Source: Spirosoma lacussanchae
Lineage (GTDB): Bacteria; Bacteroidota; Bacteroidia; Cytophagales; Spirosomataceae
Length of the DNA: 64,000 nucleotides
Direction of reading: 5' to 3'
NCBI RefSeq assembly: GCF_005870035.1
Contig: NZ_SWJG01000010.1
Span: 1-64,000 of the forward strand
A model generated the notes under the pieces. It was not told the origin of the DNA and did not search any database. It saw only the letters and a list, made by a program, of their open reading frames with translations. A program made the position numbers and the translations under genes. Within the stretch, counting starts at the first letter, position 1; each line of letters begins with the position of its first letter. Shown here in pieces: positions 1-64,000 of the stretch.

Positions 1-96
1 ATAGAGATTTGGTATAACCGGCAACGCAGGCATTCGGCGCTAGGCTATCTTTCCCCTTTTGACTATTACAGTGGGCAGTGCCAACAAGTTGCTTAA
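1..96 (+). CDS. IS3-family transposase, C-terminal end (cut by window edge)
   Basis: The 31 visible codons form the end of a DDE (rve) integrase-type transposase. The pattern YNRQRRHSALGYLSP followed by DYY is the conserved C-terminus of IS3-family OrfB proteins, just after the catalytic glutamate. The reading frame enters from beyond base 1 and stops at TAA 94-96. The rest of the element, including the catalytic aspartates and OrfA, lies outside the window, so it cannot be said whether the element is intact. The family call is secure; the IS name is not known. Confidence 0.85.
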   Translation: MEIWYNRQRRHSALGYLSPFDYYSGQCQQVA

Positions 97-126
97 AAGT
101 TTGTCCAGTGTTTTGTTGCAAGTCCA
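1..126 (+). mobile_element. Right end of an IS3-family insertion sequence
   Basis: After the transposase stop comes a short tail ending near 126. Bases 102-126 begin TGTCCAGTG and end CAAGTCCA, which read inward on the other strand as TGGACTTG. This is a plausible terminal inverted repeat with TG/CA ends, but the matching left end is outside the window. From base 127 on, a different coding frame begins in mid-gene, which fits an insertion junction. The exact edge is inferred. Confidence 0.65.
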
Positions 127-374
127 TAACCGAACGCGCCTGGCACAAGATTCGTGACGAGTTAGTCAATGACCTTAACCTGCCCCTCGCCTATGACCCA
201 GTCCGCAAAACGTATTACTACACCGAAGAGGGCCAACTCGTGTTTGGGTTTCAGCGAAAGCTAAATAATAGTGACATGGAGAAGTTGGAAGGCGGCAGAA
301 AACTTCAGACGACTGGCCCCCTATGGTCATTTGGATCTCTGATTTCAGTAGGCTATCAAAACATACAGGCGTAG
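127..374 (+). pseudogene. Truncated helix-turn-helix-like protein with a double-glycine-like tail (copy A)
   Basis: The frame reads through the IS end into TERAWHKIRDELVNDLN and then YDPVRKTYYY. This resembles the recognition-helix and wing region of DeoR/WYL-type regulators (inference from pattern). It is followed by KLNNSDMEKLEGG, where Leu, Met and Leu fall at -12, -7 and -4 relative to a Gly-Gly, as in double-glycine export leaders, and then by a 25-residue tail. The N-terminus is missing, apparently cut off by the IS element. A second, decayed copy lies at 1176-1330, and the two stay codon-aligned past the Gly-Gly. This points to a real coding family rather than chance. Function unknown. 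Confidence 0.5.
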
Positions 375-380
375 TGCATT

Positions 381-1136
381 ATGATTATTTTGACCAGCAA
401 CAATTTTGGATACGTTAGCAAAGCACCTCTTTGTCTTGCCAAAATGGTCCTCATCATCGCACACCAAATGAGCTATGGTCAATCTGTACAATCCATACAT
501 GAGAGGTATTTACAGAATCTTGGTAGCCGACGTTGTATAGATTCTATCACCACCATTTTCTTATCTGGAGATGGATTTGATAGTCAAACAGGAACCAAGT
601 ACATAGTTAATATATACAAAGCTTTTCCGAACCTTTGTTCTTATGAAAGAATTAACGACACAGATACAACATACTTTAATTATGATGGTCACACTAATTG
701 TTTAGGTAGTAGACCTGAGCGTAATTCTATAAAGCTACTCAACAAAATTTTATCTGATAATCAGTCTTATTTCAGATATGAAAAATTATTTAATGATTTC
801 GTACACATTGGTGATAAATGCACTTTTATAAATAAAATAGTTGAAAGCGACGAAGAGTTTTATATACTTGAATATAATGACAAAAAATTCATACAAACAT
901 TTTACATAAACTGTCAAACTTACAACATCTCTAAAGACATAGTTTACAATACTATAAGCACAGCCAAGAAAGAGACAAACTACTCCAATTTCCAAATTAT
1001 AAATTGTATAAATATTCCGTTAACGGAAGTAAGCTACTTTAGTATTGATGGCATTCCCACTTCTACATCTATTTATAACTATAAAAATGTAGTTATAAAC
1101 AAAGACATGAGCAAAAATCGTTTCTCATGCGATTAG
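381..1136 (+). CDS. AT-rich hypothetical protein, possibly secreted
   Basis: This 251-codon frame starts six bases after copy A ends. No family is recognised. An inner start at ATG 444 would give MVLIIAHQMSYGQS, which resembles a short signal peptide ending in the '..GQS' common in this phylum, so that start may be the real one. The remainder is rich in Asn, Ile, Tyr and Lys with scattered cysteines and no clear membrane span. Base composition is far lower in GC than the housekeeping genes from 5.9 kb onward, which suggests recent transfer. It is flanked on both sides by copies of the same decayed coding unit. It may be cargo of the island or an old effector or immunity gene, but nothing in the sequence decides this. 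Confidence 0.5.
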   Translation: MIILTSNNFGYVSKAPLCLAKMVLIIAHQMSYGQSVQSIHERYLQNLGSRRCIDSITTIFLSGDGFDSQTGTKYIVNIYKAFPNLCSYERINDTDTTYFNYDGHTNCLGSRPERNSIKLLNKILSDNQSYFRYEKLFNDFVHIGDKCTFINKIVESDEEFYILEYNDKKFIQTFYINCQTYNISKDIVYNTISTAKKETNYSNFQIINCINIPLTEVSYFSIDGIPTSTSIYNYKNVVINKDMSKNRFSCD

Positions 1137-1522
1137 AGATCAACTCAAGCTTCGGAAAATATATTACTGTGTGCTTATGAACCAGTCCGCAAAATGTACT
1201 ACTACAACGAAGAAGGTCGAATCATATTTGGGTTTCAGCGAAAGCCAAACAATAAGGATATGCGAAAACGCCAACTAAGCTAAGAATTCCAGACGGCCAG
1301 CCTCCTCTGGTCTTTGGCTGCAGCAAGTACCAGCTCCATGAACCGAGAGAATAGTTTTTTAAAATTCATCTTTAAATAATGGATTTAATGCTGCTTTATA
1401 AGATAAATTGGAAATTTCTATAAAATTTATATCGATGAACTCTCAGTTCAGTGAAAGCCCCGAAGTTGCGAGGGTCATTCAGTGTCGGATGACACGTATT
1501 TAACAATAAACATTTAAAACGC
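1137..1522. other. Stretch without an intact gene, upstream of the peptide gene
   Basis: It contains the decayed copy B (1176-1330), then about 190 AT-rich bases that must carry the promoter and leader of the peptide gene starting at 1523. A small perfect hairpin, GTGTC-GGAT-GACAC, sits at 1482-1495, about 28 bases before the start codon. No convincing TAnnTTTG box was found, so the promoter cannot be placed. Confidence 0.5.
1176..1330 (+). pseudogene. Decayed second copy of the HTH-like/double-glycine unit (copy B)
   Basis: Reading from TAT 1176, the translation runs YEPVRKMYYYNEEGRIIFGF, then QRKPNNKDMRKRQLS and a stop (TAA 1281-1283). Copy A has nearly the same residues from 192. Continuing in frame past the stop, copy B reads EFQTASLLWSL where copy A has KLQTTGPLWSF. 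Homology therefore extends through the tail, and copy B was a gene of the same type before it decayed. In copy B the Gly-Gly is lost and the helix-turn-helix half before 1176 is absent. The offset between the copies is 984 bases. Confidence 0.6.
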
Positions 1523-1723
1523 ATGAAAAAACTAAATGTAATCCAGTTGGAACGCATAACCGCTGGAAGATGTACGGGAGAGTCTATTTCTTTTGCTTCG
1601 TCAGTAGCAAGTCTTGGCAAAGCAATCGGTGATGATGATTCTTCAGGATGGGACTATGCTACAGCCTCTTTAGGAGTAGCTGCTGCAGGCGAAAAATGGA
1701 TGGCTTGCATGGGCTGGCTTTAA
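1523..1723 (+). CDS. Small bacteriocin-like precursor peptide with an export leader
   Basis: A 66-residue product. Residues 1-15 (MKKLNVIQLERITAG) resemble a double-glycine-type leader: Leu4, Leu9 and Ile12 fall at -12, -7 and -4 from a cleavage point after Ala14-Gly15. The core is rich in Ala, Ser and Gly, with an acidic DDDSS turn near 37-41 and a Trp-rich end. It has exactly two cysteines, Cys17 and Cys62, near its two ends, so one disulfide could close almost the whole core. Downstream, on the same strand, are a thioredoxin-fold protein and a C39-peptidase exporter, which cleave or handle such peptides in known systems. The role as a secreted bacteriocin or signal is an inference; Ala-Gly instead of Gly-Gly is a variant cleavage site. 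Confidence 0.6.
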   Translation: MKKLNVIQLERITAGRCTGESISFASSVASLGKAIGDDDSSGWDYATASLGVAAAGEKWMACMGWL

Positions 1724-1735
1724 TCCGAAATCTAC

Positions 1736-1759
1736 GGCCAGTAGAATTATCTACTGGCC
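1736..1759 (+). terminator. Strong hairpin after the peptide gene (attenuator-like)
   Basis: A perfect 9-bp inverted repeat (GGCCAGTAG / CTACTGGCC, loop AATTAT) lies between the peptide gene stop and the next start. It has no run of T after it. It is better read as a partial terminator or an RNA-stabilising structure that would let the small peptide be made in excess over the export genes. Confidence 0.6.
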
Positions 1760-1776
1760 ATTTCACCTCAAGTAAT

Positions 1777-2487
1777 ATGAAAAAGTATTTGATTTTATGT
1801 GCCTTATACTGCTATGCCTACTTTTGTAATGCACAAAAAATAAAACGTGTTATTGGCACGTACTTCTCAAAAGATACTTTACAACCAGTTAGCCTTATTT
1901 TAAAACCGGGCGATAATAAATCTATTTCAGGAATACTTATTACTGAAATAGGTCAGGAATACACCTACTTCACGCATCAAAATGACACCCTGACAGGGCA
2001 TTTTATCCCATCTCAACCCGACAATTATATTAAAGCCATTATAAAAGATGAATCCCTTGAACTATTCATCACGCACAACGGCCTAACAAAACACCTATTC
2101 CTGTCAAAACTGAAAGACTTTGATTCAGACTTGCCTAAAAACAAGCAATTTGACCAGGCACTTTTTGGGAAATGGGTCTATTACGATGAAAAACAAGGAA
2201 AACTCATACACACTCAATATTTTGCATTCTATCCAGGTGGAAAATTAGAATTTGGCCATGCCAAACACCCTGATATAATGAATTCTGATATTATCAAATC
2301 AGGTAAAGTTAAGCCTAAATGGGCTACACAAAATCAACACCTACATTTATTATTTGAAACAAGCCTACCGTTATATATTCCTAGTATCCCAGCAAGCATT
2401 TATCGTGTAGCTGGTGATACGCTTTACATGAATAATAACTTTGGCCGCGTTCATAAAGCGGTAAGAGATAAATCGTTTATACCATGA
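1777..2487 (+). CDS. Secreted hypothetical protein of the peptide cassette
   Basis: ATG 1777 is chosen because it begins MKKYLILCALYCYAYFCNAQ, a clear signal peptide; an earlier in-frame ATG at 1648 would overlap the peptide gene and hide this signal. The 236-residue product has no recognised domain. The mature part is rich in beta-strand-forming residues (repeated T, Y, F, L alternations), which suggests a small secreted beta-rich protein. It overlaps the next gene by four bases (ATGA), so the two are translationally coupled. The position between precursor and exporter suggests a role in immunity, processing or surface display, but no sequence evidence selects among these. Confidence 0.6.
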   Translation: MKKYLILCALYCYAYFCNAQKIKRVIGTYFSKDTLQPVSLILKPGDNKSISGILITEIGQEYTYFTHQNDTLTGHFIPSQPDNYIKAIIKDESLELFITHNGLTKHLFLSKLKDFDSDLPKNKQFDQALFGKWVYYDEKQGKLIHTQYFAFYPGGKLEFGHAKHPDIMNSDIIKSGKVKPKWATQNQHLHLLFETSLPLYIPSIPASIYRVAGDTLYMNNNFGRVHKAVRDKSFIP

Positions 2488-3110
2488 ATAGCTTAACCCG
2501 ATATTTATTACTCTTTTCATTACTTCTAATGACCGACTTTACATTAGGAGCAATCGTATATCACTTTTTCTTACCTGAACAGTTAGTATTAGAAAGTTTA
2601 TCTAAAAAATTTACACAGTCTGAAATAGCAACTCTATTGAAGCACAAAGAGGACCATTATGTACTTTTAAATCTATTAAAAGGAATTTTTAAGTTATTTA
2701 ATATTGTGGTCATTACAAGCATTTTGTCAATTGGTATTCTGCTAAATGATTTCAAAGTTCAGTGGATACGTATTATTAATATAGTAACTATTGCTCAATT
2801 TGTATTTTTCATCCCATTGCTTTTAAAACTAGGCTGGTTTTCCTTTATCAAGACAGACTATACCTACGCTAATTTCAGCGATTTTAGTGCGCTTTCACTA
2901 TATAACCTCCTGGATTATGCCGAGGAATGGCAAAGATGGCCTCTTAAACAACTCAATATTTTTGAATTTTTATTTTGGCTTATTCTGGCAATAGGTTTAC
3001 AGAAGGCTTATAACATTCCACTAAGCAATGGAATGTCAATTGTGGTGCAGTCATACGGCGTGTCTTTCTTTTTATGGATAACAGTGATTGTTTTTTTAAG
3101 TATTATGTAA
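2484..3110 (+). CDS. Polytopic membrane protein of the peptide cassette
   Basis: A 208-residue protein with about five membrane spans: roughly residues 5-26, 68-87, 96-116, 158-176 and 187-207. The family is not recognised. It starts within the stop codon of the gene before (ATGA overlap) and ends 4 bases before the thioredoxin-fold gene, so it is part of one operon. In other peptide-export loci small membrane proteins of this kind serve as immunity proteins or transport accessories; that role is an inference from position only. The gene is AT-rich like its upstream neighbours. Confidence 0.6.
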   Translation: MNSLTRYLLLFSLLLMTDFTLGAIVYHFFLPEQLVLESLSKKFTQSEIATLLKHKEDHYVLLNLLKGIFKLFNIVVITSILSIGILLNDFKVQWIRIINIVTIAQFVFFIPLLLKLGWFSFIKTDYTYANFSDFSALSLYNLLDYAEEWQRWPLKQLNIFEFLFWLILAIGLQKAYNIPLSNGMSIVVQSYGVSFFLWITVIVFLSIM

Positions 3111-3114
3111 TCAC

Positions 3115-3603
3115 ATGAAGAATTATTTGTATTTATTATTATTCATTCTATTTACTGGAATGACTTACAAAATTCTTGATCGTTTAGCCGTACGCAAAGA
3201 GACGTCCCACAAGATTCACACCCTGCCGAGCGTGGCATCAGCCAAGTTCACAGCACTCAAGCCCATGCTTCACGGGAAACCTTCTATCGTCATTTTCTTT
3301 GATCCTGATTGTGAGCTATGTCACCGGGAAGCTACACAAATACGCCAGCAACAAGCAGCCTTTGCCAATACGTCTGTTTACTGGCTCACTACGCAATCCC
3401 TTACCAAAGCCCGGGCTTTTGCGCATCAATACGGCCTCGATACGCTCTCGATGATGCACGTTGGGGCGCTCACCCGCGAAGAAGCCTACCAGGCTTTTGG
3501 CCCCACAAGCGTACCTCATATTTTTATTTACGGCGCCGATAAGCGACTCCGTAAGGAATACAAGGGCGAGGTAAAAGTGGAGGCCCTCCTAAAGTACCTA
3601 TGA
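3115..3603 (+). CDS. Membrane-anchored thioredoxin-fold (TlpA/AhpC-like) protein
   Basis: A 162-residue protein with an N-terminal hydrophobic anchor (residues 3-19), then a thioredoxin fold. The redox motif CELC is at Cys66-Cys69 after FFDPD, and the cis-proline loop TSVP is at 131-134. These are the hallmarks of periplasmic thiol-disulfide exchange proteins of the TlpA class. It overlaps the exporter gene by ATGA. With a two-cysteine precursor encoded three genes upstream, a role in forming or reshuffling the peptide disulfide is plausible. Composition is odd: the first ~65 bases are AT-rich like the genes before, while the rest has the higher GC of the genes after, as if a junction lay near 3180. 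Confidence 0.75.
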   Translation: MKNYLYLLLFILFTGMTYKILDRLAVRKETSHKIHTLPSVASAKFTALKPMLHGKPSIVIFFDPDCELCHREATQIRQQQAAFANTSVYWLTTQSLTKARAFAHQYGLDTLSMMHVGALTREEAYQAFGPTSVPHIFIYGADKRLRKEYKGEVKVEALLKYL

Positions 3604-5787
3604 AACATATCCACCGGACCTTCACCCGCCAGCTCGACCAAACCGATTGCGGAGTGGCCTGCCTATTGTCAATTTTGCGGTATCATGGCGGAGATGCCAG
3701 CCGGGAACGGCTCCGCGAACTCAGCGGCACAAGCATTCAGGGTACTTCGCTGCTTGGCCTGTACCAAACCGCGCAGGCACTGGGCTTTGATGCCGAGGGC
3801 CTCGAAGCAGAGGGTATCCACAACCTAAGCGAACTTACCGAACCCGCTATTCTGCACGTTTTGATCGACGACGGCCCTACTGGGCAGCGGCTACAGCATT
3901 ATGTTATCTATTATGGTCAGGCTAATGGCTACTACACCATTGGCGACCCGGGGCGGGGTGTGGTGCAGATGCCAGCCGAGGAGCTAACCCAAATCTGGCA
4001 GTCGCGGGCGTTGCTGTCGCTTAAACCTACCGACACGTTTGTCAGAACAACCCAAAGTCGCCAACAGCAGTGGCAGTGGTTCCGGCAATTGCTACACAAC
4101 GACCTGCCCCTGCTGGGCATTGCAGCCGGGCTGGGTGTGCTGATGGCCGCTTTGGGTCTGACGATGGCGCTGTTTTCGCAAAAATTGCTGGATGAGATTC
4201 TGCCCCGGCAAAACGTAGAAAAGCTGACGCTGGGTTTATTGCTATTGGCGGTGCTGTTACTCGCTCGGGCGGGCATTGGCTACCTGCGAGGCTTTTTGCT
4301 GCTGCGGCAAAGCCGGGACTTCAATACGCGCATCGCCAATCACTTTTTCCGCGATCTGCTACAGCTCCCTAAATCGTTTTTCGACACCCGCAAAACCGGC
4401 GATCTGGTGGCTCGGCTCAACGACACCCGCCGAATTCAGGCTACCATCAGCTTCCTGACAGGCAACGTAGTCATTGATGTGCTTATGGTGCTTATTACGG
4501 CTGGTTTCCTGTTTATTTATCACTGGCAGATCGGTTTGCTCAGCCTGGTTTGCCTGCCCCTGTTTGGCTGGCTGGTATGGCGCTTCAACGCCCGGATTAT
4601 TGCGGGCCAACAGGAAGCAATGGCCGGTTATGCCCACACAGAGAGTCATTTTATTGACTGCATGAGCGGCATTGGCGTGATCAAGGCAAACCAGAAAGAG
4701 CCGTTTTTTAGCGCCGTAACGTCGGCCATCTACACGTCTTTTCAGCAAAAGCTCTATCAGTTAGGCTTACTGGGCAATCGCTACAGCCTGCTGAGTGAGT
4801 TAATCAGCGTCGGGATGTTGGTTGCGCTTATTGCTGTGAGTACGTTTATGGTGCTACACAAACAACTGAAACTGGGCGAAATGATGGCCGTTCTGAACAT
4901 GTCCGGTACGCTCATCAGCGCCATTGCCCGGCTTTCTACCACCAATATTCAGTTGCAGGAAGCCCGCGTGGCGTTTCAACGGATGCGTGAGTTCACCGAA
5001 CTCCCCGCCGAAGCATCTGACAGTCAGGAGGTATTAACCAACAGTAGCCTGCCAACAGAAATCGTACTGGAGTCGCTGACGGCAAAAGGCTTATCGTACC
5101 GGTTTGCGGGTCGCCCGGCCCTGTTGAAAGACATCTCATTTTCGGTACAGAGAGGGCAGATTATGGGCCTGATTGGTGAAACCGGTTCGGGCAAAAGCAT
5201 GCTTCTTCAGATTCTACAGAAGTTTTATGAGCCAGAAGAAAAAGACCAACTAAGCGTCAAAATGGCTCTCCCTGGCACTTCATTTGCGGGGGGGGGGTGA
5301 TACTGCCTGGTCAGCCATCCCGGCTGCCGATTGGCGTAGATTGATCGCCTGCGTACCCCAACCGATCAAAATCTTTAACGGCACCCTGCTGGATAATATC
5401 TGTCTGAGCAACACACTCGAAGAAGCCGACGCAGTCGTACAGTTTTGCCAGGAGTACGGTTTCCACGATTATTTCATGAAACTACCACAGAATTACCTGA
5501 CGCTTGTGGGTGAAGAAGGCATAAACCTGTCGGGTGGTCAGCAACAACTGGTTGGTCTGGCCCGGGCTTTGTACCGCCGTCCACAACTGTTGTTGCTGGA
5601 CGAAGCTACGTCTGCCCTCGACCGCCAAACCGAGCAGTTTGTGCTTGCTCTGCTTCAGCGAATCAAATCGCAGATGGCCATTATCATGGTTACGCACAGG
5701 AGCCAGTCCGTTTTACTGGCCGACCGGGTTTATGTGATGGAGAACGGCATTCTTCAGGTAACCAGCACGACACCTACGGTTGCCTGA
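3600..5787 (+). pseudogene. Peptidase C39-containing ABC exporter, frameshifted at a G10 run
   Basis: This is a peptide cleaving-and-exporting ABC transporter. The N-terminal C39 protease has QLDQTDCG with Cys17, His100 and Asp116 as the catalytic triad. Membrane helices span about 155-440, followed by an ATPase with Walker A GETGSGKS, signature LSGGQQQ, Walker [13 protein letters not shown] and switch MVTH. The frame stops at TGA 5298-5300, just after ten G (5288-5297); the ATPase remainder continues in the next frame to 5787. With nine G the gene would encode one protein of about 728 residues, the normal size for the family. Either this clone is switched off by slippage or the run was misread. 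No HlyD-type adaptor gene is adjacent. Confidence 0.85.
5288..5297 (+). repeat. Homopolymer of ten G inside the exporter ATPase
   Basis: The tract lies between Walker A and the signature motif and sets the frame of everything after it. Nine G restores the full exporter; ten gives a stop after three glycines. Mononucleotide runs of this length are known slippage points in phase-variable genes and are also common sequencing-error points. Confidence 0.9.
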
Positions 5788-5923
5788 GCCAGCCCGGATA
5801 CGACCGGCGGCAGGGTATTACTCTACCAAAAATTGGCGGATTGAGAGCGGTTTGTTAACTCATTTGTCACCTTCGGGTTGTACTTTCGCGTTAAATTTCC
5901 GACTCCCAAATTCTGGTATCTGC

Positions 5924-7411
5924 ATGTATTTTCTTGGATTCGACCTCGGCTCATCGTCCGTCAAAGCGTGTTTACTCGATGCCGAAAGCGGTAAAGCCGT
6001 AGCGTCGGTGTTCTTCCCCGAAACCGAAATGGCCATCGATTCGCCCCAGCCCGGGTTTGCTGAACAGCAGCCTGAGCAGTGGTGGCATAATGCCTGCCGG
6101 GCTAGCCAGGCGGTACTGAAGCAGGCCAGCGTTCGGCCCGAGGATGTCAAAGCCATCGGCATCTCGTACCAGATGCACGGGCTGGTGGTGGTAGACAAGG
6201 CTATGAACGTATTGCGGCCTTCCATCATCTGGTGCGACAGCCGGGCCGTTCCGTATGGCAACCAGGCCTTCGATGACCTCGGCCGCGACCGGGTCCTGAA
6301 ACATCTGCTCAACTCGCCGGGCAATTTTACAGCCGCCAAACTGGCCTGGGTCAAAGCCAACGAACCCGATGTATACGCACAGGTAGCCCACTTCATGCTC
6401 CCCGGCGATTACCTGGCGGCCCGCATGACGGGCGAGATCGTCACAACGGGCTCGGGTTTGTCGGAAGGCATCTTCTGGGATTTTCAGACTAACGAGCCCG
6501 CCCAGTTTCTGCTCGATTATTACGGCTTCGATGCATCGCTGCTGCCCACCATCCGGCCTACGTTTGCCCCCCAGGGCGAACTAAGCGCCACGGCAGCCGC
6601 CGAACTGGGGCTTGCCGCCGGAACGCCCGTTACCTACCGCGCCGGCGACCAGCCTAATAACGCCCTGTCGCTCAACGTACTCGAACCGGGCCAGATTGCT
6701 GCTACGGCGGGTACGTCGGGCGTGGTATACGGCGTCAGCGACCGGGCCGACTATGACCCTAAATCGCGGGTCAATACGTTTCTGCACGTCAGCCACCGCC
6801 CCGAGGCCCCACGCTACGGGGTACTGTTGTGCGTAAACGGAACGGGTATTCTGAACAGCTGGCTCCGCAACCAGGTACTGCGCCGGACCATCAGTTACGA
6901 TGAGATGAACCGGCTGGCCCACGAAGCACCCGTTGGTGCCGATGGCCTGGTTTGCCTGCCGTTCGGCAACGGCGCCGAACGCGTACTCGAAAACGCCGAT
7001 CCGGGCGCGTCGTTCCACGGCCTGCAGCTGACCCGCCACGAGCTGCCCCACCTGATCCGGGCCGCTCAGGAAGGGATCGTTTTTGCGCTTTATTACGGCA
7101 TTCAGGTTATGGAAAGCGTAGGCGTTGGTCTGCAAACGATTCGGGCCGGCGAAGCCAATATGATGCTCAGCCCGCTCTTCCGCGACACGCTGGCTAACCT
7201 GACCGGGGCAGCTATTGAGCTATACAATACCGACGGAGCGCAGGGAGCCGCCCGAGGAGCCGGACTTGGTCTTGGCTATTACAAAACCGCGCAGGAGGCA
7301 TTTACCGGCCTTCACGTCACCAAAACCATCGATCCCAACATCCGCGATCAGGAGCGGTATCGGGACGCGTACGAAACCTGGTTAACCCAGCTGGAGAAGA
7401 GCGGCTTATAA
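5924..7411 (+). CDS. xylB: Xylulokinase
   Basis: Phosphorylates D-xylulose to xylulose 5-phosphate in the cytoplasm, feeding the pentose phosphate pathway. The 495-residue FGGY-family protein starts with the ATP-binding motif LGFDLGSSSVK, has GDQPNNA with the catalytic aspartate, and then the nucleotide-binding ATAGTSG. ATG 5924 is chosen because the kinase fold begins there; the upstream part of the open frame has no family resemblance. Xylose isomerase and a xylose transporter are not next to it, so the substrate relies on family resemblance. It stands alone, 136 bases after the exporter, and ends at a strong hairpin. Confidence 0.88.
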   Translation: MYFLGFDLGSSSVKACLLDAESGKAVASVFFPETEMAIDSPQPGFAEQQPEQWWHNACRASQAVLKQASVRPEDVKAIGISYQMHGLVVVDKAMNVLRPSIIWCDSRAVPYGNQAFDDLGRDRVLKHLLNSPGNFTAAKLAWVKANEPDVYAQVAHFMLPGDYLAARMTGEIVTTGSGLSEGIFWDFQTNEPAQFLLDYYGFDASLLPTIRPTFAPQGELSATAAAELGLAAGTPVTYRAGDQPNNALSLNVLEPGQIAATAGTSGVVYGVSDRADYDPKSRVNTFLHVSHRPEAPRYGVLLCVNGTGILNSWLRNQVLRRTISYDEMNRLAHEAPVGADGLVCLPFGNGAERVLENADPGASFHGLQLTRHELPHLIRAAQEGIVFALYYGIQVMESVGVGLQTIRAGEANMMLSPLFRDTLANLTGAAIELYNTDGAQGAARGAGLGLGYYKTAQEAFTGLHVTKTIDPNIRDQERYRDAYETWLTQLEKSGL

Positions 7412-7444
7412 TTGATTGGCGTTGCTGACAACTTCTTTGCTCAT

Positions 7445-7496
7445 CCCTGCAAAACGACGGCCAGTGGTTTCAATCACTGGCCGTCGTTTTGCAGGG
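7445..7496. terminator. Bidirectional terminator between xylB and the convergent gene
   Basis: A perfect 22-bp inverted repeat (7445-7466 / 7475-7496) with an 8-base loop. The stem contains AAAACGACGG on one side and CCGTCGTTTT on the other, so it can act on both strands. It ends transcription of xylB and of the minus-strand gene that stops at 7541. Confidence 0.85.
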
Positions 7497-7540
7497 CCTC
7501 ATTCGCCACCAGACCGCTACAGTAGGTAGCCTCAAACTCA

Positions 7541-8221
7541 CTAAAGCAGGTCAGGAGTCTGGTGCCGCATCGGCTTCAGATGAACCGTTTGCCGACCGGC
7601 CAGCCAATGACGGTCAATACCGATCAGGCCAAATACCAGATCCCAGCTCCGCTCGAAACAGTGGGCTGCGTCGGGAAACGTGATCGACACAGCCAGCGCC
7701 CGCTCGTAAAAGTCACGCGTTTGCCGACGCACTATATCTCGATGAATGGCAAACTGAGCGCCCAGCACAAAGGTATATGCAGCCGGTCCGTCAGTGCCAA
7801 ACAACGCCCGATGAAAACCCCGCAGCTCGAGACCGCGACCGTCTTCGTTCTTACTCCAGGGCCTGAACAGCCGCTCACCCTGATCATCGTCGGTATCGAT
7901 CAGATGCCCCAACCAGCGAAACCCCAGCGGACTGATCGCGTCAGGGGCATCAGCAAATGCCCGCAGGGTTTTCTTGAAGTCGAAGGCGTGGTCAAATGGT
8001 TTCCCCTGGCAAAAGATTGTCCATTCGGCCAGCGTGTCGTACCGATCAACGAGGTGATGCAGGTACGTATGAGCCTCACGCCCTACGTTGGGAAGCGCAA
8101 GCGCATCGGGGCCCGCCGACCCATCGGCACTTTTATCATAAACGGTTACGTACAGACTGGCAGGGCGTTTCCGTAGCCAGGCCAGGTCTTCAGTGTAGCG
8201 GGCAACAACAAGTTCTAGCAT
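7541..8221 (-). CDS. DUF3431-like protein of unknown function
   Basis: A 226-residue protein beginning MLELVVARYTEDLAWL, followed by LYVTVYDKS, LPNVGREAHTYLHH and FCQGKPFDHA. This order matches the DUF3431 family, whose members look like glycosyltransferase-A-type proteins and often sit near glycan genes; that resemblance is from memory. ATG 8221 is preferred over an upstream alternative start because family similarity begins exactly there. It is convergent with xylB and divergent from the oligopeptidase gene, so it has its own promoter. The substrate is unknown. Confidence 0.6.
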   Translation of the reverse strand: MLELVVARYTEDLAWLRKRPASLYVTVYDKSADGSAGPDALALPNVGREAHTYLHHLVDRYDTLAEWTIFCQGKPFDHAFDFKKTLRAFADAPDAISPLGFRWLGHLIDTDDDQGERLFRPWSKNEDGRGLELRGFHRALFGTDGPAAYTFVLGAQFAIHRDIVRRQTRDFYERALAVSITFPDAAHCFERSWDLVFGLIGIDRHWLAGRQTVHLKPMRHQTPDLL

Positions 8222-8359
8222 AGGCGATACTCGCAGAACAGCACAGGTTGGGCAAAGTTCGATCCGCCGACTGGTTTCTTCCTGTTGGCGGATCGGCCGC
8301 ATCGCCGGTGCGCGTAAACAAAACGTATCTTTACAAACTGACCTCTTAAACGAACTGCT

Positions 8360-10492
8360 ATGAAGGGAACGTGTTTACTGATTATTACAACCCTCACGCT
8401 GCACAGCATGACTCAGGCACAAAACGTACAGCCCCCCAGGGCCGCTATCAAGCCCAAAGAACTGACCATTCATGGCGACACCCGCGTCGATAATTACTAC
8501 TATCTCAACGAGCGCGAAAATCCCGACGTAATCAACTACCTGAAGGCCGAAAACGCCTACCTGGACCAGGTGCTGGCGCCGGTAAAAGGACTGCAGGACA
8601 GACTGTTCGACGAGATGAAGGGGCGCATCAAACAGCAGGATGAATCGGTTCCCTACAAAGAAGGAGACTACTACTACTATACCCGCTACGTAACCGGTGG
8701 CGAGTACCCGATTTATTGCCGCAAAAAAGGCGCGCTGACCGGTACCGAAGAAGTCATGTTCGACGGGAATGCCCTGGCCCGCGGCCATAACTACTATCAG
8801 CTGGGCGGCTATGAGGTGTCGGACAACGACGAACTGGCCGTATTCTGCGAAGACACTGTAAGCCGACGACTCTACACGCTTCGGATCAAGAACCTCAAAA
8901 CCGGCCAGATCTACCCCGAAATCATACCCAATACCGAAGCAGGCAGCTTTGCCTGGGCAGCTGACAATAAGACGCTGTTCTACATCAAAAAAGACCCGCA
9001 GACGCTGCTCGGCTATCAGGTATTCCGGCACGTGCTGGGCACCAGTCCCGAGCAGGATGTGCTGGTCTATGAAGAGCCGGACAATCAGTTCTACATGGGG
9101 CTAGGTCGGTCGAAATCAAAGAAATACATCACAATCGGCGTTGATCATAATGGCGTCGCTACGGAATACCGGCTGCTCGACGCCAGTAAACCCACTGGGG
9201 AGTTCACGGTATTTCTGCCGCGCGAGAAAGGACACGAATACGACATCGTTCATTACAAAGACAAGTTCTATGTTCGGACCAACTGGAAGGCAGAAAACTT
9301 CCGGCTCATGGAAGTGCCGGAAGGCAAAACGGCCGACCGGAACGCCTGGAAAGAAGTCATTTCGCACCGGGCCGACGTGTACCTGAGTGACCTCGACGTA
9401 TTTGCCAACCACCTCGTCCTGGGCGAACGCAAAGCAGGCCTGACCAACATTCGGATTATCAGCCAGAAACGAACCGGCGATCCGGCCAGGGCTGACTTTT
9501 ACCTGCCGTTTCAAGACCCAGCCTACGTGGCAGGCATCGGCTATAACCCCGACTTCAACACGAACGTAGTACGCTATACTTATGCGTCGCTGACCACGCC
9601 CAGCTCGACCTACGATTACAACATGGACACCCAGACCGCCACCCTGATGAAGCGTCAGGAGGTACTGGGTGGTTTTGATCCGGCCAACTATACCTCCGAG
9701 CGTATTTTCGTAACGGCCCGCGACGGAGCCAAAGTGCCGGTATCGATCGTGTACCGGAAAGGAACCAAAAAAGACGGCTCGGCCCCTCTGCTGCAATACT
9801 CGTATGGCTCTTACGGTATTAACATGGAACCTGGCTTCAGCTCAACCCGCCTGAGCCTGCTGGACCGGGGTTTTATTTACGCCATGGCCCACATTCGGGG
9901 CGGTCAGGAGATGGGGCGTCGATGGTACGAAGACGGAAAGATGCTGAAGAAGAAAAATACCTTCAATGATTTTGTCGACGTATCGCAGCACCTCATCAGC
10001 CAGAAATACACCTCGCCGGATAAGCTATTTGCTATGGGCGGCAGTGCAGGCGGCTTGCTGATGGGTGCGGTCATTAACCAGGCGCCCCAGCTCTACCGGG
10101 GCGTTGTAGCCGCTGTCCCCTTCGTTGATGTAGTCACGACCATGCTCGACGAAACCATCCCACTCACGACGGGCGAGTTTGAAGAATGGGGCAACCCCAA
10201 GCAGAAGGTTTATTACGACTATATGAAATCGTATTCGCCTTACGACAACGTTACGAAGAAAGCCTATCCGAATCTGCTCGTGACAACGGGGCTTCATGAC
10301 TCGCAGGTGCAGTATTGGGAACCCGCCAAATGGGTTGCCAAACTCCGTACGCTGAAAACCGATACCAACCAGCTACTGCTCCATACCAATATGGAAGCGG
10401 GCCACGGGGGTGCTTCGGGCCGTTTCCAGGCGCTAAAAGAAATTGCGCTGGAGTATGCCTTCATGCTAAATCTGGTCGGGGTGCAGCAGTAA
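8360..10492 (+). CDS. ptrB: Oligopeptidase B-like S9 serine peptidase, secreted
   Basis: Cleaves short peptides after basic residues in the known family. The 710-residue protein has a signal peptide (MKGTCLLIITTLTLHSMTQAQ), a beta-propeller (about 80-420) and an alpha/beta-hydrolase domain. The catalytic residues are visible: Ser562 in GGSAGG, Asp647 in GLHDSQV and His682 in AGHGG. The segment ending in RGGQEMGRRWYEDG and the later EEWGNP are typical of oligopeptidase B rather than prolyl oligopeptidase. Unlike enteric PtrB it is exported, so it probably works in the periplasm on imported peptides. A weak TATCTTTA box lies at 8326-8333. It stands alone between hairpins. Confidence 0.88.
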   Translation: MKGTCLLIITTLTLHSMTQAQNVQPPRAAIKPKELTIHGDTRVDNYYYLNERENPDVINYLKAENAYLDQVLAPVKGLQDRLFDEMKGRIKQQDESVPYKEGDYYYYTRYVTGGEYPIYCRKKGALTGTEEVMFDGNALARGHNYYQLGGYEVSDNDELAVFCEDTVSRRLYTLRIKNLKTGQIYPEIIPNTEAGSFAWAADNKTLFYIKKDPQTLLGYQVFRHVLGTSPEQDVLVYEEPDNQFYMGLGRSKSKKYITIGVDHNGVATEYRLLDASKPTGEFTVFLPREKGHEYDIVHYKDKFYVRTNWKAENFRLMEVPEGKTADRNAWKEVISHRADVYLSDLDVFANHLVLGERKAGLTNIRIISQKRTGDPARADFYLPFQDPAYVAGIGYNPDFNTNVVRYTYASLTTPSSTYDYNMDTQTATLMKRQEVLGGFDPANYTSERIFVTARDGAKVPVSIVYRKGTKKDGSAPLLQYSYGSYGINMEPGFSSTRLSLLDRGFIYAMAHIRGGQEMGRRWYEDGKMLKKKNTFNDFVDVSQHLISQKYTSPDKLFAMGGSAGGLLMGAVINQAPQLYRGVVAAVPFVDVVTTMLDETIPLTTGEFEEWGNPKQKVYYDYMKSYSPYDNVTKKAYPNLLVTTGLHDSQVQYWEPAKWVAKLRTLKTDTNQLLLHTNMEAGHGGASGRFQALKEIALEYAFMLNLVGVQQ

Positions 10493-10646
10493 ATAACTGT
10501 ATTGCACAACCATCGCCCAGGCGTGTCCCCTTGTGCGCGGCTGAAGTACAGTACGTCGTTTTTGCAGCTACTTATTCCGGCAGCGTTTTTTCGGGCTTTG
10601 CTGGCAGAAGAAGAGTACGTTTTGAATTTCTTGCTAGTTTTTTGTT

Positions 10647-10722
10647 GGGTCGGGTGCCAGGCTAAAAGCGCACCCGACCCGAAGTATCTGGCCTGTTTTT
10701 AACCAGACACGCCAGATACTTC
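10647..10722. terminator. Two tandem hairpins between convergent genes
   Basis: The first hairpin pairs GGGTCGGGTGC (10647-10657) with 10670-10680. The second pairs GAAGTATCTGGC (10681-10692) with 10711-10722 and has five T in its loop. They abut each other and separate the oligopeptidase gene from the convergent repair gene, so they probably stop transcription from both sides. The rest of the gap (10493-10646) shows nothing. Confidence 0.7.
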
Positions 10723-10731
10723 GCCATTACC

Positions 10732-11430
10732 CTACAGCTTCAGATAATACTGCCGACGGGTGGGGTCAAATTTCTCGATGGCGTAGCGTAGAGCCGTACG
10801 CGGCATCTGCCGGATGTGATCGTGCAAAAACTCCTCCAGCGCTTCGGGGCTGCGTTTACCCACCTCGCGCAGCATCCAGCCAACTGCTTTATGAATCAGG
10901 TCGTGGTTGTGGGCCAGGAGTAGTTCGGCCAGCGCAAACGTATCAGAAAACTGTCCTTTCCGGATAAATGCCAGTGTCGACACCATCGCTATGCGCTGGC
11001 TCCAGAGGTGATCCTGCCGGGCCAGATCGTACAGGACCGATCGATCGGTGTGCAGGAGGTATTCGCCCAGAATAGCCGGGCAGGTCGCGTCTACCAGATC
11101 CCAGTTGTTGACGTACTGTCGATTAGCCAGGTAGCGGTCGGCCAGGTCAGCCCGACCGGTTACCCCTGTTTTTCGGGCCTGATACACCCAGATAAGCAGA
11201 GCCGTCATCCGGCATTCATGGTACGAATCATGGAGCAGCTGCTCTACTTCATCGGCCGATAACGACCCAAATTGCCGAGCAATCGCGTGTTGCTGCGGCA
11301 TCGAGAGACCCAGAAACTGATCGCCCTCGCCATACTGGCCAGGTCGGGTCTTGAAGAAACGGGCTACAAACGAAGCCCGTTCGGGTTGTTCCAGCGCCAG
11401 CAGCGCCGTCTTAACGTCGGTATGGGTCAC
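10732..11430 (-). CDS. DNA alkylation repair protein (AlkD family)
   Basis: A HEAT-like-repeat DNA glycosylase fold that removes alkylated bases in known members. The protein shows the family order FFKTRPGQYGEGDQFLGL, then NNWDLVDATCP, then LIHKAVGWMLREVGKR and the C-terminal TALRYAIEKFDPTRR. It is about 232 residues. The start is placed at GTG 11430 because the upstream extension of the frame runs through the ftsZ terminator hairpin and cannot be real coding. It lies directly downstream of ftsZ on the same strand but behind that terminator, so it is probably transcribed separately. Confidence 0.82.
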   Translation of the reverse strand: MTHTDVKTALLALEQPERASFVARFFKTRPGQYGEGDQFLGLSMPQQHAIARQFGSLSADEVEQLLHDSYHECRMTALLIWVYQARKTGVTGRADLADRYLANRQYVNNWDLVDATCPAILGEYLLHTDRSVLYDLARQDHLWSQRIAMVSTLAFIRKGQFSDTFALAELLLAHNHDLIHKAVGWMLREVGKRSPEALEEFLHDHIRQMPRTALRYAIEKFDPTRRQYYLKL

Positions 11431-11449
11431 AGTAGGGGCAGGCTTAACG

Positions 11450-11490
11450 CAAAAGTCCGGCAATTGCGCTACCGCAACCCCGGACTTTTG
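11450..11490 (-). terminator. ftsZ terminator
   Basis: Inverted repeat CAAAAGTCCGG (11450-11460) / CCGGACTTTTG (11480-11490), 16 bases after the ftsZ stop. It marks the end of the division cluster on the minus strand. Confidence 0.75.
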
Positions 11491-11506
11491 TATAGACAAT
11501 AACTAC

Positions 11507-12964
11507 TTAGTCGTTCAGTTTTGAGCGGACAAACTCATGTTCGGGTAGCATCGGCAGCGAATACAGCAGCGTCTTGTTCCGTTCGAACGTAGGCCGGTCA
11601 AGCTCGGTGGCGGTGTATTTGCCATCCACAAACGTCCGGATCATCCGTTCAATCAGGTCTGCGTCGCTCGGGCGTTCATCTTCGTCGAGCAGCAGAATAC
11701 CATTTTCGTCATGCTGGTGGTTAGGTCGCATACCCGCACCCGGCAGTGTATCGGGCCGGACGATGGTGGCGCCGTTGTAGCCGGTTGGTGTCAGCTGTCG
11801 TTCATCGACCGTTACTACTACGCCTTCCGGTTTGGGAGTTACCACCGGGTCGATAAGTACAGGGTCGGCAGGAACCAGCTCGGTCGGCTCGGTCGCATCC
11901 TGTGGCTGTTCTTCGATCACCTCTTCCGGCTCTTTCTCTGGCTCCGTAATGAGTTCAGGTTCGACAACCGTGTTCTTAAGCTGATCCATCAGCGTTGATG
12001 TACCGTCGAAGCCAGCCGCAATGATCGTGACGCGCAGACTGTCGCCCAGATTTTTGTCGGTAATAGCGCCGAACTTGAACATTCGGGCTTCGGTCTGAAT
12101 TTTCTTGGCTACATGCTCCGAAATGGCCATCTGCTCCTTCAGTCGCATGGCGTGTTCCTTACTCGACGAGATCGTGAGCAGAATCCGCTTGGCGCCCCGA
12201 ATGTCATGATCGTTGAGCAGGGGCGAGTTCAGAGCTGCTTCGATAGCGCGTAAGGCCCGATCTTCGCCAGCTGCTTCGGCCGATCCCATTACCGACTGAC
12301 CAGCATTTTCCAGTACTTTCTTAACGTCAGCAAAGTCAGCGTTGATATCGCCCTGGGTCGTGATGATTTCGGCAATACTCTTTACCGCGTTGGCCAGAAC
12401 ATCGTCGGCATGTGCATAGGCATCCGTCCAGGTCAGTTCGCTGTAGAGTTCGGCCAGTTTATCGTTCAGGACTACCAGTACCGTATCGCAGCTGCGTTTC
12501 AGCTTCTCGATACCTTCGCGAGCCTGTTCTTTCTTATCGGTTCCTTCAAAGTAGTAAGGCGCCGTAACGACAGCTACCGTCAGAAGCCCCATTTCGCGGG
12601 CCACCTCGGCCACTACCGGCGCAGCACCGGTTCCGGTACCACCGCCCATACCCGCCGTAATGAACACCATTTTGGTTGGGGGAGCCAACAGGTTTCGGAT
12701 CTCGTCGATGCTGGCACGGGCCGCATCTTCGCCAGCTTTGGCTTCGGTACCTGCTCCCAGCCCATCGCCCAGTTGCAATTTGGTTGGAACGGGGTTGTTC
12801 ATAAGTGCCTGACGGTCGGTATTGCAGACGGCAAAATTGACGTCCTGCATCTTCATGTCAAACATGTGCTTGACGGCATTGCCGCCCATGCCCCCTACCC
12901 CAACCACTTTAATGATTGTCGGATTGTCATCCGGTATGTCGAATCTATAGCCCTGACTTTGCAT
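11507..12964 (-). CDS. ftsZ: Cell division protein FtsZ
   Basis: Tubulin-like GTPase that forms the division ring. The GTP-binding signature GGGTGTG is at residues 107-113, with [10 protein letters not shown] at 21-30 and TDRQAL after it. The globular part ends near residue 320. A long, Glu- and Pro-rich variable linker (about 325-420) follows, then a C-terminal tail ([14 protein letters not shown]) that should bind FtsA. ATG 12964 is chosen; an upstream TTG would add 16 residues of no family value. It is the last gene of the cluster, 86 bases after ftsA. Confidence 0.95.
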
Positions 12965-13050
12965 GTGTGGGTCTGTGGTGTCTGTTTCGAAATTGGTACT
13001 ACCTGAATGCAAATGAACCGGCTTGGGGCCGGTCTCCCCTTACGGGTCGG

Positions 13051-14466
13051 TTAATAGGGGTCGGTTTCGTTACCGCGAATAGGTCGCGTCACCTTACGGA
13101 GCCAGCCCAGCAAACCTCCGCCCTCTTCGGGCGCCTTCTCGGGGGCAGGTGCTTTCTCTACCTTTTCGCGCACCGGCGTTGGTGGCGGACCGTATGTCGG
13201 CTGGCGGGTTGGCACGTTGGCTGGCTCGTCGTTATAGGCGGCTCGGTTGGGGTCGCTGATAAACGAGATCCGATTATCAATGGTCTTATAACCAGCCCAC
13301 ACCAGACCCACGGCCGTAGCATAGGCAGGGTCACCCACCAGATCGGCCCGACCGTTGGGTTCCAGATGTTCGGGGTAGCCAACGCGCACTTCTTCAACGC
13401 CCGTTACCCGCCCAAATATCTGCTCAACGCCGGGAATCAGTGCCGTACCGCCGGTCAGAACAAGCCCGCCCAGCAGTTTGCCTTCATAGCCCGACCGAAT
13501 GATTTCAGCCTGGATCAACGCAGCAATTTCGCGCAGACGATCTTCGATAATAACCGCTACATTTTTCAACAAAACATCTTTAGGACGCCGGTTGCTCAGA
13601 CCCGGCACCGCCACCACTTCGTTGAGATTGTACTCACCCGGTATAGCACTGCCGAACTTGCGCTTAAGCTGTTCTGCCTGATTGGGCAGAATCTTACAGC
13701 CCGCCTGAATATCGGACGTCAGGCTGTTTCCGGCCCACGGGAACACCGCCACATGACGAAGTACGTTGCGGTAGTAAATAGCCAGTTCGGTCGTGCCGCC
13801 ACCAATATCGACCAGGGCCACGCCAGCGTATTTTTCTTCATCAGTCAGCACCGCCAGGCCAGATGCCAGGGCTGACAGCATCATCGTCTCCTGCTCCAAG
13901 TTATTGCGGGTAATGCACTTACGCACGTTGCGGGCTGCGTTGGCCTGGGCTGTAATGAGCTGAAAATCGGCTCCTAGCTTTACGCCGTTACGACCAACCG
14001 GCTGATTTATATTCGATTCATTATCGACCATGAAATCCATGGGCAACACGTGAATAATTTCTTTATCGGCCGGGATTGACGTACGGTTGCGGTACATGTC
14101 GCTCAGGAGATGATCGATGTCCTCAATCTGAACTTCATCACCCATTGACGAGCGCGTGATGTTGCCATTCGCTTTGATCGACGTCACGTGTGCTCCGCTA
14201 AAGCTAACGTTGACCGAGTGAATGTTCAGGTTCGATTGGTTCGATGCTTCAGCTACGGCGCGCCGGATGGCGTTTACTGTGTTGTTAACGTTAACCACCG
14301 ACCCTTTCGTAACGCCATCGGCCAGAGCGGTTTCTCCCACGCCCAGTACTTCAAGCGTTTCCTGTTCTCTGTTGTTACGAACCAACCGGCCAGCCACCGC
14401 ACACACTTTGGTGCTGCCGATGTCGAGCCCAACCACAATTTTCTCGTCACTTCCCGTTGTTGTCAT
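13051..14466 (-). CDS. ftsA: Cell division protein FtsA
   Basis: Actin-like ATPase that ties FtsZ filaments to the membrane. The first nucleotide motif VVGLDIGSTKVCAVAG follows the start, and VDIGGGTTELA and LTGGTALIPG are the later phosphate-binding loops. The C-terminus carries a Pro-rich linker and ends with GLLGWLRKVTRPIRG, a likely membrane-targeting amphipathic helix. ATG 14466 overlaps the ftsQ stop by four bases, so the two are coupled; an upstream frame extension lies inside ftsQ and is discarded. Length (471 residues) is normal for Bacteroidota. Confidence 0.93.
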   Translation of the reverse strand: MTTTGSDEKIVVGLDIGSTKVCAVAGRLVRNNREQETLEVLGVGETALADGVTKGSVVNVNNTVNAIRRAVAEASNQSNLNIHSVNVSFSGAHVTSIKANGNITRSSMGDEVQIEDIDHLLSDMYRNRTSIPADKEIIHVLPMDFMVDNESNINQPVGRNGVKLGADFQLITAQANAARNVRKCITRNNLEQETMMLSALASGLAVLTDEEKYAGVALVDIGGGTTELAIYYRNVLRHVAVFPWAGNSLTSDIQAGCKILPNQAEQLKRKFGSAIPGEYNLNEVVAVPGLSNRRPKDVLLKNVAVIIEDRLREIAALIQAEIIRSGYEGKLLGGLVLTGGTALIPGVEQIFGRVTGVEEVRVGYPEHLEPNGRADLVGDPAYATAVGLVWAGYKTIDNRISFISDPNRAAYNDEPANVPTRQPTYGPPPTPVREKVEKAPAPEKAPEEGGGLLGWLRKVTRPIRGNETDPY

Positions 14467-15236
14467 TCGCACACGATTTGATTTCGGTACTGAACGTTTA
14501 CCCGACTGTAGCGATCCCATCCCTTAGCCGGTAAAACGTCGGTATATACTAATTTTAATTTCTTAAATTTCGCATCCAGATCGGTTGGCAAGCCAAGCTC
14601 GATTCGGTGGTTTCCCACCTGCGGCCACATGGTTACCTCGCCCTGCTCATCGACCGACAGTTCGGCGATCTGCGCCCGCCAGAGCGGGTCGTCGGCAATG
14701 TACCGAAGCAGGCCAAGTAAAGGCTGGTTCCGTTCGCTGGCCAGCGAGCGGTTCCGTTTAAAATACGGCCCGGTCAGAATAGGCACACGAGCGGTATAAT
14801 TCATCGAGATCGGAAAGAACCGACCTTCTTCGCTAATGTACTGCCCCGAGACCGTCCGGATACCTTCGCTGTCTGTCATCAAACGAGCAACGGGCCTGGG
14901 CTGTTCAACACTGACGAGTAGATTTCCCATTAGGTCTCGGGATACCTGACAAGTTTTTACCAGCCCATGCTGCTGTAAGCGAACTTCCAGCTGCCGAAAA
15001 TCAACCTCTTCGTACTGTTTACCAATTACCGGATCAGCTCCGCCGTTTGTTAAGTACCCCGTCACGTCCCGACGCGTCAGAAACTGGTGACCGTCAACCT
15101 GATTAAGTTTTACAACCACCGCACGAACCCGTTTTTGATCCTGCCGCACTTCGGTGAAGGCGATCAGACCAAGCAACGTGACAAGCCCGCCGGCCATGTA
15201 AAACCACTTCCTGGTTGATTTAAAGGTAGAAAACAT
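14463..15236 (-). CDS. ftsQ: Cell division protein FtsQ/DivIB
   Basis: A bitopic membrane protein of the divisome: short cytoplasmic N-terminus, one span (about residues 12-30, FYMAGGLVTLLGLIAF), and a periplasmic POTRA-like part with RRDVTGYL and the beta-domain (VEQPRPVARL). It sits between murC and ftsA, the conserved place for ftsQ, and overlaps ftsA by four bases. ATG 15236 is preferred to an upstream TTG at 15263. Sequence conservation is low in this family, so the call leans on order and topology. Confidence 0.85.
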   Translation of the reverse strand: MFSTFKSTRKWFYMAGGLVTLLGLIAFTEVRQDQKRVRAVVVKLNQVDGHQFLTRRDVTGYLTNGGADPVIGKQYEEVDFRQLEVRLQQHGLVKTCQVSRDLMGNLLVSVEQPRPVARLMTDSEGIRTVSGQYISEEGRFFPISMNYTARVPILTGPYFKRNRSLASERNQPLLGLLRYIADDPLWRAQIAELSVDEQGEVTMWPQVGNHRIELGLPTDLDAKFKKLKLVYTDVLPAKGWDRYSRVNVQYRNQIVCE

Positions 15237-15273
15237 CTGCGTATAAGCTAAGTCATTATCCAACTATTTTTAT

Positions 15274-16659
15274 CTATTGGTCTATTAATACTGATTTCAG
15301 CACCGGCAGTTGCTGATCAATGTCGCCCGCTCCGATCGTGACCAGCAACGATGGCTTCATATCCCGCACAACGCCCGCCAATTCAGCTTTGGTACTTTGG
15401 CGTTTGGTTTTCGATTGTACCGCCCGAAATATCAAGTCGGACGTCACTCCCTCGATCGGTAATTCCCGCGCCGGGTAAATATCCAGCAGAATCACGTGAT
15501 CGGCCAGCGACAGACTTTCGGCGAACCCTTCGGCAAAATCACGCGTGCGGCTGAAGAGGTGAGGCTGAAAAACAGCCGTCAACTCCCGGTCTGGATACAA
15601 CGCTTTCACTGACGACAAAAAGGCCCTAACTTCTTCAGGATGATGCGCATAATCATCGATCAGGACCACATCGTCCGTTTTGAGAATGTACTCGAATCGC
15701 CGACGAACGCCCCGATACGTGGTCAATGCTGAACGGATGGCTTCTGCCGATACACCCAGCTCCAGCGCAACTGCGCCAGCCGCCACAGCGTTCTCAACAT
15801 TGTGAAAACCAGGAACCGTCAGGCGAATATCGGGAATAACACCGTTCGGATACACAAGGTCGAAAACAAAAGCTGCATTTTCTATTTTTAGATTCTGACT
15901 ACAATAGTCGCCATTTTGTAACGAATACTCCTTAACGGTAGCATTTGTCTTGTTAGCCAGCGTCAGTCCCTGCTTCATAAAGAGCACACCATCAGGCGCA
16001 ATCTGACTGGCGAACAGCCCGAATGATTCGAGCACAGCATCGTGTGCCCCGTAAATATCGAGGTGGTCGGCATCGGTCGACGTAACGATGGCCAGCTGCG
16101 GGTATAGCGTCAGAAACGACCGGTCAAACTCGTCGGCCTCGACAACGCAAACCACCTCCCGCAGGTTATCGGCAGGTTCGTTAAGCAGAAAATTAGTATT
16201 ATAATTATTGGTGATCCCTCCCAGAAAAGCCGCGCAGTTTACCCCCGCATCGCGCAGGATATGAGCGACCATCGACGAGGTAGTGGTTTTCCCGTGCGTA
16301 CCGGCCACCCCAACGGTTTTCATCTGACCGGCCAGCAGGCCCAACACCTGCGAACGTTTCTGCAGGGTAAACCCGTGGTCTGTCAGGTAGATATATTCAG
16401 CATGTGTCTTGGGTACAGCCGGCGTATAGACGACTAGCGTCTGGGCTGGGTTGGCCAGAAACTCGGCCGGAATCTGTTGCGTATCCTCGGTAAAATGGAT
16501 GGCCATCCCCTCGGCCTCCAGGGCATTAGTCAGGGCGGTGGGGGTTCGGTCATACCCGGCCACCTCGTAGCCGTTGATCCGAAACCAGCGCGCCAGAGCA
16601 CTCATACCGATTCCGCCTATCCCCAAAAAATAGATGTACTTGAACTGATCCAGACTCAT
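15274..16659 (-). CDS. murC: UDP-N-acetylmuramate--L-alanine ligase
   Basis: Adds L-alanine to UDP-MurNAc in the cytoplasm, the first amino acid step of peptidoglycan precursor synthesis. The N-terminal Rossmann motif FLGIGGIGMSALA, the ATP loop GVAGTHGKTTTSSM and the later DDYAHHPEE are MurC hallmarks. The 461-residue length is normal. Its ATG overlaps the murG stop by four bases (ATGA), and ftsQ follows after 37 bases, so the order murG-murC-ftsQ is the standard one. Confidence 0.95.
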   Translation of the reverse strand: MSLDQFKYIYFLGIGGIGMSALARWFRINGYEVAGYDRTPTALTNALEAEGMAIHFTEDTQQIPAEFLANPAQTLVVYTPAVPKTHAEYIYLTDHGFTLQKRSQVLGLLAGQMKTVGVAGTHGKTTTSSMVAHILRDAGVNCAAFLGGITNNYNTNFLLNEPADNLREVVCVVEADEFDRSFLTLYPQLAIVTSTDADHLDIYGAHDAVLESFGLFASQIAPDGVLFMKQGLTLANKTNATVKEYSLQNGDYCSQNLKIENAAFVFDLVYPNGVIPDIRLTVPGFHNVENAVAAGAVALELGVSAEAIRSALTTYRGVRRRFEYILKTDDVVLIDDYAHHPEEVRAFLSSVKALYPDRELTAVFQPHLFSRTRDFAEGFAESLSLADHVILLDIYPARELPIEGVTSDLIFRAVQSKTKRQSTKAELAGVVRDMKPSLLVTIGAGDIDQQLPVLKSVLIDQ

Positions 16660-17750
16660 CGTTTCATTAGATTTACTACTTCTTCCGCAATCTCGCGGGC
16701 TGCATCTGGCCTGGCCAGGGTTTTGATAGCGGTTCGCAACTGCTGGCGCTGGACCGGATTGTTGAGCAGCGCCAGTGCAGCCGGAACCAGATCGGTACGA
16801 GCCGCCTGATCACGCACCAGCAGAGCCGCACCCCGATCAACCAGCGCCATGGCGTTTTTGGTCTGATGATCTTCGGCTGCCGCCGGAAACGGCACCAGAA
16901 TAGCCGGTCGCCCGACCAGACACAACTCCGACACCGACAGCGCCCCCGCCCGCGACACAACCGCGTCGGCTACGGCATAGGCTTTATCCATGTCGTAGAT
17001 AAAGTCATACGCTTTCACCAGCGAAGACCCTACGGTGGCTACGGCCTTCCGAGCGCGCTCAATAAAAGCGGGGCCTGTCTGCCAGACTACCTGAATACCG
17101 GCATCGACAAACTGCGTCAGTCCGGCCTCCATCGCTTCGTTGATGGTTCGGGCGCCCTGGCTACCGCCAATAACGAGCAACGTGGGGCGGGTAGCTTCCA
17201 GCCCGAACAGCTGCTGCCCCGCGCTGACTTGCTGGTCGGCAAACTGAATATCGCTCCGAACCGGGTTACCCGTCATCCTGATTTTAGCGGCCGGAAAAAA
17301 AGCCTCCATACCAGGGTAAGCCACACAAATTCGTTCGGCCCAGCGGGCCAGTACTTTATTGGTTAGTCCGGCATAGGAATTCTGCTCCTGAATGAGCGTC
17401 GGAACACCGGCCATAGACGCAGCCAGCAGTAAAGGGCCACTGGCATAGCCACCAACGCCAACGGCCGCATCGGGTCGAAAGGTGCGTACAATCTGGCGGG
17501 CCCGTAACAGGCTCTTACCTAGTTTCACCGGAAAAATCAGATTCTCCAGTGTCAGTTCGCGCTTGATCCCCACAACGGGTAACCCCTCGATGGGGTAGCC
17601 GGCGCGGGGCACCTTTTCCATCTCCATTTTACCTTCGGCCCCCACGAATAAAATGTCGGTGGTCGCATCCAGGTGTCTCAGCTCGTTGGCGATGGCAATA
17701 GCCGGGTAGATATGCCCGCCTGTTCCACCCCCACTAATAATAATTCTCAT
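16656..17750 (-). CDS. murG: UDP-GlcNAc--lipid I N-acetylglucosaminyltransferase
   Basis: Transfers GlcNAc to lipid I on the inner face of the membrane to make lipid II. The GT-B signature ISGGGTGGHIYPA opens the protein, and the second glycine-rich loop GGSQGARTINEA and the UDP-GlcNAc-binding region RAGALSVSEL are present. It has 364 residues, full length. It overlaps murC and lies 61 bases after ftsW. Confidence 0.95.
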   Translation of the reverse strand: MRIIISGGGTGGHIYPAIAIANELRHLDATTDILFVGAEGKMEMEKVPRAGYPIEGLPVVGIKRELTLENLIFPVKLGKSLLRARQIVRTFRPDAAVGVGGYASGPLLLAASMAGVPTLIQEQNSYAGLTNKVLARWAERICVAYPGMEAFFPAAKIRMTGNPVRSDIQFADQQVSAGQQLFGLEATRPTLLVIGGSQGARTINEAMEAGLTQFVDAGIQVVWQTGPAFIERARKAVATVGSSLVKAYDFIYDMDKAYAVADAVVSRAGALSVSELCLVGRPAILVPFPAAAEDHQTKNAMALVDRGAALLVRDQAARTDLVPAALALLNNPVQRQQLRTAIKTLARPDAAREIAEEVVNLMKR

Positions 17751-17811
17751 AGCTACTCCTGACAGGTAGTGGTCATATGGCCGTTTAGCAGTATAAAACA
17801 GCCTGCCACGC

Positions 17812-18933
17812 CTAGATTTTACTCTCGTCTACTTCCTCCCGACTCACGCTCAGCACAATGCCAATGGCCAGGCCCGTAAATATGAGCGAGGTTCCTCCCA
17901 TACTTAATAGGGGCAGCGGTTGTCCCGTAACCGGCGCCAGCCCGATAGCGACACAAACGCTGGCAAAAGCCTGAAAAACAATACTGAAGGTTAGTCCGGC
18001 AGAGAGCAGCCCCCCAAACGGTCGGGAGGCCTTCTGTAATGTTTTCATACCGCGCCATAGAAACCACAGGTACGCCAGCACCACCGGGATACCGCCAAGT
18101 AGCAATCCATATTCTTCCACGATAATGGCGTATATGAAATCCGAGAATGGGTTAGGCAGGGTGTTACGCTGGTGGCTATTGCCGGGTCCCTGCCCGGTCA
18201 GGCCACCATTGGCCAGGGCGATGTACGACTGCTCGACCTGGTAGACAATGGTATCAGAATCCATGAAGTTCTTCATCCGGTTGGTAGCCGTTCCGAAGCG
18301 TTCGCCGAAGAACAGACCGATACCGCCAAAAAACACGCAAACGCCCACCATGATGATTAGGTATCGCACCGGCACCCGACCAATATACATCAGCAGAAAA
18401 CAGGTGAAACCCAGCAGCAGGGCCGTAGAGGTATTCGACAGAATGATCAGCGAGCAGATCAGCCCAATCCAGATGATAATGTTGAACAGGACGGTGGGGT
18501 CGCTCATGAACCGCTGCCGCTTGGCCAGCATAGCAGCCAGATTCGAGATCAGCGCCAGCTTGGCCAGATCGGAAGGCTGAAACGTCTGGTTGATGATCGG
18601 AATCGTTACCCAGCGAGAAGCATCGTTCAGGGTAGACCCCTTGAAAAATGCCCATAACAACAGCGGAATAGACAACCAGAGCCCGAACTTAGACAGGCGG
18701 GCGTAGTAGACATAGTTGATCTTGTGCGCAAAGTACGTGCAGGCCAGACCGACCAGCAGCAATGAACCATGTTTCAGCAGAAACACTTCGGTGTTGCCGT
18801 CCAGCTCCCGAAACGCCTTGGTGCCGGTAGCGCTGTACACCACCAGCACGCTCATGATCGACAAATAGAGCACGATCCACCAGATCTGGCGATCCCCTTT
18901 TAGATGTGTACGAATCCAGTCGCGAAGGAACAT
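17812..18933 (-). CDS. ftsW: SEDS-family peptidoglycan polymerase FtsW
   Basis: A multi-span SEDS protein that polymerises lipid II at the septum together with FtsI. About ten spans are visible. Hallmarks are GQGPGNSHQRNTLPNPFSDF in the large extracytoplasmic loop and GQPLPLLSMGGTSL near the end. The 373-residue length is normal. It lies between murD and murG, as in most dcw clusters, which supports FtsW rather than RodA. The 37-base gap to murD contains short GATGAG-type repeats like those seen upstream of mraY. Confidence 0.93.
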   Translation of the reverse strand: MFLRDWIRTHLKGDRQIWWIVLYLSIMSVLVVYSATGTKAFRELDGNTEVFLLKHGSLLLVGLACTYFAHKINYVYYARLSKFGLWLSIPLLLWAFFKGSTLNDASRWVTIPIINQTFQPSDLAKLALISNLAAMLAKRQRFMSDPTVLFNIIIWIGLICSLIILSNTSTALLLGFTCFLLMYIGRVPVRYLIIMVGVCVFFGGIGLFFGERFGTATNRMKNFMDSDTIVYQVEQSYIALANGGLTGQGPGNSHQRNTLPNPFSDFIYAIIVEEYGLLLGGIPVVLAYLWFLWRGMKTLQKASRPFGGLLSAGLTFSIVFQAFASVCVAIGLAPVTGQPLPLLSMGGTSLIFTGLAIGIVLSVSREEVDESKI

Positions 18934-18970
18934 GAGTTTGAGGGATGAGGGATGAGCGAGTTGGCTTCAG

Positions 18971-20326
18971 TTACGTATTATCGGCCAGTACGTTTTTAAC
19001 GGCTGCCTTAAACTGGTTGCCCCGGTCTACATAATTCCTGAACAGATCGAAGCTGGCGCAGGCTGGCGATAGCAGTACAATATCTCCGGGTTCTGCCAGC
19101 GCCAGGCCCATCGATACGGCTTCCTGTACGCTCCGGGTCTCCTGAATGGACGGTACGACCGGGCCAAAGTAATCTGTCAGTTTATGATTATCGACGCCCA
19201 GGCAAATCAGTGCTTTTACCTTCTGGCGAACCAGATTATCTAACTGGCTGTAGTCATTGCCTTTGTCCTGTCCACCTGCAATCCAGACGGTTGGCGCGTC
19301 CATGCTGGCCAGCGCATAGTATACCGAATCGACGTTGGTCGCTTTCGAGTCGTTGATGAACCGAACTTCCCGAATCGTACCGGCAGGTTCCATACGGTGT
19401 TCTGCATTTTCGAATGTGCGCAACCCCTCGGCAATGGCCTCGTCTGACACCCCGACCGACTGTGCTGCCAGAATAGCCGCCAGGGCATTGATGGCGTTAT
19501 GCGGTCCGCGCAGCGTTGTTTCGGTCTGCGGCATCTGAAACGTGCGTCCGTTACGAATGGCCGTTAGGGTGTTATTCAGAAAATACCCACCTTCCCGCAC
19601 CGGGTTCTCCAGCGAGATAGGTAGTTGGGCGATAGCCGGATTCCGCTTAGCCAGTTCGGTCTGTATAGGCTGACTCTCGGCAAAATAGATGAATGTATCG
19701 TCGGGACGGGTGTTTTGCAGAATCCGGAATTTGGCATCTACGTAGTTCTGAAAAACGTACCCGTATCGGTCGAGGTGATCAGGGGTGATGTTGAGCAATA
19801 CCCGCACGTCGAGATGAGTCTGCACCATATCGTCGAGCTGGAAGCTGCTTAGTTCGAGCACAAAATAGTCGAACGTGTCGTCGATAACCTGCGCGGCAAA
19901 GCTGTCGCCCACGTTGCCAGCCAGGCCTACGTTGTAGCCCGCTGTTTTCAACAGATGATATGTCAGCAGTGTTGTTGTTGTTTTGCCGTTGCTCCCGGTA
20001 ATACCGATCAAACGGGCCTTTGTATAGCGGGCAGCAAACTCAATTTCGGATATAACAGGTGTTCCCTGCGCCCGTATTTTTTCGACCAGCGGCACCGTTG
20101 CTGGAATACCGGGACTCTTGATTACTTCCGAAGCCCCCAGAATACGGGCTTCGGTGTGTTGATTTTCTTCGAACGGGATCTGAGCGGCTTCGAGCGTAGC
20201 CCGGTAACTGTCTTTTAGTGAGCCTTTATCCGACAGAAAGACCTCAAAGCCTTTCGCCTGCGCCAGCAGGGCCGCGCCGACTCCACTCTCTCCCCCGCCT
20301 AAGATGACTATTTTTTTTGCTGACAT
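18971..20326 (-). CDS. murD: UDP-N-acetylmuramoyl-L-alanine--D-glutamate ligase
   Basis: Adds D-glutamate to UDP-MurNAc-L-Ala in the cytoplasm. The N-terminal loop ILGGGESGVGAALLA, the ATP loop GITGSNGKTTTTLL and the C-terminal IAGGQDKGNDY and LLSPACASFD match MurD. It has 451 residues. In this genome it is the first gene of the distal dcw block: an mscL gene with its own terminator lies just upstream, so a promoter is expected between 20327 and 20363, although none is obvious. Confidence 0.94.
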   Translation of the reverse strand: MSAKKIVILGGGESGVGAALLAQAKGFEVFLSDKGSLKDSYRATLEAAQIPFEENQHTEARILGASEVIKSPGIPATVPLVEKIRAQGTPVISEIEFAARYTKARLIGITGSNGKTTTTLLTYHLLKTAGYNVGLAGNVGDSFAAQVIDDTFDYFVLELSSFQLDDMVQTHLDVRVLLNITPDHLDRYGYVFQNYVDAKFRILQNTRPDDTFIYFAESQPIQTELAKRNPAIAQLPISLENPVREGGYFLNNTLTAIRNGRTFQMPQTETTLRGPHNAINALAAILAAQSVGVSDEAIAEGLRTFENAEHRMEPAGTIREVRFINDSKATNVDSVYYALASMDAPTVWIAGGQDKGNDYSQLDNLVRQKVKALICLGVDNHKLTDYFGPVVPSIQETRSVQEAVSMGLALAEPGDIVLLSPACASFDLFRNYVDRGNQFKAAVKNVLADNT

Positions 20327-20363
20327 GGTAACTACGTACTACTGGCAAAATAACGCATAAAAC

Positions 20364-20393
20364 AAAAGCTCCCCGAATGTCCGGAAAGCTTTT
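20364..20393 (-). terminator. mscL (first copy) terminator
   Basis: On the minus strand AAAAGCTTTCCG pairs with CGGGGAGCTTTT (with two G-U pairs) around a short loop, and a T-rich tail follows. It separates the mscL copy from murD. Confidence 0.6.
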
Positions 20394-20414
20394 ACCCTAA
20401 GTTTTGCCGTAAAG

Positions 20415-20747
20415 CTATTCTTTCGCTGCCAGTGACTCGGACAGCCGCAACCGGTTGGCCAGTTTGACGATCAGAAAAATGACCCAGGCGATCAACACAA
20501 ACTGGATAACAATATTCAGAAAATTACCGTAGCGGATCGCCACTTCCGGGCTGGTCCCCACGGCTTCTCTAAGCACGAGCTTAAGCTGGCTGAAATCGAT
20601 ACCGCCAATGAGTAGCCCCAGAATAGGGTTAATTATATCTTCAACCAGCGATGTGGTGATTTTGCCGAAAGCAGCACCAATGACGACCCCGACGGCCAGA
20701 TCAAGTACATTACCCTGTGCGATAAATGTGCGAAATTCTCTTAGCAT
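20415..20747 (-). CDS. mscL: Large-conductance mechanosensitive channel MscL (copy 1)
   Basis: Opens under membrane tension to release solutes during hypo-osmotic shock. The 110-residue protein has the usual plan: [26 protein letters not shown] (shown here only in part as the N-terminal helix and first span), a periplasmic loop and a second span ([18 protein letters not shown]). ATG 20747 is chosen because MscL always begins a few residues before the FRTF motif. A close paralogue lies 266 bases upstream. A TACCTTTG box 37 bases before the start suggests its own promoter. Confidence 0.93.
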
Positions 20748-20783
20748 ACAGATGACTGATTTTAGTTTACTAATTGAATAGAT

Positions 20784-20791
20784 CAAAGGTA
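20784..20791 (-). promoter_or_regulatory. Candidate -7 box of the first mscL copy
   Basis: TACCTTTG on the minus strand matches the Bacteroidota TAnnTTTG element and lies 37 bases before ATG 20747. No TTG at the usual spacing was found upstream, so this rests on the -7 box alone. Confidence 0.4.
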
Positions 20792-20958
20792 CTAATGCAA
20801 CATACTCATCTGCGCACAACTAACCAAGTAAAATTACTTTTTTAAAAAAGTTGGTACCTTAGGACCATATCAACAACTTTCATTCGCTGCCCGGGCGGGT
20901 TTTGCCCCGTACTGATTGCTGTCAAGGCGTCGTTCCGATCAGCAGTTGACCAAACGGC

Positions 20959-20990
20959 AAAAAAAAACCTCCGGCTAAGCGGAGGTTTGT
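20959..20990 (-). terminator. mscL (second copy) terminator
   Basis: AACCTCCG / CGGAGGTT stem with a six-base loop, followed on the minus strand by nine T (20959-20967). It lies 23 bases after the stop of the mscL copy at 21014. Confidence 0.85.
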
Positions 20991-21013
20991 TGACAGGCAG
21001 ATGCCATAGACGT

Positions 21014-21334
21014 TTATGCGTTCGGTACCTGGCGGCTTCGGTTCGCAGCTTTTACAATCAGGAAGATAACCCAGGCGATCAGCACAAACTGGATAATTGT
21101 ATTCAGAAAATTACCGTACCGAATAGCCACCTCGGGGGCTGTACCGGCAGCTTCTTTCAACACGATTTTCATCTCTTTAAAGTCGGCATCACCCAGTGCC
21201 AGACCAATAATCGGGTTGAGTATATCTTCGATCAGCGACGTAGTGATTTTGCCGAAAGCAGCCCCAATAATGACCCCGACGGCCAGATCAAGTACGTTGC
21301 CCTGCGCAATGAATGTGCGGAATTCCTTTATCAT
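21014..21334 (-). CDS. mscL: Large-conductance mechanosensitive channel MscL (copy 2)
   Basis: A 106-residue MscL with the same plan as copy 1, starting [13 protein letters not shown] and ending in the second span and a short basic tail. The two copies share long stretches at DNA level around both spans and differ most in the periplasmic loop (LALGDADFKEMKIV here, [14 protein letters not shown] in copy 1). This points to tandem duplication, with the gating-loop sequence free to drift. It has its own terminator. Confidence 0.93.
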   Translation of the reverse strand: MIKEFRTFIAQGNVLDLAVGVIIGAAFGKITTSLIEDILNPIIGLALGDADFKEMKIVLKEAAGTAPEVAIRYGNFLNTIIQFVLIAWVIFLIVKAANRSRQVPNA

Positions 21335-21418
21335 GAGACAAATGGGGGTTTAGGTGGTACTGCCAGATACGGCTTCTTTGACGGAGTCCGACCAGCCTGG
21401 TAACAACCCCGCACGGTA

Positions 21419-22369
21419 TCATTTCTTGCGAAACGTCGTCACGTTATAGACGAGTCCGATACCCAGTGTCTGCTGGAGTTGCCAGTCGCTGGAAAAATCT
21501 TTGTCGAACAGGGCAATTATGCCCAGGGTCGTACTGATGTATCGACTGACTTTGGCGGTGAGAATGATATCGATGCGATGATCAATGGCATTCAGGGTCT
21601 TATAGTTGGCAAACAGGAGATATTTAGCGTTGATACTTACGTTCTCGCTCAGATTGCGGGTCAGAGCCGCCTGCAGTTGTAAGGCCAGCCATTCGGTACG
21701 AATGCTTCGCCCCGGCTCAACGCCGTAGACTGTCGCATTTGGGTCGCGCACCGGAATTTTATCGGCCCCCTCCCGGAAGCGGACGCTCTGGTCGGCCAGG
21801 AACGTAAACCGTGGCGCAAACGGACTCACCCGCAAGGCAAACCAGCCGTTCGGTTTGTAGGCCAGGCCCCAGGCTATAGTTAACTGACCGGGCGCCAGAA
21901 AATTAGCTACTTTGAATTGTGTCTGACCAGGCGCCAACCCCGTATATCGATACCCTGACGTGAAAAAAGACGTGAATGTACCCGACCCAAACATGTCCCA
22001 CTTGGGTGAGATTTTGTAGCCAGCTACTGAATTTAGTAAGATCTGATCGGCGGCTTTTCGGGTCAACCCCGCCTGGGTCACAAACCCTAACTGCAGGTCG
22101 GCGGTATTATCCCACGACCATCGTTCTTTTTCGTACAGTGCCCGCGCGGCAACGACGGCTCCCAGGGCTACGGAGTTGACCCCGCCCCCCGTCCAGTTAT
22201 TAAACGAGGCCTGGTTAAAATTGATACCTCCGCTAAACGAACGCTGCCAGTAGGATGTATCGGGCTTTACGGCTACCGTATCTTTGAAGTTAGCCACAAT
22301 CGTTGAGTCCTGTGCCTGTGCAGACTGACAGGCAAGCCAACCCAGCAGTAAATAGACGTAGTGTTTCAT
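21419..22369 (-). CDS. DUF3078 secreted/outer-membrane protein
   Basis: A 316-residue protein with a signal peptide (MKHYVYLLLGWLACQSAQAQ) followed by the WQRSFSGGINFNQASFNNWTGGG-type opening typical of DUF3078 (only its first part is diagnostic). The rest alternates polar and aromatic residues and ends with GLVYNVTTFRKK, as in outer-membrane beta-barrels. ATG 22369 is chosen because the signal peptide starts there. It follows the MscS gene by 55 bases on the same strand and could be co-transcribed with it. Function unknown. Confidence 0.75.
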   Translation of the reverse strand: MKHYVYLLLGWLACQSAQAQDSTIVANFKDTVAVKPDTSYWQRSFSGGINFNQASFNNWTGGGVNSVALGAVVAARALYEKERWSWDNTADLQLGFVTQAGLTRKAADQILLNSVAGYKISPKWDMFGSGTFTSFFTSGYRYTGLAPGQTQFKVANFLAPGQLTIAWGLAYKPNGWFALRVSPFAPRFTFLADQSVRFREGADKIPVRDPNATVYGVEPGRSIRTEWLALQLQAALTRNLSENVSINAKYLLFANYKTLNAIDHRIDIILTAKVSRYISTTLGIIALFDKDFSSDWQLQQTLGIGLVYNVTTFRKK

Positions 22370-22424
22370 ACTTATAGATTTGGCCGTTTGGACGCCAGCC
22401 AACCCTAAAGGCAACGGATTCACC

Positions 22425-23249
22425 TTAATAAACCTCTACTTTTTTTGTCTGTAATAGTTGCAGCGGGAATACCGTTGTGGTCTGATCCGTCCGGAGCGTT
22501 ATTGATGTCGTATCGATCTTGGTAATCTGTCCCTTTACCCCGTCGATCTCAATGGTTTGCCCCTCCTGATACTTGTTCTTTGTGTAGAAGGCAGACAATA
22601 TATTGGCCATCAGATCCCGCGACGCTATGCCATACCCGAAGGCAAAGGCAAAAATGACGCCACCGATCAGCAGGTTGAAGCTAGACTCGAGCAGTTCGGT
22701 ATTAATCCCAGCCTGACCCAGTGCACTGATCAGCGTAATCAGGAGAAAGAAAACAAATACGATCGTTCCCAGCAGGCGACCCGATGCGATTTTGAACGAC
22801 TCACAAATGCTGACAACCGCACTTTTTACCGCATCGGCCAGCAACACGCCAACCTGCAGCATGATGGCGGCCGCAATCAGTTTGGGAATGAAGTTTACCA
22901 GCGACGATACCATGTCCGTGATGGCCGCTACGCCCAATGTTTCGGTGGCTGCGGTGATGAACACGAGTAAAATGAAATAGTAAAGAATCTTCGCTACTAT
23001 CTCGCTCAGCTTTATTTCCGTTTTGAGTTGCTTAATGATGCTGATCTCGTTCAGGCGCTCGCCAATCTTATCAAAACCAACTCGGGCCAACACTCGTCTG
23101 ACCACAAAAGCAGTCAGACGCGCCACGGCGATGCCAATGATCAGAATAACCATTGCGCCCAGTAAGCGCGGCACAAACTGGATGAACTGATCGATCAGTG
23201 TCTGAAAAGTTGTCCGAAGAACCTCAGTCAGGTTGGGTAATTGTTTCAT
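22425..23249 (-). CDS. MscS-family small mechanosensitive channel
   Basis: A 274-residue inner-membrane protein with about five spans (near 28-50, 85-105, 120-140, 160-180, 193-212) and a short cytoplasmic beta-domain (QEGQTIEIDGVKGQITKI, then a TVFP motif) as in MscS. The pore-lining region is the glycine- and alanine-rich span before SRDLMANILSAF. It lacks the large C-terminal vestibule of E. coli MscS, as many 'conserved TM helix' MscS relatives do. The ATG overlaps the stop of the small gene upstream, and a sigma-factor gene leads the operon. Confidence 0.82.
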   Translation of the reverse strand: MKQLPNLTEVLRTTFQTLIDQFIQFVPRLLGAMVILIIGIAVARLTAFVVRRVLARVGFDKIGERLNEISIIKQLKTEIKLSEIVAKILYYFILLVFITAATETLGVAAITDMVSSLVNFIPKLIAAAIMLQVGVLLADAVKSAVVSICESFKIASGRLLGTIVFVFFLLITLISALGQAGINTELLESSFNLLIGGVIFAFAFGYGIASRDLMANILSAFYTKNKYQEGQTIEIDGVKGQITKIDTTSITLRTDQTTTVFPLQLLQTKKVEVY

Positions 23250-23449
23250 GATTGAGAAGATGATTGGCCAGAAGTAGAAACCGAAGGGTCAGCCAGTACC
23301 GAGGCTGCTTTGAAGAATTCGCCCACGTACAGTTCAACAACTGTCATTGTGTTACGGATCAGATCAATTTCGGCTATGAGTTGCTCCCGCAGTTTGGGCG
23401 GGCACATGCCATCGGGCTCGATTGCCAGGAAAGGGTTAGATTCATTCAT
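23246..23449 (-). CDS. Small protein between sigma factor and MscS channel
   Basis: A 67-residue protein of unknown family, without cysteine pairs or a membrane span. It has a central amphipathic helical part (KLREQLIAEIDLIRNTMTVV) and a Ser/Gln-rich tail. It starts 22 bases after the ECF sigma gene and overlaps the MscS start by four bases (ATGA), so it is in a real operon. The place straight after an ECF sigma gene is where anti-sigma factors are usually found, but it has no recognisable anti-sigma motif. It may be a channel partner instead. Confidence 0.65.
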   Translation of the reverse strand: MNESNPFLAIEPDGMCPPKLREQLIAEIDLIRNTMTVVELYVGEFFKAASVLADPSVSTSGQSSSQS

Positions 23450-23471
23450 ACTGATTTGGTCAACGGATAAG

Positions 23472-24065
23472 TTAACGGAGCAATACCGCTATTTTGAGTG
23501 CCAGAAGTAACCAGAAGACAACTGCTTCGAGGTAATATTTGCGCAGTTTATCACGTGAACGCTTCAGCCGCATTTTCACCGCGCTTTCGGTCAGACCGCT
23601 CACCTCCGCAATATCCCGGAGGCTGTCCCCATCCTGGTACTTCATTAGTAGCATGGTCCGTTCTTCATAAGGCATTTTCTCCAGTGCCCATTTGAGTTTC
23701 CGGGCTTCATATTCGGCCAGTTCAGCGAGTTCGTCGTCCTGTGAATTGTCGATCCGATCCCAGCCTTCGTCAATATGTACTTCCGTATGCCGATGCGCCG
23801 ACCGTACGTAGTCTGCACAGTGATTGTAGGTTATGGAGTAAAGCCAGGTCGAAAACTTCGATTGTTCCTTAAAGCTGCCCAATTTGAGCACCAGCTTCAA
23901 GAAGACATCATGCGTAAGATCCTCGGCCTGCGCCGGCGATTTACTAAACGACAGACACTTGCGATACACTTTATCGCAGTATCGTTCGTACAATTGCTCG
24001 AAGTACTCATTGCGCTGGGTCTCCGTGTAGCGACGTACCAATTCTTCGTCCGAGTAGTTAGTCAT
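23472..24065 (-). CDS. ECF sigma-70 factor with a C-terminal membrane segment
   Basis: A 197-residue RNA polymerase sigma factor with region 2 (YERYCDKVYRKCLSF, EDLTHDVFLKL, FSTWLYSITYN) and region 4 (MPYEERTMLLMKY, LTESAVKMRLKRSR). After region 4 the chain does not stop as in its paralogue but continues into AVVFWLLLALKIAVLL, about 16 hydrophobic residues that could anchor it in the inner membrane. It leads an operon with the small protein and the MscS channel. This suggests that its activity is tied to membrane state; the anchor is seen in the sequence, the control is inferred. Confidence 0.85.
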   Translation of the reverse strand: MTNYSDEELVRRYTETQRNEYFEQLYERYCDKVYRKCLSFSKSPAQAEDLTHDVFLKLVLKLGSFKEQSKFSTWLYSITYNHCADYVRSAHRHTEVHIDEGWDRIDNSQDDELAELAEYEARKLKWALEKMPYEERTMLLMKYQDGDSLRDIAEVSGLTESAVKMRLKRSRDKLRKYYLEAVVFWLLLALKIAVLLR

Positions 24066-24157
24066 AAGGTGGTTGTAGCCTGTCTAAGACTTGAATTAGG
24101 CGGAAAGTAACGGTCTGGTACGTCGTGATACTCAAACAAACCCATGGGCTTAGCAGT

Positions 24158-24190
24158 AAAAAAGCCCGACTAGAGCAGCCGGGCTTTTTA
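24158..24190 (-). terminator. Terminator between the two sigma genes
   Basis: Stem AAAAAGCCCG / CGGGCTTTTT around a loop, with A and T runs on both sides. It lies downstream of the sigma gene that stops at 24243, so the two sigma genes are separate transcription units. Confidence 0.85.
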
Positions 24191-24242
24191 CGAAAAAGTA
24201 TATTCTATTTGTCTATGCATCGATCTTCGACGGCTGACAGGT

Positions 24243-24794
24243 TTAATCGTTTTGCCAGTAATACTGACGCAGGCGATCACGGGATCGTTTCAAACGCATC
24301 TTCACCGCGCTCTCGGTCAGCGCATACTGCAGGGCCAGTTCTTTTACGCTGACACCGTCCTGATACCGCTGATGAAGCAGCGTCTGCTCGTCGGCGCTCA
24401 AACAGGTCATGGCCCGGTGAATTCGGCGGGCTATTTGCTCTTCCTGCTCGGCTATACCGTCATCAGCACTGATATCCAGCGTATCCCAATCATTATCGCC
24501 AGTCAGCGCCTGCCGTTTGTTGGCGCCCCTAATCTGATCAGTACAATAGTTATGTGTTACCGAGTATAGCCAGGTCGAAAACCGGGCCTGATGTTTGTAA
24601 CTATCAAGCCGGGTCATCAACCGCAGAAAAATATCCTGGGTTAAGTCCTGAGCCTGTACGTCATTTTTTGTAAACGAAAGACACTTACGGTGTACTTTAT
24701 GGCAATAGCGTTCATACAATTGCTCAAAGTAGTCATTCTGGTGGGTTTCGAGGTAATTGTTGACCAACTCCTCGTCAGTTAACTTTTGTTTCAT
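24243..24794 (-). CDS. ECF sigma-70 factor (soluble paralogue)
   Basis: A 183-residue ECF sigma factor closely related to the one downstream: both share YFEQLYERYC, RKCLSF, RFSTWLYS/KFSTWLYS and LTESAVKMRLKRSRD. It ends RLRQYYWQND without a membrane segment. No anti-sigma gene is adjacent. The pair probably arose by tandem duplication and then diverged, one copy gaining or the other losing the anchor. Target genes cannot be told from the sequence. Confidence 0.88.
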   Translation of the reverse strand: MKQKLTDEELVNNYLETHQNDYFEQLYERYCHKVHRKCLSFTKNDVQAQDLTQDIFLRLMTRLDSYKHQARFSTWLYSVTHNYCTDQIRGANKRQALTGDNDWDTLDISADDGIAEQEEQIARRIHRAMTCLSADEQTLLHQRYQDGVSVKELALQYALTESAVKMRLKRSRDRLRQYYWQND

Positions 24795-24870
24795 AAAGTT
24801 ACTGTGGGTTACTCGGTAAATTTAGTTAAATAATTTCATGTACGTAGATCATTAAGTTATCAGATTGAAT

Positions 24871-24904
24871 AAAAACAAAAATACCCGGCTCTAAAGCCGG
24901 GTAT
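24871..24904 (-). terminator. tsf terminator
   Basis: ATACCCGGCT (24881-24890) / AGCCGGGTAT (24895-24904) with a T-rich run after it on the minus strand. It lies 27 bases after the tsf stop. Confidence 0.88.
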
Positions 24905-24931
24905 CTACTAAACGGTAGGTAACTACTTGTT

Positions 24932-25765
24932 TTATCCTATTGCAACGCGTTTGAAGGCTGAAACCGTCAATCCTTTGCTGGTTTTCTCCAGCAGCTGTGC
25001 AATAGTAAGCGAGCTATCTTTTACAAACTCCTGATTCAGAAGGGTATTCTCTTTATAGAACTTGTTCAGCTTACCCATCGCGATCTTTTCCAGCATAGCT
25101 TCGGGCTTTCCTTCCTGGCGGGCCTGCTCTTTGCCGATCTCTATCTCACGCTCAACGATGGTAGCATCGACGCCGTCTTTGTCAAGAGCAACGGGTTTCA
25201 TAGCCGCAATCTGCATAGCTACGTCCTTGCCTACTTCGGTTACGTCGGTACCATTCGTGTTGGTCAGGCCAACCAGCACACCCAGTTTACCATTCGAGTG
25301 AATGTACGATACCACTTTGTCGGCCGAAACCGTTTCGAACGAAGCGACATCGATTTTCTCACCGATCTTACCCATCAGATCCGTGATATGATCCTGCAGG
25401 GCACGACCATCAGCCTGGGGGGTTGCCAGCAGCGTTTCCTTATCCGCAGCGTTGGTAGCAATAGCCGTGCTCATAACGGCCATGGCCAGGTTCTGGAAAT
25501 CGGCTACTTTCGATACGGGTTCGGTTTCGCAGGCCAGTGCAATCACTTTGCCGGTTTTACCATCTTCGCTAACGTGGGCCAGTACGATACCTTCTGCAGT
25601 AGCGTTGTCGGCCCGCTTGTCGGCTATTTTCTGACCCTGCTTGCGCAGAATCTCTTTGGCTTTTTCAAAATCGCCGTCGGCTTCGGTGAGGGCCTTTTTG
25701 CAATCCATCATCCCGGCTCCGGTCTCTTGCCGAAGTTTGTTTACGTCAGCAGCAGTAATTGCCAT
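24932..25765 (-). CDS. tsf: Translation elongation factor Ts
   Basis: Guanine-nucleotide exchange factor for EF-Tu. The N-terminal UBA-like motif (VNKLRQETGAGMMDCKKAL) is typical, and the dimerisation and core domains follow, ending with the LTVSAFKRVAIG tail. The 277-residue length is normal. It follows rpsB, as in most bacteria, but with a 199-base gap that contains a hairpin, so part of its transcription may start there. Confidence 0.96.
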   Translation of the reverse strand: MAITAADVNKLRQETGAGMMDCKKALTEADGDFEKAKEILRKQGQKIADKRADNATAEGIVLAHVSEDGKTGKVIALACETEPVSKVADFQNLAMAVMSTAIATNAADKETLLATPQADGRALQDHITDLMGKIGEKIDVASFETVSADKVVSYIHSNGKLGVLVGLTNTNGTDVTEVGKDVAMQIAAMKPVALDKDGVDATIVEREIEIGKEQARQEGKPEAMLEKIAMGKLNKFYKENTLLNQEFVKDSSLTIAQLLEKTSKGLTVSAFKRVAIG

Positions 25766-25848
25766 TGTAAAAAACGGTTTTCAGTTGTTAATTTTTCGAT
25801 TCACAAAGCCGCCTGTTCTTAACATGACGGTTATATTTCTTTTATCAG

Positions 25849-25882
25849 AAAATAGCCCATAGCGGCTGCTACGGGCTATTTT
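25849..25882 (-). terminator. Hairpin between rpsB and tsf
   Basis: A long stem, AATAGCCC with a further TAGC/GCTA core, around a four-base loop. There is no long T run. It may be a partial terminator that lowers tsf relative to rpsB, or a processing site. Confidence 0.55.
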
Positions 25883-25964
25883 TCAGGGTGATATCGGGTA
25901 CCGATCAGTTGGCTATCAGCAGCCGTAGCAACAAACCGCCGGAACCGGTATACCGTCAATCAGT

Positions 25965-26810
25965 TTATGCATCCTGCTCATCTTCAGCAACAGCGGCTGG
26001 CGAGCCGGTTGCCTCAGGCTGATCAGCCAGTTTGCTCTCGTCTTCGGCGCGGGCCTGCACAACGTCTTCGTTCCGCTTGGCTTCTTCCTCTTCCTGAACG
26101 CGCTGGTCGTCTTTATCCTGCTTGCGCTCCATCAGCCCTTCTTCGATGGCCCGGCCAATAGCCAGCGTAATCAGAGCGATAGATTTGTACGCATCATCGT
26201 TGGCTGGTATAGCGAAATCTACTTCCTCGGGGTTCGAGTTGGTATCGCACATAGCAAAAACCGGAATACCCAGACGGTGTGCTTCCGATACGGCAATGTG
26301 CTCACGCTTTACGTCGACAACGAACAGAGCAGCTGGCAGGCGGGTCAGGTCGGCAATACCGCCCAGTACGCGCTCCAGTTTCTCTTTATCGCGGGTTTTG
26401 GTCAAACGCTCGCGCTTGGCAATGCTCTTGACGGTCTCCTCGTCTTTCAGCATTTTGTCCAGCGTCTGCATTTTTTTCAGCGACTTACGGATGGTTGCGA
26501 AGTTGGTGAGCATACCGCCCTGCCAGCGGTCAGTCACGTATGGCATTTTCAGGCGACGTGCTTCTTCCGAAACAATTTCCTGAGCCTGCTTCTTCGTAGC
26601 CACGAACATCACTTTCCGACCCGAGCGTACAATGCCTTTGATGGCGTTGCAGGCTTCGTCGAGTGCCGCAACCGTTTTGTTGAGGTCAATAATGTGGATG
26701 CCGTTCTTCTCCATGAAGATGTACGGAGCCATCCGGGGGTCCCACTTCCGCGTTAAGTGGCCAAAGTGCACACCAGCGTCGAGGAGGTCTTTATATTCGA
26801 TTTGTGCCAT
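25965..26810 (-). CDS. rpsB: 30S ribosomal protein S2
   Basis: A structural protein of the small subunit. [20 protein letters not shown] and later [13 protein letters not shown] are family signatures. It has 281 residues; the extra C-terminal part (after about 230) is Glu-, Asp- and Ala-rich and not conserved in the family. It follows rpsI after 153 bases, which hold an AT-rich imperfect hairpin (26899-26954). Confidence 0.96.
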
Positions 26811-26963
26811 TTCAGACTTTGAAAATGAATGTTATTACTAATACGCAGCACCGCCCGTCGGCATCATCTAAGGGCAGTCTGGACGATTTTAAATGAATAA
26901 TGTGTAATGAAATACAGACTTACAGGACTGTAACTACCTTGTTCATTATACATTTTCCATTGA

Positions 26964-27350
26964 TTAACGTTTCGAGAACTGGAACCGACGACGAGCCTTG
27001 GCGCGACCGTACTTCTTCCGTTCTACCATACGCGAATCCCGGGTCAGGAAGCCTTCTTTCTTGAGGGCGGGGCGGAACTCGGCGTTCAGTTCAACCAGCG
27101 CGCGGGCAATGGCCATGCGGGTTGCTTCAGCCTGACCGGCTACACCACCGCCACGAACATTGACCTTCACGTCGTAGCCACCTACGCCGTTTACCGTTGC
27201 GAACGGCTGGTTCAGAATGATTTGCAACACTTCGGTGGGAAAATACTGTTTGTAGTCTTTTCCGTTCACCGTGATGGCCCCGCTGCCTGCCGACATGTAG
27301 ATGCGGCTGATGGCAGTCTTCCGGCGACCAATGGTATTAATACGATCCAT
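26964..27350 (-). CDS. rpsI: 30S ribosomal protein S9
   Basis: A small-subunit protein with the signature GGGVAGQAEATRMAIARAL and the invariant C-terminal basic tail ending FSKR, which reaches the P site. The 128-residue length is normal. It follows rplM by 11 bases, the usual L13-S9 operon. Confidence 0.96.
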   Translation of the reverse strand: MDRINTIGRRKTAISRIYMSAGSGAITVNGKDYKQYFPTEVLQIILNQPFATVNGVGGYDVKVNVRGGGVAGQAEATRMAIARALVELNAEFRPALKKEGFLTRDSRMVERKKYGRAKARRRFQFSKR

Positions 27351-27361
27351 TCGGCTGTGAC

Positions 27362-27805
27362 TTAGAATTTAACGACTGTGGGTTGCTGAGCCTCATGCGG
27401 GTGCTGATCCCCGGCGTATACGTGCAGGTTGGTAAACAACCGACGGCCTAACCGATTCTTAGGCAACATGCCTTTAACGGCGTGCTCGATGATGCGCTGA
27501 GGATGCTTTTCGAGCAGGATACGGGGCGACGCGAAGCGCTGACCACCGGGGTAGCCGGTGTGGCGAACGTAGACTTTGTCAGTCATCTTGGCACCGGTCA
27601 GGCGAACCTTCTCGGCATTGATGACGATTACGTTATCTCCACAGTCAACGTGGGGCGTAAAGTTGGTTTTGTGTTTGCCGCGAATCAGGCGTGCGATCTG
27701 GCTGGCCAGCCGACCTAACACCTCACCCTGAGCGTCAACCACAACCCATTCTTTCTGCGCCGTTTCTTTGTTGGCAGAGATGGTTTTGTAACTGAGCGTA
27801 TTCAC
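27362..27805 (-). CDS. rplM: 50S ribosomal protein L13
   Basis: A large-subunit assembly protein. [16 protein letters not shown], then HTGYPGG and [13 protein letters not shown] are family signatures. The open frame extends upstream through the mraY terminator, so the real start is taken as GTG 27805, giving 147 residues, the normal length. It heads rplM-rpsI, which here lies inside the split division cluster. Confidence 0.93.
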
Positions 27806-27848
27806 TGTTATGGAGACTAATTGGTTGATTTCTAATGATTTGCTTACG

Positions 27849-27879
27849 CAAAAAACACTCCCGTCCTGAAACGGGAGTG
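27849..27879 (-). terminator. mraY terminator
   Basis: CACTCCCGT / ACGGGAGTG stem with a six-base loop and a T6 run on the minus strand. It lies 50 bases after the mraY stop and ends the murE-mraY unit. Confidence 0.88.
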
Positions 27880-27929
27880 CAAATATAGGCGGTATACTGC
27901 TGAAATACAAGGGAGTGACTGAAAAACCT

Positions 27930-29138
27930 CTACCGGAGCTTCAGGGTGGCCAGCGCAAGCACGGCCAGAATGATAGCGATGATCCAGAAACGGGTAACGA
28001 TTTTTGCTTCGTGGTATCCTTTCTTCTGGAAATGGTGGTGCAGGGGCGACATCAGAAAAATACGCCTGCCCTCGCCATACCTCTGCTTCGTGTACTTGAA
28101 ATAACTAACCTGCATAATGACCGATATATTCTCGATCAGGAAAATACCGCAGACAATCGGAATGAGCAGCTCCTTTCGGATGGCCAGAAACAGAACCGCA
28201 ATGACGCCCCCCAGCATCAGGCTACCCGTATCGCCCATGAACACCTGCGCCGGGTACGAATTGTACCATAAAAACCCAACGCAGGCCCCCACGAAAGCCG
28301 CGCAGAAAATCACCAGCTCGCCCGAGTTGGGGATGTACATGATGTTAAGATACTGGGAAAATACTTTGTTACCTGACAGGTAGGCCAGCACCCCGATGGT
28401 CAGACCGATAATGACCGATGTTCCGGCCGCCAAGCCGTCAATGCCATCGGTGATATTGGCGCCGTTCGATACAGCCGTGATGATGAAGATGCAAACCAGC
28501 ACATATACGATCCAAGTATAGTCGTCGGGTAATACGCCGAACAACAGGGAGCTGTAGTCGAACTCGTTATTCTTCAGAAACGGTACCGTTGTCAGCGTCG
28601 ACTTAACGTCGGTGTACACGTCAGGCACGTTGGATGTGCTCAGCAGCCGGGGGGCGTAAATGCGTATCTTCACGTATTCGTTGAAATACAGCGTCAGGCC
28701 AACGATCAATCCCAGACCAACCTGCCCAACTACTTTGAACTTCCCTTCCAGCCCTTCTTTGTTCTTCTTGAAAACCTTGATATAATCATCGAGAAACCCA
28801 ATCAGACCGGTCCATACGGTCGACACCAGCGCCAGCACCACGTATACGTTCGACAGCTTGGCAAACAGCAGCGCCGGAATTAGCAAAGACGACAGGATGA
28901 TAAACCCGCCCATAGTTGGTGTACCGCGCTTCTGCATTTGCCCTTCCAGCCCGAGATCCCGGATCGACTCGCCGATTTGCAGTGTACGCAGTTTATCAAT
29001 GATACGTCGGCCGAAAATGGCCGCAATCAGCAGCGAGGTAATTACAGCACCCAGCGCCCGAAACGAGATGTATTGAAATACCCCGGCCCCCGGAAAGTTA
29101 TACCGCTCGTCTAAAAATTGGAAAAGGTAATACAGCAT
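27930..29138 (-). CDS. mraY: Phospho-N-acetylmuramoyl-pentapeptide transferase
   Basis: Transfers phospho-MurNAc-pentapeptide to undecaprenyl phosphate to make lipid I at the inner membrane. About ten spans are visible. Hallmarks are KRGTPTMGG, the Asp pair in [19 protein letters not shown] and [10 protein letters not shown]. It has 402 residues with the Bacteroidota-type long loop. It follows murE after 102 bases of repeated DNA. Confidence 0.96.
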
Positions 29139-29147
29139 ACACGAAAT

Positions 29148-29222
29148 GAGTGAATGAGTGGTTGAGCGATTGAGCGAGTTGCCAGTGCATGATTAATTCG
29201 CTCAATCACTCAATCGCTCATC
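29148..29222. repeat. Octamer-built inverted repeat between murE and mraY
   Basis: Four octamers in a row (GAGTGAAT, GAGTGGTT, GAGCGATT, GAGCGAGT; 29148-29179) face an inverted set of the same kind (about 29195-29222), so the transcript could fold into a hairpin. A shorter run of similar units lies in the ftsW-murD gap at 18937-18958. Confidence 0.7.
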
Positions 29223-29240
29223 CATTATTATTGGCCAAAG

Positions 29241-30719
29241 TTACTGATTTCGGCGTTCTGCGAAAGCATCGCGCAGTACGGCCCGGTCGTCAAAATCGTA
29301 TTTTATCCCCTTGATTTCCTGATAGGTTTCGTGGCCTTTTCCCGCTACCAGAATAATATCGTGCGGCCGGGCCAGGGCGACGGCCCGCTGGATCGCTTCG
29401 CGCCGGTCCTCGATGGTATTTGTTTTTTTGAAGTCGACCGGCGACACCCCTGCCTGCATCTGCTCCAGAATAGCCATTGGGTCTTCGTTGCGGGGGTTGT
29501 CTGATGTCAGAATAACCCGGTTGCTGAACCGGCAGGCAATGTCAGCCATGATGGGTCGTTTTGTGGCGTCGCGGTTTCCTCCGCACCCCACCACGGTGAT
29601 GATTTGCGGCAGGTAATCCTGCTCGTCGGTATGCCGAAGGCCGACAATGGTTTCCAGCACGTTCTGGAGTGCATCAGGCGTATGAGCATAATCGACAATA
29701 CCAACAATCTTATCGTCAGACACGACCTGCTCGAACCGACCGGGCGGGGGCATCAGGGCCGACAGCTGGGTCAGCACCTCGGTCGGGTCCTCGCCCAGCA
29801 GCACAGCCGCTCCGTAGACGCTTAACAGGTTGTAGGCGTTGAACTTTCCGATCAGCTTGAACCATACCTCCCGATCATCGACGAGCATGTTCAGCCCAAA
29901 CAGCGTATCAGCCAGTAACTTCCCCTTAAACGTAGCCAGTGTTTGCAGCGAGTACGTTTCTTTACGCGCAGCCGTGTTCTGCAGCATAACCAGCCCGCGC
30001 TTATCGTCTACGTTGGTCAGCGCAAAGGCCGAAGCCGGCAACTGATCGAAGAAGCCTTTCTTGGCCCGGATGTAGTTGTCGAATGTACCGTGAAAATCGA
30101 GGTGATCGTGGGTGATATTGGTAAAGATACCCCCGGCAAACTGCAAACCCGCAATCCGCTCCTGGACCACGGCGTGCGAACTTACCTCCATAAAGACGTA
30201 TTGGCAGCCGTTGGCCAGCATCTGGGTAAGCAACTGGTTGGTCGTAAGTACGTCGGGGGTGGTATGGGTAGCCGGTATTACCTGATCATCGATCTGGTTC
30301 TGCACGGTAGATAGCAGACCGCAGCGGTAGCCCAGGGCCCGAAAAAGCCGGAACAGCAGCGTAGCCACCGAGGTTTTGCCGTTTGTACCGGTTACTCCCA
30401 CGAGCCGTAGTTTCTGCGACGGCCGGTCGTAAAAGGCAGCAGCTATCAGCCCCAGGGTATGCGGGGTATGCTGAACCCGTACGTAAGCTACCCCATCGGC
30501 AGTATTGTCGGGCAGGTCTTCGCAGAGAATGGCGGCTGCCCCCTGCCGAACGGCGGTTTCGATAAACGCATGGCCGTCGGTCAGGGTGCCCCGAACGGCC
30601 ACAAACAGGCTACCGGGGCCTACCCGGCGCGAATCCATGGTAATACTGGTAATATCGGTATTCATACTGCCCGACGTAGCCAGCAGCGGAATTTTATAGA
30701 GAAGATCGGTTAGTTGCAT
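29241..30719 (-). CDS. murE: UDP-MurNAc-L-Ala-D-Glu--diamino acid ligase
   Basis: Adds the third residue (usually meso-diaminopimelate in Gram-negatives) to the peptidoglycan precursor. The ATP loop GVTGTNGKTSVATL, then HTTPD, FTNITHDHLDFHG and the substrate motif SDNPRNEDP are present; DNPR is the mark of diaminopimelate-specific enzymes. ATG 30719 gives 492 residues; an upstream TTG is rejected. It is divergent from accD and heads the murE-mraY unit. ftsI, its usual upstream neighbour, is 6.7 kb away on the other strand. Confidence 0.94.
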   Translation of the reverse strand: MQLTDLLYKIPLLATSGSMNTDITSITMDSRRVGPGSLFVAVRGTLTDGHAFIETAVRQGAAAILCEDLPDNTADGVAYVRVQHTPHTLGLIAAAFYDRPSQKLRLVGVTGTNGKTSVATLLFRLFRALGYRCGLLSTVQNQIDDQVIPATHTTPDVLTTNQLLTQMLANGCQYVFMEVSSHAVVQERIAGLQFAGGIFTNITHDHLDFHGTFDNYIRAKKGFFDQLPASAFALTNVDDKRGLVMLQNTAARKETYSLQTLATFKGKLLADTLFGLNMLVDDREVWFKLIGKFNAYNLLSVYGAAVLLGEDPTEVLTQLSALMPPPGRFEQVVSDDKIVGIVDYAHTPDALQNVLETIVGLRHTDEQDYLPQIITVVGCGGNRDATKRPIMADIACRFSNRVILTSDNPRNEDPMAILEQMQAGVSPVDFKKTNTIEDRREAIQRAVALARPHDIILVAGKGHETYQEIKGIKYDFDDRAVLRDAFAERRNQ

Positions 30720-30828
30720 GAAGATAATACGGCTCGTACCAGCGGTTAAACGCTGGCCTTCGTTAGTCTGCCACAAAAAAACGGACTAAATACGAAACGA
30801 TAGCCGGACGAGGGTACCTATATTTTCT

Positions 30829-30863
30829 TTTGCAACCCACCACTCGTTTTCTTTGTACCTTTA
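30829..30863 (+). promoter_or_regulatory. Candidate accD promoter
   Basis: TTTG (30829-30832) and TACCTTTA (30856-30863) are 23 bases apart, close to the Bacteroidota -33/-7 arrangement but with A instead of G at the end. It lies 64 bases before the accD start. Confidence 0.4.
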
Positions 30864-30927
30864 CGACCCGTTTATGAAAAGCCCTCATCAACGGCGGCTC
30901 ATAAATCGTAAACCGTAAATAAACGTC

Positions 30928-31770
30928 ATGTCTTGGTTCGTCCGAAAAGATAAGGGGATTCTGACCCCGACCGAAATGAAGCGGGAGGCCCCCGATGGTC
31001 TTTGGTATCAATGCCCGAACTGCAAAAAAGTAATGCACACGCGGGAGCATAAGATCAATGCGTATACCTGTGTTCACTGCAATTATCATGAAAAAATAGG
31101 GTCCGACGCTTATTTCTCAATCCTCTTCGATGAGAACGCGTTCACCGAGCTTGACCCGAACATGACTTCGGGAGACCCGCTGAAGTTCACCGATACCAAA
31201 TCGTATCCCGGCCGGGTTAAAGCCACGATGGCTAAAACCGGCCTCAAAGACGCTGTCCGGACCGCCTACGGCCCCATGAACGGCGTAACGGTAACGATTG
31301 CCTGCATGGACTTTAATTTCATCGGCGGCTCGATGGGATCGGTCGTTGGCGAAAAAATTGCCCGCGCCGTTGATCACGCCATCCAGAGCCGCACGCCCTT
31401 CCTGATGATTTCGCGGTCGGGTGGCGCGCGCATGATGGAAGCGGGCTACTCGCTGATGCAGATGGCCAAAACATCGGCTAAACTGGCGCTACTGGCACAG
31501 GCCAAACTGCCGTATGTGTCGCTGCTGACCGACCCAACAACGGGGGGTGTAACGGCATCCTACGCCATGCTGGGCGATTTCAACATTGCCGAACCCGGTG
31601 CGCTGATTGGTTTTGCCGGCCCTCGCGTTATCCGCGAAACCATCGGCAAAGACCTGCCTAAAGATTTTCAGAGCGCCGAATTCGTGCTGGAGCATGGCTT
31701 TCTGGATTTCATCGTAGACCGAAAAGACCTGAAAGACAAGCTGTCCAGCCTGTTTACCATGCTCGCCTAG
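30928..31770 (+). CDS. accD: Acetyl-CoA carboxylase carboxyltransferase, beta subunit
   Basis: With AccA it moves CO2 from biotin to acetyl-CoA, the committed step of fatty acid synthesis. The N-terminal zinc ribbon has Cys29, Cys32, Cys48 and Cys51. The carboxyltransferase fold follows with the [17 protein letters not shown] acyl-CoA-binding part and [14 protein letters not shown]. The 280-residue length is normal. It is divergent from murE; a radical SAM gene follows after 37 bases and may be co-transcribed. Confidence 0.95.
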
Positions 31771-31807
31771 AAACGGGCCGGTACGGGAAGAAAATTGGTT
31801 TATTCGT

Positions 31808-32785
31808 ATGCGCCTTGTCCGACACCCGGTTCTGTGTAACTACTACGTGACGTACCGCTGTAACGCCAGCTGTAGTTTCTGCGATATCTGGGAGCGGCCA
31901 TCGCCCTATGTTACTCTCGACAATGCCCGGGCGAACCTCCGCGATCTTCGGCGGCTGGGCGTTCGGGTCATTGATTTTACGGGGGGAGAGCCATTACTAC
32001 ACCGCCAGCTGCCCGAACTCCTGAGCGAAGCCAAACAACTTGGCCTTATCACGACCGTTACAACCAACGCGCTGCTCTACCCCAAACTGGCCGAGCGGCT
32101 CCGGGGACTGGTTGATATGCTGCATTTCTCGCTCGATTCGCCGGTGGCCGAGGAACATGACCGATCCAGGGGGGTGCGCAGTTTTGATAAAGTGATGGAA
32201 TCGATCGACATAGCCCGGCAGCTTGGCGAACGGCCCGACATTCTGTTTACCGTCTTCGACCATAACGTTCACCAGATCCGGGCTATGTACGAAGACATTT
32301 GCCGCCCTAACGATCTGGTCCTGATTCTGAATCCGGTTTTCGAGTATAACAGCGTAGACACCGGCGGGCAGTTGTCCGACAGCGCCCTGGGCGATATGGC
32401 CTGGTGGGGCAAACAACCTAATGTTTACCTCAACGACGGCTTCATCCAGCTCCGGCGCGACGGCGGTAACCACATCGACAAACCCGTTTGCCGGGCCGCC
32501 AGCACAACCCTGGTGATCTCCCCCGAAAACAAGCTCGTTCTGCCCTGCTATCACCTCGGCCTCTCCGACCACCCGATCAACAACGACCTGTACACCCTCT
32601 ACCGCTCAGCCGACGTACAGCAACTGGTAGCGCAGGAAGGTCGGCTGCCCGGTTGCGAAGGCTGTGCCATCAACTGCTACATGCAGCCGTCATTTGCGGT
32701 CGATGTGACGAAATATTTCTGGAAAGCCCTGCCCAGCACACTGAAATACAACTGGATCAAAGGCACCTGGAAACAACTCGTCTGA
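31808..32785 (+). CDS. Radical SAM protein with a cysteine-rich C-terminus
   Basis: A 325-residue enzyme that would cleave S-adenosylmethionine with a 4Fe-4S cluster held by Cys18, Cys22 and Cys25 (CNASCSFC). FTGGEPLLH is the SAM-binding GGE motif. The C-terminal part has further cysteines (CRAAS, LPCYH, CEGCAINC) like a SPASM-type auxiliary-cluster domain. The substrate is not known; no peptide or coenzyme partner is beside it. It closely follows accD, which may only reflect shared transcription. Confidence 0.8.
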   Translation: MRLVRHPVLCNYYVTYRCNASCSFCDIWERPSPYVTLDNARANLRDLRRLGVRVIDFTGGEPLLHRQLPELLSEAKQLGLITTVTTNALLYPKLAERLRGLVDMLHFSLDSPVAEEHDRSRGVRSFDKVMESIDIARQLGERPDILFTVFDHNVHQIRAMYEDICRPNDLVLILNPVFEYNSVDTGGQLSDSALGDMAWWGKQPNVYLNDGFIQLRRDGGNHIDKPVCRAASTTLVISPENKLVLPCYHLGLSDHPINNDLYTLYRSADVQQLVAQEGRLPGCEGCAINCYMQPSFAVDVTKYFWKALPSTLKYNWIKGTWKQLV

Positions 32786-33086
32786 TTCCCTTCTGTTTCT
32801 CAGTCATTCCTCTCGTCCCGACCCCGGCCTGCCGTCGTTTCGTTGGCTTCATCGGTGCATAGCTTACCCCCTCGATATCATACGCAGTGAAAGCGATCAT
32901 GGCGGAGCTGCACCCGACCAACCCACCAGCGCGAATAGCTGTGGTTAACAGAATGAGCAAACAATCGGTTTCTACAGTCTTATCCAGGAAAAAAAGGGGC
33001 GGTTCAGTATCCCGAGCAGCTAAGGTAGTTTTACTATATAACCGATTAAGTACATTCCGTAACCAGCCTTTTCTTTATTTTTGCCC
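32786..33086. other. Non-coding stretch before the enoyl-CoA hydratase gene
   Basis: There is no convincing gene; short frames on both strands lack family signs. The only signal is a TATTTTTG box at 33076-33083, matching the TAnnTTTG -7 element but only three bases before ATG 33087. If used, the message would be leaderless or nearly so. Confidence 0.45.
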
Positions 33087-33899
33087 ATGCTCTACACCGC
33101 TGAACAAGTTGCGCAGCTGCCTACCGATACCTTCCGCTACCTGCTCGTTTCTCTTCATGATCATATACTGACTATAACCCTGAACCGCCCCCAGAAAAAG
33201 AATGCCTTACACCCGCCCATGCTGGCCGAACTGGCTTTCGCACTGGCCTATGCGCACTACACCGCCGACGTCTGGATCGTCGTGCTGGCGGCTACGGGCG
33301 ACACGTTCTGCGCCGGTATGGATTTAAAATCACTCTCGGCGGGGAGTGATGAACAGGCGGGCGTACCCGAACCGGCAGGCCCCGTTCGGCTGGGCGAGCT
33401 TATGGCCGGTTTACACAAGCCCTGTATAGCGCGGGTGCAGGGACCAGTTTATGCCGGTGGTTTTTTGCTGGTAGGGGGCAGTACATACGTAGTAGCGGCC
33501 AATTCGGCCACCTTTGCCCTACCCGAAGTGAAGCGGGGACTGTTCCCGTTTCAGGTTCTGGCTGTTCTGCTCGACATCATGCCAGCCCGGCGGGCACTCG
33601 ACCTCTGCCTGCGGGCCCGCACCCTCAACGCAGCCGACGCGCAGGAGATCGGGCTGGTGACGCACTCCGTACCCGCCGATGGACTTGACCCAACCGTCCG
33701 GCTCCTGACCGACGAACTCAGGCTGTATTCGCCCGTGGCGATGCAGTTCGGTCTGCGGGCCTTCCAGACACTGAAAAGCCTGCCACCCGATCAGCAGCAG
33801 GCCTTTTTGCACGATCAGTTTCAGCAGCTTCAGCAAACCCACGATGCTCAGGAAGGCATGGCGGCTTTTCTGGAAAAACGACTCCCCAACTGGGGGTAG
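33087..33899 (+). CDS. Enoyl-CoA hydratase/isomerase family protein
   Basis: A crotonase-fold protein of 270 residues. LTITLNRPQKKNAL is the family opening, GDTFCAGMDLKSLS forms the first oxyanion-hole part, and GPVYAGGFLLVGGSTYVVA the second. The usual catalytic glutamate pair is not fully kept: LPEVKRGLFPF has one acidic residue. The reaction (hydratase, isomerase or another) therefore cannot be fixed. It is convergent with the next gene, four bases apart. Confidence 0.8.
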   Translation: MLYTAEQVAQLPTDTFRYLLVSLHDHILTITLNRPQKKNALHPPMLAELAFALAYAHYTADVWIVVLAATGDTFCAGMDLKSLSAGSDEQAGVPEPAGPVRLGELMAGLHKPCIARVQGPVYAGGFLLVGGSTYVVAANSATFALPEVKRGLFPFQVLAVLLDIMPARRALDLCLRARTLNAADAQEIGLVTHSVPADGLDPTVRLLTDELRLYSPVAMQFGLRAFQTLKSLPPDQQQAFLHDQFQQLQQTHDAQEGMAAFLEKRLPNWG

Positions 33900-33903
33900 C
33901 AAC

Positions 33904-34347
33904 TTACTGGCACTTTCGGCGGGTGTCGATGATGTGCTGAATTTTCCAGGCACCCGATATCCGTACCAGGGTAAACGCATTGGCGCCACAATGGCTTTGC
34001 TGGCCATTATAATAAAACGAGTAGGGTGTCCAGACAGTAGCCAGATCGCCATCGACCTTGACATCCATACCGCTGAGCCGCTCGTCCAGCGCGCCCGCCT
34101 TTGCTTTGCCTACTGAGGTGATAAACCGGTCGATGCCCTGGTCGCTGACCGATACCTCGCCCTGCTTGTTGACAACACTCTGCAGTCGGGCACCGGGCAG
34201 GAAGAGGGATTTGAGCGCCGTTGAATCGGCTCGTTTCATACCGTCGAACATCTGGGTGATAACGGTTTTGGCAGCCGTTTCGTCGGCGGTTTGAGCCAGG
34301 GCGGGAGCGGCCAGCAATAGACCGATCAAAGCAAGTAGCGGTTTCAT
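33904..34347 (-). CDS. Secreted NTF2-like (SnoaL/DUF4440-type) protein
   Basis: A 147-residue protein with a signal peptide (MKPLLALIGLLLAAPALAQ) and a cone-shaped NTF2-like fold suggested by VITQMFDGMKRADSTALKSL at the start and VRISGAWKIQHIIDTRRK at the end. ATG 34347 is chosen for the signal peptide; the upstream part of the frame is discarded. Its role is unknown; related proteins bind small ligands or act as accessory domains. Confidence 0.7.
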   Translation of the reverse strand: MKPLLALIGLLLAAPALAQTADETAAKTVITQMFDGMKRADSTALKSLFLPGARLQSVVNKQGEVSVSDQGIDRFITSVGKAKAGALDERLSGMDVKVDGDLATVWTPYSFYYNGQQSHCGANAFTLVRISGAWKIQHIIDTRRKCQ

Positions 34348-34502
34348 ACGTACAAAGGTTACGGCCAGTGATGCACCAGAAAATGGCCCCGACCCAAGGT
34401 TACAAAAACGCCGTTGAGCGCCAAACTGAGTTTGTATCAGTGGTAAAATGTATGCCTGAAAGGTTCGGGGGAAAGCGGCCAAGAGGTTAAAACCCCGTTT
34501 TT

Positions 34503-35264
34503 CTATTGCTGGGTCGGCATGGGAATGTAAAAGCCGTCGTTTTTTTTGAACGGCAGCTGCGCCGAATACGTCCCGTTGAACTGTTGTACCATGGGGCCCA
34601 GCACCTGCAGCTTCGGCATCACCTCAACCCCGGCTGCCCAGAAAGAGGTGTCGAGATGAAACTCGGTTCTGAAGTCTTTATCGGTCGAGAGCGTCAGGTA
34701 ATTGCGGAACCTGAGGGGCGACTCGCTGGGCTCGTAGGTATAAACTGCTACGTCGATTGGTTTTTTGCGTTCAGGATTCCAGTTGGCCCGTTCGTTACGG
34801 ACCGTTGGGGTTCCTGTTAGCCGCAGGGCCCCGTTTGGCACCACCACAAACCGGCGTTTCTCGAGCCGGGTGCGGGGCGGGATGAACGACACCGCATCGT
34901 CTTTCGAAATAGTGCCCGCTACCGAGCCAACTGTGTAGCGCCAGTAACGGCTGGTATAGGACGACGTAGCCAGATTGACATCGGCCACATCGGTCCAGTA
35001 GTCCATTTTATCTTCGCCAATGATAAACGACGACCGTTTCCAGTCGACGTACAGCGGGCGGTCGAGTTTATTGACCAGCGAAACAACCATCTGACCGCGC
35101 TCACTCGAAAACGAGTAGCGCAGGGTGAGCGTATCGGTATCGAGTACAAACCCGTCGGCAGCGGGTTGTACATTGCTGCCCCGTAAGGTTACCACCTGGG
35201 CCTGTGGTGTACAGGCCGACAGGGCAGCCAGTAGGGCGATGACGTAAATAAGCTGCGTTTTCAT
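34503..35264 (-). CDS. Predicted lipoprotein of unknown function
   Basis: A 253-residue protein with a lipoprotein signal (LLAALSAC, Cys18). The mature part is beta-rich (DTLTLRYSFSSERGQMVVSL, VDWKRSSFIIG). No family is recognised with confidence; the shape resembles single-domain beta-sandwich lipoproteins of this phylum. It has its own promoter just upstream. Confidence 0.7.
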   Translation of the reverse strand: MKTQLIYVIALLAALSACTPQAQVVTLRGSNVQPAADGFVLDTDTLTLRYSFSSERGQMVVSLVNKLDRPLYVDWKRSSFIIGEDKMDYWTDVADVNLATSSYTSRYWRYTVGSVAGTISKDDAVSFIPPRTRLEKRRFVVVPNGALRLTGTPTVRNERANWNPERKKPIDVAVYTYEPSESPLRFRNYLTLSTDKDFRTEFHLDTSFWAAGVEVMPKLQVLGPMVQQFNGTYSAQLPFKKNDGFYIPMPTQQ

Positions 35265-35280
35265 AAGATGATAGATCGAT

Positions 35281-35314
35281 CAAATATATAAAACCAACCA
35301 GGTTACCATCAAAA
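35281..35314 (-). promoter_or_regulatory. Promoter of the lipoprotein gene
   Basis: On the minus strand, TTTTG (35310-35314) and TATATTTG (35281-35288) are 21 bases apart, a good match to the Bacteroidota -33/-7 consensus. The start codon lies 17 bases after the -7 box, so the leader would be about 10 bases. Confidence 0.6.
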
Positions 35315-35456
35315 CCTAAAGGTAAATAAGCGTTGGCTCGGCAAACTTTTTTGCCGTTCGCTAGAACGCTTTTGAGAAAGGCGGTGTCTAAACCATTGTG
35401 CTTAATCAGTGAGCCTTTTTTTCTCTATCTTTAGCAACGAATCTTACTCTCGTTCT

Positions 35457-36950
35457 ATGCACCGAACGTTTACCGTGCCGCGACTCCGGCTCGTGCTGTT
35501 CACCCTCAGTTCTGCCGGTTTTATAACCGCCTTCAACCCAGATAAACTCCCGCTCGAAAAAGCCTTTACCCGCATCAACAACGAGGTTCAGCAGCACAGC
35601 AAAGCGTACGAAACGCTGTCTGACGCGTCGCAGCGGATTGGCCATCGCCTGACAGGCAGCGCCAACGGCTCCCGTGCAGAAGAGTATGCCCATGCGCTGC
35701 TGACCCAATACGGGTTTGACAACGTGCGCTATGAACCCTTCGAGGTAGAAGCCTGGGGGCGCGATACCGTTACGCTGGCCGTAGTGCCCAACCGTAGCGA
35801 CAACTTCCGCGAAGTACCCGTAGTGGCCCTGGCTCACTCACCCGTCGAAGCGCACATCAAAGGAGAAATTATTGATGTCGGCAACGGCCTGGAAGGTGAC
35901 TTTGCGGCCCTGCGCGACAAAATCAGGGGAAAGGTTGTGCTGGTCAACATTGGCCTGTCGGCTCCGACCAAAGGCGCGCGTAACCTGCACCGCTCCGAAA
36001 AGACCGCCCTCGCCATCCAGTACGGTGCTACGGGGGTCATCATGGTCAACCTGGTTCCCGGTAATGTGCTGCTGACCGGCACCGCATCGGTTACGGGTAA
36101 ACTCATTCCTATTCCGTCGGTCTGCATCTCGCTGGAAAGCGGACAGGCCATTCGGGGCTGGATGGAAGAAGAACGCGAGCGGCTTCATGCAGTCATCGAC
36201 ATGACCAACACGAGCCGGAAAATTCGCGCCCGTAACGTCATTGCCACTCTGCGCGGCTCTAAATTCCCCAATGAAAAAATAATTGTGGGCGGTCACCTCG
36301 ATTCGTGGGATCTGGCCACGGGCGCTATCGATAACGGAATCGGGTCGTTTGCCGTGATGGACATTGCCCGCACCTTCCGCGCCCTGAAGCTGAAACCCAA
36401 ACGGACCATCGAGTTCGTACTGTTCATGGGCGAAGAACAGGGGCTGCTCGGCTCCCGGGCCAACGTCGACAACCTGAGGAAAAGCGGACAGCTGGACCGG
36501 GTTCGTTACATGATGAACCTCGACATGACCAACGATCCCAGCGGTCTGAATGCCTTCGGCCGTACCGATATACTGCCGTTTCTGACAACCGTCGGCGAAA
36601 CCATGAAACAGGTCGAACCCGCCTTTGCCAACCAGATGCTGAACCAGGCCGGACTGCACTCCGACCACCAGCCGTTTATGCTGGAGGGCGTACCGGTTGT
36701 GGGCATGAACGGCCACCTCGACCGTTCGGTGCTCGATTGTTATCACGCCAACTGCGACCGGATCGACCTCGTCAACCCCGATCAGCTGAAGAATACGGTG
36801 CGCTATGCCAGCATGCTCCTCTACGCCCTGGCCGATGCAGACGATATTCCGACGCGCCGACAGACCGACACCCAAACCCGCGACTACCTGGTTGCCCAGG
36901 GGTTACGCACTCCGCTGCAAATTGCGAACGAGTGGCGCTGGAAAGAGTAG
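35457..36950 (+). CDS. M28-family zinc aminopeptidase/carboxypeptidase-like protein, exported
   Basis: A 497-residue metallopeptidase. The N-terminus (RLRLVLFTLSSAGFITAF) is a signal peptide. A PA-type insert spans about 130-260, and the M28 core follows. Metal ligands are visible: His280 and Asp282 (GGHLDSWD), Asp292 (GAIDNG) and Glu326-Glu327 (GEEQG); a later His in DCYHANCD completes the site. ATG 35457 is chosen over an upstream GTG for the signal peptide. It probably trims peptides in the periplasm. It stands 94 bases before ftsL but is unrelated to division. Confidence 0.86.
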   Translation: MHRTFTVPRLRLVLFTLSSAGFITAFNPDKLPLEKAFTRINNEVQQHSKAYETLSDASQRIGHRLTGSANGSRAEEYAHALLTQYGFDNVRYEPFEVEAWGRDTVTLAVVPNRSDNFREVPVVALAHSPVEAHIKGEIIDVGNGLEGDFAALRDKIRGKVVLVNIGLSAPTKGARNLHRSEKTALAIQYGATGVIMVNLVPGNVLLTGTASVTGKLIPIPSVCISLESGQAIRGWMEEERERLHAVIDMTNTSRKIRARNVIATLRGSKFPNEKIIVGGHLDSWDLATGAIDNGIGSFAVMDIARTFRALKLKPKRTIEFVLFMGEEQGLLGSRANVDNLRKSGQLDRVRYMMNLDMTNDPSGLNAFGRTDILPFLTTVGETMKQVEPAFANQMLNQAGLHSDHQPFMLEGVPVVGMNGHLDRSVLDCYHANCDRIDLVNPDQLKNTVRYASMLLYALADADDIPTRRQTDTQTRDYLVAQGLRTPLQIANEWRWKE

Positions 36951-37043
36951 CCGGGACCATTTACTACGAAGGCAATTTCGGGCTACAACAAGCGCCGGGG
37001 ATTTCGTTACTTTGTCGTATTGCGTCAAGACTCTACCCACTTC

Positions 37044-37445
37044 ATGGCAAAGAACACGTTCAAACAGCCCGAACGGGTTGCCAAACAGAAAAAGCAACGG
37101 CGGCAGATCAGGCTGGCGTCGTGGCTCAACGATTTTATTGGACTCGACCGGCTCTTTGGCGAAGATAACGCCTGGCCGATTCGGCATATCGACCGTATTT
37201 TGTGGGTTACCTTTCTGCTGATTATCTATATCGGCCTGAATCACAATGCCGAACGACTGGTCCGGCGGATTCAGCGGACCAAAACGCAGGTTGATGAGCT
37301 TCGTTCCCAGGCTACCGTACTACAGGCCGATTATAACCTCAGCGGCAAGCAATCTGAACTAAGCAAGCGGGTTGCGGCCCTGGGCCTTACCGACAGCAGT
37401 CTGACACCACCCCATAAACTCGTTGTCAAGATCGATGAACATTAA
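37044..37445 (+). CDS. ftsL: FtsL-like division protein
   Basis: A 133-residue bitopic protein: a basic N-terminus, one span at about residues 51-68 (ILWVTFLLIIYIGLN) and a periplasmic coiled coil (AERLVRRIQRTKTQVDELRSQ). Primary sequence is poorly conserved in this family; the call rests on topology, size and overlap with ftsI. In other Cytophagales a protein of this type lies between mraW and ftsI. Here mraZ/mraW are missing upstream and an M28 peptidase takes their place. Confidence 0.8.
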   Translation: MAKNTFKQPERVAKQKKQRRQIRLASWLNDFIGLDRLFGEDNAWPIRHIDRILWVTFLLIIYIGLNHNAERLVRRIQRTKTQVDELRSQATVLQADYNLSGKQSELSKRVAALGLTDSSLTPPHKLVVKIDEH

Positions 37446-39546
37446 GCAGGACATCATTGCGCGGGCCAATCACGTTTATTACGTGGTTATCTTTCTGGCC
37501 ATGTGCGTTATTATGCGGCTGGTGTACGTCCAGTATTTCCAGACGTTCAAGGGCAAATTCTGGCGCGAACGGGTAGCCGCCACACTGATCCGGCGCGACA
37601 CGATTCCGGCCATGCGCGGCAATATCTACGCAGCCGACGGCAGCCTGCTGGCTACCTCCCTGCCTACCTACGTAGTCGGACTCGACCCCACCCAGGCCAA
37701 ACCCGAGTATTTTGCCAAAAAAGTTGACTCCCTGGGGTTGCTGCTGTCGCGTATCTACAAAGACCGTTCGGCACGGGACTATGCGGATCTGGTACGTGAC
37801 GCTCGCGCCCGCAAACGCCGGTATGTACTCCTGAACCGACGTCGGGTCACGTTTCAGGAGCGGCAGATGATGCTTAAATGGCCCTTTTTCAGATCATCGC
37901 CCAAGGTAGCAGCCCGGGGTGGTGTGCTACGGCCCTACTACGAACGTTATCACCCATTCGGATCGATGGCCGAACGGACCATCGGCAACCTCGACGCCAA
38001 AACCGGCCGGGGGTTGATTGGCCTCGAAGCGTCGTTTCAGCCAGAACTAGCGGGTAAAAATGCCGTCGGTCTGGTCGAAGTGCTGTCGGGCGGGGTTCGT
38101 AAACCGGTTGAAGATGGACCCGATATGCGCCCCGAGCCGGGTATGGATCTATATACGACCATTGATATTAACTACCAGGACATGGCCGAGTCGGCGCTGC
38201 GATCGGCGCTGGAAAAATACAACGCGGCCAAAGGCTGTGTGATCGTGATGGAGGTAGCTACCGGCGAAATCCGGGCCATGGCGAACCTGAGCAAAACCCG
38301 CACCGGCTACACCGAAAACTTCAACCACGCGCTGGCCGGCCGTACGGACCCTGGCTCTACCTTCAAGCTGGCAACCATGATGGCCCTAATGGAAGAAAAA
38401 GCCATTTCACTCGAGCAGCCAGTTGCCACGGGCGGAGGCTCAACGATCTACAAAGGGCTACATATCCGCGATGCCAAGCGGGGCGGAGCCGGTACCATTA
38501 CGGCCCGGCAGGTCTTCGAAAAATCGTCGAATGTTGGTACGCACATGCTCATGCGCACCTATTTCTACAGCCGCCCGGACCTGTATTGTCAGTACCTGCG
38601 CCGGTTTCATCTGACGCAGCCAACCGGCATCCACATGAAAGGCGAAGCTATACCCGTAGTTCGAAATCCGGATATGAAAGGCTGGAGCAAGGTCTCGCTC
38701 ACCTCCATGTCGTACGGCTACGAGATGCAGATTACCCCGCTTCAGATGCTGGCGTTCTACAACGCCGTGGCCAACGGAGGCCGCTGGGTACGACCCACTA
38801 TTGTTCGGCAAATCAGGCTCGCCAATGAACTCATCCAGGACAACGTGCCCTACGTAGCATCCGAGCCCATCTGCTCGGTAGAAACCGCCCGCAAGGCACA
38901 GGAGCTGCTGCGCGGGGTGGTAGCGCACGGAACGGCCAAGCACATCAACAATCCGCACTACGCCATTGCCGGCAAGACCGGTACAGCTCAGAAAATCATC
39001 GACGGTAAATATCAGGTTGGCAAATACTACACCTCGTTCATCGGCTACTTCCCGGCCGACAAGCCAAAGTACAGCATGATTACGGTGGTCGATAGCCCGC
39101 AGGGCAACAACATCGATCTCCTGTACGCAGGCTCGGTAGCGGCTCCGGTATTCAAGCAGGTAGCCGACCGGATTGTTGCCTATGATATACGTATGCATGC
39201 GCCCATCCGGGCCAGCACCCGCCCCAGCAGCACTACCACCGGTATGCTGGCGGGTTATTCGGACGACCTTCATACCATTAGTACGGCCCTGAACACCCAG
39301 AACGAGCCCAGCACCGAGGGCTGGGTCGAAAAGTCGGCCACGGGCCGCTGGCAATCGCGACCGACCCGATCCGATCAGGTACCCGACGTGCGCGGGTTAA
39401 CCCTGCGCGATGCGCTCTTTCTGCTCGAAAACCGCGGGTTTCGGGTTGTGGTAGAAGGTCGGGGCAAGGTGAAAGAGCAGTCGGTAACCCCCGGCACCGG
39501 TGCCCGCGATCTGGCTGAAAAAGTAATTACGCTGACGTTGAGCTAA
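37435..39546 (+). CDS. ftsI: Septal peptidoglycan transpeptidase FtsI (PBP3) with PASTA domain
   Basis: Cross-links peptidoglycan at the septum. The 703-residue protein has one N-terminal span, a pedestal (about 50-240) and the transpeptidase domain with Ser308 in STFK, Ser364-Ser365-Asn366 and Lys514-Thr-Gly. A single PASTA domain (VPDVRGLTLRDALFLLENRG) closes it. It overlaps ftsL by 11 bases; ATG 37435 is chosen over an upstream TTG. Murein context is missing: the next gene converges on it, overlapping by the stop codon. Confidence 0.94.
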   Translation: MNIKQDIIARANHVYYVVIFLAMCVIMRLVYVQYFQTFKGKFWRERVAATLIRRDTIPAMRGNIYAADGSLLATSLPTYVVGLDPTQAKPEYFAKKVDSLGLLLSRIYKDRSARDYADLVRDARARKRRYVLLNRRRVTFQERQMMLKWPFFRSSPKVAARGGVLRPYYERYHPFGSMAERTIGNLDAKTGRGLIGLEASFQPELAGKNAVGLVEVLSGGVRKPVEDGPDMRPEPGMDLYTTIDINYQDMAESALRSALEKYNAAKGCVIVMEVATGEIRAMANLSKTRTGYTENFNHALAGRTDPGSTFKLATMMALMEEKAISLEQPVATGGGSTIYKGLHIRDAKRGGAGTITARQVFEKSSNVGTHMLMRTYFYSRPDLYCQYLRRFHLTQPTGIHMKGEAIPVVRNPDMKGWSKVSLTSMSYGYEMQITPLQMLAFYNAVANGGRWVRPTIVRQIRLANELIQDNVPYVASEPICSVETARKAQELLRGVVAHGTAKHINNPHYAIAGKTGTAQKIIDGKYQVGKYYTSFIGYFPADKPKYSMITVVDSPQGNNIDLLYAGSVAAPVFKQVADRIVAYDIRMHAPIRASTRPSSTTTGMLAGYSDDLHTISTALNTQNEPSTEGWVEKSATGRWQSRPTRSDQVPDVRGLTLRDALFLLENRGFRVVVEGRGKVKEQSVTPGTGARDLAEKVITLTLS

Positions 39547-39890
39547 GTGTATCGGTAGGCCCACCAGATGAGCAGAGCCTGCAGCGGCAGCCGCCCCCAG
39601 CGCAGCCAGGCCGGCAGTTTCTGAAACCGGCTGCTGGTTGCCATGAACACATTGGCCGGAAATACAGCTATCAGTAACAGAATAAGCCCCCAGGCGGCCC
39701 AGGTGCGGGTGGCGGGCAGCAACAGGCCAAGACCCAGCACCACTTCGGCTACCCCGCTCCAGATCACCATCTGGCTATGGGCGGGTACGTAGGGCGGCAT
39801 CATGGCCAGATAGGGTCTGGGATTTATGAAATGATTCAGCCCGGCTGCGATGTACAAAAAGGCCTGTAGATACAGAGATAAGGAATTCAT
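39543..39890 (-). CDS. DoxX-like membrane protein
   Basis: A 115-residue protein with four spans. It starts LQAFLYIAAGLNHFINPRPYLAMMPP, of which GLNHFINP and the following MMPPY are typical of DoxX relatives. The third region VVLGLGLLLPATRTWAAW is also usual. The function of these small proteins is not settled; some act with oxidases or redox partners. It converges on ftsI with overlapping stop codons. Confidence 0.8.
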   Translation of the reverse strand: MNSLSLYLQAFLYIAAGLNHFINPRPYLAMMPPYVPAHSQMVIWSGVAEVVLGLGLLLPATRTWAAWGLILLLIAVFPANVFMATSSRFQKLPAWLRWGRLPLQALLIWWAYRYT

Positions 39891-39924
39891 GCCGCAATAA
39901 ACGACAAAGCCGGTATAGTTATAC

Positions 39925-42801
39925 TTAATCGGCCGTGGTACCCCTCAGGGTCGTTTCCAGGGCCTGCCGCATAACGGGCAGCTCGGTTTCGATAGCCTGT
40001 ATATACTGCCTGACCAGTGGCGCAACGTCGGCCGCTTCGGTACCGGCGGCAATCTGCTCTTCCAGGGTGGCAATTAGCGGGCTCATGTACGTCAGGCCAA
40101 ATGTCCGGATGGGCACCTTCTGCGTATGAATCAACCGGCCAATTGTTTTTGTATCCTGCATGGTCAGAGCCTGCCGGATCTGCTCCAGTTCAGCCGGTGT
40201 CTGCTCGAGAAACAGGTCCAGAATCTCAGCCGCAAACCCCGGATCGTTATCTACCGCGTTCAGCAGCGGTTCCAGCGTAAAGGCCGAGGTGGCTACAGGC
40301 TGGGGCGGAGCGGGGGCTGGTTGAACAGGCAGCGGATTAGTTACGGCTTCAGGACGGGCCATTGGGGTGTATTTCCGCATAACACGCTGCAGCTCCTCGA
40401 CCTGAAACGGTTTGGGTAGAAAATCATTCATACCCGCCTGGATACACTGCTCTCGTTCGCTGGCCAGCGCATGGGCCGTCATGGCGATGATCGGGACCGA
40501 GTTTTGCAGGGTGTTCCGAATGTGGCGGGTAGTAGTGTAACCATCCATAACGGGCATCTGAATATCCATCAGCACCAAATCAAACGGCTCTTCCTGTAGT
40601 TTGTCCAGCGCTTGCTGCCCATTTTCGGCCACCTGGGCCGTATAGCCCAGCCGCTTGAGGACCTGCAGAGCCAGCTTCTGGTTCATCATGTTGTCTTCAA
40701 CCACCAGTATACGCACGTTCTGGCCGATGAGCCCGGATGGAGCTACCAGCAGATCGGCTGCTGTTTCGACCTGACTCGGCGCTATCTTGTACGGTATCTC
40801 CAGCGTGAAACACGACCCTTCGCCCAGCCGGCTCGTTACGGTTACCCAGCCGCCCTGCATCTCGGTCAGCGACTTGACAATGTTGAGTCCCAGCCCGGTA
40901 CCGCCGTAATAGCGGGTCGTAAAATCGCTGGCCTGCCGGAATCGTTCAAAAATATAGGGCAGTACATCGGCATCTATGCCAATACCCGTATCCTGCACTA
41001 CAAACCGCACCCGAACCAGATCAGCCGTTTCGTCCAGTTTTTCGATTCGGGCGGTTACGCCCCCCTGTTTGGTGAATTTGATGGCATTACTGAGCAGGTT
41101 CAGCAGAATTTGGGTAAGTCGGGTCGGGTCGCCCAGCACGATGGCCGGTAAGGAAGGATCAACATCGACCGTAAGCTGCAAATTCTTTTCCGAAGCCACG
41201 GGCTGGAGCATGGTTCGGATCGAGTCCGTCAGCGAATTAATACTAAACGGGATCGATTCTAAGGGTAACATGCCTGCTTCAATTTTAGCAATATCGAGGA
41301 TATCATTAACGATGGTCAGCAGGTTTTTGCCCGCCGTACGAATAAAGCCCAAAAACTCCTGCTGATCCGTATTGAGGGGCGTCGTTTCGAGCATGGCCGA
41401 GAAGCCAAGAATAGCGTTGAGGGGCGTCCGGATTTCATGGCTCATATTGGCCAGGAACTGCTTTTCCGTATAGCGGGCTTCGTTCAGGGCGAACGAGAAC
41501 CGATAGGCCAGCACAAGCGCCTGCAGGAAGAAAAAGCCCACATAGCCCACAAACAATATGAGCACAACGGGAGTGGCTACGCCGAAATACTGCGCCAGAA
41601 TCAAGCTGAATACCGACAGCAGCAGCCCCGTACTCATGAGCGAATACGCGGCTCCCGGGCGCTGCCGACGATAGGCCGTCCAGTACACGTACATGGCATA
41701 CCCGATATAAGCGACCATCAGCACCAGGAACGGATTCATCAACCGCGTGAATACAACCGGTGGCAACACCACAACGGTTGCGGCAAAGAGAAAGCAGATC
41801 CAGGTCATCGGTGTGGTAATGCGCCGGTGGGTATCTTTTGGATACAGCACCTGCGTATAAATAACGAAGACACCAATGGCCAGATACAGCGATGCGTATT
41901 CGAGCCGGAGCGTAAGAGCCCAGGGCAAACCCGGAAACAGCGTATGCAGCGCGTACAGGTTGGTACCGACCAGACGGTAGCTGTAAACCAGACAGAACAA
42001 GCCGAAATAAAGCATGGGATGATCCATCCGGCTGAAGCCGTACAGCCCCAGAAAAAACAAGCCGATCATCAATACGCAGCCCGTCAGAAACAGCGCCAGG
42101 GCCCGGTCTGTGGCCATACTGGCTTCCATCTGCGTGGCCGCGCCAATCCGTATAGCGTGTGAAGCGCCCCCTTTAGCGTGGTGAAAATTAGCCACCTGAA
42201 GCAGTAGCTGGAGGGTATCGGCAGCTGGCATCCGAACCAGCTGGGTGGACCAGTGAGGTACGGTTTTAGCAGCCGTAGTGGCCGGGTTGCCATCATGAGC
42301 TACGTCTGTGCCGTTCACGAACAGCCGATAAGCTGAGTAGTGATCGGGTACTTTCAGCATGATCGGCGCCGAGCCCGGCGGCAGCAGAACGGTTAGTCTG
42401 TAGGTTGCGAAGCCCTGGCTGGGTATGTCATGTTTCTGCCATTGGCTGGACGACCATAGCCTCGGAAAATCGGTAAACTCGTGTGCCGACTCAGGCTGAT
42501 TGGGTAAACGCAGCTGGTTCCAGTACCAGACCCACTCCCCCCTCAGCGCCACATCATCCTGCGAAAGATCTGTCTGCCTCAAATCCAACACGCCCTGCCG
42601 GGCAACTGGCTGACCCACAGCCGTACCGCCACCCAATAACCCCAGGAAACCAGTCAATAAAAGCAGAACGTAGGTATATCGGGGCAGGTTACTCCTGAAC
42701 GAACAGCCTGCAAACGCCTTTACAGGTGGCATATACCCGTCAAAAGCAGGCTGAAAAACATGTTTTAACTGGGTATATGGAGTAGAACGGTGGTAATGCA
42801 T
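39925..42801 (-). CDS. Hybrid sensor histidine kinase with 7TM sensor, receiver and HPt
   Basis: A 958-residue phosphorelay protein. It has an N-terminal signal/anchor, an extracytoplasmic jelly-roll (7TMR-DISMED2 type; LKVPDHYSAYRLFVNG, about 130-200), seven spans (about 230-440), HisKA with FLANMSHEIRTPLNAILGFS, HATPase with GGTGLGLNIVKSL, a receiver with VVEDNMMNQKLA and the phospho-acceptor Asp in LVLMDIQMPVMDG, and a C-terminal HPt domain with the His in LIHTQK. All relay steps are thus in one protein, but no output regulator is beside it. An alternative start is 42732. The ligand is unknown; the sensor type often binds carbohydrates. Confidence 0.9.
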   Translation of the reverse strand: MHYHRSTPYTQLKHVFQPAFDGYMPPVKAFAGCSFRSNLPRYTYVLLLLTGFLGLLGGGTAVGQPVARQGVLDLRQTDLSQDDVALRGEWVWYWNQLRLPNQPESAHEFTDFPRLWSSSQWQKHDIPSQGFATYRLTVLLPPGSAPIMLKVPDHYSAYRLFVNGTDVAHDGNPATTAAKTVPHWSTQLVRMPAADTLQLLLQVANFHHAKGGASHAIRIGAATQMEASMATDRALALFLTGCVLMIGLFFLGLYGFSRMDHPMLYFGLFCLVYSYRLVGTNLYALHTLFPGLPWALTLRLEYASLYLAIGVFVIYTQVLYPKDTHRRITTPMTWICFLFAATVVVLPPVVFTRLMNPFLVLMVAYIGYAMYVYWTAYRRQRPGAAYSLMSTGLLLSVFSLILAQYFGVATPVVLILFVGYVGFFFLQALVLAYRFSFALNEARYTEKQFLANMSHEIRTPLNAILGFSAMLETTPLNTDQQEFLGFIRTAGKNLLTIVNDILDIAKIEAGMLPLESIPFSINSLTDSIRTMLQPVASEKNLQLTVDVDPSLPAIVLGDPTRLTQILLNLLSNAIKFTKQGGVTARIEKLDETADLVRVRFVVQDTGIGIDADVLPYIFERFRQASDFTTRYYGGTGLGLNIVKSLTEMQGGWVTVTSRLGEGSCFTLEIPYKIAPSQVETAADLLVAPSGLIGQNVRILVVEDNMMNQKLALQVLKRLGYTAQVAENGQQALDKLQEEPFDLVLMDIQMPVMDGYTTTRHIRNTLQNSVPIIAMTAHALASEREQCIQAGMNDFLPKPFQVEELQRVMRKYTPMARPEAVTNPLPVQPAPAPPQPVATSAFTLEPLLNAVDNDPGFAAEILDLFLEQTPAELEQIRQALTMQDTKTIGRLIHTQKVPIRTFGLTYMSPLIATLEEQIAAGTEAADVAPLVRQYIQAIETELPVMRQALETTLRGTTAD

Positions 42802-43011
42802 CCGCAAATCGTCTACGAATAGCTGAACAGTTAATCACTGATGTAGAAATTGTAGGGGCGAGGCTGTATTGAAGGCTAAAATTAGAAATTATACTATACA
42901 AATATTTACTTAGAGATATTTTTATTTACTTACACCATCAAGTATATACGAAAATGGACACTGATTATTATTTTAGTTTTCAAAAATAACATACTAGACA
43001 CAAATTGCCAA

Positions 43012-43060
43012 CTCCTGCTCCCACAACGCATAACGGGTGTGGTTGTGGAGAGCAGAGGAG
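43012..43060 (-). terminator. Imperfect hairpin after the phosphoesterase gene
   Basis: CTCC..TGCTC.CCACAAC pairs with GTTGTGG.AGAGCAGAGGAG with small bulges, 13 bases past the gene stop. The rest of the gap to the histidine kinase (42802-43011) is AT-rich and holds a TATTTTTG box on the minus strand (42981-42988) that could be the kinase promoter. Confidence 0.5.
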
Positions 43061-43072
43061 GTAATTTTGTGC

Positions 43073-44932
43073 TTAGGGCGTATACCGGAGCCGGGTTACT
43101 TTTCCGTCCATCGTAGTCATCAGAACCTCATACTGACTCAGGGGATACACCCGGTTTACCATGGCGTTGGAGAGTTTATGAGCCCACGCAAGCTGTTGCG
43201 TCCGCTCATCGACGGCATATAAAACCCCATCGTCGGTCGGAATAAACGCCATGCCGTTCCGTACCGTAACCGGCGAAGGGCTGATCTCATACCCGTATCC
43301 GCAGTTGACGAACCAGGCCGGTTTAGGCGTCTCAGAGCGGGCCGATATAGCCCAGAGCGTATCGGTCATGCATTTGATAAACACCAGCGATCCATCGCCC
43401 GACAACCCGCTGGATTCAAAGCCTTTATGCTCCGACGATTTCCAGACTTCGCGTCCGGTTTCAGCATCCAGAGCGGTAAGGGTCCGGTCGGGAGTTTGCA
43501 GGAAAATACGCCCGCGGGTCAGTAACGGAATACCGGCAGCAGGCGAGAAATTACGCCCTTTCTTATTGGTCCAGGTCCAGGCTGGCTGCCCCGATTTCCG
43601 GTCCAGCGCGTACAACGTTGACCCCCACGAGCCTATGTATACCCGCTTTTTGTCAACTACCGGTACCGACTCAACAAAGCCCTCTACCCCGTCGAACGTC
43701 CATCGCTCGGCCCCCGTCCGGAGTGCCAGCGCCCGAAATTTACCTTCCGAACTACCGATGTATACGGTTTGGCCATCGATACGGGGCGATGCGACGATGG
43801 GTTTACCGGTTCTGACCGTCCAGATGGCCTTACCGTTTCGTTTGTCGAGGCAGTAGATGGTGCCGTCTGTAGAGGCCACTACGATGTTATTCTTATGCAG
43901 GGCAGGGGTCGAATAGACTTTCCCGCCGGTCATGAACCGCCAGCGCACCGAACCGTCGGTCAGCGATAAGGCAACCAGTTCGCCCCGGGTGTTCGGGTAG
44001 AACGCCATCTCTTTGTCGGCAATGATGCCGGCGCCAATGTCGCTGCTATCCTGTTTGGCCCAGACCGGCCGAACCCGACTGTACTGCTCGTTGATCTGGT
44101 ACGAAGGTCGGGGAGCCATGGCCTTTTTTTGCCCGAACTGGTGATTTTGAAGCGCAATTTTTCGCCAGGGGGCCGCCGTTTGGCCGGGCTGCTCACCAAC
44201 GGCGGGTGTGCGGACGGCAAACGTCATGGTATCGTTCTGTATGGTAACCAGGTTATAGCCCCCTACAGCGTCTTTGGCCCGCAGGTTCGAGCGGCCCATC
44301 GTGGCTGGTATACCCTCAAAATCCATGGCCTTGTTGGCGTGTCCATGCCCACAGAGGGCGGCCTGCACGTTGGTTTTTTTCAGATCGTCGATCAGCAGGT
44401 ACCAGTTGGCCAGCGCATCGTCCAGCGGGTAGTGGTTCATGAAGATAACGGGTCGGTCGGTGCCAGCCAGCTTTTCGGTTTCGGACCGCAGCCAGAGAAC
44501 ATCTTCGCGCGAGACCAGTCCCGGCGACATGCGCATGTTGGGTCCGCTGCCGCAGCCGATGAAACGGTATTTACCGTAATCGAATACGAAGCGCTCGGCT
44601 CCAAACACCTGCCGAAAGCGGTTGCAGCCATTCTCTGACCACTTCGTATCGTGATTTCCCGGAAACAGGTACCACTTGCGGGTCAGTTTGTCCAGAATCT
44701 GTTTAACCTGGTTCAGCTCCTGTTCGGTGCCAAAGTCCGTTATATCGCCGGTGATGACGACAAAATCGAGGTCTGGGAGGGCGTTGATGTCGCTGACCGT
44801 TCGCTGCAGGTCTTCGGCTGCAGTGGCCGGAGCTCCTACGTGGGTGTCGGTAACGAAGGCAAACCGAATGGTCTGGGCCGAGCAGAGGGTACAGATAACG
44901 TTGAGCAGGAAAAACGCAGCCAGTCTACACAT
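43073..44932 (-). CDS. Secreted metallophosphoesterase fused to a PQQ-like beta-propeller
   Basis: A 619-residue exported protein: signal peptide to about 20 (LNVICTLCSAQ), a calcineurin-like phosphoesterase (residues about 20-260) with all metal motifs (DTHVG, GDITD, PGNHDTKW, HGHANK), and then a C-terminal BamB/PQQ-type propeller of repeated GSVRWRF/GKAIWTV/GAERWTF blades (about 300-610). The phosphoesterase probably acts on a periplasmic phosphate ester; the propeller may bind the substrate or partner. It is followed by an unrelated acetyltransferase gene upstream on the same strand. Confidence 0.85.
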   Translation of the reverse strand: MCRLAAFFLLNVICTLCSAQTIRFAFVTDTHVGAPATAAEDLQRTVSDINALPDLDFVVITGDITDFGTEQELNQVKQILDKLTRKWYLFPGNHDTKWSENGCNRFRQVFGAERFVFDYGKYRFIGCGSGPNMRMSPGLVSREDVLWLRSETEKLAGTDRPVIFMNHYPLDDALANWYLLIDDLKKTNVQAALCGHGHANKAMDFEGIPATMGRSNLRAKDAVGGYNLVTIQNDTMTFAVRTPAVGEQPGQTAAPWRKIALQNHQFGQKKAMAPRPSYQINEQYSRVRPVWAKQDSSDIGAGIIADKEMAFYPNTRGELVALSLTDGSVRWRFMTGGKVYSTPALHKNNIVVASTDGTIYCLDKRNGKAIWTVRTGKPIVASPRIDGQTVYIGSSEGKFRALALRTGAERWTFDGVEGFVESVPVVDKKRVYIGSWGSTLYALDRKSGQPAWTWTNKKGRNFSPAAGIPLLTRGRIFLQTPDRTLTALDAETGREVWKSSEHKGFESSGLSGDGSLVFIKCMTDTLWAISARSETPKPAWFVNCGYGYEISPSPVTVRNGMAFIPTDDGVLYAVDERTQQLAWAHKLSNAMVNRVYPLSQYEVLMTTMDGKVTRLRYTP

Positions 44933-45022
44933 ATGACAGAATCGAAATGCAACATTAGCCAGAATAGCCCAGATGGCCTATAACTGCTCTATTTTTTCTA
45001 TCTGTCAGATGGCAACACTGGC

Positions 45023-45472
45023 TCACAGCCCCTTCTCCATACAGACGCTGTCTTCATCATCAACGTAAGGACCGTAGGCTGGCGTGGGCCGGTAGCCAAC
45101 TTTCTGATAAAGGGCAATAGCCTCGGGCTGTTTGATGGCCGTCTGGAGTTTAGCCATCCTGTACCCTTCTTCCCGGCCCCACTGTTCCAGCCCGGCCAGG
45201 ATATGGTGCGCTACGCCAAGCCGTCTTATGCCTGGCTGCACGTACATGCGCTTGATCTCGATGGTTTCGGCATCCAGCGGTTTGAAACAGGCGCACCCAA
45301 CTGCGGCACCTTCGTTCATGGCAATGACCACCCGGGCGTCGGCCAGGCCCTTGTTGTGCACATCGTACTCACTCTGTTTGGCTCCGTACCGGACCCGAAG
45401 GTCGGCATCCAGCTCGCCCACCAGCGTCTGGAAGCGCGGGTCGTCAGACGTACATCGTTGTATCGAGATCAT
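45023..45472 (-). CDS. GNAT-family N-acetyltransferase
   Basis: A 149-residue acetyltransferase with the acetyl-CoA loop RMYVQPGIRRLGVAHHIL (the Q/RxxGxG/A element) and the C-terminal QPEAIALYQKVGYRP. The substrate is not known. It lies 18 bases after the glutathionylspermidine-synthase-like gene on the same strand, so the two may be one unit. Confidence 0.82.
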   Translation of the reverse strand: MISIQRCTSDDPRFQTLVGELDADLRVRYGAKQSEYDVHNKGLADARVVIAMNEGAAVGCACFKPLDAETIEIKRMYVQPGIRRLGVAHHILAGLEQWGREEGYRMAKLQTAIKQPEAIALYQKVGYRPTPAYGPYVDDEDSVCMEKGL

Positions 45473-45490
45473 GGTGCTGTAACTTAGTTT

Positions 45491-46663
45491 CTATTCGACC
45501 ACATGGCCTACAAAACCGGCGCCGTTATCGAGAATGAGTTCGCCACGCCGGAAACCGAGTCCACAGGCTTCGCCCGCGTAGAAGACGCCAGCCTGGTAGG
45601 TATGACCCGCCGAATCCTTCGGGAACTCGACGTATTGCTGATAAATTTTTGGGAAATGTCCGTAGTCGCCCCCTACTGCCTGCCGCTCGCTGCCATCGGC
45701 GTTCAGCACGCGCACGTTGGCGCCTTCGCGGCCAAACAGCACTTTTTCAACGCAGGCTTTCCCGGCCAGGGGCTGGCTGTCGGTCTGGAGCAGGAGCGGA
45801 TGGTCAGGGTACATCTCCCAGAGGATTTTCAGCATGTATTTGGACTGGAAAAGCAGTGTGTAGGCTGGGTTCAGCACCACCGCCAGCCGTTTCCGGACAA
45901 TCTCGGTCAGGATCGCCGTCAGCTCAGGTTCTTCTTCAGCAATGGTTTCCCACGGAACGAGCTTAAACCAGAAGTCGAGCTTTTCGAACTCCCCGTTTTT
46001 GGGATTCTGCCAGAAAATACCTTCCTCGGCCGAAAACTCAACCGCATCGATAAAGTCAAACTCCTGCTCAAAACCGGCCTCGCGGGCGGCTTCGCCAATG
46101 AGCGCTACGTTGGCGTCATCTTCCGGAAACCCCCGCATGGCCGACAGCAGCAGCGTTGGCTGTAAATCCGGATTCAGCGCCAGCAGCTCCTCAAACTGCC
46201 CCGTCAGCGTCTCAAACACGGCGTTGAACTGATGACTCTCGTCGAGACCGTTGGCCTTCAGATGAGCATACTGCACCACGGCCGTTTCGGGCAGGCAGGT
46301 GGCAGTGTCGGCGTTGAACTCAATCAGCTTGACGGGTTGCCCATCCACGCCACCGGCGAGGTCGAACCGCCCGTAGAGATGGATGTGCCGATCATCGTCC
46401 CACGACAGTTTGATGAGTTCGATCAGGTTCTCAGGAATACCCAGTTCGGCAAATCGGTTCTCGTCGATCACGTGCTGACCGGCCGCTACAAACATCTCGA
46501 ACAACTCATTGGCAGCCTCGTAATAGGTGTCGGCCTGAGCCGGGGTAATGATCACCGCTTCATTACTCAGGTAAGGTAACGTATCCTGGCCAAGCATCCA
46601 GTCCCAGCCCAGGTTGCGCAGTTGTACGTCAGGCGAAATAGCGAGAGTTTTGAGATGGATCAT
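45491..46663 (-). CDS. Glutathionylspermidine synthase-like ATP-grasp protein
   Basis: A 390-residue protein of the family that includes the synthetase half of E. coli Gss and YgiC. The markers are LIEFNADTATCLPET (metal/ATP site), KLVPWETIAEEEP and AVGGDYGHFPKIYQQYVEFP. The protein has no amidase half. Family members without known product exist in many bacteria; the real substrates here (perhaps a peptide or polyamine) are unknown. It is divergent from the nucleoside hydrolase and probably co-transcribed with the acetyltransferase. Confidence 0.78.
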   Translation of the reverse strand: MIHLKTLAISPDVQLRNLGWDWMLGQDTLPYLSNEAVIITPAQADTYYEAANELFEMFVAAGQHVIDENRFAELGIPENLIELIKLSWDDDRHIHLYGRFDLAGGVDGQPVKLIEFNADTATCLPETAVVQYAHLKANGLDESHQFNAVFETLTGQFEELLALNPDLQPTLLLSAMRGFPEDDANVALIGEAAREAGFEQEFDFIDAVEFSAEEGIFWQNPKNGEFEKLDFWFKLVPWETIAEEEPELTAILTEIVRKRLAVVLNPAYTLLFQSKYMLKILWEMYPDHPLLLQTDSQPLAGKACVEKVLFGREGANVRVLNADGSERQAVGGDYGHFPKIYQQYVEFPKDSAGHTYQAGVFYAGEACGLGFRRGELILDNGAGFVGHVVE

Positions 46664-46717
46664 GAGTATTGGTATGAATAGTACCTTTTAGTAGTATACA
46701 ACAACTGGTGGAGACAA

Positions 46718-47785
46718 ATGACTATTAACTTTTTTACCAAAGAAATGACGTCGACCGGATGTCACCTAGCTATTTTGTTTGGATTGCTCATGGGGCTGAT
46801 GGCCGGTCATGCTCAGGCACAATCTGTTCCAAAAACAGTGTCTAACGCCAACAAAAGCCGCCATTCGACCACCATCCCGGTTATTTTCGATACAGATATG
46901 GGTCCAGACTACGACGATGTGGGCGCCATAGCCCTGCTCCACGCCTACGCCGACAGCGGGCGGGTCCGTATCCTGGCCACCGTAGCCAGCACCAGTTACC
47001 CGAACGTTGGCCGGGTACTCGATGTGCTCAACACGTATTTCGGTCGGCCCGATCTTCCCATCGGCGTTCCTAAAGGCAAAGCCATAACCGACCAGGACCG
47101 GCAGCACTGGTCTGATACGCTCGTGGCCCGCTACCCCCATACCATCCGCTCGAACAGCGACGCACCCGACGCCGTTGCGCTGTACCGGCAGCTGCTGGCC
47201 CGACAACCTGACCAGAGCGTAACCCTTATTTCGGTCGGTTTCCTGACCAATCTGGCCAACCTGCTGACCTCCGGTCCTGACCAGTACTCACCGCTTTCGG
47301 GTCGGGAGTTGGTTCGTCGCAAAGTAAAACAACTGGTCAGCATGGCTGGCCGGTTTCCGACCGGCCGCGAGTTCAACGTCCACATGGACACGCCGGCTTC
47401 GAAAATCGTTTATACCGACTGGCCCACGCCCATGCTGCTGAGTGGCTTCGAGATCGGCGAGAAAATCCACAGCGGTTTACCCCTCATCCAGAACAGCCGC
47501 ATCCGGAACAGCCCCGTCAAAGACGTATTTCGCATCAGCATACCGCTCGACAAGAATGATGCCGGTGGCCGCATGAGCTGGGACCAGACCGCCGTACTGG
47601 TAGCTGCCGAGGGATACACGCCCTACTATACCGTTCAAACGGGGCGGCTCACGCTGAACCCCGACGGCTCCAACGGCTGGGATGCGTCGGGGCGGGGGCA
47701 TCAGTACCTGGTTGAACGGGTCCCCGCCCGTCAGGTCGAACAGCGCATCAACGAACTCATGCAACACCAGCCCATGAAGCACTAA
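46718..47785 (+). CDS. Secreted nucleoside hydrolase-family protein
   Basis: A 355-residue protein with an N-terminal signal (LLMGLMAGHAQAQ) and the calcium-binding motif IFDTDMGPDYDDVGAI of inosine-uridine-type nucleoside hydrolases. It would split the N-glycosidic bond of ribonucleosides in the periplasm, although some relatives act on other ribosides. The late His of the active site is not certain. An inner ATG at 46745 would give a more typical signal peptide. A TACCTTTT box lies before the start. Confidence 0.78.
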   Translation: MTINFFTKEMTSTGCHLAILFGLLMGLMAGHAQAQSVPKTVSNANKSRHSTTIPVIFDTDMGPDYDDVGAIALLHAYADSGRVRILATVASTSYPNVGRVLDVLNTYFGRPDLPIGVPKGKAITDQDRQHWSDTLVARYPHTIRSNSDAPDAVALYRQLLARQPDQSVTLISVGFLTNLANLLTSGPDQYSPLSGRELVRRKVKQLVSMAGRFPTGREFNVHMDTPASKIVYTDWPTPMLLSGFEIGEKIHSGLPLIQNSRIRNSPVKDVFRISIPLDKNDAGGRMSWDQTAVLVAAEGYTPYYTVQTGRLTLNPDGSNGWDASGRGHQYLVERVPARQVEQRINELMQHQPMKH

Positions 47786-47858
47786 ACGCATGGAAACACA
47801 ATCAAAGAAAGCGCCTACTTATTGCCGATGTCTGGTTTTTTATTGCCGCTCTGTTCCG

Positions 47859-47866
47859 TAGTTTTG
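47859..47866 (+). promoter_or_regulatory. Candidate -7 box of the YifB gene
   Basis: TAGTTTTG matches TAnnTTTG and lies 32 bases before ATG 47899. No TTG lies at the usual distance, so the box is tentative. Confidence 0.4.
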
Positions 47867-47898
47867 ACGCTCTCCAGCAGTCAATTTCGTAACTCTGT

Positions 47899-49440
47899 AT
47901 GTTAGCCAAAACCTTCGGCGCGGCCGTATATGGCGTCAATGCCACACTGATTACCATTGAAGTAACCGTTAGTCAGGGGCTTCACTTCTTCCTGGTAGGC
48001 CTCCCCGACAGCGCCGTCAAGGAAAGCGAACAGCGGGTCGAAGCGTCGCTGAAACACCTCGGCTACCGGATGCCGCGGCAGAAAATTGTGGTCAACCTGG
48101 CGCCGGCCGACATCCGTAAAGAAGGGTCGGCCTACGACCTGCCCATTGGTCTCTGCGTGCTGCAATCGTCCGAACAGCTAAATTCCCAGCGCAACCTGGC
48201 CGACTATGTGATCATGGGCGAACTATCTCTCGATGGCCGACTTCGACCCATTAAAGGGGTATTGCCTATTGCCATCGAAGCCCGCAAGCAAGGGTTCAAA
48301 GGGTTCGTTTTGCCCGCCGAAAACGCGCAGGAAGCCGCCATTGTCAACAATCTCGACATCATCGGGGTCGAAACCTTACAGGATGCGGCCGAATTTTTCG
48401 AAGGTAAAAAAGATATAGAACCCCTCGTTACCGACACCCGCGACCTGTTTCAGCATCAGATCAATGCGTACGAAGTCGATTTCTCCCACGTTCAGGGGCA
48501 GGAAAACATCAAACGGGCCATGGAGATAGCGGCTGCCGGTGGTCATAACGTCATCATGATTGGTCCACCGGGTGCGGGCAAGACCATGCTGGCCAAACGA
48601 CTGCCGAGTATACTGCCGCCCCTGACCCTGCAGGAAGCGCTCGAAACAACCAAGATTCATTCGGTGGCGGGTAAGCTGGGAACCCGCGCCACCCTGATTG
48701 CAACCCGTCCTTACCGGGCTCCGCACCACACCATCAGCGACGCAGCCCTGGTGGGCGGGGGCGGTTTTCCGCAGCCGGGCGAGATCTCTCTGGCGCATAA
48801 CGGGGTTCTGTTTCTGGATGAGCTACCCGAGTTCAAACGATCGGCGCTGGAGGTGATGCGCCAACCGCTCGAAGACCGCAAGGTGAGCATTTCGCGAGCC
48901 AGATGGGCGGTAGAGTTTCCGGCCTCATTTATGCTCATTGCCAGCATGAACCCCTGCCCCTGCGGTTACTACAACCACCCCGAAAAAGAATGCGTCTGCG
49001 GACCAGGCGTTGTGCAGAAGTACCTGGCCAAGATCAGCGGTCCTCTGCTCGACCGGATCGATCTGCACGTTGAGGTAACCCCTGTTTCGTTCGATCAGAT
49101 GACCGCCAACCGCCCCGCCGAAACCAGCGAAGCCATTCGGGAACGGGTTATCCGGGCACGCGCTATCCAGACGACCCGGTTTGCCGACCAAGGTGGCATC
49201 TACTCCAACGCCATGATGCCCTCGCAGATGGTGAAAGAGGTCTGCCAGATCAATGATGCCGGCCGCGCTTTGCTCAAGACGGCTATGGAACGGCTCGGTT
49301 TGTCGGCTCGCGCCTACGACCGTATCCTGAAAGTATCGCGCACGATTGCCGACCTGGCCGGGACCGACGAAATCCGCATCGAGCACCTCGCCGAAGCTAT
49401 CCAGTACCGGAGCCTGGACCGCGAAAACTGGGCGGGCTAA
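47899..49440 (+). CDS. YifB-family magnesium-chelatase-like AAA+ ATPase
   Basis: A 513-residue ATPase related to ComM, which in other bacteria helps branch migration during natural transformation. It has an N-terminal Lon-protease-like fold (FGAAVYGVNATLITIEV), Walker A GPPGAGKTMLAKRL, Walker B VLFLDELPEF, and the cysteine-containing MNPCPCGYY insert with the C-terminal YDRILKVSRTIADLAG. All key residues are present, so it should be active. The neighbours give no hint of a competence locus. Confidence 0.88.
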   Translation: MLAKTFGAAVYGVNATLITIEVTVSQGLHFFLVGLPDSAVKESEQRVEASLKHLGYRMPRQKIVVNLAPADIRKEGSAYDLPIGLCVLQSSEQLNSQRNLADYVIMGELSLDGRLRPIKGVLPIAIEARKQGFKGFVLPAENAQEAAIVNNLDIIGVETLQDAAEFFEGKKDIEPLVTDTRDLFQHQINAYEVDFSHVQGQENIKRAMEIAAAGGHNVIMIGPPGAGKTMLAKRLPSILPPLTLQEALETTKIHSVAGKLGTRATLIATRPYRAPHHTISDAALVGGGGFPQPGEISLAHNGVLFLDELPEFKRSALEVMRQPLEDRKVSISRARWAVEFPASFMLIASMNPCPCGYYNHPEKECVCGPGVVQKYLAKISGPLLDRIDLHVEVTPVSFDQMTANRPAETSEAIRERVIRARAIQTTRFADQGGIYSNAMMPSQMVKEVCQINDAGRALLKTAMERLGLSARAYDRILKVSRTIADLAGTDEIRIEHLAEAIQYRSLDRENWAG

Positions 49441-49567
49441 CGGTAGTCCGGCGTCAGAAAACCACTCAGCGACCCTATAGCCAAACCAATTCTGTGCGCT
49501 ATTTTGCGATTCATCCGGCGTTGGTTTCTACCAATCCGTCACATTCACTTAACTGACTCATCGACCT

Positions 49568-50077
49568 ATGCTACAAACACCCTACTGGCTACGGCCTGTG
49601 CTGATCCTGTGTTTCCTATTCTTCCGGCTCCTGTCTGTTCAGGCGCAGCTACCCAACCAGTGGCACGGAACCTGGGCGGGCACCATGCACATCTACCGGC
49701 AGCAGGCGCTGGTCGATAGTGTGCCGGTGCGGCTAACGATTGCACCAGCCGATAAACCCGGGGTGCTGACCTGGCGCACCGACTACCTGTCGCCGAAACA
49801 GCCGATGACCAAAGACTACCCCCTCGTTACCAAAGACGCGGCCAGGGGTATTTACATCACCGACGAAGGGGGCGGCACGGTGCTGACCAACTACCTATTC
49901 GGCAACAAGCTGTACAACGTGTTCGAGGTGCAGGGTATACTGCTGACGGCTACCTACGAACTGCGCGGCAACGAGCTGATTTTCGAGGTGACATCGGGCA
50001 AAAAACTGGCTGACCCAGCCAACGGCGTCAGCAGCTACGCCGTCGACAACCTGCAGCGGGTCGTGTTCAGGAAGTAG
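49568..50077 (+). CDS. Secreted protein of unknown function
   Basis: A 169-residue protein with a signal peptide ending LLSVQAQ, then a beta-rich domain starting PNQWHGTWAGTMHIY. The pattern of W-x-G-T-W and repeated aromatic strands suggests a small lipocalin-like barrel, as in many exported Cytophagales proteins, but no named family is recognised. It is convergent with the isomerase-like gene, with only four bases between the stops. Confidence 0.65.
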   Translation: MLQTPYWLRPVLILCFLFFRLLSVQAQLPNQWHGTWAGTMHIYRQQALVDSVPVRLTIAPADKPGVLTWRTDYLSPKQPMTKDYPLVTKDAARGIYITDEGGGTVLTNYLFGNKLYNVFEVQGILLTATYELRGNELIFEVTSGKKLADPANGVSSYAVDNLQRVVFRK

Positions 50078-50081
50078 GTGG

Positions 50082-51014
50082 TCAGGCCAGTGGAATGGCG
50101 GCTTCGTCGGCTTTCCGGATCACGTAGCGCCGGGCTTCGTCGTATTCGTCGGCCGTGTGCAGGTGTTCCAGCATGAGCGGAACCGACTGCGGCAGCGAGG
50201 TTACGTTGCGGAGGTAGGCTGTATAATCCATACCGCCCCGACCGGGCATAGTTTCGGCAAAATGACCGTCTTTGCCGGTTATATCTTTGGCATGGGCCGA
50301 TACCACCCACCGCCCCAGCTTGCGAAACGTATCGTTGATTAGCGCCGTGTTGTTGTAGTACCGATCCGGCGAGTTGATGATGTTGGCTATGTCGATATGC
50401 GCGCCGAAAGCCGGGCGGTCAATGGCCCTGATAAATTTCAGGTACGCGTCGGCCCCGTCGGGCGGGCTCCAGCCCATCATCTCGAGCGCAAATTTGGTGC
50501 GTTTCGGTTTTACGGCATCGATGATCCGGCGGCAGTTCTCTACGGTCTCCTCAAAAAACTGCACGCTCATGTTCCGCGCATGGGGCCCGTCCCAGTGGGT
50601 AGGATTGTACGAACCCGCAATGTTCACGCAGGTCAGTGCGCCAACGGCTTCGGCCAGAGCCAGGCGTTCTGTCACATACGCCAGATTTTTAGCGCGCCGG
50701 GTCGCGTCCTGATCGAGCATATTCACCCAGGCGCCTACCTCCGCGATGATCACGTTCTGGTCGGCAAACGCTTTTCGGATGGCGTCGATGCGAACCGTAT
50801 CGGTCAGCTTCACGTCCGGAACGTAGGCTGCGCTATAACGTAACCGGCGGTGTTCCCGCGCCAGTTCGACCGGATCGTCGCTGCTGAGGAAGACAGGCCC
50901 ACCCAGCCGTAACGGTTTTTGTTCGGTCAGAAACGCCGGAATAGGCGGTGTCAGCAGCCCCCCGGTCAGCACAGCCGACGAACGCAGAAAGTAACGACGA
51001 GAAACAAACGGCAT
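50082..51014 (-). CDS. Sugar phosphate isomerase/epimerase-like TIM barrel, exported by a Tat-like signal
   Basis: A 310-residue xylose-isomerase-like TIM barrel. The start is set at ATG 51014 because it gives SRRYFLRSSA, a twin-arginine signal. Barrel and metal features include NIAGSYNPTHWDGPH, ALEMMGWSPP, FGAHIDIANIIN and SAHAKDI. It is divergent, 66 bases away, from a dehydrogenase with a similar signal, so the two could serve one periplasmic sugar pathway. Substrate unknown. Confidence 0.78.
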   Translation of the reverse strand: MPFVSRRYFLRSSAVLTGGLLTPPIPAFLTEQKPLRLGGPVFLSSDDPVELAREHRRLRYSAAYVPDVKLTDTVRIDAIRKAFADQNVIIAEVGAWVNMLDQDATRRAKNLAYVTERLALAEAVGALTCVNIAGSYNPTHWDGPHARNMSVQFFEETVENCRRIIDAVKPKRTKFALEMMGWSPPDGADAYLKFIRAIDRPAFGAHIDIANIINSPDRYYNNTALINDTFRKLGRWVVSAHAKDITGKDGHFAETMPGRGGMDYTAYLRNVTSLPQSVPLMLEHLHTADEYDEARRYVIRKADEAAIPLA

Positions 51015-51080
51015 AGATACAGTCGGGTAAATCTGGCAGACAGCCGGCTTTAGATCTGTGGAATAAAACCCGTCACGCTT

Positions 51081-52532
51081 ATGCAATCTACTCGTCGTAC
51101 GTTTATTAAAACCCTTTCAGCGGCTTCGGCCCTGACCGCTGCGGGGGGAGTTCAAACGGTTCTGGGCAACGTTGGAACCCCCGCCTATATTCCTAACCTG
51201 GCCCGCATCAGCCCGAACGATAAAATACGGATTGCAACCATCGGCATGGGTATCCAGGGCAATTATGACACCATGGCGGCTTTGCGCAACCCGGATGTAG
51301 AACTGGTAGCCGTTGCCGATCTGTACGACGGCCGACTCGCCCACGCCAAATCAGCTTTCGGCAAGGATAAAGAACTCTTCGCCACCCGCGACTTCCGGGA
51401 GGTGCTGGCCCGACCCGACGTAGATGCCGTACTGGTCGTTACCCCCGACCACTGGCACGACCATATCACCATTGCCGCCCTGAAAGCGGGTAAACATGTG
51501 TACTGCGAGAAACCGATGGTGCAGCATATGAAGGAAGGCAAACCAGTGATCGACGCCTGGCGAAAATCAGGCAAAACGATGCAGGTCGGCAGCCAGCGCA
51601 TTAGCAGTTCGTCGTTTCAGGAAGCCAAACGAATGATTCAGGCAGGCGACATTGGCCAGATCAACTACATCGAATCGAACAACGACCGTTTCAACGCCAT
51701 CGGAGCCTGGAACTACTCGGTACCGCCCGATGCCTCGCTGACAACCCTCGACTGGGACCGTTTCCTCGGCGACGCGCCCAAACGGCCGTTCGACGCCAAG
51801 CGCTTTTTCCGGTGGCGCAACTACAAAGATTACGGCACCGGCGTAGCGGGCGATTTGTTCGTACACCTCATTACGGGCGTTCATTTCGTAACCAACTCGC
51901 TCGGCCCAACCCGCATTTTCTCGTCGGGTAACCTGGCCTACTGGAAAGACGGGCGCGACGTACCCGATGTTATGACCAGCGTTATGGACTACCCCAAAAC
52001 CGACGCCCACGAGGCCTTTCAGATGGTGCTTCGCGTTAACTTCGCCAATGCCGGCAAAATCCAGAACGTAACCCGCATCATCGGCAACGAAGGGCAGATC
52101 GAATTTTCGGAAGAGAACCTGATCCTGACCAAGAAAAAACTACCCGTTGCACCCGGCTACGGCAATTACGACAGCTACTTTACCTTCACCCCGGAGGTTC
52201 AGCAGGAATTCGTGAAAAAGTACGATGCTCAGTACCCACCCGAAACCCGTACGGCCGAGCCGGTTAAGGAGGTTCGGTTCGAATCGCCCAAGAACGAAGA
52301 CGGCCACGCCCGTCATTTCGCCGACTTCTTCAAGAACGTTCGCGAAGGTAGCCAGGGCACCATCGAAGATCCGGTCTTCGGTTTCCGGGCAGCCGCTCCA
52401 GTGCTGGCCTGCAACGAAAGCTATTTTGAGCAGAAAGTGGTACACTGGGACCCCGTTACCATGACCCAAAAGAGCCCGGCCTCGACAACGACCGCTAAAA
52501 AGCCGGTTACGGCTAAAGCAAAGCGGACCTAA
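51081..52532 (+). CDS. Gfo/Idh/MocA oxidoreductase with twin-arginine signal
   Basis: A 483-residue NAD(P)-linked oxidoreductase. The N-terminus STRRTFIKTLSAASAL is a Tat signal. The Rossmann part has IRIATIGMGIQGNYDTM and the family motif KHVYCEKPM. The second domain has DWDRFLGDAPKRPFDAKRFF and RNYKDYGTGVAGDLFVH, common in exported family members that hold their cofactor tightly. It is divergent from the isomerase-like gene. The C-terminus ends in a Thr/Lys/Ala-rich tail. Confidence 0.86.
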   Translation: MQSTRRTFIKTLSAASALTAAGGVQTVLGNVGTPAYIPNLARISPNDKIRIATIGMGIQGNYDTMAALRNPDVELVAVADLYDGRLAHAKSAFGKDKELFATRDFREVLARPDVDAVLVVTPDHWHDHITIAALKAGKHVYCEKPMVQHMKEGKPVIDAWRKSGKTMQVGSQRISSSSFQEAKRMIQAGDIGQINYIESNNDRFNAIGAWNYSVPPDASLTTLDWDRFLGDAPKRPFDAKRFFRWRNYKDYGTGVAGDLFVHLITGVHFVTNSLGPTRIFSSGNLAYWKDGRDVPDVMTSVMDYPKTDAHEAFQMVLRVNFANAGKIQNVTRIIGNEGQIEFSEENLILTKKKLPVAPGYGNYDSYFTFTPEVQQEFVKKYDAQYPPETRTAEPVKEVRFESPKNEDGHARHFADFFKNVREGSQGTIEDPVFGFRAAAPVLACNESYFEQKVVHWDPVTMTQKSPASTTTAKKPVTAKAKRT

Positions 52533-52567
52533 ATCGGCCGGAACGTTTCAGGAGTATATACCCATAC

Positions 52568-52611
52568 GTCACTGTGGTTCAGCGGATGGCTGGCCATAGT
52601 GACGTATTTTT
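52568..52611 (+). terminator. Terminator of the oxidoreductase gene, overlapping a promoter-like box
   Basis: GTCACTGTGG (52568-52577) pairs with CCATAGTGAC (52594-52603), and a T5 run follows. The same T run makes TATTTTTG (52605-52612), a -7 match 18 bases before the next start at 52630, so terminator and promoter may share bases. Confidence 0.6.
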
Positions 52612-52629
52612 GTGAACGAACGAATCGCT

Positions 52630-53322
52630 ATGCCGACAACCCCTGTTTCCCAAACCACCGCCCGTTACCGCCAACCCGGCCGATGGATTTGGCGCGGAGC
52701 GTTGCTGGCGTTACTGCTGTGGATACTAGTCGACGTGTTCGTGCCGGTTCAGCACAGCATCCGCCGTTTCGATCCGGCTGAAGTAGCCCGACTCGAAACG
52801 GCCATGTGGCGCTCGTACTACGATAGGCGACCGGTGTTACTGTTCGGACAGCTGAGGGGTGGACTGCAGCAGCAGTTTCATGCGCCTTTCTGGCGGTCGG
52901 TGGGGCTGGCCATTCAGGCAACCCGAGCCGCGTTTGTCTTCAAGAAAGGTCAGTCGCAAGCCGATTACGAGCGGGCATTACCGATCCTTGTCGATTATTA
53001 CGAATCGATTCAGAACCTGAGCGAAGATCGTTTCAACGTGGGCCAGCTGGCGGCTTCTGAGCTCAACTGGTGGATCGTACACCGGCAGCGCGATCGCTAC
53101 ACCTACGCCGATCTGGCCGACGCGCTCGCGCAGACGGCCGCCGTTCAGTATAACCAGCCGCCTGCCGTGTTTGGCCTTTATGCCCGGCAGCGGGCCGAAG
53201 CCATGCGCCTGTGTGATGAAGCAGGGCAGCAGGCGGGCGGGGCCACCGAAACCGACTGGCAACAGATTGAGCAGGCGCTGAACCAGGCCTGGGCGTCGTT
53301 GTATAAAGAAGTACGTCGATGA
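52630..53322 (+). CDS. Membrane-anchored hypothetical protein
   Basis: A 230-residue protein with one span near the start (GALLALLLWILVDVFVPV) and a helical, mostly soluble rest with several RY/YDRR clusters. No family is recognised. ATG 52630 is chosen; an upstream GTG would add six residues. It is convergent with the sigma-like gene, seven bases away. Nothing indicates its role. Confidence 0.65.
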   Translation: MPTTPVSQTTARYRQPGRWIWRGALLALLLWILVDVFVPVQHSIRRFDPAEVARLETAMWRSYYDRRPVLLFGQLRGGLQQQFHAPFWRSVGLAIQATRAAFVFKKGQSQADYERALPILVDYYESIQNLSEDRFNVGQLAASELNWWIVHRQRDRYTYADLADALAQTAAVQYNQPPAVFGLYARQRAEAMRLCDEAGQQAGGATETDWQQIEQALNQAWASLYKEVRR

Positions 53323-53329
53323 GAGCCGC

Positions 53330-53854
53330 TCACCGGCGGAGCTTCAGCAATGCGTCCCGAAGCTGCTGGCGGGCACTGGCAACGGGCAAGCCCACCGACC
53401 CGGCGGCTTCTTCGGGGGTACAATTGCCAAACAGTACTGAGTTTAGAAACTGCTTTTGTTTTTCTTCCGGACTCTGGGCCACCGCTACAGACTTGGCAAA
53501 CGAGTGAGCAGGTTGGGTAACCGCAACCGAGCCGCTGGCCGACAACTGAATAGTAGCCTGAGGGGCGGACTTCTGAGTGGCCACCGCATCGTTTGCCGTT
53601 TGCCGGGCCCGGGTCAGGAGCCAGACAAAGAACGGCTGCTTTTCGGGGCGGTAGGTCTCAATAGCGGAACGGATATCCGTAAACGTTTCAATCAGCAGCC
53701 CAGCCGCTTTCTGATCATCGCACACGATCTGGTTGATCACGCCGAGCAGTACAGGGGCGTATTGATCGTACAAACGGGTAAACGCTTCCGTCTTGCCGGT
53801 CTTCAGTTCGCTAACCAGCGCAAACTCCTTCGATCGTAAGACAGGTGACAGCAT
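53330..53854 (-). CDS. Atypical short sigma-70-like protein
   Basis: A 174-residue protein with a sigma region 2-like half (AFTRLYDQYAPVLLGVINQI, then FTDIRSAIETYRPEKQPFFVWLLTRARQ) and a degraded region 4 (NCTPEEAAGSVGLPVASARQQLRDALLKLRR). Between them lies a Ser/Ala/Gln-rich linker. The -10 recognition helix lacks many of the usual residues (for example EDLTQD-like acidic turn is missing). It may be a weak ECF sigma factor or a derived regulator. No partner anti-sigma gene is adjacent. Confidence 0.65.
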   Translation of the reverse strand: MLSPVLRSKEFALVSELKTGKTEAFTRLYDQYAPVLLGVINQIVCDDQKAAGLLIETFTDIRSAIETYRPEKQPFFVWLLTRARQTANDAVATQKSAPQATIQLSASGSVAVTQPAHSFAKSVAVAQSPEEKQKQFLNSVLFGNCTPEEAAGSVGLPVASARQQLRDALLKLRR

Positions 53855-54083
53855 TGGGGTACGTTGTTGAGGTTATTTTTCGCAAAAAGGCCGAATAATC
53901 AACTTATCGCCCCTTTCCCAGTCATATGTAGCTACCAGTAAACTAAGTATGAATGGAAAGGTTTTACAAGGTTAATCATATTCGACCTATATACTAGCTT
54001 CCTTCTTTCATTAAAAAAATAAGCTGGCAATCCGGGCCGTATGCCTGCTTTCTGGGTTGTATCTTTATACAGCATACCCTTAC

Positions 54084-55127
54084 ATGCAACTTACCATTTC
54101 TCCCGAGAACCCGCTTGAGTGGTTTGCCCTGCGCGCTAACCTGGTTGCGGTTCCCATTCTGCACGTTCAGATCATGCCGGTACTGGCCAAAGCCGTGCTC
54201 GAAGCCGCTGACAAGGGCGTATTTGAAGCTACAAAGAACGGGCCAAAATCGCTCGACAGCCTGACTTCCGAGCTACGACTCAACAAAAAAGCCCTGGGCG
54301 AACTGTTGGGCCTGCTGACGGCCCTGGGCTATTTCACCTACCAGGATGGGTTGTTCAGCCTGACCAGCATGGCCCGGCGGTTTGCGCTCAAAGATGACCC
54401 AAGGTCGGTTTACGGCATGATGATTTTCAACAACCGGGTCGTCTGGGACTGGATGAGTCAGCTGGGTACCTACCTCGAAACGGGCGAAGGAGTTCATTAC
54501 CACGACAAACTGACGCCCGAACAATGGCGCTATTATCAGGAAGCGATGGTTGCCGCCAGCAATACCGAAGCGCCCGAGTTTGGCCGTCGGGCACCCGTCC
54601 CCAAACATGCCCGCACCATGCTCGATATTGGCGGCTCACACGGGCAGCACTCGGCGGCTTTGTGTCGGCGGCTGTCAGGGCTTAGCTCGGTTATTCTCGA
54701 TCTGCCCGAGGCCATTGACCAGGCCGCTCCCCTGCTGGCCCGACAAAACATGGGCGACCGCGTCCGGCATCGGCCCGGCAACGCCCTCACCGACGATTTT
54801 GGCGATGCGCAGTACGACATTGTGCTGCTCTCGAGCCTGGCCCACCACTTTACGCCGGAACAGAATCAGCAGGTGGCCGACAAAGTAGCGCGGGCGCTGC
54901 GGCCCGGTGGGGTTTTTATTGTCAACGAGTTTATCCGGCCCGAAACCGGTGCCAGGCCCGAACTGCTCGGCAGCAGCACCGATCTTTTTTACGGCCTCAG
55001 CAGCACAGCGGGCAACTATTCAATCGATGAAATCAGCGAATGGCAGCAGCGAGCCGGTCTCAAACCACACAAGGTTGTCCGGTACCGCACCGTTCCCGGC
55101 CGGGCCATGGTCGTTGCGAAGAAATAA
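54084..55127 (+). CDS. SAM-dependent methyltransferase (O-methyltransferase type)
   Basis: A 347-residue enzyme. An N-terminal winged-helix dimerisation domain (ADKGVFEATK, LRLNKKALGELLGLL, about residues 40-100) is followed by the Rossmann methyltransferase domain with motif I MLDIGGSHGQH and LLSSLAHHF. This is the plan of small-molecule O-methyltransferases such as hydroxyneurosporene or quinone-type enzymes. The substrate is unknown. ATG 54084 is chosen over a TTG. A TATCTTTA box lies at 54060-54067. Confidence 0.82.
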   Translation: MQLTISPENPLEWFALRANLVAVPILHVQIMPVLAKAVLEAADKGVFEATKNGPKSLDSLTSELRLNKKALGELLGLLTALGYFTYQDGLFSLTSMARRFALKDDPRSVYGMMIFNNRVVWDWMSQLGTYLETGEGVHYHDKLTPEQWRYYQEAMVAASNTEAPEFGRRAPVPKHARTMLDIGGSHGQHSAALCRRLSGLSSVILDLPEAIDQAAPLLARQNMGDRVRHRPGNALTDDFGDAQYDIVLLSSLAHHFTPEQNQQVADKVARALRPGGVFIVNEFIRPETGARPELLGSSTDLFYGLSSTAGNYSIDEISEWQQRAGLKPHKVVRYRTVPGRAMVVAKK

Positions 55128-55238
55128 AGACCCGTCGGCAGCGGGCCTAACTTCAGGTAAAGTTTCGGAACTTTGCCGCAGTTCACAACCTGACCGGCAG
55201 CGGTACAGATACGCATTCATTCAAAACAAGATTTACCC

Positions 55239-55544
55239 ATGAAATTCAAAAAACACGTCTTCATCTGCACCAACCAGAAAGATGCGCCCAAGAAAAGCTG
55301 CGGTACCGAACATGGCCTGGCCCTGGTAGAAGCGTTTAAGCAGGAGTTGACCCAGCGCGGCCTACAGCGTGACATCCGGGCGCAGCGGGCGGGTTGCCTC
55401 GACGCCTGCGCCTTTGGTCCGGCGCTGGTTGTTTACCCCGAAGGTACTTACTACGGCAACGTGCAACTGGCCGACGTAGCAGAAATAGTAGAGAGTCATC
55501 TGGTCAATGACCAGCCCGTAGAGCGGCTCAAGCTGGACTTCTAA
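55239..55544 (+). CDS. Thioredoxin-like [2Fe-2S] ferredoxin
   Basis: A 101-residue protein. Four cysteines (Cys10, Cys21, Cys53, Cys57) in the pattern C-x10-C and C-x3-C, in FICTNQK and GCLDACAFGP, are the ligands of the thioredoxin-like 2Fe-2S fold also found in NADH dehydrogenase NuoE. The redox partner is unknown. It lies 111 bases after the methyltransferase gene, on the same strand. Confidence 0.85.
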   Translation: MKFKKHVFICTNQKDAPKKSCGTEHGLALVEAFKQELTQRGLQRDIRAQRAGCLDACAFGPALVVYPEGTYYGNVQLADVAEIVESHLVNDQPVERLKLDF

Positions 55545-55613
55545 CCCTGGCAGACTCCCTCTCCCGAACCGATCTATCGCAGCTGGTTCCTCGTTGGGCC
55601 TGCTTTTGCTTTT

Positions 55614-56306
55614 ATGAAATATCGCCATCTTTTTTTCGACCTCGACCATACGCTTTGGGATTTTGACCGCAACTCGGCCGAGTCGCTGACTGAGTTATAC
55701 GATACCTTTCAGCTGGCCGAGGTAGGTATCTCGTCGGCCGAGGAGTTTAGCCGTCATTTCATTGCGGTTAATAAAAAACTCTGGGCCGACTACGACCGGA
55801 ATCTGATTGAGCACGGCTACATCCGCCAGCACCGGTTTCCGCTGGTGTACCAGTCGCTGGGTATCGATGCATCGGCGGTTAAATACGACCTGAACGCCGA
55901 GTACCTGCGGCTGTTACCGCGCAAGCCCCACCTGCTCGACTCGGCACGGGAAGTTCTCGAGTACCTGAAAGGTCGGTATACCATGCACATCATTACCAAT
56001 GGCTTTGCCGAAATCCAGGCCGTGAAGATGGACAGCGCCGAAATTGCCCATTACTTCACGCTAGTCGTTACCAGCGAAACCGCCAACGCTAAAAAACCCG
56101 ATCCGCTGGTATTCGAGTATGCCCTGTCGGCCGCTGGCGCCCATGTTTCAGAAAGTCTGATGATCGGCGACAATTACGAGGCCGATATCATGGGGGCCAA
56201 AGGCGTTGGCCTGGATACGGTATTCTACAACCAGCAGGGCCTGATCGTCGACGACCAGCCAACCTACGACATCAAACACTGGAAAGAGCTGCTGGCTATT
56301 TTGTAA
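55614..56306 (+). CDS. YjjG-family HAD phosphatase
   Basis: A 230-residue haloacid dehalogenase-type hydrolase with all motifs: motif I FFDLDHTLWDFD with the nucleophile Asp, motif II HIITNGF, motif III Lys in KKPDP, and motif IV MIGDNYEADI. Members closest to this pattern (YjjG) dephosphorylate nucleoside monophosphates, including non-canonical ones. It follows the ferredoxin-like gene by 69 bases and may be a part of the same unit. Confidence 0.86.
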   Translation: MKYRHLFFDLDHTLWDFDRNSAESLTELYDTFQLAEVGISSAEEFSRHFIAVNKKLWADYDRNLIEHGYIRQHRFPLVYQSLGIDASAVKYDLNAEYLRLLPRKPHLLDSAREVLEYLKGRYTMHIITNGFAEIQAVKMDSAEIAHYFTLVVTSETANAKKPDPLVFEYALSAAGAHVSESLMIGDNYEADIMGAKGVGLDTVFYNQQGLIVDDQPTYDIKHWKELLAIL

Positions 56307-56441
56307 TGCAAAAACCGTCGCTTCGGGCTTAGTAGTTATACCATCCGTCCGCGTGGTCGGCGTGGTCCGTGTCCCGTTAATACAGCGAGCAATAGCTACT
56401 TCGGCAATAAACCACAGTCAATACAAATCAACATACCTAAC

Positions 56442-57221
56442 ATGACGATACAACACGCGACGGCGCTCGTTACGGGGGGCGCTTCTGGTCTGGGCGAAGC
56501 TACGGTCCGGATGCTGGCAGCCAACGGCGCCAACGTTATTATCGTAGATCTCAACGAAGAGCGCGGCAAAGCCCTGGCCGATGAGCTGGGCGATACTGCC
56601 CGGTTTCAGAAAACCGACGTTACCAGTGAAACCGATGTGCAGACGGCCATCAACCTCGCTATTGAGACCTTCGGCGGGCTGCATATCAACGTCAACTGCG
56701 CGGGTATTGTCGAAGCCCGTAAAACGCTGGGGAAAGTAGACGGCGTTTATGGTGCCCATTCGCTGGCCGTGTTTCAGAAAACGATTGCCATCAACCTCAT
56801 CGGCACGTTCAACGTTATCCGGCTGTCGGCCCTGGCCATAGAACAGAACGAGCCCAATGCCGAAGGAGAGCGGGGCGTCATCATTAACACAGCGTCGGTA
56901 GCCGCCTACGACGGGCAGATGGGGCAGGCCGCTTACTCGGCGTCGAAAGGCGGAATTGTGGGGATGACCTTACCCATAGCCCGCGACCTGGCCCGCTCCG
57001 GCATTCGGGTGATGACCATTGCGCCGGGCCTGTTCGAAACGCCCCTCCTCCTGGGTCTGCCCGAAGAAGCGCGGCTGTCGCTGGGTCAGCAGGTACCGTT
57101 TCCGTCGCGGCTGGGTCGCCCGGCCGAATACGGCATGCTGGTCAAAAGCATACTCGAAAACCCAATGCTAAACGGCGAAGTGATCCGGCTGGACGGTGCA
57201 ATCCGGATGGCGCCGAAATAA
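56442..57221 (+). CDS. Short-chain dehydrogenase (3-hydroxyacyl-CoA type)
   Basis: A 259-residue SDR. The NAD-binding motif [17 protein letters not shown] starts at residue 8, the catalytic set is Ser-Tyr-Lys (Tyr in [10 protein letters not shown]), and [15 protein letters not shown] is typical of the HSD10-like class that oxidises 3-hydroxyacyl-CoA. That substrate is therefore likely but not certain. It is preceded by a 135-base gap holding a dispersed repeat (CGTGGTCCGTGTCC at 56361-56374) and is convergent with the next gene. Confidence 0.86.
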
Positions 57222-57237
57222 GCAGACGCGGTCAGTG

Positions 57238-58059
57238 CTACAGCGGTTTTTCAGCATCAGTCAGGATCGACTGGATCAGGTAATAGGCGCTTACATCGTT
57301 GGAGGTAAACGCCCGTAGCCACCACGTTTCTCGCAGGCCGGCGGCCCTCAGCAGGGCTGCCCCGCGCACACCCCGCCGGTAGGCCATCAGCACCCGCTCC
57401 ACCAGGGTTTCGAGGTAGTGGAGTTTCTGTTCAACCGCCCGGCGGCCGTTGGTCAGCACCGGGTTGTGTCCGCAAAAGAGCGTGTCGAAGTCGTAGCCAA
57501 GCACCTGCCGCGTTGAGTTGATCATCTGGTAGATATTTTCGCCCCGGCGGAAAATCTTCAGGTTGCCAATGTAGAAATCGCCGGCAAACAGCCAACCTTC
57601 GTTCGGTTCCAGCAGCACATGATGATCGTCAGAATGGCCAAAGGTCGGGATCGGCTGTAACGCATACGCCCCCGTACGAAACAGAGCCGGAAACGGTACT
57701 ACGCCCGGACATGCATCGATCTGGCCGAACCAGAACCGCTCGTACGGCAGCAGCGAAAACGGTTGGGCAACCCGTTCGGCCGTGAGCGAACCGGCCAGTA
57801 CGGGGCAGTTATGATGCTGGCGCAGCGCAGCTGCGTTGCCCGAGTGATCTTCGTGAAAATGGGTCAGTGCAATCTGGTCGATGGGCTGGCGGGCAAACGT
57901 CTGTAACACCTCCCGCTGCATATGGTGCTGGGCCGTATCGATCAGCAGACCATCCAGGTAATAACACCAGACCGGCACCGCCCGCATCCAGCGAACCGGC
58001 GAGTACCCAAACCGATAGCCCCGCACCGGCCCATGCTCCAGGGTTTGACGTATCTTCAT
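57238..58059 (-). CDS. Metallo-beta-lactamase-fold hydrolase
   Basis: A 273-residue MBL-fold enzyme. The zinc-binding HFHEDH motif (LTHFHEDHSGN), the later GHSDDHH and the GDFYIGNL and CGHNPVL ligands are present, so both metal sites should be intact. ATG 58059 is chosen: family similarity begins at once and the upstream frame extension runs into a terminator hairpin. The start codon comes directly after that hairpin's T run. Substrate unknown. Confidence 0.82.
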   Translation of the reverse strand: MKIRQTLEHGPVRGYRFGYSPVRWMRAVPVWCYYLDGLLIDTAQHHMQREVLQTFARQPIDQIALTHFHEDHSGNAAALRQHHNCPVLAGSLTAERVAQPFSLLPYERFWFGQIDACPGVVPFPALFRTGAYALQPIPTFGHSDDHHVLLEPNEGWLFAGDFYIGNLKIFRRGENIYQMINSTRQVLGYDFDTLFCGHNPVLTNGRRAVEQKLHYLETLVERVLMAYRRGVRGAALLRAAGLRETWWLRAFTSNDVSAYYLIQSILTDAEKPL

Positions 58060-58092
58060 AAAAAAAGCGGCCCATGCAGAAACATGGGCCGC
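58060..58092 (-). terminator. FKBP gene terminator, touching the next start codon
   Basis: GCGGCCCATG / CATGGGCCGC (58067-58076 / 58083-58092) with T7 on the minus strand (58060-58066). The T run is next to ATG 58059 of the following gene. Confidence 0.85.
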
Positions 58093-58118
58093 AAAGAACG
58101 GGAAAACGAAGCGCAAAA

Positions 58119-59048
58119 TTACCGGACTGACACCACTTCGACATCAAAGCGGAGGGGCGCTCCGGGCGGTATGACGTAAACGCCATTCGCGGCCCGACCA
58201 GCAGCACCGTAGCCCAGCGACGACGGGAAAATAAGAGTCGCTTTCTCGCCTACCTTCAACTTCGCCAGGCCTTCTTCAAAACCTTTGATAATGGACGAGT
58301 TACCGAGCGTAAAATCACGCGTGGTTGTTCCCGATGTGCTATCGAACGCAGCCACGCTCCGCAGCAACCGACCGTTATACCGAACGGCCAGCGTAGCACC
58401 GGGCGCGTACGTGGTTGAGGTAGGCGAACTGGTCCGGATGAACCGTAATCCGCTCGACGTCACCTCCGGCGTGCCCAGGTTGGTACGGGTGATGTATTCG
58501 CTGATCTGCTGATCTTCGGAACGCGACCGTTTCAGCTTCACGTCGAACCGAACCGGCGTATTGGCCGGAATGGTACCGCTAACCGAGCCCTGTGACCCAT
58601 ACGCCAGCCGGGCGGGCATGAGCAGCGTAGCCGACGCCCCTTCGCGCATCAGCAGAATACCTTCCTGTAAGCCAGACAGTAACGAGTTGTCAACAAACGG
58701 GTAGTACACCGATTTGGTCGCATAGGTAGTATCAACTACTTTATCGGTAACTACGCCCGTACCGCTGGTCGGCGACTGCAGGATGTATTGTACATAGGTA
58801 AACTCGATCTCTTCGCCAATGACCGGCTGCTTAGCGGTAGCACTGGCGGGTGCCGTAATGACATAATGTAACCCGGATGCCGTCGTTGACAGCGACAGTC
58901 CTTTGGTCGTTGCGTACGATTTGATATCGTCGATGTTCTTGCTGAACGCTTCCGACTCAGCCTCTAACGGATCAACCGCGCTTTGATTACACGAAACCAG
59001 CCCACCCATTACCAGGAGACTGAACAGTGCTATTTGAATAGTACGCAT
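58119..59048 (-). CDS. Two-domain FKBP-type peptidyl-prolyl isomerase lipoprotein
   Basis: A 309-residue lipoprotein (GGLVSCN, Cys20) with two FKBP domains: the first near 70-175 (GLQEGILLMREGASATLLMPARLAYG) and the second near 200-305 (IIKGFEEGLAKLKVGEKATLIFPSSLGYG; only its last motif is diagnostic). Both keep the ..YG.. core, and the second ends in PPGAPLRFDVEVV. It probably helps fold outer-envelope proteins in the periplasm. It has its own terminator. Confidence 0.87.
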   Translation of the reverse strand: MRTIQIALFSLLVMGGLVSCNQSAVDPLEAESEAFSKNIDDIKSYATTKGLSLSTTASGLHYVITAPASATAKQPVIGEEIEFTYVQYILQSPTSGTGVVTDKVVDTTYATKSVYYPFVDNSLLSGLQEGILLMREGASATLLMPARLAYGSQGSVSGTIPANTPVRFDVKLKRSRSEDQQISEYITRTNLGTPEVTSSGLRFIRTSSPTSTTYAPGATLAVRYNGRLLRSVAAFDSTSGTTTRDFTLGNSSIIKGFEEGLAKLKVGEKATLIFPSSLGYGAAGRAANGVYVIPPGAPLRFDVEVVSVR

Positions 59049-59220
59049 GAAAATAAATTAACAGACAGACAAAAATTACTACGCTTGTAGACCCTACTGT
59101 GTGGCGAAGGGTTGTAAAAAAAGTTAATATTCGTTAATCGCCCTGATCACCAGACGACCTGACCAAGTGGTTTGTACGGTCGACGCTCCGATCCACCACC
59201 GTGGTCCGTGTCCGCATCGA

Positions 59221-59291
59221 GACGCGTAGTCCGGGACGCGTAGTCCGGATGATTCGTTGCTGACGCTTATAAGACGCGAAGTATCGCGTCT
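59221..59291. repeat. Intergenic repeat cluster with a palindrome
   Basis: Two tandem copies of GACGCGTAGTCCGG (59221-59234, 59235-59248), then the palindrome AGACGCGA-AGTA-TCGCGTCT (59272-59291). The palindrome lies 7 bases past the stop of the minus-strand gene and may also act as its terminator. The 14-mer CGTGGTCCGTGTCC at 59200-59213 recurs at 56361-56374, so this is a dispersed repeat of the genome. Confidence 0.6.
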
Positions 59292-59297
59292 CTACGT

Positions 59298-60353
59298 TTA
59301 AAACGTGACGGCTTCTCCTGCTTTCAACGCCCTGAACCGGTCCGATGGTATGTTGTGCTGGCTCAGTGCCCGCTGCAGATCATCAACAGGCTCCGATTCA
59401 CCATCGTCGGCGAGGGGGAACGTGCCGAAGTGAATGGCCACACTCTGGGCTGACCGGACATCCTGATGGATCTGTACGGCTTCGGCCGGGTTACAGTGAA
59501 CGGGCGACATAAACCAGTTGGGTTTGTAGGCTCCGATCGGAATCAGCGCCAGCCGCACCGGCCCGAACTGCTCGCCAATGGCCCGAAAATGCGGTCCGTA
59601 GCCCGAATCGCCGGCAAAGTACAGTTTACCGGCAGCTTTGCTGTCAATCACGTAGCCAGCCCACAGCGTAGCATTGCGGTCAAAGATACCCCGCCCGGAG
59701 AAGTGCTGAGCCGGTACGCAATGAAGGGTTGTACTGTCGGTGATCGGGGCCGACTGCCGCCAGTCGAGTTCGGTTACGTTGCGGCACCCGTGCTGTTCAA
59801 GAAACGCTTTTACGCCCAGCGGACAAAAAACTTTGGGCTGATCACGGGCACAGAGTTTCTGCACCGTGCCAATCTCCAGATGGTCCCAGTGGTTATGGCT
59901 CAGCAGCAACACATCGATTTTGGGCAGGTCGTCGAACCGAATACCAGGCGGGCGGTTGCGCTTCGGACCGGCAAACTGGAACGGACTGACCCGCTCGTCG
60001 TAGATGGGGTCGGTCAAAACGTTCAGGCCGTCGAACTGAAGCAGTACCGTTGAATGGTTGATAAACGTCGTTCGTACAGCCGCTCCGTCTACGCGGGCGG
60101 GCGGTGGTGGGCCGGGCTTTTCGGTATGGTGATCGCCCCAGGGCTGGGTTCGTTCGTGGTTCAGCTGCCAGCCAATCACCTCGCGGAGGCCTTTGGGCGA
60201 TGGCGCACCCGGCGTAAAAAACGCCTTGCCATCAAAATGGTCACTGATGGGCCCGGTATAGCGGGGCGCCGAAATGACATAACCGACCACCAGGGCCAGC
60301 ACAATAAACGTAACCAGCAGAATGCCCAGAATGAGCAGCAATTTCGAGAGCAT
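59298..60353 (-). CDS. Membrane-anchored MBL-fold (NAPE-PLD/UlaG-like) hydrolase
   Basis: A 351-residue enzyme with an N-terminal span (LLLILGILLVTFIVLALVVGY) and an MBL-fold domain: SHNHWDHLEIG (zinc ligands), FAGDSGYGPHF and VAIHFGTF. The order and the RPPGIRFDDLPKID section match the NAPE-PLD-like group, so a phosphodiester or lactone substrate is likely. ATG 60353 is chosen for the span. It follows the Kdo transferase gene by one base (60355), which implies one operon. Confidence 0.82.
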   Translation of the reverse strand: MLSKLLLILGILLVTFIVLALVVGYVISAPRYTGPISDHFDGKAFFTPGAPSPKGLREVIGWQLNHERTQPWGDHHTEKPGPPPPARVDGAAVRTTFINHSTVLLQFDGLNVLTDPIYDERVSPFQFAGPKRNRPPGIRFDDLPKIDVLLLSHNHWDHLEIGTVQKLCARDQPKVFCPLGVKAFLEQHGCRNVTELDWRQSAPITDSTTLHCVPAQHFSGRGIFDRNATLWAGYVIDSKAAGKLYFAGDSGYGPHFRAIGEQFGPVRLALIPIGAYKPNWFMSPVHCNPAEAVQIHQDVRSAQSVAIHFGTFPLADDGESEPVDDLQRALSQHNIPSDRFRALKAGEAVTF

Positions 60354-60354
60354 A

Positions 60355-61650
60355 TTAATGGGGTAATAGCGTGTGAACCACCTGCATAACCTGCCTCGTT
60401 GCGCCAACGTTCCGCTGTACATACGCCCGACTGATGGCAGCGGCTGCGGTGGGATCGGCATACTGCCGGTCGAAGGCCGCCGTCAGCTCAGCTACATTGG
60501 TAACCGGAAAAGCGCCCCCCGCTTCGACCAGGTCAACGGCCTCCTGAAACTTGCCGTAAACCGGCCCGAAAAAGATCGGCATCCCAAAGGTGGCGGCTTC
60601 CAGAATGTTGTGTAACCCCTGCCGGAAGGCCCCACCAATGAAGGCAAACTCGCCATACTGATAAAGCGAGGTAAGCATGCCGATATTATCGATAAACAGG
60701 ACATCGGCCGTTACCACGTCGGTTTCGTTTGTCTGCGAAAACCGAACCGATCGCTTCCGGATTTGACCGCGCCATTGTTCAATGGCTTCGGCGTTTATTT
60801 CGTGGGGGGCGATGATCACTTTGAGCGGCTTGTCGAACTGGTTCAGAAACGGAATCAGCACATCCATGTCGGCCTGCCACGCACTCCCAACAACCAGCAC
60901 CGGCTGCTCCTGCCTGAACGCCTGCGCCACCGGAATTGCTTTCTTGCCAGCCGCCACCTGCGCTACCCGATCGAACCGGGTGTCGCCAGCTCGGCTCACG
61001 TACTGCACACCAATCCCCTGCAGTAGCTCGACCGACTCCTGGTTCTGTACCAGAATATGATCGAAACAGGTGAGCAGATTGCGGTAAAAGCCGCCGTAAG
61101 GTTTAAAAAAAAGCTGATCAGGCCGAAAAATGGCCGAAAACAGGACGGTAGGCACCCCAGCTGCTTTCAGCGTTTGCAGGTAATTGGCCCAGAATTCGTA
61201 CTTGATGAAGAAGGCAATACGGGGCTGTGTCAGCGCCACAAACGCCCGCGCCTGCCGGCCTGTATCGAGTGGCAGGTAAAAGACGTAGTCGGCGCCGTCG
61301 TAGTTTTTCCGCACCTCATAGCCCGATGGCGAAAAAAACGTCAGCAGGATCCGGTAGTCTGGGTACGCCTGTCGAAAGGCTTCGATAACCGGGCGGCCCT
61401 GCTCAAACTCACCCAGCGAAGCCGCATGAAACCAAGCCAGTGGCTTTACCGGACCGGCTGCCGACTCGCTGGCCAGGCTACGGGCAATATGTGACAGCAA
61501 ATCCTGCTGGCCCGTGAGCCATTGCCGGGCTTTGGGGTTGAACGGCGCTACCAGCCGTAGCAACGTTTTATAGGCAGATAAGCCAGTGTTGTATACTCGG
61601 GAAAACAAGCCGATACGTGGTTGGTTAATGACTGCGTAAAGGTACATCAT
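60355..61650 (-). CDS. waaA: 3-deoxy-D-manno-octulosonate (Kdo) transferase
   Basis: Adds Kdo to lipid A in the inner membrane, the first step of lipopolysaccharide core synthesis, and so marks a Gram-negative envelope. The 431-residue protein has the N-terminal NPKARQWLTGQ with WFHAASLGEFEQGRPVIE, the donor-binding VVGSAWQADM and the C-terminal FIGGAFRQGLHNILEAATFG, all Kdo-transferase marks. Two ATG codons in a row open it. It is divergent from the small protein at 61692. Confidence 0.9.
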   Translation of the reverse strand: MMYLYAVINQPRIGLFSRVYNTGLSAYKTLLRLVAPFNPKARQWLTGQQDLLSHIARSLASESAAGPVKPLAWFHAASLGEFEQGRPVIEAFRQAYPDYRILLTFFSPSGYEVRKNYDGADYVFYLPLDTGRQARAFVALTQPRIAFFIKYEFWANYLQTLKAAGVPTVLFSAIFRPDQLFFKPYGGFYRNLLTCFDHILVQNQESVELLQGIGVQYVSRAGDTRFDRVAQVAAGKKAIPVAQAFRQEQPVLVVGSAWQADMDVLIPFLNQFDKPLKVIIAPHEINAEAIEQWRGQIRKRSVRFSQTNETDVVTADVLFIDNIGMLTSLYQYGEFAFIGGAFRQGLHNILEAATFGMPIFFGPVYGKFQEAVDLVEAGGAFPVTNVAELTAAFDRQYADPTAAAAISRAYVQRNVGATRQVMQVVHTLLPH

Positions 61651-61691
61651 CCAACGAGGATGACCCGCCCAGAGAACTAACGACTACGCGC

Positions 61692-62003
61692 ATGCAAACG
61701 TACGACACCCTGACCGAAGCCCTTGACGCCCTCCGCCAGCAAGGCTTTACCCGAGACTACAACCTGAAGTCAGACTGTCTCAAATGCCAGCAGGACGGCA
61801 TAGAGATGCGACCGGCGGACTTCGATATCGTAGATGTGTACCGCTTCGAGGGCATGACCGACCCCGGCGACTCAACCGTACTGTACGCTATCGAGGAAAC
61901 AGAGACCGGCAAAAAAGGCACGCTGGTCGACGCCTATGGCCCCTATGCCGATGCCGTATCGTCGGAAATGGCAGAAAAGCTACGCTATTCGCCTGAGGAA
62001 TAA
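61692..62003 (+). CDS. Small conserved protein of unknown function
   Basis: A 103-residue protein, starting YDTLTEALDALRQQGFTRDYN and continuing with Cys29 and Cys32 (SDCLKC) and DVYRFEGMTDPGDSTVLYAI. Similar small proteins occur widely in Bacteroidota and are sometimes wrongly labelled phosphoribosylpyrophosphate synthetase; it has none of that enzyme's motifs. The Cys pair could bind metal. It is 56 bases before ytxJ, on the same strand. Confidence 0.7.
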   Translation: MQTYDTLTEALDALRQQGFTRDYNLKSDCLKCQQDGIEMRPADFDIVDVYRFEGMTDPGDSTVLYAIEETETGKKGTLVDAYGPYADAVSSEMAEKLRYSPEE

Positions 62004-62058
62004 ACGAACTTTTTACGCTGTAATTTACTTTTGTGCTAACAGAATCAGTGTTGGTACA

Positions 62059-62388
62059 ATGAACTGGAATAAACTCACTAGCGACGCTCAACTCGCTGAC
62101 ATTAAAGAAGAGTCGGCGCAGCATCCTGTGCTGATTTTCAAACATAGCACAACCTGTTCCATCAGTGCTATGGCGCTCAGCCGTATGGAACGCAATTGGA
62201 ACGAACAACTCGGCGTAAAGCCATATTATCTGGATTTGCTGGCTAACCGCCCCATCTCGAACAAGATAGAGCACGAATTTGGTGTCGAACACGAGTCGCC
62301 CCAGGTTCTGCTGATCCGCAACGGGCAGTGCGTATATGATGCCTCGCACATGGCTATTTCGTTTGCCGGTTTGCAGCAGGCCATATAA
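62059..62388 (+). CDS. ytxJ: YtxJ-like bacillithiol-system thioredoxin-fold protein
   Basis: A 109-residue monothiol thioredoxin-fold protein. KHSTTCSISAMAL holds the single reactive Cys33, and ESPQVLLIRNG forms the cis-proline loop. In Bacilli and many Bacteroidota, YtxJ removes bacillithiol from proteins, so this genome probably makes bacillithiol. It ends shortly before a long hairpin. Confidence 0.83.
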   Translation: MNWNKLTSDAQLADIKEESAQHPVLIFKHSTTCSISAMALSRMERNWNEQLGVKPYYLDLLANRPISNKIEHEFGVEHESPQVLLIRNGQCVYDASHMAISFAGLQQAI

Positions 62389-62405
62389 GGTCAGCCCCAG
62401 AGAAT

Positions 62406-62474
62406 ACGAAGAATGGTTAATGTAGTACATGCAGGAAGCCCCAGGCTTGGCATGCTACATTAACCATTCTTCGT
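62406..62474. terminator. Long hairpin between ytxJ and folB
   Basis: A nearly perfect stem of about 25 bp: bases from 62406 (ACGAAGAATGGTTAATGTAG) pair with the region ending 62474, with one two-base bulge, and a small inner stem AAGCC/GGCTT fills the loop. It lies between convergent genes and probably ends both transcripts. Confidence 0.75.
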
Positions 62475-62482
62475 TTCAGGCC

Positions 62483-62833
62483 CTATTCTCTGAGCGTGAT
62501 GCGGGCCCGGTGGCACACGCCCCCGATGGGCGGATTGAATTTAGAGACACTGACCTCGACCGAGTCGACATCCGGATACTGCTGGCGAATGTCGGCAATG
62601 ATGCTGTGGGCCAGGTGTTCGAGCAGGCGGGCGGGCCGCTGCATAACGTTGGCCGTAATGCGGTAGAGGGCTTCGTAATTGACGGTAGCGCTGAGCCGGT
62701 CACGACGGGCCGCTTCGGAGAAGTCGGCGGTGACTACAATATCGACGGCGTATTTGTTACCAATCTTTTGTTCTTCGTCGTAGAAGCCGTGGTACGAAAA
62801 AAACTCGAGGCCTTCCAGGGCTATAGTTCCCAT
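62483..62833 (-). CDS. folB: Dihydroneopterin aldolase
   Basis: Cleaves dihydroneopterin in the folate pathway. The 116-residue enzyme starts MGTIALEGLEFFSYHGFYDEEQ (family opening with the catalytic Tyr region) and has the Lys in VSVSKFNPPIGG, as needed. ATG 62833 is chosen over a longer frame. It follows the DivIVA-domain gene by 44 bases on the same strand. Confidence 0.9.
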   Translation of the reverse strand: MGTIALEGLEFFSYHGFYDEEQKIGNKYAVDIVVTADFSEAARRDRLSATVNYEALYRITANVMQRPARLLEHLAHSIIADIRQQYPDVDSVEVSVSKFNPPIGGVCHRARITLRE

Positions 62834-62877
62834 AAATAACGCGAGTAGATACCGGCTGTCTGTTGAGCCGGCTCTCA

Positions 62878-63846
62878 TTAAATCTGGTCAAAGAACGAAC
62901 CGCTTTTCTTCGGCTCAGTCGCAACCGCTACTTCAGTGGGTTTCTCCCTAAGCTCAGCCGGTTCAGCCACAGGCGGCTGCTGAGCATCGGCAACTGGAGC
63001 AGGTATGGGTTCGGGAATGGCAGCCGGTTCGGGAATGGCAGCCGGTTCGGGAAGTTCGGCAACCGGTGTTTCGTCTGCCGTTGGTTCGGGCGTATGGTGT
63101 GACTCTGATCCCTGCTCTATGGCTTCATCCAGTTTGGCAACCAGCTCCTCATCGACCGGGATCGCTTCCGGAACGGCGGTTTCGCGCTCGACCAGCGGGG
63201 GCAGCTCAGCCGGGTCGGGTTCGGCAGCGGGGGCCGGGAGTTCAGCCACGGGCTGGGCATCGCGCGCTTCGATATCGGCTGTAATCTGCGTGGCTACCTC
63301 GTCAATTTTACCCTTCAGGTTCTGTTTGGCAAACTTCTTCTCGAAGCGGTCAACGCTCTCAACGGCATGACTGGCCAGCGACCGTATCTGAACGGCCAGG
63401 TTCTCTTTGTAGTTCTCCAGCGCCTTGAAGTCGCTCTCCATGGCTTTCAGATCGTTCAGGATGTTATCTTTCAGGTAGCGAGCCTGGTTTTCGGCATCCT
63501 GTACCATCAGGGCGGAGCGTTTACGGGCTTCGGCCAGCATCTCGTCGGCCTTCTGGCGAGCCTCCGACACATACTGTTCAGCGGCCTTATTGGCCTGATC
63601 AGTAATCTGAGCACTGGTATCTTCTGCCGTTTTCAGAGTCCGAAACAGCGTCATCTCTACCTCTTTCAGCTTGCCCAGCTCTTTCTCGGCCAGTTCAAGC
63701 TGCATCTTCAACATTTTATATTCGCCCGTGACACGCTCCCACTCCTGCGAGAGCGACACTAAAAATGCGTCAACATCTTCGGGTTTATAGCCGCGTAACA
63801 CCCGTTCAAATGTGTGCTGGCGAATTTCGATGGCTGTGATTTTCAT
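62878..63846 (-). CDS. DivIVA-domain coiled-coil protein
   Basis: A 322-residue protein. MKITAIEIRQHTFERVLRGY and the following KPEDVDAFLVSLSQEWERV form the DivIVA lipid-binding/coiled-coil start. A long coiled coil follows (about 40-185), then a Pro-, Glu- and Ala-rich tail of about 115 residues containing PEPAAI repeats, ending KKSGSFFDQI. DivIVA proteins mark curved membranes and organise division or polar growth in other bacteria; the role in this phylum is less clear. ATG 63846 is chosen because the domain begins there. Confidence 0.82.
   Translation of the reverse strand: MKITAIEIRQHTFERVLRGYKPEDVDAFLVSLSQEWERVTGEYKMLKMQLELAEKELGKLKEVEMTLFRTLKTAEDTSAQITDQANKAAEQYVSEARQKADEMLAEARKRSALMVQDAENQARYLKDNILNDLKAMESDFKALENYKENLAVQIRSLASHAVESVDRFEKKFAKQNLKGKIDEVATQITADIEARDAQPVAELPAPAAEPDPAELPPLVERETAVPEAIPVDEELVAKLDEAIEQGSESHHTPEPTADETPVAELPEPAAIPEPAAIPEPIPAPVADAQQPPVAEPAELREKPTEVAVATEPKKSGSFFDQI
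63008..63052. repeat. 18-base tandem repeat in the DivIVA-domain gene
   Basis: The unit GGTTCGGGAATGGCAGCC is repeated two and a half times (63008-63025, 63026-63043, partial to 63052), coding for Pro-Glu-Pro-Ala-Ala-Ile. The number of units may vary between strains. Confidence 0.85.
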
Positions 63847-63939
63847 CGGTGCGCTTCGGTTTAGGTATTTACAGACATACCGGTTGAGGGTGAAGTAACG
63901 TCCATTCTGTGGATTTAACAAAATTACGGGTAGAAAACC

Positions 63940-64000
63940 ATGCTACTGGTCTACTTACTGGCTTTTCAGGTCAACGACCAGACCGAAATGGTTCTGTCAT
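63940..64000 (+). CDS. Possible start of a plus-strand gene, cut by the window edge
   Basis: ATG 63940 opens a frame (LLVYLLAFQVNDQTEMVLS) that runs to the window end. It is too short to identify, and no promoter is evident. It may be chance. Confidence 0.2.
   Translation, partial: MLLVYLLAFQVNDQTEMVLS

Follow-up and report, generated by a model that had tools for sequence, protein, structure and literature searches.

Bacteroidetocins, the closest described systems, have been proposed as class IIf bacteriocins (PMC6671954, PMC8546649, as far as the accessible text of these papers extends), and Coyne 2019 was the sole match in a literature search for 'class IIf' together with 'bacteriocin'. 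According to the accessible part of Coyne et al. (PMC6671954), deletion of the gene for the five-span membrane (TM) protein, the peptide or the oxidoreductase attenuates toxin activity, and four genes suffice in E. coli. The same text states that the TM protein and the oxidoreductase are needed for full activity and gave no immunity, and that no immunity gene was found, with producers inhibiting themselves. Bacteroidetocins A and B have charges of +6 and +2 and four cysteines each (PMC6671954), and for the further members two cysteines is the stated minimum (PMC6671954, PMC8546649). Five-span proteins of about 220 aa of the Yip1 type are also described in circular and leaderless bacteriocin clusters, such as BawG of bawcin, in the accessible parts of PMC10707071 and PMC8659200.

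Here, we examine a cassette in the window, by which we mean the whole 64,000-nucleotide stretch of Spirosoma lacussanchae DNA that was analysed. It is likely to be a bacteroidetocin-type cassette carrying a different class of peptide, whose product would be a bacteriocin. The first-pass annotation knew of no named system with this gene order. The view that no named system has these parts is wrong, as the published bacteroidetocin regions consist of genes for a five-span TM protein, a thiol oxidoreductase, a C39 exporter and a GG-leader peptide (PMC6671954, accessible text). The five annotated genes proved real in the open reading frames of positions 1523-5787, all on the forward strand. They encode the precursor peptide (1523-1723), a beta-rich 236-aa orphan protein whose N-terminus is signal-like (1777-2487), the TM protein (2484-3110), a thioredoxin-like oxidoreductase with an N-terminal hydrophobic stretch (3115-3603; CELC motif at 3310-3321) and a C39 peptidase-ABC exporter (3600-5300, up to a frame break). 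The start of the beta-rich gene at 1777 is a choice, since the same frame is already open from 1648. Three ATGA overlaps had been claimed; two are present (2484-2487 and 3600-3603) and the third is absent, with 4 bases separating the TM and thioredoxin genes and 53 the peptide and beta-rich genes. The oxidoreductase matches PF13098 and the exporter matches PF03412 and ABC domains, all above cut-off. The exporter carries QTDCG from residue 14, HYV from 100 and GDP from 115, which we take to hold the Cys, His and Asp of the catalytic site. Upstream, a 251-aa frame (381-1136, forward) with a weak DUF4292 match, below cut-off (E 4.5e-4), is possibly an older accessory gene. Rfam gave no matches and ARAGORN no genes.

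As first read, the precursor has 66 residues with Cys17 and Cys62 as its only cysteines, a leader MKKLNVIQLERITAG (1523-1567) and a core starting at Arg16 (1568-1720). The 51-aa core has a net charge of -3 and its cysteines at positions 2 and 47. At 15 aa the leader lies within the 15-16 aa range of bacteroidetocin leaders. It is of the double-glycine type despite its Ala-Gly end, reaching 28.8 bits against a 55-leader matrix from which it was left out. At 10 bits or more this matrix picked out 148 ORFs on the strand of the TM gene and none on the opposite strand, the 55 seed leaders having themselves been chosen from the TM-gene strand. Among 130 peptides at or above that score, the leader ends in GG in 107 and in AG in 9, the second commonest ending. 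The window peptide matched no bacteriocin family in NCBIfam or Pfam, and the class IIb/IIc profiles TIGR03949 and PF10439 gave no match to it; of nine other leader peptides scanned, some gave weak matches to class IIb/IIc profiles, none of which reached the cut-off (best PF10439, E 6.2e-4). A homology search with the window peptide in 59 genomes returned hits in 11 at E <= 1 but nothing convincing (best non-self E 0.009), and its best relative among the fetched loci was not significant (E 0.044). The family was therefore traced through the TM gene.

The AlphaFold2 model of the window TM protein (mean pLDDT 88.4, pTM 0.83) reads as five membrane helices. Its likeness to the bacteroidetocin TM protein is drawn through a Bacteroidales locus, L225, which has the published bacteroidetocin gene order and a four-cysteine peptide, and not through the published protein itself: a TM profile built without L225 matched its TM gene at E 2.7e-20. 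TIGR01295 matched the thioredoxin of that locus at 1.7e-5, far below its cut-off. The family is weakly Yip1-like, with PF04893 matching 4 of 22 members (best E 3.1e-4) and not the window protein. Foldseek with the TM model listed 22 matches at E <= 10, of which not one reached E <= 0.001, and the TM profile found none among PDB sequences. The best VIA-align row was CysZ (Z 3.9, rmsd 9.4, 139 aligned), tied with unrelated rows, and no fold is claimed.

Among 111 distinct TM loci, 72 have the TM, thioredoxin and C39 genes together, always in that order (72/72), while 9 have the thioredoxin only, 3 the C39 gene only and 27 neither. Both cysteines of the CxxC motif are invariant in the 12 thioredoxins aligned. 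Peptides lacking an exporter neighbour, which the first-pass annotation had named as a refutation, were not the pattern of the family. Leader peptides track the cassette, being present in 73/84 full, 7/11 partial and 6/26 TM-only loci (counts that include duplicates) and in only 1 of 20 other C39 loci used as a control, and a few stand alone, with no exporter within the fetched stretch (for example in L321).

The leader and the two cysteines, whose conservation across relatives had been posed as a test, were retained. Exactly two cysteines occur in 102 of 135 distinct leader peptides, where 36.5 would be expected from a Poisson distribution with the same mean, and in 55 of the 78 whose leader is not among the 55 seeds. 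The core is rich in Gly and Ala, neutral to acidic (median net charge -1), and has a cysteine close to either end, an arrangement that the window peptide shares. The loop between them spans a median of 78% of the core, compared with 0.32 for random placement (maximum 0.44 in 2000 trials). GxxxG motifs are not enriched above chance in these cores (69/101, against a shuffled mean of 58.8 and a maximum of 71 in 500 shuffles). Nine of 12 peptides from fetched loci without a thioredoxin hit (L119, L121, L127, L130, L136, L229, L230) also have two cysteines; some of these loci lie at contig ends. Many loci encode several different peptides, and two Aquimarina loci have additional peptides with 23-aa leaders and 3-5 cysteines, outside the reach of the 15-aa matrix. 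Two-cysteine peptides are not confined to the TM-thioredoxin-C39 chassis, since two control C39 loci (L276, L285) have them with 24-aa leaders next to a thioredoxin-like hit, on the other strand from the C39 gene. The two-cysteine pattern and the gene linkage form a strong comparative pattern that supports the earlier proposal of a small secreted peptide with one disulfide, which the linked thioredoxin would help to form.

The gene between the peptide and the TM protein is interchangeable between loci. Elsewhere this slot holds small membrane proteins, ATPase-permease sets or, in L122, an alternation of peptide and lipocalin-like genes; a single slot protein (L122, 7064-7498) has a Lipocalin_4 match above cut-off. 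In the window it holds the beta-rich protein, which has no Pfam match up to E 5 and hits in 5 of 291 genomes at E <= 0.01, its own among them, the other four weak and partial. Its single-sequence model has a mean pLDDT of 46.8; a lipocalin-like domain was suspected but could not be confirmed. The slot looks like an immunity position, with the beta-rich protein as a candidate. This is our own reading, as Coyne et al. (PMC6671954, accessible text) found no immunity gene and saw producers inhibit themselves.

The window cassette thus shares with bacteroidetocins the 15-aa GG-type leader, the five-span TM protein, the thiol oxidoreductase and the C39-ABC exporter. It differs in the additional slot gene and in gene order, which is peptide-accessory-TM-oxidoreductase-exporter here and TM-peptide-oxidoreductase-exporter in regions A and B (PMC6671954, accessible text). 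Its Gly/Ala-rich, neutral or acidic core has two end cysteines where A and B, as described in that text, have four. Circular and leaderless clusters, as described in the accessible literature, share the Yip1-family five-span protein, a weak link, and the design idea of a hydrophobic core with joined ends; their products are leaderless or backbone-cyclised and use other ABC parts, whereas the window peptide would close by a disulfide. Pediocin-like class IIa systems with a PedC-type disulfide protein likewise combine a GG leader, a C39 exporter and a linked disulfide protein, but the window host is Gram-negative, and the cassette has an additional TM protein and no bacteriocin family match.

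From the observed gene set and order, leader, two-cysteine pattern and interchangeable slot, we infer steps of leader cleavage and export, disulfide formation, TM assistance, self-protection and inhibition. The 66-aa precursor would be made with its 15-aa GG-type leader, which the C39 domain of the exporter would bind and cut after Ala-Gly, the ABC part carrying the core across the inner membrane. The CELC thioredoxin-like protein may make or proofread a single disulfide between the end cysteines, so that the hydrophobic core would be almost closed into a ring. The five-span protein would help to make or export the peptide, like its counterpart in the bacteroidetocin B system; self-protection would come from the slot gene, and the peptide would inhibit related bacteria. 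A point against a toxin is that the cores are neutral or acidic, unlike those of the cationic bacteroidetocins A and B.

As assembled, the window copy is probably not working, since its exporter frame is broken and its regulator interrupted. The break falls within a run of ten G (5288-5297, forward), and the remaining ATPase domain continues in another frame (5284-5787, forward). Counted as overlapping matches, runs of nine or more G number 16 on each strand of the genome; the ten-G run not being unique, phase variation is not claimed. At the very start of the contig, the end of a transposase-like frame (YNRQRRHSALGYLSPFDYY...; 1-93, forward), which by its motif we take to be of IS3 type, precedes a truncated HTH regulator, of which only the C-terminal part, with a leader-like QRKLNNSDMEKLEGG, is present (126-341, forward). 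The N-terminal part of this regulator is found next to an OrfA-like start where contig C19 ends, from which we conclude that an insertion element split it, and a second degenerate remnant of its C-terminal part lies at 1173-1262 (forward). That the cassette is a relic from which no peptide is secreted is a serious possibility, falling just short of an even chance. A second cassette with open frames in the same genome, at about 706 kb of contig C1 and spanning roughly 703.7-709.1 kb, also speaks for it, yet the exporter of that cassette might serve the window peptide, whose remaining cassette genes are open. The exporter ORF is short in L028, L037, L038, L105 and L124 as well, and single-base homopolymer indels in such loci were treated as likely errors by Coyne et al. 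(PMC6671954, accessible text).

HTH regulators adjoin the peptide genes, and in 8 of 25 linked ones the C-terminus copies the peptide leader, GG site included, which was unexpected. No report of such a regulator was found among the literature matches listed or in the accessible part of PMC8939145. A test of whether regulator tails resemble the leaders at their own locus gave a permutation p of 0.018 across 12 loci, but L322 and L326 drive this result, only three of the 12 tails matched their own locus best, and we do not use it as proof. Tentatively, the leader copy, GG site and short tail might act as a cargo decoy: the C39 exporter or another leader binder would read or cleave the regulator, and peptide production would thereby be coupled to the capacity for export.

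Pheromones, too, are made with GG-type leaders and C39 exporters. With the HTH regulators, some of them leader-tailed, beside the peptide genes and with cores that are not cationic, the cassette might make a secreted signalling peptide instead of a toxin, the upstream regulator being part of the circuit. We hold this to be unlikely, as many loci carry several different peptides, the slot genes resemble immunity genes and the tested relatives are toxins (PMC6671954, accessible text). It is very improbable that the cysteines serve another chemistry, either linking two peptides through an intermolecular disulfide or carrying a sugar by S-glycosylation, as those of glycocins do: in L031 and L038 glycosyltransferase genes (UDPGT) do separate the regulator from the peptides, and L321 has a gene of similar appearance, but there is none among the window cassette ORFs, the end-to-end placement suits intramolecular closure and a CxxC protein is the usual partner.

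Taken as a bacteroidetocin-type bacteriocin cassette, the locus has export machinery of a known kind and belongs to a large two-cysteine peptide family that is apparently new. The 19 published peptides are extended to a chassis that is present in several Bacteroidota orders and carries roughly a hundred different two-cysteine cargos; the slot genes are candidates for an immunity function, for which the published study found no gene. If the decoy reading is true, the leader-like regulator tail would be a new way to couple transcription to export. The predicted end-to-end disulfide suggests a second route, beside backbone cyclisation, to ring-like hydrophobic bacteriocins.

Contig C2, 188,355 bases long, belongs to a 6.33 Mb draft genome assembled in 23 contigs, and its first 64 kb form the window. 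Reading the open reading frames of this stretch bore out the five genes that the first-pass annotation had described at 1523-5787 (forward strand) as a peptide-export cassette, with ATGA overlaps at two junctions instead of the three it had counted. Only two of the proteins are named by Pfam and NCBIfam: the thioredoxin-like protein, through PF13098 (32 bits against a cut-off of 27), and the exporter, through PF03412 (98.3 bits), PF00664 (112.8 bits) and PF00005. Neither collection has a match up to E 1 for the peptide, the beta-rich protein or the membrane protein.

Relatives of the cassette were best traced through the membrane protein. It was detected in 12 of 59 relatives, own genome counted (E ≤ 0.01); at the level of the order in 103 of 390 genomes (E ≤ 1e-5) and at that of the phylum in 27 of 395; and, for the order to which a Bacteroidales genome belongs, in 17 of 393 (E ≤ 0.001). 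Its 27 named loci include Spirosoma, Fibrella, Flectobacillus, Pontibacter, Thermoflexibacter, Pedobacter, Sphingobacterium, Aquimarina and Bacteroidales bins. An AlphaFold2 model of the protein has five membrane helices, and a weak Yip1 match in 4 of 22 of its relatives agrees with reports of five-span Yip1 proteins in leaderless and circular bacteriocin clusters (PMC10707071, PMC8659200).

Neighbourhoods were sampled from the strongest matches first and then from part of the weaker ones, a subset of all listed places; together with the 27 named loci and the window they made 121 loci, or 111 once identical proteins were removed. At 72 of these 111, thioredoxin and C39 exporter genes lie downstream of the membrane-protein gene on the same strand, and the order membrane protein, thioredoxin, C39 exporter is kept in all 72, with extra genes between the first two at L106, L125 and L224. 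Incomplete loci, some truncated by contig ends, have the thioredoxin alone (9), the C39 exporter alone (3) or neither (27), and many of the last come from one family, f19, where the membrane protein stands alone. The three-gene chassis is therefore real, and the membrane protein also occurs outside it. One group of solitary five-span homologues (L138-L145, L147, L149-L151, L155 and L156) lacks thioredoxin and C39 genes over the 15-16 kb of sequence retrieved; of these 14 loci, 13 belong to f19.

The cargo was followed through its leader. A 15-residue matrix was built from 55 leaders chosen by pattern, leaving out the window peptide, to which it gives 28.8 bits. With a threshold of 10 bits, 148 ORFs passed on the membrane-protein strand and none on the other, a count biased because the seeds had been picked on that strand; this bias does not touch the window peptide's score. 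A cut of 8 bits gave 135 distinct peptides, all retained, though a few, L085 10792, L039 and L156 among them, are evidently chance matches or parts of bigger genes. Two core cysteines are the rule (102 peptides, against 7 with none, 7 with one, 12 with three and 7 with four), also among peptides with non-seed leaders (55 of 78). In the two-cysteine cores, the median distance is 5 residues between core start and first cysteine, and 4 between second cysteine and core end. The 101 two-cysteine cores scoring at least 10 bits are rich in Gly plus Ala (32%) and poor in Lys plus Arg (2.3%), with a median net charge of -1; in the window core, of 51 residues, the cysteines are at 2 and 47, the loop fraction is 0.90 and the net charge -3.

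Among 20 control C39 loci lacking the membrane protein, chosen from a list and three of them from the window genome, this leader appeared on the exporter strand once, in a peptide without cysteine. Three observations count against a simple rule. Control loci L276 (7318-7500) and L285 (10039-10224) encode peptides that have two cysteines and a leader of 24 residues, MNSLKKKFGKFAVSTEKMAKV-TGG/KGG; a thioredoxin-like match lies nearby, the C39 exporter is on the opposite strand and the membrane protein is missing. Aquimarina loci L086 and L087 (5900-9800) carry several peptides with 23-residue leaders and 3-5 cysteines (MKNKKKLSLKKMNVAQLDSVKGG...) alongside those with 15-residue leaders. Finally, 9 of 12 leader peptides at membrane-protein loci without a thioredoxin match have two cysteines.

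The gap between peptide and membrane protein holds very different genes across loci, and in the window an orphan protein of 236 aa. Elsewhere there are hydrophobic proteins of 50-80 aa (L029, L030, L031, L035, L074, L090 and others), a carboxypeptidase-regulatory-like protein (L036), a weakly LolA-like protein below cut-off (L105) and what look by eye like ATPase-permease sets (L107, L109, L113, L124, L217, L218, L234). Proteins matching Lipocalin_4 occur at L122, where they alternate with peptides and one of the two is above cut-off, and below cut-off at L111, L114 and L118 (one of two). Interchangeable genes adjoining the cargo are typical of immunity functions, which makes this slot a candidate for that role. 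Glycosyltransferase genes lie between regulator and two-cysteine peptides at L031 (11274-12614, UDPGT), L038 (8424-9722, UDPGT) and, by eye, L321 (7464-8783), and may modify peptides at some loci.

Some HTH regulators copy in their C-terminal part the leader of the GG peptides, including the GG site. Leader-tailed regulators lie at 126-341 in the window (QRKLNNSDMEKLEGG), L038 9729-10088 (RRRLDTDSMENLEGG), L031 12653-12967 (FRKLSKQETANLNGG), L322 1520-1912 and L221 1965-2363 and 3527-4093 (KRVLTNDDMSKISGG, twice); such tails also occur in L105, L124 and L084, and at L036 the 15-mer is in a different frame from the regulator. Spacing between HTH part and tail is almost constant in six aligned members. 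Across cassette and control loci, 8 of 25 regulator rows have a leader-like 15-mer of at least 6 bits after the HTH part, namely those just listed apart from L322 and L036. In a wider set of 55 rows (L093 and L311 each counted twice), 36 have tails of at least 22 residues, 14 of them with a leader-like 15-mer that was equalled in no more than 1% of shuffling trials. Cut too late in this test, the tails of L031 and the window are outside the 14. Other branches of the regulator lack such a tail. Of eight further regulator loci, L321, L322, L325 and L326 have adjoining two-cysteine leader peptides, and L323, L324, L328 and L334 have none, the regulators of L323 and L324 lying near a contig start.

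The window copy itself looks damaged. Its exporter frame is broken within a run of ten G, and its regulator is in two parts. The first 34 or so residues are encoded at the edge of contig C19, adjoining an OrfA-like start, and the rest begins near base 126 of the window, behind a transposase end. The interrupting element, which we take to be IS3-like, is seen at window 1-125 and C19 1-222, and the assembly breaks at it as well. In the second cassette of the same genome (contig C1, near 706 kb) the exporter frame runs to 709 aa, and there are two peptides with two cysteines each and a separate slot protein of 180 aa. Exporter ORFs under 650 aa, clear of contig or locus ends, also occur at L028, L037, L038, L105 and L124 (thioredoxin present) and at L229 and L230 (thioredoxin absent), with an additional short fragment at L085. 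The lesions that were inspected are not alike: L028 has a stop codon, whereas the frame changes in L037 and L038. The short or split exporters may be errors, relics or something regulated.

The closest published comparison is with the bacteroidetocins. According to Coyne et al. (2019; PMC6671954), deletion of the membrane protein, peptide or oxidoreductase gene attenuates activity, membrane protein and oxidoreductase each give no protection, and four genes are enough in E. coli; 19 unique peptides are described, the further ones coming from 35 genomes that belong to four classes and having two or more cysteines. BamA is given as the target in a later paper (PMC8546649). L225 has the published gene order and a four-cysteine peptide; its position near 113 kb of the chromosome would fit a gene numbered 90, and our guess is XylorDRAFT_0090 (bacteroidetocin D). 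The window cassette shares the chassis with bacteroidetocins but differs in its gene order, in the slot gene and in the pattern of cysteines. The best name for it is bacteroidetocin-type with a two-cysteine cargo, strict membership not being claimed. The cassette is a real and conserved system of a known kind, probably antibacterial, and its cargo class, slot and regulator feature go beyond what was found in the literature searched.
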